Assembly (NCBI GenBank): GCA_947485165.1
Contig: CANKRG010000023.1
Span: 1-32,988, forward strand
From: Comamonadaceae bacterium
Lineage (GTDB): Bacteria > Pseudomonadota > Gammaproteobacteria > Burkholderiales > Burkholderiaceae_C
Direction of reading: 5' to 3'
Length of the DNA stretch: 32,988 bases
In this document: positions 1-32,988 of the stretch, piece after piece
How positions within the stretch are numbered: position 1 is the stretch's first letter
Layout of the letters: the number at the start of each line of letters is the position of its first letter
Translations under genes and position numbers: made by a program
The notes under the pieces: model-generated
Databases searched by the model: none
The model's input: the letters and a program-made list of their open reading frames with translations, nothing else
What the model was told of the DNA's origin: nothing

Positions 1-2
1 CC

Positions 3-1505
3 GGCGCTCGCATTGGCCTGCTGTCTAAAAACTGCGCCCATTTCTTCATGGCAGAGCTGGCGGTCTGGATGGCAGGCTACACCACCGTGGCCATTTTCCC
101 AACCGAAGGTGCGGATACGGTCAAGTATGTACTGGAGCACAGTGGCGCCTGCCTGCTATTTGTTGGAAAACTTGACACCTGGGAGAAGCAATTGCCTGGC
201 GTGCCAGCTGGCATGCCGTGCATCGCTTTGCCCTTGGCGCCTAAAACCGGCTACGACACCTGGGAGGCCATCACCGCTCGCACAGCGCCTATAAGCGGTC
301 GTCCTAGCCGTCAAGGTGATGATATTGCGATGATTATTTACACCTCTGGCTCAACAGGCCAACCCAAGGGTGTGATGCACAGCTTTGAACGCCTCTGTGC
401 CGTGTCTGAAGGCATCAACAAACGCATGAGCGAAACTTTGGGTCAAGATTCTTCAAACCGCGTGCTGTCTTACCTGCCTTTGGCGCATGTGTTCGAACGC
501 TCCTTTATTGAAGCCTATTCATTTTTTAACGGCAAAATTCATGTGTATTTTGCAGAGTCACTAGACACCTTTGTTCAAGATTTGAACCGCGCCAAACCCA
601 CTTTGTTTATTTCCGTACCACGCCTGTGGTTGAAGTTCCAACAAGGCGTTGCACAAAAAATGCCGCCGGCAAAGCTGAACCTGTTGCTCTCTATCCCTAT
701 TCTCGGAAAAATTGTCGCCAAGAAGGTGTTGACAGGGCTTGGGCTTGAGCAAGTCAAAATTGCCGCTAGCGGCTCTGCGCCTTTGCCACCTTCGTTGATC
801 AACTGGTACCGACGCTTGGGTCTCAATTTGATTGAAGGTTACGGCATGACTGAAGACCTCGCGTTTTCACACACCATGACCACGACGCACAATCAAATCG
901 GCTACGTCGGTCTGCCTTACGACGGCGTACAAGCGCGTATTAGCGACAACGGTGAAATTCAAATCAAATCACCCGGTCAGATGGTGGGCTACTACAAACG
1001 GCCTGACTTGGATGCTGAAGTCTTCACCGACGATGGCTACTTCTGCACCGGCGACCAAGGGGAATACAGTGCCGACGGCCAGCTAAAAATCACGGGTCGC
1101 TTGAAAGAACTCTTCAAAACCGACAAAGGCAAATACGTCGCACCAGCGCCGATTGAAAACAAACTCAACGCACACCCGATGGTCGAGTCCAGCATGGTGT
1201 CAGGTGTCGGCCAAACCGCTTCTTACGCCTTGGTGGTGCTGGCTGAAAGCATTCGCCCTAAATTGAGCGATCCGGCTTTCAGAGCTGAGGTAACGGAAGA
1301 AATGACCGCTTTGCTGAAGGAAACCAACAAGGGCTTGGCCGATTATGAGCAAATGAAAATGCTGGTGATCGCCAAAGAGCCTTGGTCGATTGATAACGGT
1401 TGCCTGACACCGACCATGAAAATCAAACGTGCTAAAATTGAAGCCTTGGTTGAACCCGACCTTGACAAATGGTATGCCAACAAAGGCCCGGTGCTTTGGG
1501 TGTAA
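3..1505 (+). CDS. AMP-dependent long-chain acyl-CoA synthetase/ligase (5'-truncated by window edge)
   Basis: Frame open from base 3 (GARIGLLSKNCAHFFMAELAVWM...); AMP-binding motif YTSGSTGQPKGVMHSF; GYGMTE and YFCTGDQGE motifs; C-terminal GRLKELFKTDKGKYVAPAPIE. Confidence 0.93.
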   Translation, partial: GARIGLLSKNCAHFFMAELAVWMAGYTTVAIFPTEGADTVKYVLEHSGACLLFVGKLDTWEKQLPGVPAGMPCIALPLAPKTGYDTWEAITARTAPISGRPSRQGDDIAMIIYTSGSTGQPKGVMHSFERLCAVSEGINKRMSETLGQDSSNRVLSYLPLAHVFERSFIEAYSFFNGKIHVYFAESLDTFVQDLNRAKPTLFISVPRLWLKFQQGVAQKMPPAKLNLLLSIPILGKIVAKKVLTGLGLEQVKIAASGSAPLPPSLINWYRRLGLNLIEGYGMTEDLAFSHTMTTTHNQIGYVGLPYDGVQARISDNGEIQIKSPGQMVGYYKRPDLDAEVFTDDGYFCTGDQGEYSADGQLKITGRLKELFKTDKGKYVAPAPIENKLNAHPMVESSMVSGVGQTASYALVVLAESIRPKLSDPAFRAEVTEEMTALLKETNKGLADYEQMKMLVIAKEPWSIDNGCLTPTMKIKRAKIEALVEPDLDKWYANKGPVLWV

Positions 1506-1570
1506 ACCCATAGTTTGAACAACGGTGCTGGCTGAGAGTTATAGTAAGCTTCCATGCAAGGGAGCCTACT

Positions 1571-1789
1571 ATCGAAGCCGCACAAAACACCAACCACCGC
1601 TTGACCGAGCTGGAAATCAAAGCCAGCTACGCCGAAGACCAGATTGACCAGCTCGACAAAGTCGTTGTGCGTCAACAAGAGCAGATCGACATGCTGATCC
1701 AAGCGATCACTGCACTGCGCCAATCCAGCACCGATGGCGGTTTAGGCGCAGCGAGGAATTTGCGCGACGACTTGCCGCCGCATTTTTGA
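1571..1789 (+). CDS. slyX: SlyX family protein (start uncertain: ATC at 1571 after GGAG, or TTG at 1601)
   Basis: Small coiled-coil protein LTELEIKASYAEDQIDQLDKVVVRQQEQIDMLI...RNLRDDLPPHF, typical SlyX including the C-terminal LPPHF. Confidence 0.8.
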   Translation: MEAAQNTNHRLTELEIKASYAEDQIDQLDKVVVRQQEQIDMLIQAITALRQSSTDGGLGAARNLRDDLPPHF

Positions 1790-1791
1790 AC

Positions 1792-2415
1792 ATGCCGAAC
1801 ACCATTCTGCAAGCGCGTGATGTGACGTTTGAATTTCCACTGCAACCCGTTTTCAGCCATTTTTCTGCCACCCTTCGCGCTGGCATCACGTATGTCGCCG
1901 GTGGTGAGAGCTGTGGAAAATCAACGCTACTCAGGCTTTTTTCCGGCGATTTAACGCCGCAAGCTGGCAGCATTGAAGTTTGTGGCATCAGCTCTAAAGA
2001 TAAGCTAGCGTCGTACAAACAACATGTGTTTTGGATCGATCCACGCACGAGCGCGCTTGACCACCTCTCGCCAAACGATTACTTTGACTTGCAGCGCAAG
2101 GATTACCCTGAGTTTGATGATGCCTTGTTGCTAGAGTTAATTGAAGGCTTGAGTTTGAGCGACCATGTCTCAAAAGCAATCTACATGCTCTCTGCAGGTT
2201 CAAAACGCAAAGTTTGGCTCGCCGCAGCCTTTGCCAGCGGCGCTACAGCAACTTTGCTTGACGAGCCTTTTGCCGCCTTAGACAAAGCGTCGATCAACTT
2301 TTTGCTGGAACGGCTAGAGTGTGTTGCTCACAATACGAACCGCGCTTGGGTTATTGCAGACTATGAAGTACCACAAAATTTAAGCACCGTTTTAACGATT
2401 GATTTAGACCTCTAG
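1792..2415 (+). CDS. ABC transporter ATP-binding protein (no adjacent permease)
   Basis: Walker A GGESCGKST, signature-like LSAGSKRK, Walker B ATLLDEPFAALD; ATG at 1792, TTG alternative at 1786 overlapping the slyX stop. Confidence 0.8.
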   Translation: MPNTILQARDVTFEFPLQPVFSHFSATLRAGITYVAGGESCGKSTLLRLFSGDLTPQAGSIEVCGISSKDKLASYKQHVFWIDPRTSALDHLSPNDYFDLQRKDYPEFDDALLLELIEGLSLSDHVSKAIYMLSAGSKRKVWLAAAFASGATATLLDEPFAALDKASINFLLERLECVAHNTNRAWVIADYEVPQNLSTVLTIDLDL

Positions 2416-2452
2416 CCGTTGTATTTATTGCCTTATGTGCTATTAGTTTTAC
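2412..2452 (+). repeat. A/T-rich dispersed repeat copy, includes the ABC ATPase stop codon
   Basis: CTCTAGCCGTTGTATTTATTGCCTTATGTGCTATTAGTTTT; TAG at 2413-2415 is the gene stop. Confidence 0.65.
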
Positions 2453-2465
2453 AATGAAATACCCG

Positions 2466-2492
2466 CGTAAAATTTCACTTTAAAATTTTACG
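2466..2492. repeat. A/T-rich perfect hairpin spanning the HNH gene stop codon
   Basis: CGTAAAATTT (2466-2475) / AAATTTTACG (2483-2492), 10-bp stem, 7-nt loop; no strong U-tract. Confidence 0.6.
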
Positions 2493-2744
2493 TGTTAACC
2501 TGCCGACTGTTGCTGTCGATGCGGTGACGATGCCGACCGTATGCCGCTGGTTATTGCACAGCTCGTGGCTGATGGCCAAGTTTTCAGCATGGCTGTTGCC
2601 GCCTTCACGCTTGGGTTTGATGTGCTCCAGCGTCGCTGCTTCGGGCAGCACATGCTCACCACACACCCAGCAGGGCACCACGCCGTGCAGCTGCCGTGCC
2701 ACGGCTTTGTACATTTTTTCTCGGGTTTGATTCAATCTGCTCAT
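2475..2744 (-). CDS. HNH endonuclease domain protein
   Basis: 89 aa with CWVCGE and LEHIKPKREGGNSHAENLAISHELCNNQR, an HNH-like core. Confidence 0.7.
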   Translation of the reverse strand: MSRLNQTREKMYKAVARQLHGVVPCWVCGEHVLPEAATLEHIKPKREGGNSHAENLAISHELCNNQRHTVGIVTASTATVGRLTRKILK

Positions 2745-2766
2745 GCCGTGACTGTCTTAAAAAGAC

Positions 2767-3951
2767 TCAACCTTTGACAACCGCGTCGTACACTTTTTGC
2801 TTGTACTCAAACCAAAATGGGTTCCAAAAACCCCAATGCCGTTGCGTCATCACGACGCCGGAATAGCCGGTGCTTGGCGACACCCACCAGTGCGTGCCAC
2901 CCAAACCGCCCCACTGAAATTCTCCAGTCGGTGAATTGGGTTGAAATTCTGAAATGCTACGTGTCACCGCCCCACCCAAGCCAAAACCCAAGCTGGGGAA
3001 CGCCCCGACATTGGCTACGTGTATGCAGCGCTCTGGCGGCAACTGGTCGCGCAACATCTCGGCTAGTGTGGCTGGCTTGAGGTAAGTGCCAAACTTTGGC
3101 GTTAATTGCTGCATCAAGCGCAGCATATCTGCCTGCGTCGTGACCACACCACTGCTGCCGGCTTGACGTGGCACGGGCTCTAGAAACGCGCTTGGCCAAG
3201 GCATGTTGTCCAAACGCTTGAGGCCCGGCTTGTTAGGCTGTTTTGCATCCCCGATATAGAGCGCCGTAAAACGCGACACCTGCTCAGGTCGCAACACATA
3301 AGTGGTATCAACCATGCCAAGCGGAGCGAAGAGTCGTGTTTTAAGCGCATCGGCATAGACCTGACCAGTCACAATCTCAACCAAGCGAGCCAACACGTCG
3401 GGTGCCATCGAATACTCCCAACCTTGCCCAGGCTGGTAGATGAGTGGCAAGCTACCAAGTTGCTCCATCAGCTGCGCTAAAGTCGTATCACTTTTACGTG
3501 CACCTGATGCGTGGTAAGCGTTAAAAATCAAGCTCCCCATGTCAAACACGCCGTGGCTCAACCCCGCTTGATGGCTGAGTAAATGCCGAATGGTGATGTC
3601 GTGCTGCAAGGCTTCTGTGTCATCCAGGGTCGTCGCGCTTGGCTTCAAAACGCGCACTTTGCCAAACGCTGGGATCCACTTTTTAATAGCGTCGTCGATA
3701 GTAAAATAGCCATCGTCAGCTAATTTCAACACCAACATTGAGGTCATGATTTTGGTGTTCGAATACGCGCGATGGATATGATCAACCCGCAACGCTTCGC
3801 CGCTTTCCATGTCCGCCATGCCCGTGCAAAAGGCATCAACGACCTCGCCATTGAACATCACGGCGGCAGAAACGCCTGCCAATAACTGCCCATCGACTGC
3901 GTTTTGCAAGACAGAATGGGCGGCTGTGAAATCTATTTTTTGTGTCGTCAT
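2767..3951 (-). CDS. Serine hydrolase, beta-lactamase/class C family
   Basis: Start at MTTQKIDFTAAHS; RAYSNTKIMTSMLVL matches the SxxK region; HLLSHQAGLSHG; YSMAPDVLARLVE resembles the YxN region. Confidence 0.85.
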   Translation of the reverse strand: MTTQKIDFTAAHSVLQNAVDGQLLAGVSAAVMFNGEVVDAFCTGMADMESGEALRVDHIHRAYSNTKIMTSMLVLKLADDGYFTIDDAIKKWIPAFGKVRVLKPSATTLDDTEALQHDITIRHLLSHQAGLSHGVFDMGSLIFNAYHASGARKSDTTLAQLMEQLGSLPLIYQPGQGWEYSMAPDVLARLVEIVTGQVYADALKTRLFAPLGMVDTTYVLRPEQVSRFTALYIGDAKQPNKPGLKRLDNMPWPSAFLEPVPRQAGSSGVVTTQADMLRLMQQLTPKFGTYLKPATLAEMLRDQLPPERCIHVANVGAFPSLGFGLGGAVTRSISEFQPNSPTGEFQWGGLGGTHWWVSPSTGYSGVVMTQRHWGFWNPFWFEYKQKVYDAVVKG

Positions 3952-3974
3952 CCAGCCATCATACTGAATGTATT

Positions 3975-6302
3975 TCAAGCCTTCAAATACTCCGCCTTAC
4001 CACCCAACCAGCGCTGCACGTGCTTTTGCGCGAGTGCCGGGTATTGATCCAACATGAGGGGTGCAAGCTCCCTCGCTTGGTCTAACAATTCAGTATCCGT
4101 TGCCAAATCGGCAAAACGCAACAGCGCCGCACCGGATTGCCGTGCGCCTAAAAACTCGCCGGGGCCGCGAATCTCCAAGTCTCGCCTGGCAATCTCAAAG
4201 CCGTCGTTGGTTTCGACCATGGCTTTTAATCTGGCGCGGGCCGTCTCGCTCAATCGGGGTGCGTCACCGGTCGAATACAGCAGTACGCAGACCGACGCCG
4301 CCGCCCCGCGCCCGACCCTGCCGCGCAGCTGGTGCAGTTGCGACAGGCCAAAGCGCTCGGCGTGCTCGATCACCATCAAACTGGCATTCGGCACATCCAC
4401 GCCGACCTCGATCACCGTGGTGCTGACCAGCACCTGCATGTGACCAGAGGTGAACAGCGACATCACCGCCTTTTTCTCCGCCACCGGCATGCGCGAATGG
4501 AGTAACCCAACCATGATGGGTTGGTTATTACCCTCTGTGTCTTTGACTTGCACATCGCCCAATGCGGCGCACAGCTGTTCGTGCGTTTCGGTGGCATTGG
4601 TCAAATCCAGCGCCTCGCTTTCCTCGATCAGCGGGCAGACCCAGTAGATTTGCCGCCCCTCGGCCAGCTGGCTGCGGATGCGCTCAACCACCTCGTCACG
4701 CCGGGCGTCGTTCACCACCTTGGTGACGATGGGCGTGCGGCCGGGGGGCAACTCGTCGATGGTGGAGACGTCCAGATCGGCGTAATAGCTCATCGCCAGT
4801 GTGCGTGGGATGGGGGTGGCGGTCATCATTAAAAGATGCGGCTCTAACCCAGCCGTTCGCCCTGAGCTGGTCGAAGGGTTTGTGAAGGCTTCGCCAGGCT
4901 CAGCCCGAACGGAGTTTGTATTTATTTCCTCGGTTGGAATGCTCATCTTGTTTCTTAAAGCCAACCGTTGCGCCACACCAAAACGATGCTGCTCATCAAT
5001 GATCGCCAGCGCCAGATTTTTGAACTGCACCTTGTCCTGAATCACCGCATGGGTGCCGACCACCAGCGCCGCTTCGCCACTGGCGATCAGCGCAAGCGCC
5101 TCGCGCCGCTCCTTGGTTTTTTGGCTACCCGTGAGCCATGCCGTGGTAATGCCCAGCGGCTCCAGCCAACCGATCAATTTGCGAAAATGCTGCTCCGCCA
5201 AAATCTCGGTCGGCGCCATCAAAGCGCACTGCCAACCAGCGTCTATGCATTTGGCCGCAGCCAACGCAGCGACCACGGTTTTACCGGAGCCGACGTCGCC
5301 CTGCAGCAGGCGATGCATGGGAATGTTGCGGGCTAGATCGAGGGTGATTTCAGCACAAACGCGCTCTTGTGCTGCGGTCAGCTTGAAGGGAATGATGGCT
5401 AACAACTTGTCGTAAAGAGATGTTTCACCCCCCGTTCGGACTGAGCTTGTCGAAGGGTTCACTGAGACTTCGACAAGCTCAGTCCGAACGGGTGCTAATA
5501 CTGGTGCTCGCAGCGCCGCCCGCTCCCGCTTCGCCTGCAATTGCGACAGCTGCTGCGCCAGCAACTCCTCCGCTTTGAGCCGCTGCCAGGCCGGGTGGGT
5601 GCGATCCTCTAGTTCCGCCAGCGACACATCGGGCGTCGGGTGATGCAAAAATAATAGCGCCTCAGGCAATAAATACACCGGCTGCGTGCCAGTTTTACCA
5701 CTAAAACGGCCTTTAAACAGCTCTGCCGGCATAGTTTCACTCAAATCTGCCCGCGCCAGCCCGCCCAACACCACTTTGCGTAAATAACCCTGCGGCAAGC
5801 CCGCCACGGTGGGGTAGACCGGCGTGAGCGCAGTCGCCAAATCGCCGCCCGCCGTTCTGAAACTGGGGTGCATCATGGTGAAACCCAAAAAGCCCCCCTT
5901 CACCTCGCCCCGCGCCCGGATCACATTGCCCACCGCCAGCGCCTTTTGCTGCGAGGGGTAAAAGCTGAAAAAGCGCAGTGTGCAGGTGTCCGAGCCATCG
6001 TCCAGCGTCACCAGCAGTTGTCGGCGCGGTCGATACGTGATCTCACATTTGGTAACCACGCCCTCGATCTGCACCGTGTCGCCCTCCCGCGCATCGCGCA
6101 GCTTGGTGAGGCGAGTTTCGTCCTCGTAGCGCAGCGGCAGGTGCAAGGCGAGGTCAATATCGCGGTGCAGCCCCAACTTGGCAATGCACTTTTGCAGATG
6201 CGTTTTTTTGTCCGGTACACCCTCCGTCGCCTCAGTAGCCACCTTTCGCGCAGGTTTCGTCTTCTTTTTAGCAGAGGTTAATGGGGTGGGTGCCTCGGAC
6301 AT
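3975..6302 (-). CDS. recG: ATP-dependent DNA helicase RecG
   Basis: GDVGSGKTVVAALAA, AIIDEQHRFGVAQRLALR, MMTATPIPRTLAMSYYADLDVSTIDELPPGRTPI, QLHQLRGRVGRG. Start assigned to MSEAPTPLTSAKKKT at 6302; the longer ORF to 6449 runs into queA and is unlikely. Confidence 0.96.
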   Translation of the reverse strand: MSEAPTPLTSAKKKTKPARKVATEATEGVPDKKTHLQKCIAKLGLHRDIDLALHLPLRYEDETRLTKLRDAREGDTVQIEGVVTKCEITYRPRRQLLVTLDDGSDTCTLRFFSFYPSQQKALAVGNVIRARGEVKGGFLGFTMMHPSFRTAGGDLATALTPVYPTVAGLPQGYLRKVVLGGLARADLSETMPAELFKGRFSGKTGTQPVYLLPEALLFLHHPTPDVSLAELEDRTHPAWQRLKAEELLAQQLSQLQAKRERAALRAPVLAPVRTELVEVSVNPSTSSVRTGGETSLYDKLLAIIPFKLTAAQERVCAEITLDLARNIPMHRLLQGDVGSGKTVVAALAAAKCIDAGWQCALMAPTEILAEQHFRKLIGWLEPLGITTAWLTGSQKTKERREALALIASGEAALVVGTHAVIQDKVQFKNLALAIIDEQHRFGVAQRLALRNKMSIPTEEINTNSVRAEPGEAFTNPSTSSGRTAGLEPHLLMMTATPIPRTLAMSYYADLDVSTIDELPPGRTPIVTKVVNDARRDEVVERIRSQLAEGRQIYWVCPLIEESEALDLTNATETHEQLCAALGDVQVKDTEGNNQPIMVGLLHSRMPVAEKKAVMSLFTSGHMQVLVSTTVIEVGVDVPNASLMVIEHAERFGLSQLHQLRGRVGRGAAASVCVLLYSTGDAPRLSETARARLKAMVETNDGFEIARRDLEIRGPGEFLGARQSGAALLRFADLATDTELLDQARELAPLMLDQYPALAQKHVQRWLGGKAEYLKA
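4853..4912. repeat. Palindromic element copy 1, inside recG
   Basis: Arms CCGTTCGCCCTGAGCTGGTCGAAG (4853-4876) and CTTCGCCAGGCTCAGCCCGAACGG (4889-4912), 19/24 paired, 12-nt loop, 60 bp total. Confidence 0.9.
5431..5492. repeat. Palindromic element copy 2, inside recG
   Basis: Perfect 25-bp inverted repeat CCCGTTCGGACTGAGCTTGTCGAAG (5431-5455) / CTTCGACAAGCTCAGTCCGAACGGG (5468-5492), 12-nt loop. Confidence 0.97.
5647..5686 (-). repeat. Tract inside recG resembling the A/T-rich dispersed repeat
   Basis: AAAAATAATAGCGCCTCAGGCAATAAATACACCGGCT matches the intergenic copy starting at 13587 at 31/37 positions by eye. Confidence 0.6.
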
Positions 6303-6318
6303 GGGACAATTCTGCCCT

Positions 6319-7389
6319 ATGAACGCCCCCACTACCAATAATCCGAATAATTTCTTCACGTTGTCAGATTTTGACTTCGTCCTTCCTACCGAACTCATCG
6401 CCCAGCACCCCGCCCCCGAGCGCAGCAGCTCGAAATTGCTCGATGGCACGGGTTCAGCCCCTGCCCACCGTATCTTTCACGACTTGCCAAATCTGCTGAA
6501 TCCCGACGATTTGCTGGTGTTCAACGACACCAAAGTGGTGAAAGCACGCCTTTTCGGCGAAAAACCGTCGGGCGGCAAGGTTGAGCTGCTGATTGAACGT
6601 GTGCTGACCGGCAACCAAGTTGTCGCCCACATGCGGGTCAGCAAAAAACCGCATCCGGGTGAAACGATATGGATGGCGGGTGGCGCGTTTTCAGCCACGC
6701 TTTTGGGACGCTGGCCAGAAAGAGACGGCGCGTTGTTCCGCTTTGTCCTGTCCAACGACGCGGGGGATGACCCGTACCAGCTGATGGATCTGCACGGCCA
6801 CGTGCCGCTGCCCCCCTACATCAACCATACCGACGAGGCTGACGACGTCAGCCGCTACCAGACCGTCTTCGCCAAAAACCCTGGTGCCGTGGCGGCACCG
6901 ACGGCGGCTTTGCATTTTGACGAAGCGTTATTAACCGCTCTGGATAAACGCGGCGTAGCCCGCGCCAGCATCACTCTGCACGTGGGTGCCGGCACTTTCC
7001 AACCCGTCAAAACCGAAAACATTGCCGAACACGTGATGCATTTTGAGCGTTACAGCATCGATCAAACCACCCTAGACGCCATCGCCCGCTGCAAAGCCCG
7101 AGGCGGCAAGGTCGTCGCCGTCGGCACCACCAGCGTGCGTGCGCTGGAGACTTGGGCAAAAACAGGCGAAACGCAGGGCGATACCAACATCTTCATCACA
7201 CCGGGTTTTGACTTCAAAGTGGTGGACACCCTGATCACCAACTTCCACCTGCCCAAAAGCTCGCTGATGATGCTGGTCAGCGCCTTTGCCGGTCACGCCC
7301 ACATCATGGCGTTGTATGCTGAGGCGATTGCGCAGAAGTATCGATTTTTTAGTTATGGGGATGCGATGTTATTGACCCATAAACAATAA
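6319..7389 (+). CDS. queA: S-adenosylmethionine:tRNA ribosyltransferase-isomerase QueA
   Basis: FTLSDFDFVLPTELIAQHPAPERSSSKLL, LLVFNDTKVVKARLFG, LHVGAGTFQPV, FHLPKSSLMMLVSAFAG. Start at MNAPTTNNPNN. Confidence 0.95.
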   Translation: MNAPTTNNPNNFFTLSDFDFVLPTELIAQHPAPERSSSKLLDGTGSAPAHRIFHDLPNLLNPDDLLVFNDTKVVKARLFGEKPSGGKVELLIERVLTGNQVVAHMRVSKKPHPGETIWMAGGAFSATLLGRWPERDGALFRFVLSNDAGDDPYQLMDLHGHVPLPPYINHTDEADDVSRYQTVFAKNPGAVAAPTAALHFDEALLTALDKRGVARASITLHVGAGTFQPVKTENIAEHVMHFERYSIDQTTLDAIARCKARGGKVVAVGTTSVRALETWAKTGETQGDTNIFITPGFDFKVVDTLITNFHLPKSSLMMLVSAFAGHAHIMALYAEAIAQKYRFFSYGDAMLLTHKQ

Positions 7390-7409
7390 GCCCCAAAAGC
7401 AACTCATAA

Positions 7410-8615
<1,206 letters not shown>

Positions 8616-8640
8616 GTTTATTTTTTAACTGCTGTACTTT

Positions 8641-8678
8641 TTATAGTAGATTAGGCAATAGATACGCTAGCTAGAGTC
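8641..8678 (-). repeat. A/T-rich dispersed repeat copy
   Basis: Reverse complement GACTCTAGCTAGCGTATCTATTGCCTAATCTACTATAA fits the CTAGCCGGCGTATTTATTGCCTAATTTGCTATTAA-like consensus. Confidence 0.6.
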
Positions 8679-8708
8679 AAAATTTAAGAAATTTATCTTG
8701 ATGAAAGG

Positions 8709-9662
8709 CTACTTTGCCACCGCATCACGGCGGCGTACCCGGAATGCCTGCAATTCGCCCACCACGCCTTTACGGAAGGCCAGCACGCAGATCACAAAGA
8801 TCACGCCGATGATGACGGTGACCCATGAGCCGACCTTGTCGGCCAGCATGTTTTGCAGGCCGATCACGATGGCGGAACCCAGCACCGGCCCAAAGAAGGT
8901 GCCCACGCCGCCGAGCAGCGTCATCAAAATAACTTCGCCTGACATCGACCAGTGAACATCAGACAACGTGGCAAACCCCATGACCAGTGTCTTCATCGAG
9001 CCCGCCAAACCAGCCAGTGTGGCGGACAGCACAAAAGCCAGCAGCTTGTACCGGTCAACCTGATAGCCCAGGGAAATCGCGCGTGGCTCGTTTTCACGGA
9101 TCATCTTGAGCACCTGCCCAAAGGGCGAGTTCACGACGCGCGAAATGGAAAGAAAGCAAAGCACAAAAACCGTCACAACAAAGTAATACATGACGGTGTC
9201 TGACACCAGCGGCAAGATGCCGAACAGCTTGCCGCGCGGCACGCCTTGCAAGCCGTCTTCGCCGCCGGTAAATGGCGCCTGCAGGCAGACAAAATAAACC
9301 ATCTGGGCAATCGCCAGCGTGATCATCGCAAAGTAGATTCCCTGACGCCGAATCGCCACCGCGCCGACGACCAGGCCAATCAGCCCGGCGCCGATGGCGC
9401 CGGCCAGAATCGCCAGCTCGGGCGTCCAGTTTTGCGACTTGACGAACCAGCCGGTGATGTAGGCCGCAGAGCCAAAAAAAGCAGCGTGACCAAACGACAG
9501 CAGACCAGTGAACCCCAGCAGCAAATTGAAGGCGCAGGCAAACAGGGCAAAGCACAGCAGCTTCATGACAAACACGGGGTACAGCCCGATGAAGGGCGCC
9601 GCCAGCGCCAGCGCCAGCAAGGCCAGGTACGTGATGCGCGTGATTTTGTTGAAGGTATCCAT
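8709..9662 (-). CDS. livM: Branched-chain amino acid ABC transporter permease (LivM-like)
   Basis: LLGFTGLLSFGHAAFFGSAAYITGWFV; SLGYQVDRYKLLAFVLSATLAGLAGSM; LLGGVGTFFGPVLGSAIVI. Confidence 0.9.
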   Translation of the reverse strand: MDTFNKITRITYLALLALALAAPFIGLYPVFVMKLLCFALFACAFNLLLGFTGLLSFGHAAFFGSAAYITGWFVKSQNWTPELAILAGAIGAGLIGLVVGAVAIRRQGIYFAMITLAIAQMVYFVCLQAPFTGGEDGLQGVPRGKLFGILPLVSDTVMYYFVVTVFVLCFLSISRVVNSPFGQVLKMIRENEPRAISLGYQVDRYKLLAFVLSATLAGLAGSMKTLVMGFATLSDVHWSMSGEVILMTLLGGVGTFFGPVLGSAIVIGLQNMLADKVGSWVTVIIGVIFVICVLAFRKGVVGELQAFRVRRRDAVAK

Positions 9663-10547
9663 TCAAGCCTCCTTGCCAAACAGGCCGGCTGGACGAACCA
9701 TCAGCACAAGAACCATGATCACAAATACCACGATGCTGGAAGCCTCGGGGTAAAAAACCCGGGTCAGACCTTCGACCAAACCCAGTCCTATACCAGTGAT
9801 CACCGAGCCCAAAATCGACCCCATGCCGCCAATCACCACCACGGCGAAGACCACGATGATGAGGTTGGAGCCCATCAGCGGGTTGACCTGGATAATCGGT
9901 GCAGCCAAGACACCCGCCAGGGCTGCCAAGGCCGCGCCAGCGCCATAAGTCAGCATGACCATCATCGGCACGTTGATGCCGAAGGCCTGCACCAGCGCTG
10001 CGTTTTCAGTGCCGGCACGCAAATAGGCACCCAGCCGGGTGCGTTCAATGAGGTACCAGGTGCCCAGGCAAACGACCAACGACACCAGCACCACCCAGGC
10101 GCGGTAGTTGGGCAACACCATGAAACCGAGATTGGTAGCGCCCTGGAGCAACTCCGGAACAGGATAACTCTGGCCCGAGACGCCGTACAGCTCACGGAAT
10201 ATGCCTTCTGCGATCAGCGTCAAACCGAACGTGAGAAGCAGGCCGTAAATCTCGTCAAGCTTGTACAGATGCTTGAGAAACACACGCTCGATCACCATGC
10301 CCAGGATGCCCACCACGAGCGGCGCGAGAATGAGTGCTGCCCAGTAGTTGATGCCGAGTTGATCCATCATGATCCAGGCGGCGAAGGCGCCCAGCATGTA
10401 CAGCGCGCCATGGGCAAAGTTCACGATGCCCAGCAGGCCAAAAATGACCGCCAGACCCAGACTCAACATCGCATAAAAGGCGCCATTGACCAGGCCTAAA
10501 AGCAATTGGCCTAAAAAAGCTTGCAGGGGGATGCCGAAAATTTCCAT
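9663..10547 (-). CDS. livH: Branched-chain amino acid ABC transporter permease (LivH-like)
   Basis: LVNGAFYAMLSLGLAVIFGLLGIVNFAHGALYMLGAFAAW; VVVIGGMGSILGSVITGIGLGLVEGL. Confidence 0.9.
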   Translation of the reverse strand: MEIFGIPLQAFLGQLLLGLVNGAFYAMLSLGLAVIFGLLGIVNFAHGALYMLGAFAAWIMMDQLGINYWAALILAPLVVGILGMVIERVFLKHLYKLDEIYGLLLTFGLTLIAEGIFRELYGVSGQSYPVPELLQGATNLGFMVLPNYRAWVVLVSLVVCLGTWYLIERTRLGAYLRAGTENAALVQAFGINVPMMVMLTYGAGAALAALAGVLAAPIIQVNPLMGSNLIIVVFAVVVIGGMGSILGSVITGIGLGLVEGLTRVFYPEASSIVVFVIMVLVLMVRPAGLFGKEA

Positions 10548-10612
10548 GAGGTTGTCAAATTAGTTGCTTCCTCTTCCCATCAAATTGATGTCGAAGAGAA
10601 AGAAAATGCCCG

Positions 10613-11818
10613 TTATTTTTTTAGCAGCGCGCACTTGGAATCGGCCACCGTGGTGAAGGCCTGTTCACCTGGCACTTTGGCGATGGTTTTGTAGTAGTCC
10701 CATGGGGTGATGGATTCTTTGGGGCTTTTAACTTCAAACAAATAGATGTCGCGTAGCATACGGCCGTCTGCACGGACTTGGCCCTTGCCATAAAAGTCAT
10801 CGAACTTCATGGATTTCATGGTGCTCATGACTTTGTCACCATCTGTAGTACCTGCGGTTTGCACAGCCTTCAAATAGTTGGATGCCGCAGAGTAATCGGC
10901 AGCCTGAATGCTTGATGGCATGCGCTTGTATTTTTCAAAAAAGCGTTTGGCAAATTTGCGCGATGCATCGTCCTGGTTCCAGTACCAGCTGTCGGCCAGC
11001 TGCAGGCCTTCGGTGGCGGCCAATCCCAGGCTGTGCACGTCGTTGATAAAGACCAACAAGCCGGCTACTTTCATGGTTTTGGTGATGCCGAATTCTTTCG
11101 CCGCCTTCATGGCATTGATGGTGTCGCCACCCGCATTGGCCAGCGCCAGAATTTGCGCCTTGGAAGCCTGCGCCTGTAGCAGGAAAGATGAGAAGTCTGA
11201 AGCGTTCAGCGGATGCCGCACTGCGCCTGCTACGGTTCCGCCATTGGCTTTGACCACAGTAGAGGCATCGCCTTCCAGCGAATAACCGAAAGCGTAGTCA
11301 GCCGTCAAGAAAAACCAACTCTTGTTGCCAGCTTTGACAAGTGCGGTGCCGGCCACTTTGGACAACGCGACGGTGTCATAGGCATAGTGAACGGTATAGG
11401 GCGTGCAGTCCTCGTTGGTCAGGCGGGCAGAGCCAGCACCAATGGCGATGAAGGGACGTTTTTTCTCCGCCATGACTTTGGACATAGCAATCGCCGTGCC
11501 GGAGCTGGTGCCGCCAATCAGCATCGACAGCCCGTCTTTGTCCACCCACTCGCGGGCTTTGGAGCTGGCCACGTCGGCCTTGTTCTGGTGGTCTGCGGTC
11601 AGCACTTCAACCGGACGACCGAGGACCTTGCCGCCGAAGTCCTGCACAGCCCACTTGACCATTTCCGCGCCGGCTGGGCCATCGATGTCAGCATACAGGC
11701 CAGACATGTCGGTGATGAAACCGATTTTGACTGGTCCGGTGTTTTGTGCGAATGCTGGAACCCAGGCGGCTGAGCCCAGACCGAGCACCATGGCGGCTGC
11801 GAGTGTTTTTAGTTTCAT
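10613..11818 (-). CDS. Branched-chain amino acid ABC transporter substrate-binding protein
   Basis: Signal peptide MKLKTLAAAMVLGLGSAAWVPAFA at 11818; VKIGFITDMSGLYADIDGPAGAEMVKWAVQDFGGKVLGRPVEVLTADHQNKADVA. The longer ORF to 12034 reads livF out of frame. Confidence 0.92.
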   Translation of the reverse strand: MKLKTLAAAMVLGLGSAAWVPAFAQNTGPVKIGFITDMSGLYADIDGPAGAEMVKWAVQDFGGKVLGRPVEVLTADHQNKADVASSKAREWVDKDGLSMLIGGTSSGTAIAMSKVMAEKKRPFIAIGAGSARLTNEDCTPYTVHYAYDTVALSKVAGTALVKAGNKSWFFLTADYAFGYSLEGDASTVVKANGGTVAGAVRHPLNASDFSSFLLQAQASKAQILALANAGGDTINAMKAAKEFGITKTMKVAGLLVFINDVHSLGLAATEGLQLADSWYWNQDDASRKFAKRFFEKYKRMPSSIQAADYSAASNYLKAVQTAGTTDGDKVMSTMKSMKFDDFYGKGQVRADGRMLRDIYLFEVKSPKESITPWDYYKTIAKVPGEQAFTTVADSKCALLKK

Positions 11819-11888
11819 GAGTTTCTCCGGTTGATAAATGCAAACAGTACAGTTGAAAAAAGAAAATTGAGGCAACAACGTGAACGGC

Positions 11889-12593
11889 CTAGACGCCCAA
11901 ATACTCTTGCAGCATGCCCATGTTCTGGGACAACTCGCTCTGGGCAAATTGCTTGACGATGCGGCCATGCTCCATGACATAAAACCGGTCGGCCAGCGGG
12001 GCGGCAAAGCGGAAGTTTTGCTCGACCAGCACAATGGTGTAGCCCCTGGCCTTCAGCGCCAAGATCATCTCGGCCAACTTTTGCACGATGACCGGCGCCA
12101 GCCCTTCCGAGATTTCATCCAGCAGCAGCAGGCGTGCGCCGGTACGCAATATGCGTGCGACGGCCAGCATTTGTTGCTCGCCGCCAGACAGCCGGGTACC
12201 GGGGCTGCTGGCGCGTTCCTTGAGGTTGGGAAACATCGCATAGATTTCATCGATGCCCATGCCACCCGGCGCGATGACGGGGGGCAGCAGCAGGTTTTCT
12301 TCAGCACTGAGGCTGGCAAAAATACCACGCTCTTCCGGGCAATAACCAATACCTAAACGCGCAATCTTGTGCGACGCCAGCTTGATGGTTTCCTCGCCTT
12401 TGACCTGAATCGAGCCTTTGCGTGAGCCCGTCAGGCCCAGAATGGCGCGCATGGTGGTGGTGCGACCCGCGCCGTTGCGCCCCAGCAGCGTCACCACTTC
12501 ACCTTCGTTGACGCTGAAATTCACGCCGTGCAGGATGTGTGATTCACCATACCAGGCGTGCAGATCCTCAATACGCAGGAGTTCCTTGGTCAT
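11889..12593 (-). CDS. livF: Branched-chain amino acid ABC transporter ATPase (LivF-like), Walker A GRNGAGRTT
   Basis: LLRIEDLHAWYGESHILHGVNFSVNEGEVVTLLGRNGAGRTTTMRAILGL; RLSGGEQQMLAVARIL; LLLLDEISEGLAP. Confidence 0.92.
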   Translation of the reverse strand: MTKELLRIEDLHAWYGESHILHGVNFSVNEGEVVTLLGRNGAGRTTTMRAILGLTGSRKGSIQVKGEETIKLASHKIARLGIGYCPEERGIFASLSAEENLLLPPVIAPGGMGIDEIYAMFPNLKERASSPGTRLSGGEQQMLAVARILRTGARLLLLDEISEGLAPVIVQKLAEMILALKARGYTIVLVEQNFRFAAPLADRFYVMEHGRIVKQFAQSELSQNMGMLQEYLGV

Positions 12594-13351
12594 CAGTGGG
12601 CTCCCTGCAAGTCGGTGTTAGTGGTACCCATGTAGGCCTCCATCACCAATGGATTTTTGGATACCTGCTCATACGTACCATCGGCAATGATGGCACCGCG
12701 CTGCAGCACCGTGATGCGGTCGGCAATCGAAGACACCACATTCATGTTGTGCTCAACCATCAAAATGGTGCGGCCGCTGGAAACTTTTTTGATCAACTCA
12801 GTCACCCGGCCTACATCTTCGTGGCCCATGCCCTGGGTGGGCTCGTCAAGCAACATCAACTCGGGCTCCAGCGCCAGCGTGGTGGCCAGTTCCAGCGCGC
12901 GTTTGCGGCCATACGGCAGATTGACCGTCATCTCGTTGGCAAAATGGGCCAAATCGACTTCTGCCAGCAGCTGCTGCGCGCGCTCGTGCAGGTGAAAGAG
13001 CGTGTCCTCGGCTTTCCAAAAGTGAAACGAGGTTCCCATGTTGCGCTGCAACGCGGCGCGCACATTTTCAAGCACGGTCATATGCGGGAAAACGGCCGAA
13101 ATCTGGAACGACCGAACAATGCCCCGCCGCGCGGTTTGCGCCGGCTTTTCGTGGGTAATATCAACACCGTTGAAGACGATGCTGCCTTGGGTGGGCGTCA
13201 GGAATTTGGTCAACAGGTTGAAAAACGTCGTTTTTCCCGCCCCGTTGGGTCCAATCAACGCGTGAATGTGACCGCGCTGAACTTGCAGGTCAACCTGGTT
13301 GACGGCGACAAAGCCTTTGAACTCTTTTGTCAGACCGCGCGTCTCGAGAAT
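12593..13351 (-). CDS. livG: Branched-chain amino acid ABC transporter ATPase (LivG-like); no conventional start codon in frame
   Basis: Manual translation upstream of the tracked TTG at 13258 gives ILETRGLTKEFKGFVAVNQVDLQVQRGHIHALIGPNGAGKTTFFNLLTKFL. Upstream boundary provisional (ATT at 13351; CTG further upstream; in-frame stop beyond). Confidence 0.85.
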   Translation of the reverse strand: MLETRGLTKEFKGFVAVNQVDLQVQRGHIHALIGPNGAGKTTFFNLLTKFLTPTQGSIVFNGVDITHEKPAQTARRGIVRSFQISAVFPHMTVLENVRAALQRNMGTSFHFWKAEDTLFHLHERAQQLLAEVDLAHFANEMTVNLPYGRKRALELATTLALEPELMLLDEPTQGMGHEDVGRVTELIKKVSSGRTILMVEHNMNVVSSIADRITVLQRGAIIADGTYEQVSKNPLVMEAYMGTTNTDLQGAH

Positions 13352-13586
13352 GGCATCAACTGGTAAATGGCTCTCCAGAAAACTTAAGTTTCAATGTCAA
13401 TCCAAGAAGATTTTTTTGTTTTCGATTGCTTACTTAATTGATTGATCCAAAAATACTGGTGTCAAAAAATAGCCGCAACAAAAAGTTAACGAATTCTAGT
13501 ATGCGATCCGCCAATGGCGCATTCGGTTATACCCTAGTGGTGATGCCAAGGCGACACCAAAACAATGCGCCCGCAGACAAGCACTT

Positions 13587-13629
13587 AAAATTCATAGCAC
13601 CTCAAGCAATAAACACGCCGGCTACAGCC
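13587..13629 (-). repeat. A/T-rich dispersed repeat copy
   Basis: AAAATTCATAGCACCTCAAGCAATAAACACGCCGGCTACAGCC; reverse complement fits the consensus. Confidence 0.65.
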
Positions 13630-13650
13630 TAAAATAATACTATTATTAGC

Positions 13651-14994
13651 CTAATCTGCCATAAACACCGTCAGCACCCCCGTATAACCATACACATGGT
13701 GCCTTGCGATCTCGCCGCCCGCGAAGAAGCCGACCAAGGGCACGTCGCCCAGGGCTTTGCGGACGATTTGCAGCTCGGCGCTGGGGCTGCCAAAATGCGG
13801 GCCGCCACGGCCCGAGCAGCTGACGTAGATGGCGCCGGCGATGCGTTTGGCGGGCAGGCCGCCGTTGTCGGATTGGCCATATTGGAACGAACGGTCTGCC
13901 AGCTCGGCCAAGCCGGCGTTGTCGCCCCACGCCATTTCCTCAGGCTGCGATTGCGATTCCAGCTCTTCGCGGATTTCAGCGCAGATGCGCACCAAGTCCG
14001 TCCGCGCGGCGGCCACGTTGCGCTGGCAGAAGGCTAGATTCATGCCCATTTCCACCGCTTGCGCCACGGCAACACCGCGTTTCGCCGGGTCTAAACCGAT
14101 GATGTGGCGCACGCGTACATCACTACCGAAAATACCCGGGTGGCTGGTGATTTGGCTGTCTTGGCTCAAACCCACCAGCGTGGCGCGTACGGCTTCTAGG
14201 GCTTGTTGCGGTTGCTCAAGGCTGACGTTCAAATCGCGCAACAGCACATCCAAAGCGGGCTCGCCATCCAACTCAATGACCAAATTGCCATCGCAAGCGG
14301 TGATTGTGCGGGTTTTAGAGCCATTCGCCGTCAAAGGCTGGCAGCCTTGGGAAACGCGGGACAGCAGCAGCACCTCGTCGCTGAACGCCACACCGCTGAG
14401 CCCACCGGCAAACACGCCACTGGCCGCGCCTTGGCCGTTGATGTTGCCATCACTAGACACCGAAAACTGCACCGTGTTGCTGCGGCTGGCCGCAAAGCCG
14501 CCAAACAGGTAGCCGGTGCGGGTGCGGGCGCTCAGATCGGCAATCATCTCCGCAGCATCCGGCATGCCGCCATCCACATGAATCAAAGCGGTGTGTGCTT
14601 GAAAAACGGGCGGCGGCAGCTCTTTCAGGAATTCGTCGTCCGGGTCTTCCAGCGTGGCCAAAGGCGCAACGCCAGAGAACACACGGTACTGGTCTGCCGG
14701 CACGTCGCACAGCATGACGCACAGCGCTGGTTCGTCAAAATATTCCACATTGTTAGACGCAATACCCACGCCGACCGTGCCCGACCAGTCGGTCACTTCG
14801 GGCAGCTCAGCACTTAGATAATCCAAAATGGCTTGCGCCTGATTGGCGTAGTGGTCGGTGATGTACAAAATCGCCAAAGTCGGGCTGCTGGCATAACTAG
14901 CCTGCGCCATTTGCGCGCGAAGTTGCGCCAGCACCAAGGCGGCGGCGAATTGCCACTGTGGGTGGGTGGCGTGGCCATAGGGAAAGAGTTTCAT
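13651..14994 (-). CDS. FIST domain (FIST_N/FIST_C) signal-transduction protein
   Basis: MKLFPYGHATHPQWQFAAALVLAQL; GTVGVGIASNNVEYFDEPALCVML; LFGGFAASRS; ISCSGRGGPHFG-like SCSGRGG; VPLVGFFAGGEIA. Confidence 0.85.
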   Translation of the reverse strand: MKLFPYGHATHPQWQFAAALVLAQLRAQMAQASYASSPTLAILYITDHYANQAQAILDYLSAELPEVTDWSGTVGVGIASNNVEYFDEPALCVMLCDVPADQYRVFSGVAPLATLEDPDDEFLKELPPPVFQAHTALIHVDGGMPDAAEMIADLSARTRTGYLFGGFAASRSNTVQFSVSSDGNINGQGAASGVFAGGLSGVAFSDEVLLLSRVSQGCQPLTANGSKTRTITACDGNLVIELDGEPALDVLLRDLNVSLEQPQQALEAVRATLVGLSQDSQITSHPGIFGSDVRVRHIIGLDPAKRGVAVAQAVEMGMNLAFCQRNVAAARTDLVRICAEIREELESQSQPEEMAWGDNAGLAELADRSFQYGQSDNGGLPAKRIAGAIYVSCSGRGGPHFGSPSAELQIVRKALGDVPLVGFFAGGEIARHHVYGYTGVLTVFMAD

Positions 14995-15024
14995 ACGATG
15001 GCCTAAATTTTTTACTTGAATTAC

Positions 15025-15777
15025 TTATCGGGCTCGTTTTTTAGCGGCAACTTTCTTGGCTGGCTTTTTAGATGCCGCTTTTGCAGACGTCATCGCCTTG
15101 CCCACGGCACCCGCCATGTCGGTGGCTTTTTTGAATGCGCCTTTGGCCATGTCGGTCGCCACGCCCTGGGTCACATCGATGGCCGTTTGCTTGGCCGCCT
15201 CTTTCATGGCGGTATTGGCAATGTCGCCAAACTGTTTGGTCAGCGCACCCCACCACAGCAGGGGATCCACCAAGCCGGCGGCCATGTCTGGCACTTCTGT
15301 TTTTGAGGCTGGTTGGGTCGACTTTTTTGCCTCTGCTGGTTGCGGTGCAACAGCGCCTGACACCGTGCCCGCAAAACTGCTAACGGTGGCTGCCGCGCCA
15401 CTGGCTTTTTCAGTCACTTTTTGCATGCCGCTCATCACCGAATCTGCGGTTTTGAGTTTGAAGGCATGGGCCACATCGCCAAAGTTGAAGTTCATGCCTT
15501 TGAGCGTGGCCAAGGTCATTTTTTGCACTTCCAGCGCTTGAATCGTCGCCTTCAAGGCCATGGCGTTTTGGTCCAGCCAAAACTGCACGGCTTTGAGCTC
15601 GTCAATGCGCTTGTCCAACTCCTCCACATTCAGCGTGGGCGCCACCCAACTACCCAAATTGGGCAGTTGCGGGATGCTCTGCGCCGCGCCGCCGGCAGTC
15701 TGTTTGGCCAGATTTTGCAAAAAATCGAAACCGGGCACAAATTTGCCGAAACTGCTCATGTCTGGGGTGCTGCTCAT
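15025..15777 (-). CDS. phaM: PhaM-like polyhydroxyalkanoate granule-associated protein
   Basis: FVPGFDFLQNLAKQTAG...LPNLGSWVAPTLNVEELDKRIDELKAVQFWLDQNAMALKATIQALEVQKMTLATLKGMN; basic Ala/Lys/Pro tail KKPAKKVAAKKRAR. Confidence 0.75.
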   Translation of the reverse strand: MSSTPDMSSFGKFVPGFDFLQNLAKQTAGGAAQSIPQLPNLGSWVAPTLNVEELDKRIDELKAVQFWLDQNAMALKATIQALEVQKMTLATLKGMNFNFGDVAHAFKLKTADSVMSGMQKVTEKASGAAATVSSFAGTVSGAVAPQPAEAKKSTQPASKTEVPDMAAGLVDPLLWWGALTKQFGDIANTAMKEAAKQTAIDVTQGVATDMAKGAFKKATDMAGAVGKAMTSAKAASKKPAKKVAAKKRAR

Positions 15778-15872
15778 GGGGTGTTTCCTCAGCTAAAAGT
15801 TGAAACGGGGGTGTTCCAGTGAGAGCTTACTCCAATGTGCCGCCAATTACACGCCTGAGTAGGCCAAAAACC

Positions 15873-16403
15873 TCAGTGTTTATGCTGATTCATCGGTGCC
15901 GTTGCCCCGCCATCTGCTTTTGAAGCGGGCGCAATGGCTGCCACGGGCACCATCAGCTCAACTTTGCTTGGCACGCCTTTGGCGTCTTTGAACAACAAGG
16001 TCAGCGGCACCGTCGCGTTTTTAGGCAGCGCGGTTTTCAAATCCAACAACATCACGTGAAAGCCACCCGCACGCAGCGCCACGGTTTTGCCAGCGGGCAA
16101 GTCCACGCCAGCAACCGCGCGCATTTGCATCACGTCGCCGTTCATGGACATCTCGTGCACCTCAGCAATGCCGGCCACGGCCGAGGATGCGCCCACCAAC
16201 CGTAAATCGCTTTTCGCGGTGAGCGACATGAAGGCACCCGTGCCCTTTTGACCCGGCACGGTGGTGCGTACCCAGGCGTCTTTCACGGTGACATCAGCGA
16301 TGTTGTCTTTCGCCGTGGCAGAAAAGCTTAGGAAAGCCCCTATTAACGCCATAAAAACGACATTAGCCGTCGTATTTATTGCTTTTAGTGCTATTAATTT
16401 CAT
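15873..16403 (-). CDS. PCu(A)C-type periplasmic copper chaperone
   Basis: DAWVRTTVPGQKGTGAFMSLTAKSDLRLVGASSAVAGIAEVHEMSMNGDVMQMRAVAGVDLPAGKTVALRAGGFHVMLLDLK: conserved Hx(n)M...HxM ligands; His-rich C-term. Confidence 0.9.
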   Translation of the reverse strand: MKLIALKAINTTANVVFMALIGAFLSFSATAKDNIADVTVKDAWVRTTVPGQKGTGAFMSLTAKSDLRLVGASSAVAGIAEVHEMSMNGDVMQMRAVAGVDLPAGKTVALRAGGFHVMLLDLKTALPKNATVPLTLLFKDAKGVPSKVELMVPVAAIAPASKADGGATAPMNQHKH

Positions 16404-16405
16404 AG
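16362..16405 (+). repeat. A/T-rich dispersed repeat copy overlapping the start of the PCu(A)C gene
   Basis: ATTAGCCGTCGTATTTATTGCTTTTAGTGCTATTAATTTCATAG; includes the gene's ATG (complement of 16401-16403). Confidence 0.65.
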
Positions 16406-16436
16406 TATTAGTCCTTAAAATTCTGAATAATTAAAC

Positions 16437-17021
16437 TTAATGCTGGTGCCCAGCCGAGCCCGAAGGAATGATTTCCAACAGCGCAGCGGGTGATTTCAAA
16501 CTGTGGGCATCGACGCCAGCAGCGGGGATTTGCGACCAGTCGATGCTGCCTTTGTCGCAAGTTTGCAGCACCTTGAACCACATCGCGCCGTCTTTTTTGG
16601 GCAAACCGCCGCGCAGCACGAACTCGTCATAGTACGCCTCTGGCAACCAGTCGTCTTTAGACATCGCCGTCCAGCTGATCTCGCTGACATCTTCGGTGAC
16701 TAGTTTGCCGTGGTTATCGTACGGCACGGCCAGCTTGGCTGTTTTTATAGCCAGCCTCCAGCCGGCTTTGGGCATGGGTTTTGCGCCCATAAAACCAGCC
16801 GGAATGGTGACTTGAATCGCCGTGGTGGGTGACCCTGCGCAACCGTGGCCGACTTTCAGAACGGCTTTGTAGCTGCGTCCTGCCAGAGCCGTTTGATCCT
16901 CTAAAACGACATGGCCAAATACAGCGCTAGCCGGCGTGATGATAGCCAACGTTGCTATTAATTTAGAAGCAAATTTAACTGGGAGGTGACGTGACAATGA
17001 TGTGAAGTATGAATTTTTCAT
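16437..17021 (-). CDS. YcnI-like (DUF1775) copper-associated protein
   Basis: GHVVLEDQTALAGRSYKAVLKVGHGCAGSPTTAIQVTIPAGFMGAKPMPKAGW; EISWTA; YDEFVLRGGLP; WFKVLQTCDKG. Confidence 0.88.
   Translation of the reverse strand: MKNSYFTSLSRHLPVKFASKLIATLAIITPASAVFGHVVLEDQTALAGRSYKAVLKVGHGCAGSPTTAIQVTIPAGFMGAKPMPKAGWRLAIKTAKLAVPYDNHGKLVTEDVSEISWTAMSKDDWLPEAYYDEFVLRGGLPKKDGAMWFKVLQTCDKGSIDWSQIPAAGVDAHSLKSPAALLEIIPSGSAGHQH
16925..16970 (+). repeat. Degenerate A/T-rich dispersed repeat copy in the ycnI-like signal-peptide region
   Basis: CGCTAGCCGGCGTGATGATAGCCAACGTTGCTATTAATTTAGAAGC aligns with the family. Confidence 0.5.
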
Positions 17022-17093
17022 GAGATATCTTGATTTTCTTTAAAAGCGATAAAATCATCGCCAAAATACAAGCAAATATTCATTAAATACGCC

Positions 17094-17138
17094 AATAGCC
17101 CGCGTATTTATTGCCTATACTGCTATTTATTCAGTAGC
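17094..17138 (+). repeat. A/T-rich dispersed repeat copy (intergenic)
   Basis: AATAGCCCGCGTATTTATTGCCTATACTGCTATTTATTCAGTAGC. Confidence 0.65.
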
Positions 17139-17537
17139 TTAAAGAGGCTCAGGCGGCCCACGGGCGGGCAGGGGTGCGGCGGTGCGCTGGGCAATGGTGG
17201 CTGCGGGGATGGGTTGCAGCCCGCAGCGCAAAGGCTGCGCTGGCTCAAACGACATTTTCAGCACCGGCGGCGGCGCGATGATGCTGACGCACAGCGGGCA
17301 ATCCATGTTCTGACTGGCGACTTCGGTGCTGCCGTCAGTCAAACCGTTAGCCGAGGTGACGATGACTTTCATGCCACCCGAGGCCGAACAAATCAGCTGC
17401 GTCGCCTGCGGGTTGACGATGGGGGAAGCGATGGCGACGCCCAAAGACAGCACAAAACCCAGCAATACCCAACGTACCAACGCGGTGGCACGACGCAGGG
17501 ATTGGAGCAGCGAAACAGTCTGACATGGACTAAACAT
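17139..17537 (-). CDS. DUF2946-like small protein, possible copper association
   Basis: N-terminal TM segment, QLICSASGGMKVIV, MDCPLCVSIIAPP motif; directly upstream of the ycnI-like and PCu(A)C genes on the same strand. Confidence 0.7.
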   Translation of the reverse strand: MFSPCQTVSLLQSLRRATALVRWVLLGFVLSLGVAIASPIVNPQATQLICSASGGMKVIVTSANGLTDGSTEVASQNMDCPLCVSIIAPPPVLKMSFEPAQPLRCGLQPIPAATIAQRTAAPLPARGPPEPL

Positions 17538-17602
17538 GGCTAAATTATCGCCGATACGGTTTGTTGAAATGCTGTAAACGACTTTTTGACCATAATATTG
17601 GG

Positions 17603-18205
17603 ATGAATTACACCCTCACCTCCGCCACGATTTTGTTGATTTTGATCACCGACCCAGTCGGTAATATCCCGATTTTTGCGCGTGCGCTGCGCCATGTCTC
17701 GCCCGAGCGGCGTACTTTGGTGATCATGCGCGAGGTGATGATCGCTTTTTTGCTGCTGCTGGGCTTCATGTTTTTTGGCAAAGACTTTTTGACACTGATG
17801 AATTTGAGTGATTTGTCCCTGCAAATCGCCGGCGGTGTGATTTTGTTTTTGATCGCGCTGAAAATGATTTTCCCCTCTGCCGCACACGCTGAAGAAGAGG
17901 TTGTAGGCGAACCGCTGATCGTGCCGCTGGCGATTCCTGCGCTGGCGGGGCCGTCAGCCCTGGCCACGGTGATGCTACTGGTCAGCCAAGCGCCGCAGCG
18001 CAAGCTGGAGTGGATTGCCGCGCTGTGCATCACCATGGCGGTGTGCGCGGTGGTGCTGGTGCTGGCGGAGCGGATTCAGCGCGTGCTGGGTGAACGCGTG
18101 GTGGTTGCCGTGGAGCGGCTGATGGGCTTGATTTTGGTGGCGGTGTCGGTGGAAATGATGCTGCGCGGCTTCAAGGCGGTGGCGCAGCAGATTAACGCGG
18201 CTTAA
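17603..18205 (+). CDS. MarC family integral membrane protein
   Basis: LILITDPVGNIPIFARALRHVSPERR; LQIAGGVILFLIALKMIF; VPLAIPALAGPSALATVMLL. Confidence 0.9.
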   Translation: MNYTLTSATILLILITDPVGNIPIFARALRHVSPERRTLVIMREVMIAFLLLLGFMFFGKDFLTLMNLSDLSLQIAGGVILFLIALKMIFPSAAHAEEEVVGEPLIVPLAIPALAGPSALATVMLLVSQAPQRKLEWIAALCITMAVCAVVLVLAERIQRVLGERVVVAVERLMGLILVAVSVEMMLRGFKAVAQQINAA

Positions 18206-19249
18206 TCAGCTTTTGACACCCGCCTGCACCACGCCCTGCTCAATCGCGCCAAACACGCTGGTGCCGTCTTTGCCTTTGGCTTCAATGCGGATGGTGTCGC
18301 CAAATTTCATGAACTGCGTCGTCGCTTGGCCGTCTTGGATGGTTTCTATGCAGCGCTTTTCAGCGATACAGCTGTAGCCTTTGGGCCAATCGGTACGGCT
18401 TGCGCCATCTTTGCTTGGCTTTGATTCAACGCCCTTGTTGCTGACTGTGCCCGAGCCAATCACGCTGCCAGCACGCACATTGCGCGTTTTGCACAGGTGG
18501 GCGATGAGCTGGCCGAAGTGAAAGGTCATTTCAGGCCCCGCTTCGCACATACCGACTTTGCGGCCGTTCCAGGTGCTTTGCACAGTCATGTTCAGGCGGC
18601 CTTTGCGCCATGAATCACCGAGTTCGCCCAACGTCACCGCGACCGGGCTGAAAGCGGTGGCCGGTTTGCTTTGCACGAAGCCGAAGCCTTTGGCCAGCTC
18701 GTCAGGAATCAAGTTGCGCAAGCTCACGTCGTTGACCAACATCACCAAGCGGATGCTGTCCAGCGCTTGTTCGGGCGTGCTGCCCATTTTGACGTCGCCG
18801 GTGATGACGGCTACTTCAGACTCGAAATCGATGCCAAACGCTTCCGACACGCACACAATGTCGTCGCACGGGCCGATGAAGTCGTCGCTGCCGCCTTGGT
18901 ACATCAGCGGGTCGTGGTAAAAGCTGGCGGGCACTTCAGCATGGCGCGCTTTGCGCACCAGTTCGACGTGGTTCAGGTAAGCCGAGCCGTCTGCCCACTG
19001 GTAGGCGCGTGGCAGTGGTGCCATGCATTGTTTGGGGTCAAATGGGAAAGCGTGGCGCATACGGCTGCTTTGACCGCTGTTCAACGCGTCATACACGTCT
19101 TGCAACTGCGGGCTGATGAAGTTCCAGTCGTCCAGCGCCTGCTGCAGGCGGCTGGCAATGCCGGTGGCGTATTGGGCGTGGCTTAAATCACGCGAAACGA
19201 CGATGAGTTGGCCATCGCGCGAGCCGTCTTTGTAGGTTGCGAGTTTCAT
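18206..19249 (-). CDS. Fumarylacetoacetate hydrolase family protein
   Basis: MKLATYKDGSRDGQLIVVSRD start at 19249; YQGGSDDFIGPCDDI; DFESEVAVITGDV; GSGTVSNKG; GDTIRIEAKGKDG. Confidence 0.9.
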   Translation of the reverse strand: MKLATYKDGSRDGQLIVVSRDLSHAQYATGIASRLQQALDDWNFISPQLQDVYDALNSGQSSRMRHAFPFDPKQCMAPLPRAYQWADGSAYLNHVELVRKARHAEVPASFYHDPLMYQGGSDDFIGPCDDIVCVSEAFGIDFESEVAVITGDVKMGSTPEQALDSIRLVMLVNDVSLRNLIPDELAKGFGFVQSKPATAFSPVAVTLGELGDSWRKGRLNMTVQSTWNGRKVGMCEAGPEMTFHFGQLIAHLCKTRNVRAGSVIGSGTVSNKGVESKPSKDGASRTDWPKGYSCIAEKRCIETIQDGQATTQFMKFGDTIRIEAKGKDGTSVFGAIEQGVVQAGVKS

Positions 19250-19274
19250 ACTGGAATTGTAATATCCTCTAGCT

Positions 19275-20429
19275 ATGGCACAACTCAAACCGTTTCAAGC
19301 AAAGCACTGGTTGGCGCTGTTGACCGTGCTGTTTGTTATTGTTTTAATAGCGCATTTGGCAATCATAGCTTCGGCTGCAGGCCAATTTAGCATTAAAAAA
19401 ACAGCAGTAACGGCAGCTTTTACGACACGGATGGTTGAATTGCCCACCGTTGTCCCCGTGGTTCAAAAAACACCGGATCTTGTCAGCCCGCAAAAACAGC
19501 CACCCAAAGTTGTTAAGCCTAAACCTGCCCCCAAACCTAGTCCCGTCCTTGCCCCAAAGTCTGCACCTGCATGGTTGCCTGCACCCGTTGAAACAGCGGC
19601 GGCTACACTGGCGCCACTTTTAGCGCCAGAAATTGCGCCACCGCCTGAACCGCCGCCACCCGCGCCAGAAGAAGCCTCCACGCCGATGGCTGAATCCGTG
19701 CAGCCGACTCCGACTCCGACACCGACACCATCCCCAGCGACCGCTGAAGCCGGTTTGCCTGCGCCCGCGTTTACGGCATTGCGTTCGGGGCGGCATACGT
19801 ACAAAGTCATTGTTAGCAAAAAAGGCAACCCCATTCAGGGCGAGGCACGGCTGACTTGGCAACAAGATGGTGAGAAGTACGCACTGGAGTTATCGATATC
19901 CGCCCCCATAGAGGTGCTGAATTACAAAAGCAGTGGCACGCTGACGACCCAAGGCCTCATGCCCCTTGATTTTTATGACAAAACCGTCTTCAAAAGTACC
20001 GTTGCCGCACACTTTGTCTATGCTCAAAATAAAATAACGTTCAGTACGACACCGAACGAAACGGGATTAATCCCTGGTGCGCAAGATCGAAATAGCATAC
20101 TCATGCAAATAGCCGGTTTGCTGGCTGCTGACCCTGCGCGCTACACGCCCGGTACAACTTTTAGCATTCAAATTGTCAACGCCAGAGAAGCTGACCCTTG
20201 GCTATTCACCGTCAATGAACCAGAAACCTTGAATTTAGAGACGGGTTCTCAAATAGCCTGGCGACTTACCAGAAATCCAAGACGAGAATTTGACAGAAAG
20301 ATTGAACTTTGGTTTGCCCCAGCCATGAACTATTTGCCCGTGCGATACAGACAAACAGAGTCAAACGGCGATTACCAAGACATGGCGTGGCGAAGCACGC
20401 AAGTTTTGCCCAATGCACTGATGCGTTGA
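19275..20429 (+). CDS. DUF3108 domain protein with N-terminal TM and Pro/Ala-rich linker
   Basis: TM segment followed by PKPAPKPSPVLAPK...PTPTPTPTPSP, then YKVIVSKKGNPIQGEARLTWQQDGEKYALELSI. Confidence 0.82.
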   Translation: MAQLKPFQAKHWLALLTVLFVIVLIAHLAIIASAAGQFSIKKTAVTAAFTTRMVELPTVVPVVQKTPDLVSPQKQPPKVVKPKPAPKPSPVLAPKSAPAWLPAPVETAAATLAPLLAPEIAPPPEPPPPAPEEASTPMAESVQPTPTPTPTPSPATAEAGLPAPAFTALRSGRHTYKVIVSKKGNPIQGEARLTWQQDGEKYALELSISAPIEVLNYKSSGTLTTQGLMPLDFYDKTVFKSTVAAHFVYAQNKITFSTTPNETGLIPGAQDRNSILMQIAGLLAADPARYTPGTTFSIQIVNAREADPWLFTVNEPETLNLETGSQIAWRLTRNPRREFDRKIELWFAPAMNYLPVRYRQTESNGDYQDMAWRSTQVLPNALMR

Positions 20430-20549
20430 GCTTGAAAAACGTTTTCTGAACGATTTTGTGGCATTTTGGTATTTTTACCTGTTTTTTTATCCTGTGTCAG
20501 CCTTGTAATTGCCAATAACGTTGGTATATGAGATGACAATAGGAGTTAT

Positions 20550-20882
20550 ATGTTGATTCAAACAGCTTTTTCACAGTTGCTCAAAAATTCGTCGATGCAG
20601 ATGCTTTACGACTCGGAATCGTTTGTGGTCGTCCATATGCAATTGGATGGCGAAGGCGCAACGCTGGATACCACTGAAATCAAAAAACCCGTCCTTGCGC
20701 GCCACGGTTTTGAGATTGTGGACAAGCGCTCGGGCAAAGAGGTGTATTTAGACGGTTCATGGGCTGAGTTGTTTCAGCAACAAATAACGGCTTGGCAAGT
20801 GAACACGCCGACTCAAGAAGAGGTGGAAGACACGCTGGATGGCTACGCTGAATTGGCGCACAACCCTGTCTTGATGCACTGA
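20550..20882 (+). CDS. DUF3567-like small protein
   Basis: MQMLYDSESFVVVHM...RHGFEIVDKRSGKEVYLDGSWAELFQQQI...PTQEEVEDTLDGYAELAHNPVLMH; AGGAG upstream of ATG 20550. Confidence 0.7.
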   Translation: MLIQTAFSQLLKNSSMQMLYDSESFVVVHMQLDGEGATLDTTEIKKPVLARHGFEIVDKRSGKEVYLDGSWAELFQQQITAWQVNTPTQEEVEDTLDGYAELAHNPVLMH

Positions 20883-20899
20883 GGCGATTCAAAAATCTA

Positions 20900-20969
20900 C
20901 CGTTCGCGCTGAGGTATTGAAGCGTCCACTAGCTAGCTAGCTAGCCCTTCGATACCTCAGGACGAACGG
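20900..20969. repeat. Palindromic element copy 3 (intergenic), diverged, with (CTAG)4 in the loop
   Basis: Arms CCGTTCGCGCTGAGGTATTGAAG (20900-20922) / CTTCGATACCTCAGGACGAACGG (20947-20969), 20/23 paired; loop contains CTAGCTAGCTAGCTAG (20929-20944). Confidence 0.9.
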
Positions 20970-20987
20970 GATTTAGTAATTTCTCCT

Positions 20988-22328
20988 TTAAGCGTGCTTT
21001 TTAATGGCGTCCGCCAAGACGCCCACCATCACATCAATCTGCGCTTTGTCGACAATAAACGGCGGCGCCAATACCAAGTTTTCACCGGCAGGGCGCACCA
21101 ACACGCCTTTGTGGAAGCATTCCATGAAAATGTCATAGGCACGTTTGCCTGGCAAGCCGGCGATGCTTGTCAGCTCCACCGCGCCTGCAAGTCCCAATGT
21201 GCGAATACCAAGCACCGTTGGCAAACCTTTGAGTGCGCTGTGCATGGCATCACCCAGCACGTGGCCCATGCTGCCGGCGCGGGCAAACAAGTCTTCCGAT
21301 TTGAAGTGCGCCAACGTGGCTATCGCCGCCGCGCAAGCCACGGGGTGGCCCGAGTAGGTGTAGCCGTGGAAAAACTCAATCGCATGTTCTGGCGCTTTGT
21401 CATTGGCTTGCATGATGCTGTTGTACAAGTGGTCGCGGCAAATCACACCACCTAGTGGAATAACGCCATTCGTTACCGCTTTGGCGAAGTTCAACATATC
21501 TGGCACGACGCCGTAGTAATCTGACGCGAAGTTGGTGCCCAAACGCCCGAAACCAGTGATGACTTCGTCAAAAATCAACAAAATACCGTGCTTGTCGCAA
21601 ATCTCGCGCAAACGCTTCAAATAGCCTTGCGGTGGCAAGTACCAACCTGCTGAGCCAGCAACAGGTTCGACAATCACAGCAGCAATATTGCTGGGGTCAT
21701 GCAAGGGCAAGATGCGGCTTTCTAGTTCCAGCAAAATATCTTCTTGCCAAATAGGTTCTACGCCGTTGATGTAAGCATGGTTCACGGGGTCGTGAATAAA
21801 ACGAAGATGATCAACACGAGGCAACAAAGCCGCGCCAAAGGCTTTGCGGTTGGCAGGAATGCCGCCCACACTGATACCGCCAAACCCGACGCCGTGGTAG
21901 CCACGCTCCCGCCCGATGAACACATTGCGATGGCCTTCGCCGCGCGCGCGGTGGTAGGCCAAAGCCACTTTGAGTGAGGTGTCCGCCGCCTCAGAGCCTG
22001 AGTTGCAAAACAGCACCTTGTTCAAATCACCCGGCGCCATGGCGGCAATCATCTCTGCGGCCTCAAAAGCTTTGGGGTTGCTGGCTTGAAAAGCGGTGGC
22101 GTAATCCAAGGTATCCAGCTGATTTTTAATCGCTTCGTTGATAGGCTTGACGTTGTGCCCCGCACTCACACACCACAAACTAGAAATGCCATCAAGCACT
22201 TGGCGGCCGTCATGGGTGGTGAAGTACGCGCCGCTTGCCGCTGTGAATATGCGCGGGTCGTTTTTAAAGCTGCGGTTGGGTGTGAACGGCAGCCATTGGC
22301 TGTCCATGTTGAATGCTTGTGTGGTCAT
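20988..22328 (-). CDS. Class III aminotransferase (omega-amino acid:pyruvate type)
   Basis: DGISSLWCVSAGHNVKPINEAIKNQL; FCNSGSEAADTSLKVALAYHRARGEG; LIFDEVITGFGRLGTNFASDYYGVVPDMLNFAKAVTNG. Confidence 0.93.
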   Translation of the reverse strand: MTTQAFNMDSQWLPFTPNRSFKNDPRIFTAASGAYFTTHDGRQVLDGISSLWCVSAGHNVKPINEAIKNQLDTLDYATAFQASNPKAFEAAEMIAAMAPGDLNKVLFCNSGSEAADTSLKVALAYHRARGEGHRNVFIGRERGYHGVGFGGISVGGIPANRKAFGAALLPRVDHLRFIHDPVNHAYINGVEPIWQEDILLELESRILPLHDPSNIAAVIVEPVAGSAGWYLPPQGYLKRLREICDKHGILLIFDEVITGFGRLGTNFASDYYGVVPDMLNFAKAVTNGVIPLGGVICRDHLYNSIMQANDKAPEHAIEFFHGYTYSGHPVACAAAIATLAHFKSEDLFARAGSMGHVLGDAMHSALKGLPTVLGIRTLGLAGAVELTSIAGLPGKRAYDIFMECFHKGVLVRPAGENLVLAPPFIVDKAQIDVMVGVLADAIKKHA

Positions 22329-22399
22329 TGGTTTCTCCCAAAAGTAATTGTCTGTTAGGTATCAATTTTGCTGGCTACTTTGCTGGCTACTTTGCCAGT

Positions 22400-23602
22400 T
22401 TAGCTATTTTTTAATCCGTGGTTGGTTTTTAGTCGGTTGGTCAAATACGTGGCCCAAAGACTGGCAACCAATGCCAATACAAGAATGACAAAACCGTACC
22501 CGTGCAGATCATTCATTCGACCCGTGCTGATGAGCACCCCCCCGAGGAACGTACCTATAGCTTGACCCGCGTACATGGCCGACGTGTTCAGCGCCACGGA
22601 TCCGCTAGCCAAAGCAGGTGCAAAGCCGACCAGTCTCGCTTGTTGCGCTGAATTTGTTGCAAATATACTGACAGCCCAAGGTGCGGTAACTAAGGCGGCC
22701 AAAAACAAAGTTGTACCCAAGGGCCAAATGGCCATGCTCAAAATCATGCCGCATATCCCCATCCAAACCATGCGCGGCGCACCTAATCGATCGACATGGC
22801 GTGACATCCAAATATTACCGAACAGCCCCAAAGCACCAAACCACATAAACAAGGCACTGAGCTGCAAAGGCGAGATAGCCAATTTGGCATTGTAATAAGG
22901 CGCCAAATACGCAAACAACACGAATTGACCTGCGGCATACAGCGTGGTCACCAAAACACAAGTCATCAAGGCGGGAGATTGCAGCGTCGCAGCCCAAGCT
23001 GCGCGCGACAAAGCCGGGGGCTTCACACCATCCGGCATGGCACGCCACACCCACACCGCGCTGATCAAACCGAGTGCGGCGACCAGTAAAAATGCACTTT
23101 GCCAACCCAAGGCACCGCCTAAATACGCACCCACGGGCATACCAATGACCGAGGCCACTGACCAACCTAAAAATACGAATGTGATGGCGCGGCCACGTTG
23201 GTTTTCAGGCACCAACAAGCCAACGCAAGCCGCTGCCTGGGGTGTAAAGATCGCAGGTGAAATCATCGTCAGCACCCGCACGATGAGAAGACTTGAAAAG
23301 TCGGGCATGAGCGCACACAAAGCATGTAGAGCTGCATACCAAAGCATAGACAAAGCCAGCAAACGCCGCCTGTCCCAACCAGCAACCACCGAGGCAAACA
23401 AGGGTGCGCCTATGCACATCAACAAAGCGCCAGCAGAAATAAGTTGCCCAGCTACGGCGACTGAAACGCTCATTGACTGACTGATCACACCTAGCGTTCC
23501 AGGCACAATCATGACGCCCGTACCAATCACGAAATTGCCGAACAACAAGGCCCACAAGACTTTAGGCAACGGTAGCTGTTCTGTATTTTGAGGCATCATC
23601 AA
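22400..23602 (-). CDS. MFS transporter (drug:H+ antiporter-like)
   Basis: Multiple hydrophobic TM segments; GAPLFASVVAGWDRRRLLALSMLWYAALHALCALMP; FLGWSVASVIGMPVGAYLGGALGWQSAFLLVAALG. Confidence 0.88.
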   Translation of the reverse strand: MMMPQNTEQLPLPKVLWALLFGNFVIGTGVMIVPGTLGVISQSMSVSVAVAGQLISAGALLMCIGAPLFASVVAGWDRRRLLALSMLWYAALHALCALMPDFSSLLIVRVLTMISPAIFTPQAAACVGLLVPENQRGRAITFVFLGWSVASVIGMPVGAYLGGALGWQSAFLLVAALGLISAVWVWRAMPDGVKPPALSRAAWAATLQSPALMTCVLVTTLYAAGQFVLFAYLAPYYNAKLAISPLQLSALFMWFGALGLFGNIWMSRHVDRLGAPRMVWMGICGMILSMAIWPLGTTLFLAALVTAPWAVSIFATNSAQQARLVGFAPALASGSVALNTSAMYAGQAIGTFLGGVLISTGRMNDLHGYGFVILVLALVASLWATYLTNRLKTNHGLKNS

Positions 23603-23606
23603 CCGC

Positions 23607-25616
23607 TCACCAACCGTTTATCAATTGTTTTTCAGCCAAGTCCAACGCTTCCGGTTTACCAGAAAGCACCAAGGTGTCGCCGGCCTCTAGCAGCAAGTCC
23701 GCATCTGCAAATTTGTGAGCTTCACCCAAGGTTATTTGTTGCCCATTTTTGCGTTTTAAGCTGATAACTTGCACATTTTCCAGTGCGTTCACGATTTGTA
23801 TAAACTGCTTGTCAACTGCTTGGTCTAGCTCCGTCAATGTGACCGAGCATAATCGGGCGCTTTCTAACTCGTCAGCCGTATCGTCGTCGTTGCCGTGAAA
23901 GTAACCACGTAACAAGTTATAACGTGCATCACGCTGCTCTTGTACCACGCGAATCACACGGCGCATCGGCACACCGACCAATGCCAAGGCATGGCTGGCC
24001 AGCATCAAACTGCCTTCAATGGCTTCTGGCACGACTTCAGTCGCACCTGCAAGTTGAAGTTTTTCCAAATCATGGTCATCTACTGTGCGGACAATAACGG
24101 GTACTTTCGGCGCATGGCTGTGAATATTCGCCAGTACTTTCATGGCGCTCGGTGTGTCTAGATAGGTGACCACCACGGCGCTTGCACGCGCCAAACCAGC
24201 AGCCATGAGTGCCTGTAAACGCACAGCATCACCGTAGACCACTTTGTCACCCGCAGCCGCTGCTTGATGAACACGGTCTGGGTCTAGGTCAAGCGCGATG
24301 TAGGGAATTTTTTCGGAAGTGAGCAGTCGCGCTAGATTTTGACCGCAGCGACCATAGCCACAAATAATCACATGTTTGTTAGTACCCATCGCTTTGCGGG
24401 CGATACCCGTCATCTCCAAAGACTGCTGCAACCAATCACTGCTGACCAGCTTCATCACGATCTTGTTGCTGTACATCACTAAAAATGGCGTAGCCAGCAT
24501 GGACAACACCATGCTGGCCAGGATCGGGTTAAGCAAAGCGCGCGGTACCAGCTCGTTTTTTTGCGCCAAGGTGAGCAACACAAAACCAAACTCACCGGCT
24601 TGCGCCAAATAAATACCGGTTCGCAAAGAAACGCCCGCCGTCGCGCCTAAACCACGGGCAAGCAACGTTACCAATGCTAATTTAAACAAAACCGGAACAA
24701 CGACGAGAAACAAAACCAAAGGCCAGCGATCCCAAACCAAACGCCAATTCAGCATCATGCCGATGGTGATAAAAAACAATCCGAGTAACACGTCATGAAA
24801 TGGCCGAATATCCGCTTCAACTTGATGCTTGAATTCCGTTTCGGAAATCAACATGCCGGCGATAAATGCACCCAAGGCCAGTGACAAACCAGCCAACTCG
24901 GTCAACCAAGCCAAGCCTAGTGTGATTAGCAATAAATTTAAGATGAAAAGCTCATCACTTTTGCGTCTTGCCACCAACGTGAGCCATGCTCGCATGACGC
25001 GCTGACCGCCGACCAGCAAGACCGTGATTAAAACAGTAGCTTTCAGGCCAGCGACTGCTAACGCCATGAATAAATTTTCATCCGAAGCACCCAGCGCAGG
25101 GATCAACACCAACAGAGGAACGACTGCCAAGTCTTGAAACAACAGCACACCCATGACACGCTTGCCATGCTCAGAATCCATCTCCAGCCGTTCCGTCATT
25201 AACTTGACCAAAATGGCCGTGCTGCTCATTGCCAAAGCACCAGAAAGCGCCAACGCCGCCTGCCAAGACAAACGCCATGCTGCAGGCAAATATTTCGTGA
25301 GCATCAAAGAAACGGCAGTAACCGCCAGCATGGTGCATGCCACTTGTAACAAACCTAGGCCAAATACATGCCGTCGCATGGTGCGCAATTTGGGCAAATT
25401 AAACTCCAGCCCAATCGCAAACATCAAGAAAACGATGCCAAATTCAGCCAAATGCTGTGTGCCCTGCGTGTTTTTCGCCAATGCCAGCATGTTCGGACCA
25501 ATAACCACCCCAACCGCCAAATAGCCCAGCATAGGTGGCAATTTGAAGGTTCGGCACACGATCACACCCAATACCGCAGCAAAAAGGTAGAGCAGGGTGA
25601 GTTCTAGCGAGGTCAT
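23607..25616 (-). CDS. CPA2 family cation:proton antiporter with TrkA-N/TrkA-C domains (Kef-like)
   Basis: LPPMLGYLAVGVVIGPN; EFGIVFLMFAIGLEFNLPKL; VIICGYGRCGQNLARLL; C-terminal TrkA-C-like segment. Confidence 0.93.
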   Translation of the reverse strand: MTSLELTLLYLFAAVLGVIVCRTFKLPPMLGYLAVGVVIGPNMLALAKNTQGTQHLAEFGIVFLMFAIGLEFNLPKLRTMRRHVFGLGLLQVACTMLAVTAVSLMLTKYLPAAWRLSWQAALALSGALAMSSTAILVKLMTERLEMDSEHGKRVMGVLLFQDLAVVPLLVLIPALGASDENLFMALAVAGLKATVLITVLLVGGQRVMRAWLTLVARRKSDELFILNLLLITLGLAWLTELAGLSLALGAFIAGMLISETEFKHQVEADIRPFHDVLLGLFFITIGMMLNWRLVWDRWPLVLFLVVVPVLFKLALVTLLARGLGATAGVSLRTGIYLAQAGEFGFVLLTLAQKNELVPRALLNPILASMVLSMLATPFLVMYSNKIVMKLVSSDWLQQSLEMTGIARKAMGTNKHVIICGYGRCGQNLARLLTSEKIPYIALDLDPDRVHQAAAAGDKVVYGDAVRLQALMAAGLARASAVVVTYLDTPSAMKVLANIHSHAPKVPVIVRTVDDHDLEKLQLAGATEVVPEAIEGSLMLASHALALVGVPMRRVIRVVQEQRDARYNLLRGYFHGNDDDTADELESARLCSVTLTELDQAVDKQFIQIVNALENVQVISLKRKNGQQITLGEAHKFADADLLLEAGDTLVLSGKPEALDLAEKQLINGW

Positions 25617-25715
25617 GCGTCTATATTAGCTTAGACTTGCCGTTATCTTGACGTCTAATCTCGACGACCAAGCCCTAACTCTGACTCGCAAGCCATTAGT
25701 CGATAAAATTACCGG

Positions 25716-26693
25716 ATGACATTCGACGCAGAAAAAACCATTCGTCTAGCGCTAGAAACGTTGGACATTGAAGCCGCCGCCGTGCTTGGACTCAAAACGC
25801 GGATTGATCAACAATTTGTAGCTGCTGTGCAAGCGATATTGGCAGTGCGTGGTCGCGTGGTGGTGATGGGCATGGGTAAAAGTGGGCATGTGGGGCGAAA
25901 AATTGCCGCCACTTTGGCCTCTACCGGCACACCCGCCATGTTTGTACACCCAGCCGAGGCCAGCCACGGCGACTTGGGCATGATCAAATCTGTCGATCTG
26001 GTGGTAGCGATATCGAACAGCGGTGAATCAGCTGAGCTCAATGTGATCTTGCCAATGCTTAAGCGCCAAGGCGTTCCGTTAATTGCGATTACGGGTGGTT
26101 TGGCCTCAACCTTGGCGCAACATGCGACCATTACATTAAACAGCAGTGTGGCCAAAGAAGCTTGTCCTCTCAATTTAGCGCCGACAGCCAGTACAACGGC
26201 GCAGCTCGCCTTGGGTGACGCTTTAGCTGTTTCCTTGCTTGACGCACGCGGCTTCAAAGCGGAAGACTTCGCCCGTTCACACCCAGGCGGTTCTTTAGGG
26301 CGCAAATTATTGACACACGTCAGCGATGTCATGCGCTCAGGCAACGATGTCCCCAAAGTGCTCGCCAACGCCTCTTTCAACGACTTGATGCGGCAAATGA
26401 GCGCCAAATCTGTAGGCGCTTCAGCCATTGTGGATCCGCAAGACCAGGTGATTGGTATTTTCACCGATGGTGATTTACGGCGCTTGATTGAAAAAGGCGT
26501 TGATTTGCGCCATCTCGTGGCTGTTGACGTGATGCACAGTACGCCGCGTACCGTCAAAGCCAATGAACTGGCTGTTGCCACCGCAGAACTGATGGAGTTG
26601 CACAGCATCACCTCCGTTTTGGTGACGGATGCTGATAACAAACTGTGCGGCATTGTGCATATTGGCGATTTGATGCGTGCTAAGGTGATTTGA
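25716..26693 (+). CDS. kdsD: D-arabinose 5-phosphate isomerase (KpsF/GutQ family)
   Basis: GRVVVMGMGKSGHVGRKIAATLASTGTPAMFVHPAEASHGDLGMI; SNSGESAEL; two CBS repeats. Confidence 0.93.
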   Translation: MTFDAEKTIRLALETLDIEAAAVLGLKTRIDQQFVAAVQAILAVRGRVVVMGMGKSGHVGRKIAATLASTGTPAMFVHPAEASHGDLGMIKSVDLVVAISNSGESAELNVILPMLKRQGVPLIAITGGLASTLAQHATITLNSSVAKEACPLNLAPTASTTAQLALGDALAVSLLDARGFKAEDFARSHPGGSLGRKLLTHVSDVMRSGNDVPKVLANASFNDLMRQMSAKSVGASAIVDPQDQVIGIFTDGDLRRLIEKGVDLRHLVAVDVMHSTPRTVKANELAVATAELMELHSITSVLVTDADNKLCGIVHIGDLMRAKVI

Positions 26694-27280
26694 TGCAACC
26701 AACCCCTAAAGCCCTGCCAGCCTCGCGATTCTCAGCCGAGCTGCTGCTTAAAGCCCAAGCCGTGAAAGTCGTTTTTTTCGATATTGATGGCGTGATGACG
26801 GACGGTGGTTTGCTGTTTACAGAAACAGGTGAAACGATCAAACGCTTCAACACGCTGGATGGCTTAGGCATCAAATTGTTGCACAAAGCGGGCATCACAC
26901 CCGTTGTCATTTCTGGGCGCGACTCTGTGCCGCTTAGAACCCGCCTCAAAGCCTTGGGCGTGACACATTTTCATGTGAACACCGAAGACAAACGCCCAGC
27001 CGCTGAAAAAACACTTGCAAAATTGGGGCTGACTTGGGAACAAGCGGCCTGCATGGGTGACGATTGGCCTGATTTGCCTGTTCTTCAAGCAAGCGCCTTT
27101 GCGTGTGCGCCCTTGCACGCACACGCAGAAGTGAAAGCTATTGCACACTACATCACAGCAGCACCTGCTGGTTCTGGCGCAGTGCGTGAATTTTGCGATT
27201 TGCTGCTGACAGCTTCTGGGAAATACGCCCAGTTCCTTGCGGAATTTCAACCCCACGCTGCAAAGGCACAGGTCGCATGA
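26693..27280 (+). CDS. kdsC: 3-deoxy-D-manno-octulosonate 8-phosphate phosphatase
   Basis: VVFFDIDGVMTDGGLLFTETGETIKRFNTLDGLGIKLL; ISGRDS; MGDDWPDLPVL; TGATG overlap with kdsD. Confidence 0.93.
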   Translation: MQPTPKALPASRFSAELLLKAQAVKVVFFDIDGVMTDGGLLFTETGETIKRFNTLDGLGIKLLHKAGITPVVISGRDSVPLRTRLKALGVTHFHVNTEDKRPAAEKTLAKLGLTWEQAACMGDDWPDLPVLQASAFACAPLHAHAEVKAIAHYITAAPAGSGAVREFCDLLLTASGKYAQFLAEFQPHAAKAQVA

Positions 27281-27900
27281 GAAGCGCTTGGTTACTGATT
27301 CGCCGCCTGGCCGATCAACTGGCTATTTACTTACCCCTTTTGCTGATGGGGGCTTTGGCGCTGGGTAGCTACTGGTTGGTACGCAATGCACCTGTGGTTG
27401 CCGTTTCCTCAGCGGACAAGCCTTTGAACCATGACGCGGATTATTTTCTGCGCAAATTCTCAGTGAAGAGCTTTACGCCGCAAGGCCATCTGAAAACCGA
27501 GCTTTTTGGAGGCCAAGCAAGGCATTATGCCGATACAGACACCATTGAAATTGACAATGTGCGTATGCACAATTTCAACGAGTTGGGCCGTTTAACCACA
27601 GTGACCAGCGCCAACCGTGCCGTTAGCAATGGAGATAACTCTGAAATACAACTGTACGGTAACGCCACTTCCGTGCGCGAAGCAGCTCCAGATACCAATG
27701 GCGTTATGCAATCGAAAATGGAATTCAAAGGTGAATTTTTGCATACCTTTGTCAACGAAGAGCGCTTGAAATCACATTTGCCCATCGTTATTCGACGCGG
27801 CAATAGCGAGTTCAGTGCAGACTCATTGGATTACGATAACTTAGCGCGCGTGATCAATTTGCAAGGCCGAGTCAAAGCCAATTTACAGCCAACCAAGTAA
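27277..27900 (+). CDS. lptC: LPS export ABC transporter periplasmic protein LptC
   Basis: ATGA overlap with kdsC; single N-terminal TM (YLPLLLMGALALGSYWLV); DADYFLRKFSVKSFTPQGHLKTELFGGQARHYADTDTIEIDNV. Confidence 0.88.
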   Translation: MRSAWLLIRRLADQLAIYLPLLLMGALALGSYWLVRNAPVVAVSSADKPLNHDADYFLRKFSVKSFTPQGHLKTELFGGQARHYADTDTIEIDNVRMHNFNELGRLTTVTSANRAVSNGDNSEIQLYGNATSVREAAPDTNGVMQSKMEFKGEFLHTFVNEERLKSHLPIVIRRGNSEFSADSLDYDNLARVINLQGRVKANLQPTK

Positions 27901-28023
27901 TTGATGCAAGCGTGCATTGCAGCGCAAGGTTTGCCTGATGTGGTCGCCAATGCAAGCATCCGTGTTGAGCCGATGCTGCCATTCTGGAAGATCTAGACCA
28001 GCACAAGTGGGCTGTAAAACGAC

Positions 28024-28050
28024 AAAAGGCTCCGCGAAAAGAGCCTTTTT
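28024..28050. terminator. Rho-independent terminator, probably bidirectional
   Basis: AAAAGGCTC (28024-28032) - CGCGAAAA - GAGCCTTTT (28041-28049), A/T tracts both sides, between convergent lptC and RRM genes. Confidence 0.85.
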
Positions 28051-28094
28051 AGTTTAATGAACTCCAATAAATTGAAGCTCAATCAAAGCTGTGC

Positions 28095-28508
28095 TTAGTA
28101 GCTGCTGCGACCACCGCCGCCGTAGCCGCCACCGCCGTCGCGACCACCGCCGCCGCCGTAACCACCACCGCCGCTACGGCCACCGCCGCCGCCGCCGTAT
28201 CCACCGCCGCCGCCAGCGCCACCACCGTAGCCACCGCCACCGGTGCGAGGAGGACGTGCCTCCATTGGACGTGCTTCGTTCACAACGCAGCTACGGCCAC
28301 CCAAAGATTGACCGTTCATACCGGCAATAGCTGCTTGTGCTTCGGCATCGCTGCCCATTTCCACAAAGCCAAAACCTTTTGAACGACCGGTGTCGCGTTC
28401 CATCATCACTTTAGCGCTGGTAACAGCACCAAATTGACCGAAAGATTGCTCTAAATCGCTATCGCGGACCGAGTACGGCAAGTTGCCGACGTACAGTTTG
28501 TTGCCCAT
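28095..28508 (-). CDS. RRM-domain RNA-binding protein with Gly-rich tail
   Basis: KLYVGNLPYSVRDSDLEQSFGQFG (RNP2), RSKGFGFVEM (RNP1), GGGGYGGG-rich C-terminus. Confidence 0.95.
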   Translation of the reverse strand: MGNKLYVGNLPYSVRDSDLEQSFGQFGAVTSAKVMMERDTGRSKGFGFVEMGSDAEAQAAIAGMNGQSLGGRSCVVNEARPMEARPPRTGGGGYGGGAGGGGGYGGGGGGRSGGGGYGGGGGRDGGGGYGGGGRSSY

Positions 28509-28649
28509 TGAGGGACTCCTAAAAAACTCTTAATAACAAAGCGACGGGGATCCGACAAGCACAACAAACCAACTTGACTAAACTATGGCACCGCTGTGGC
28601 GTGAAACTAACCTATCACCAAACCTGCGCATCACTTAAGACACGCTGTT

Positions 28650-28679
28650 ATATTATGCGCCAATAAATTTAAATTGCAA
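28650..28679 (-). promoter_or_regulatory. Candidate sigma-70 promoter for the RRM gene
   Basis: On minus strand TTGCAA-N18-TAATAT (complement of 28674-28679 and 28650-28655), implying a ~135-nt 5'UTR. Confidence 0.4.
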
Positions 28680-28698
28680 CTGTGTTGTTTTTATGGGA

Positions 28699-29073
28699 TT
28701 AACAAGGTGTCGAAAGGGCGTCAGTTTTTGACGAACTAGCCTCGTCCGGTTCTGCGCCATAGTTGCGCCACAACTTCAAACTTTGACGCATGATCATCAG
28801 CTGTTGCTCAAAATTTGGGCAGGTTTTGCAAACATAAACGTGCAAGCGCAACTGAACATAGAGATTCGACATGAGCGCGTCCAATTCTTCACTGCCGTCG
28901 CCATCAAGCTCAAAATTGATACTCGACTCACGCGGTTGCACCCGCAGCACGTCGATGACTTTGTGCTTCAAAATGCCCACCAACCAGGTTTTGAGCTGCG
29001 ATTTGTTTTTAAATGCCAGCGGCTTGGTATTTGCCCTGTGTAGATCTGCTTCAAATCCGCTAATCGCCCCCAT
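28699..29073 (-). pseudogene. Apparent chimera of ECF sigma region-2 fragment and ZAS zinc-finger anti-sigma
   Basis: AFKNKSQLKTWLVGILKHKVIDVLR (sigma region 2-like), then RLHVYVCKTCPNFEQQL (HxxxCxxC); lacks N-terminal sigma region and most of region 4. The tracked start at 29112 overlaps the divergent gene; in-frame ATG at 29073. Confidence 0.6.
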
Positions 29074-29094
29074 TTCCCATGCCACAATTAGCGC

Positions 29095-29856
29095 ATGAAC
29101 AGCCTCAAACAACGACTCGGCAAACGACTGAGCCGCTATTTAAGCGAGCCAGGCCACACCGCTGGCACGGCAGAACCCACGCGTACCGATTTGCTGGCAC
29201 GGGTGCTGCAAACGGGGGACGTGCTGCTGGTGGAAGGCACGTCGCGGGTCAGCAGTGCTATCAAGTATTTGACGCAATCGACGTGGTCGCATGCGGCGCT
29301 GTATGTGGGTAAATCCGCTACTGGGGAAAGCCAGTTTTTAGAGGCGGACATGGTGCACGGTGTCCGCTTGGTCGCGCTGTCGCACTTCAACGGCTTTCAT
29401 TGCCGCATTTGCCGCCCTGCCAGTTTGAGCGTGGTGGAGCGAGAAGCCGTTTGCAACTTTGCCATTGCGCGTGTTGGCTTGCAATATGACATGAAAAACA
29501 TTGTCGATTTAGCCCGCTACCTGCTGCCCAACCCGCCCGTACCCATGCGCTGGCGCAGGCAAATGCTGTCGCTGGGCAGTGGCGACCCGACGCGGGCGAT
29601 TTGCTCGACACTGGTGGCCGAAGCGTTTGCGTCCGTCAATTACCCGATTTTGCCCACGGTAGAGACGCTGCCCGCCGTCGATTTGCTGGGCAATCCGCAC
29701 GCAGGCAGCTCGCGCGAGCTGCTGCACATCCGCCACCACAGCTTGTATGTGCCGCGTGATTTTGATGTGTCGCCCTACTTTCAAATCGTCAAACCGACCA
29801 TCGAAGTCGGCTTTGACCACCATTTTTTGACCTGGGCGCAGGCTTCATCAGAATAG
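29095..29856 (+). CDS. YiiX/NlpC-P60-like (permuted papain-fold) cysteine hydrolase
   Basis: LQTGDVLLVEGTSRVSSAIKYLTQSTWSHAALYVG; YDMKNIVDLARYLLP; RAICSTLVAEAFASV. Confidence 0.8.
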   Translation: MNSLKQRLGKRLSRYLSEPGHTAGTAEPTRTDLLARVLQTGDVLLVEGTSRVSSAIKYLTQSTWSHAALYVGKSATGESQFLEADMVHGVRLVALSHFNGFHCRICRPASLSVVEREAVCNFAIARVGLQYDMKNIVDLARYLLPNPPVPMRWRRQMLSLGSGDPTRAICSTLVAEAFASVNYPILPTVETLPAVDLLGNPHAGSSRELLHIRHHSLYVPRDFDVSPYFQIVKPTIEVGFDHHFLTWAQASSE

Positions 29857-29880
29857 CCGAATTTAGAGGTGTTTTACGTC

Positions 29881-29936
29881 TCTAGTTAGCTTATTTATTG
29901 CCTAATTTGCTATTGAAATTATAGCAAATTAGGAGC
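29881..29936 (+). repeat. A/T-rich dispersed repeat copy with perfect hairpin
   Basis: TCTAGTTAGCTTATTTATTGCCTAATTTGCTAT-TGAAATT-ATAGCAAATTAGGAGC; CCTAATTTGCTAT (29901-29913) pairs with ATAGCAAATTAGG (29921-29933). Confidence 0.8.
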
Positions 29937-29953
29937 GCAAAAAACGCGATGGG

Positions 29954-31156
29954 TCACCAGCTGACTTCGCGGTCTGGGGTGGAACCGATTTTGTGAATCG
30001 ACAAATCCGCCCCTTCAAACTCTTCCTCAGCGGTGAGCCGAATCCCCATCGTCGCTTTCAGCAGCCCGTAAACCACGATACCGCCCAGCAGCGCCCACAC
30101 CACGCCCATGGCGGTGCCGATTAGCTGCGCTTGCAAACTCACGCCGCCCATGCCGCCAAACGCTTTGGCCCCAAAAATACCCGCCGCGATACCGCCCCAG
30201 GTGCCGCACAAGCCGTGCAGTGGCCACACGCCCAGCACATCGTCAATCTTCCATTTGTTTTGTGTCCAAGTGAACATCAGCACAAAAATAGCCCCCGCAA
30301 TGCCACCCACGACCAAGGCGCCCAGCGGGTGCATGATGTCCGACCCCGCACACACAGCGACCAAACCTGCCAAGGGGCCGTTGTACACGAAACCTGGGTC
30401 GTTTTTGCCCAAAGCCAGCGCCACCAAAGTACCGCCCACCATCGCCATCAACGAGTTGACAGCGACTAAGCCAGAGATTTTGTCGATGGTTTGCGCGCTC
30501 ATCACGTTAAAGCCGAACCAGCCCACGCACAATGTCCAAGCGCCCAACGCCAAAAACGGGATGCTGGATGGTGGGTGCGCGCTGATGGTGCCGTCTTTGC
30601 GGTAACGATTCGAGCGTGCGCCCAGCAAAATCACCGCCGGCAAGGCGATCCAGCCGCCCACGGCGTGCACGACGACGCTGCCGGCAAAGTCACGGAAGTT
30701 TTCGCCCGTGGTGGCTTTGATCCAGTCTTGAATGCCAAACTTGTTCGCCCAAGCCACGCCCTCAAACAGCGGGTAAAACAAGCCGACGATAACGGCTGTG
30801 GCGATGAGTTGTGGCCAAAACTTGGCCCGCTCGGCAATACCGCCAGAAATAATGGCAGGAATGGCTGCGGCAAAGGTCAGCAAGAAGAAAAATTTGACCA
30901 ACTCGTAGCCATTTTTCTCAGCCAACTGTTCCGCACCGATGAAAAAGTTGGTGCCATACGCCACACTGTAGCCCACCAAAAAGTAAACCAAAGTTGACAT
31001 GGAGAAGTCGACCAAGATTTTGACCAAGGCGTTGACCTGGTTTTTTTTGCGCACGGTGCCCAGCTCTAAAAAGGCAAATCCCGCATGCATGGCAAGCACC
31101 ATGATCGCGCCTAACAAAATAAAGAGCGCATCCGCGCCCTGTTTTAGTGCATCCAT
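29954..31156 (-). CDS. amtB: Ammonium transporter
   Basis: LFILLGAIMVLAMHAGFAFLELGTVRKKNQVN; RDFAGSVVVHAVGGWIALPAVILLGAR; DDVLGVWPLHGLCGTWGGIAAGIFG. Confidence 0.95.
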   Translation of the reverse strand: MDALKQGADALFILLGAIMVLAMHAGFAFLELGTVRKKNQVNALVKILVDFSMSTLVYFLVGYSVAYGTNFFIGAEQLAEKNGYELVKFFFLLTFAAAIPAIISGGIAERAKFWPQLIATAVIVGLFYPLFEGVAWANKFGIQDWIKATTGENFRDFAGSVVVHAVGGWIALPAVILLGARSNRYRKDGTISAHPPSSIPFLALGAWTLCVGWFGFNVMSAQTIDKISGLVAVNSLMAMVGGTLVALALGKNDPGFVYNGPLAGLVAVCAGSDIMHPLGALVVGGIAGAIFVLMFTWTQNKWKIDDVLGVWPLHGLCGTWGGIAAGIFGAKAFGGMGGVSLQAQLIGTAMGVVWALLGGIVVYGLLKATMGIRLTAEEEFEGADLSIHKIGSTPDREVSW

Positions 31157-31239
31157 CTCAACTCCCTTGTTTGAATATCTCTTTATTTGACTTTTATCGG
31201 TGCATTTATTTTAGATTCATGAAAAATGCACCTTTATAA

Positions 31240-31256
31240 AGCAATTTTCGCGCCAA
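31240..31256 (-). promoter_or_regulatory. Candidate sigma-54 (-24/-12) promoter upstream of amtB
   Basis: Minus strand TTGGCGCGAAAATTGCT: GG-N10-GC spacing, close to TGGCACG-N4-TTGC. Confidence 0.72.
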
Positions 31257-31454
31257 AGTGTATTTTTAGGTCGTATTTCTGGATTTTTTGATATGTATTT
31301 TGAATACTTTGCTGAATACCAGCACGTCAGTATTCACACCAAATGTTGTTCATGATGCTTTTACAAATAGTTACTTTTTCATATATTTCTAACGCTTCAA
31401 TGAAAAATCTTTCTCAAAGTGCCCTTGATTGTGACCCGCCCCCAATCTTCTTAC

Positions 31455-31472
31455 CTGTCACTAATTTGTAAC
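31455..31472 (+). promoter_or_regulatory. Candidate Pho box (PhoB site)
   Basis: CTGTCAC-TAAT-TTGTAAC: two 7-bp half-sites with 4-bp A/T spacer; CATACT 10 nt downstream is a possible -10. Confidence 0.6.
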
Positions 31473-31515
31473 AAAGAATCCGCATACTTGCGACTAAGTA
31501 TTAAAGGATTCTTTC

Positions 31516-32559
31516 ATGTTGCTAAAAACTTTTGCTGCCACGCTGCTGGCGCTTTCGCAAATTTCGTGTACGTCTATGGGTGTGTCGTCGTCCTCGTCAG
31601 CGGCACTCAACACGTCAGCTAACCAAGCCTATTCGTTTGGCTTGTGGGGCGATATGCCCTATTCAAAAGCGGGTGACAAACCCAAACTACCCGCAGTTTT
31701 GGAGAGTATCAACCAATCGGATATCGCCTTTTCTATTTATGACGGCGACATCAAAGATGGCAGCTCCAAATGTAGTGACGACATTTACACCCATGCGCTG
31801 GAAATGTTCGGGGCTATGGTCAAACCCGTTGTTTACGTTCCGGGCGATAACGAATGGACCGACTGCCACCGACTGAACAATGGTGGCTACGACAACCTTG
31901 AACGATTGCGCCATTTGCGTAAAGTTATGTTTCCCTCGATGAACAGCTTGGGGCAAAAACAGATGCCGCTTGAGCGTCAAGGCGCACTGGGCCAAAAATA
32001 CGTTGAGAATGTAATTTTCAGCCATGGTGCAGTCGTTTTTTCGGGTTTAAACGTACCAGGAAGCAACAATAACTTAGTCTTGAATCCCAAAGATTGCAGC
32101 AACAAAAGCGCGCGCGACACCAAGCAATGTGACGCTGACAACGCCGAATTTATAGAACGTGATGAGGCAAATGAGAAATGGTTGACGCGCACTTTTCAAA
32201 CAGCTCGAAATCAGTCTGCCAAAGGTGTTGTACTCGTCATTCAAGCTGACCCAGGTTTTGATTTACCAGAAACTGAAGACATAGACGAAAGTAAAGCTGC
32301 GGGTGTTAGTGGTTATAAAAACCTCATCGATCAGGTAGTCAAACATACCGAACAGTTTTTAGGACAAGTTCTATTGGTGCATGGTGATACCCATTTCTTC
32401 AAAGTTGATAAACCGCTTTACAGCCCAGCCAAGATGCTTACCAATTTGACGCGCCTGCAAACCTTTGGCAGCCCGCATTTGCACTGGGTGAAAGTGACGG
32501 TTGACCCAGCTTCTCAAAACATATTTCAGATTCAACCCGTGATTGTTCGCCAGCCATAA
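31516..32559 (+). CDS. Exported metallophosphoesterase (calcineurin-like) family protein
   Basis: Hydrophobic N-terminal signal; FGLWGDMPYS, IYDGDIKDG, YVPGDNEWTDC, VHGDTHFF motifs. Confidence 0.75.
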   Translation: MLLKTFAATLLALSQISCTSMGVSSSSSAALNTSANQAYSFGLWGDMPYSKAGDKPKLPAVLESINQSDIAFSIYDGDIKDGSSKCSDDIYTHALEMFGAMVKPVVYVPGDNEWTDCHRLNNGGYDNLERLRHLRKVMFPSMNSLGQKQMPLERQGALGQKYVENVIFSHGAVVFSGLNVPGSNNNLVLNPKDCSNKSARDTKQCDADNAEFIERDEANEKWLTRTFQTARNQSAKGVVLVIQADPGFDLPETEDIDESKAAGVSGYKNLIDQVVKHTEQFLGQVLLVHGDTHFFKVDKPLYSPAKMLTNLTRLQTFGSPHLHWVKVTVDPASQNIFQIQPVIVRQP

Positions 32560-32635
32560 AGCGGGTTTTCTTGTTTTCTTCGTTTTTCACTTCCCGCTTT
32601 TCGTTTATTTCTCCAACCCTCTAAGAAAGTTATCC

Positions 32636-32988
32636 ATGAAGTCACCATTTAATTCTAAAAAACTCGCTGTTGCAGCACTCGTGTCCATCACTTTTGGCAC
32701 AATGACGTTCTCAGGCGCTGCCTTTGCTAACGAAGCTGATGTGCTGAAGAAAATTGAAGCCATGCAAGCTGAAATCAAAGCGCTCAAAGCGCAAGTTGAA
32801 GCCAAATCAGCCAGCGCTGTCGTGCCAGCTGGCAAAACCGTGGCGCTGAGCAACACAGACGGCATCACCATTTACGGTCGTTTGGATGTCGCAGTTGAAA
32901 GCAACAACGATGGCGACGTGAAGCGTACGGCCTTGCACAACTTCAGCTCACGCCTGGGCTTCCGTGGTGAGCGTAAATTCAACGACAG
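32636..32988 (+). CDS. Outer-membrane porin (3'-truncated by window edge)
   Basis: MKSPFNSKKLAVAALVSITFGTMTFSGAAFANEADVLKKIEAMQAEIKALKAQVEAK...GITIYGRLDVAVESNNDGDVKRTALHNFSSRLGFRGER. Confidence 0.8.
   Translation, partial: MKSPFNSKKLAVAALVSITFGTMTFSGAAFANEADVLKKIEAMQAEIKALKAQVEAKSASAVVPAGKTVALSNTDGITIYGRLDVAVESNNDGDVKRTALHNFSSRLGFRGERKFND

Follow-up and report, generated by a model that had tools for sequence, protein, structure and literature searches.

A single open reading frame (ORF) on the minus strand of the window (the whole 32,988-nucleotide stretch of DNA analyzed here) joins pieces of an ECF sigma factor to a piece of a ZAS anti-sigma factor. We conclude that this ORF is very likely a recent deletion-fusion pseudogene, left by decay of a sigma gene, its neighboring anti-sigma gene, and a copper-peptide operon of the bufferin type, and that it is very probably not a new regulator. 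The pieces are homologous to and syntenic with intact genes of relatives, parts of them are missing, and the assembly holds no intact copies. The initial annotation offered decay or a small new regulator as the two possible outcomes; the missing parts, the lost operon, and a second relic nearby make decay much the better supported of the two, and the new regulator is unlikely. Ordinary gene decay is indicated because every close relative examined has intact, separate genes.

Both halves of the fused ORF are recognizable

The frame exists as initially annotated, although the coordinates given then are those of the ATG form and the minus strand was not mentioned. The features of the locus are as follows.

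27904..28005 (+): second relic, an SDR oxidoreductase gene of about 100 nt, frameshifted and truncated; intact in G001 and G003
28095..28508 (-): gene for an RRM RNA-binding protein; intact, on the left flank, and found at this position in the sister genomes too
28699..29073 (-): fused open frame, very likely a deletion-fusion pseudogene; ATG form, 124 aa, ATG at 29073, stop at 28699
28759..28848 (-): ZAS anti-sigma relic, RLHVYVCKTC...LWRNY; H-x3-C-x2-C kept, N-terminal Cys gone; about 177 bp missing before it
28849..28869 (-): island (S)NLYVQL from sigma region 4.2; about 75 sigma codons missing before it
28870..29025 (-): ECF sigma relic, part of region 2 (2.3-2.4) and acidic linker, KP..FKNKSQLKTWLVGILKHKVIDVLR...EELDALM; corresponds to sister sigma codons ~42-95
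29023..29043 (+): relic of the bufC 3' end, LGICPV* (sister LGVLPA*); about 2.34 kb missing between it and the sigma relic
29044..29094 (no strand): what was the bufC-yiiX intergenic spacer; read in antisense, it now supplies the N terminus of the fused frame and its ATG at 29073
29095..29856 (+): YaeF/YiiX-like permuted papain-like (C92) gene, intact right flank; directly after bufC in G001

An alternative TTG start at 29112 extends the ORF to 137 aa (28699-29112, minus strand), and the first ~28 residues of this form are antisense of yiiX, the spacer, and the bufC tail.

Profile searches recognized both parts, each at scores below the family cut-offs. Residues 26 to 84 matched NCBIfam PRK12520 (46.6 bits, E = 3e-12, below cut-off) and TIGR02943 (42 bits, 8e-11; cut-off, 162.2), while residues 86 to 109 matched the antisigmaE model NF052368 (28.9 bits, 7.5e-7; cut-off, 50). 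Pfam detected only a weak Sigma70_r2 stretch in the ORF (12.4 bits, E = 0.14; cut-off, 24) and no region 4, so the pairing of regions 2 and 4 that defines an ECF sigma factor is lacking. With the profile scores below cut-off, it is homology with relatives that settles the identity of both halves. Residues 12 to 82 share 66 to 72% identity with the full-length sigma factors of three congeners, and residues 80 to 126 share 55 to 73% identity with their separate ZAS proteins, which bears out the original assignment of the N-terminal half to sigma region 2 and of the HxxxCxxC half to a ZAS anti-sigma. The string SNLYVQL was initially likened to the end of sigma region 4, and the relatives place it there as well: NLYVQL is identical in region 4.2 of all three.

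Relatives retain an intact locus

We compared the window with three congeneric genomes (G001, G002, and G003). Each yields two separate matches to the fused protein: one is a sigma factor some 200 aa long, the other a ZAS protein encoded about 400 bp beyond it (70 to 81 aa; the longest frame in G002 gives 103 aa). Comparison with sister loci had been proposed as a check, and in all three congeners the sigma and ZAS genes are intact, separate, and adjacent to DUF2282-MNIO-DUF2063 genes; in G001, yiiX follows bufC. The G001 order, RRM / ZAS / sigma // BufA-BufB-BufC / YiiX, is also that of the window. The G001 sigma factor passes the TIGR02943 cut-off (216.7 bits; Pfam r2, 45.8, and r4_2, 50.4), as its ZAS protein does that of NF052368 (58.2 bits; cut-off, 50). 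Divergent to the sigma genes of the sisters lie three genes, whose products are a DUF2282 protein, an MNIO enzyme that comes near the BufB model (304.7 bits; cut-off, 310), and a DUF2063 protein. Pfam domains and gene order are the basis for the label "bufferin-type," because NCBIfam places the precursor below cut-off. G002 also carries a second DUF2282 gene (C38:908-1057), separate from the sigma-linked operon.

The best named relatives come from Polaromonas-labeled and other Comamonadaceae assemblies. The fused form itself was absent from the 300 other family genomes and from the 80 named loci searched, which rules out a known, widespread fused family. Five loci whose matches ran from residue 11 or 27 to residue 114 (L084, L089, L097, L108, and L113) were considered as fusions and rejected, as each has a full-length sigma gene and a separate ZAS gene. 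Fused or decayed sigma/anti-sigma genes were also sought in the literature, with nothing relevant among the titles listed.

Three deletions account for the fused frame

Judged from the alignments, the window carries at least three deletions relative to the G001 order, and all three junctions could be located, with the bufC tail LGICPV* and the NLYVQL island in register. Deletion 1, about 2.34 kb by the G001 layout, removed BufA and BufB entirely and BufC except for its last codons; from the sigma gene it took the promoter, the start, and the initial ~41 codons. On one side of its junction, the spacer upstream of yiiX aligns with the G001 bufC-yiiX spacer, and the plus strand just before it reads CTT GGT ATT TGC CCT GTG TAG (LGICPV*), which lines up with the G001 bufC terminus (LGVLPA*); on the other side are sigma codons ~41-42 (K-P). 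A short shared string around GCTTGG at this junction may mark the recombination site. Deletion 2, between EELDALM and NLYVQL, lacks 75 sigma codons relative to both G001 and G003. Deletion 3, between NLYVQL and RLHVY, lacks 177 bp by the G001 layout and 179 bp by that of G003, a stretch that covered the last part of the sigma gene and the beginning of the ZAS gene. The proposal that internal deletions had fused adjacent sigma and anti-sigma genes is thus upheld by G001 synteny and by codon-level alignment with three sister genomes.

The ancestral locus would have encoded, on one strand, a TIGR02943-type ECF sigma factor followed by a small ZAS anti-sigma factor and, on the opposite strand, a bufferin-type operon (DUF2282 precursor, MNIO maturase, and DUF2063 partner) followed by yiiX. 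The ~2.34-kb deletion took away the operon together with the sigma start and the promoter region that the two sides shared, and two further deletions the span from region 2 to region 4 and the sigma/ZAS junction. The leftover pieces share one frame, probably by chance, and it is opened by an ATG in the former antisense spacer.

The larger event, loss of the bufferin-type operon together with the sigma N terminus, had been overlooked in the initial annotation. In the spacer upstream of yiiX (29044-29094), the window has about 10 extra bases relative to G001 (CCCATTTCCC or similar). The SDR relic lies about 0.7 kb from the fused frame; in G001 and G003, the SDR gene is intact between lptC and the RRM gene. 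The RRM leader (28500-28700, minus strand) is 93 to 95% identical to those of G003 and G001 and 77% identical to that of G002, in contrast to the saturated synonymous sites of the nearby sigma and ZAS pieces. An Rfam search of the window, the RRM leader included, matched no family; this conserved leader is possibly regulatory.

Misassembly is improbable

The source assembly comprises 108 contigs and is 86% complete, and junctions produced by misassembly or binning in so fragmented a genome would mimic deletions. We consider such an artefact very unlikely: the three junctions are separate, two of them inside two adjacent genes; the SDR relic is independent; the flanks stand in the expected order; and the retained pieces are diverged homologs rather than copies of any sister sequence. 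Searches of this 86% complete assembly found no match to BufB or to DUF2282, each of which is matched in all three congeners. The best sigma and ZAS matches in the assembly are the fused-frame relic itself, whereas the congeners all match ZAS.

Losses in the fused ORF favor decay over a new regulator

Invariant positions were defined as those at least 97% conserved in intact sigma factors from 79 named Comamonadaceae or related loci plus G001. Deletion has removed 46 of the 70 such positions in the sigma factor, so that the invariant set is incomplete, and the remaining 24 are all unchanged. The retained sigma part matches regions 2.3-2.4, with regions 2.1-2.2 and nearly all of region 4 absent. 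Among nine ZAS positions conserved at 97% or more, C9 and D21 are deleted. The zinc motif keeps H35, C39, and C42 and has lost the invariant C9, which, by analogy with known ZAS proteins, would be the fourth ligand. Across both parts, all 31 retained invariant residues are unchanged.

Between the window and its sisters, synonymous change has reached saturation, and against G003 the retained pieces give a dN of 0.05 and a dS of about 2. Saturation combined with so low a dN indicates that the pieces were mostly under purifying selection through their history; because of the same saturation, pairwise dN/dS says nothing on timing. If no selection has acted since the deletions, they must be recent: with the 31 invariant residues unchanged, zero hits in ~74 nonsynonymous sites place a rough bound of less than ~0.04 on neutral divergence since then, a small part of the branch. 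Both internal junctions are in frame, for which the chance odds are about 1 in 9. The unchanged invariant residues and in-frame junctions fit recent decay and would fit selection on the fused protein as well.

A small regulator, namely an expressed fusion protein whose sigma fragment or ZAS half acts as a decoy that binds core RNA polymerase or another sigma factor, could draw on the open frame that survives three junctions, the intact invariant residues, and the few amino acid changes against a saturated synonymous background. However, selection that acted before a recent deletion would account for the low dN just as well, and the fused form occurs in one genome only. The frame lacks the main core-binding part of the sigma factor (regions 2.1-2.2) and the first ZAS zinc ligand. 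Deletion 1 carried away its native start and promoter region, and a scan for consensus motifs upstream of the frame found no sigma-70-like promoter. AlphaFold, run on a single sequence, did not reach a confident fold (mean pLDDT, 41), a result that for this reason carries little weight. We therefore hold a decoy regulator to be extremely unlikely, and just as improbable is the variant in which expression from a new start in the antisense spacer was selected to titrate an RNA polymerase component or another sigma factor. What favors decay is the absence of core-binding and zinc-binding parts, the loss of the operon, and the dead SDR gene alongside; the deletions are probably recent, and what remains of the fusion is probably untranslated or nonfunctional.

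Relation to known sigma-bufferin systems

In Comamonadaceae and relatives, TIGR02943-type ECF sigma factors with a small ZAS protein (NF052368) accompany bufferin-type operons, in an order and neighborhood shared with the window. Compared with that intact system, the window has one fused frame without two-thirds of the conserved sigma residues, the ZAS N terminus, or any complete gene of the operon. The Caulobacter SigF-NrsF system is similar in that an ECF sigma factor is encoded beside a DUF2282/DUF692/DUF2063/DoxX operon, and SigF controls the DUF2282-DUF692-DUF2063 operon (PMC3511200). The Caulobacter anti-sigma factor, however, is the membrane protein NrsF (DUF1109), whereas the relatives of the window have a small ZAS protein, and the window's own system is destroyed. 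A survey of bufferin clusters describes a DUF2282 precursor, an MNIO enzyme, and a DUF2063 partner, with sigma and NrsF genes in Buf1 clusters (PMC12452194). The sisters' operon has the same three components, while the window keeps only a few terminal bufC codons.

Were the frame expressed, it would be a new mini-regulator, although nothing in this analysis points there. As decay, the locus would be a clean example of a metal-stress-type operon lost together with the sigma/anti-sigma switch next to it, each junction being still readable. It also serves as a warning that deletion can leave a plausible "fusion regulator" liable to be annotated by gene callers.
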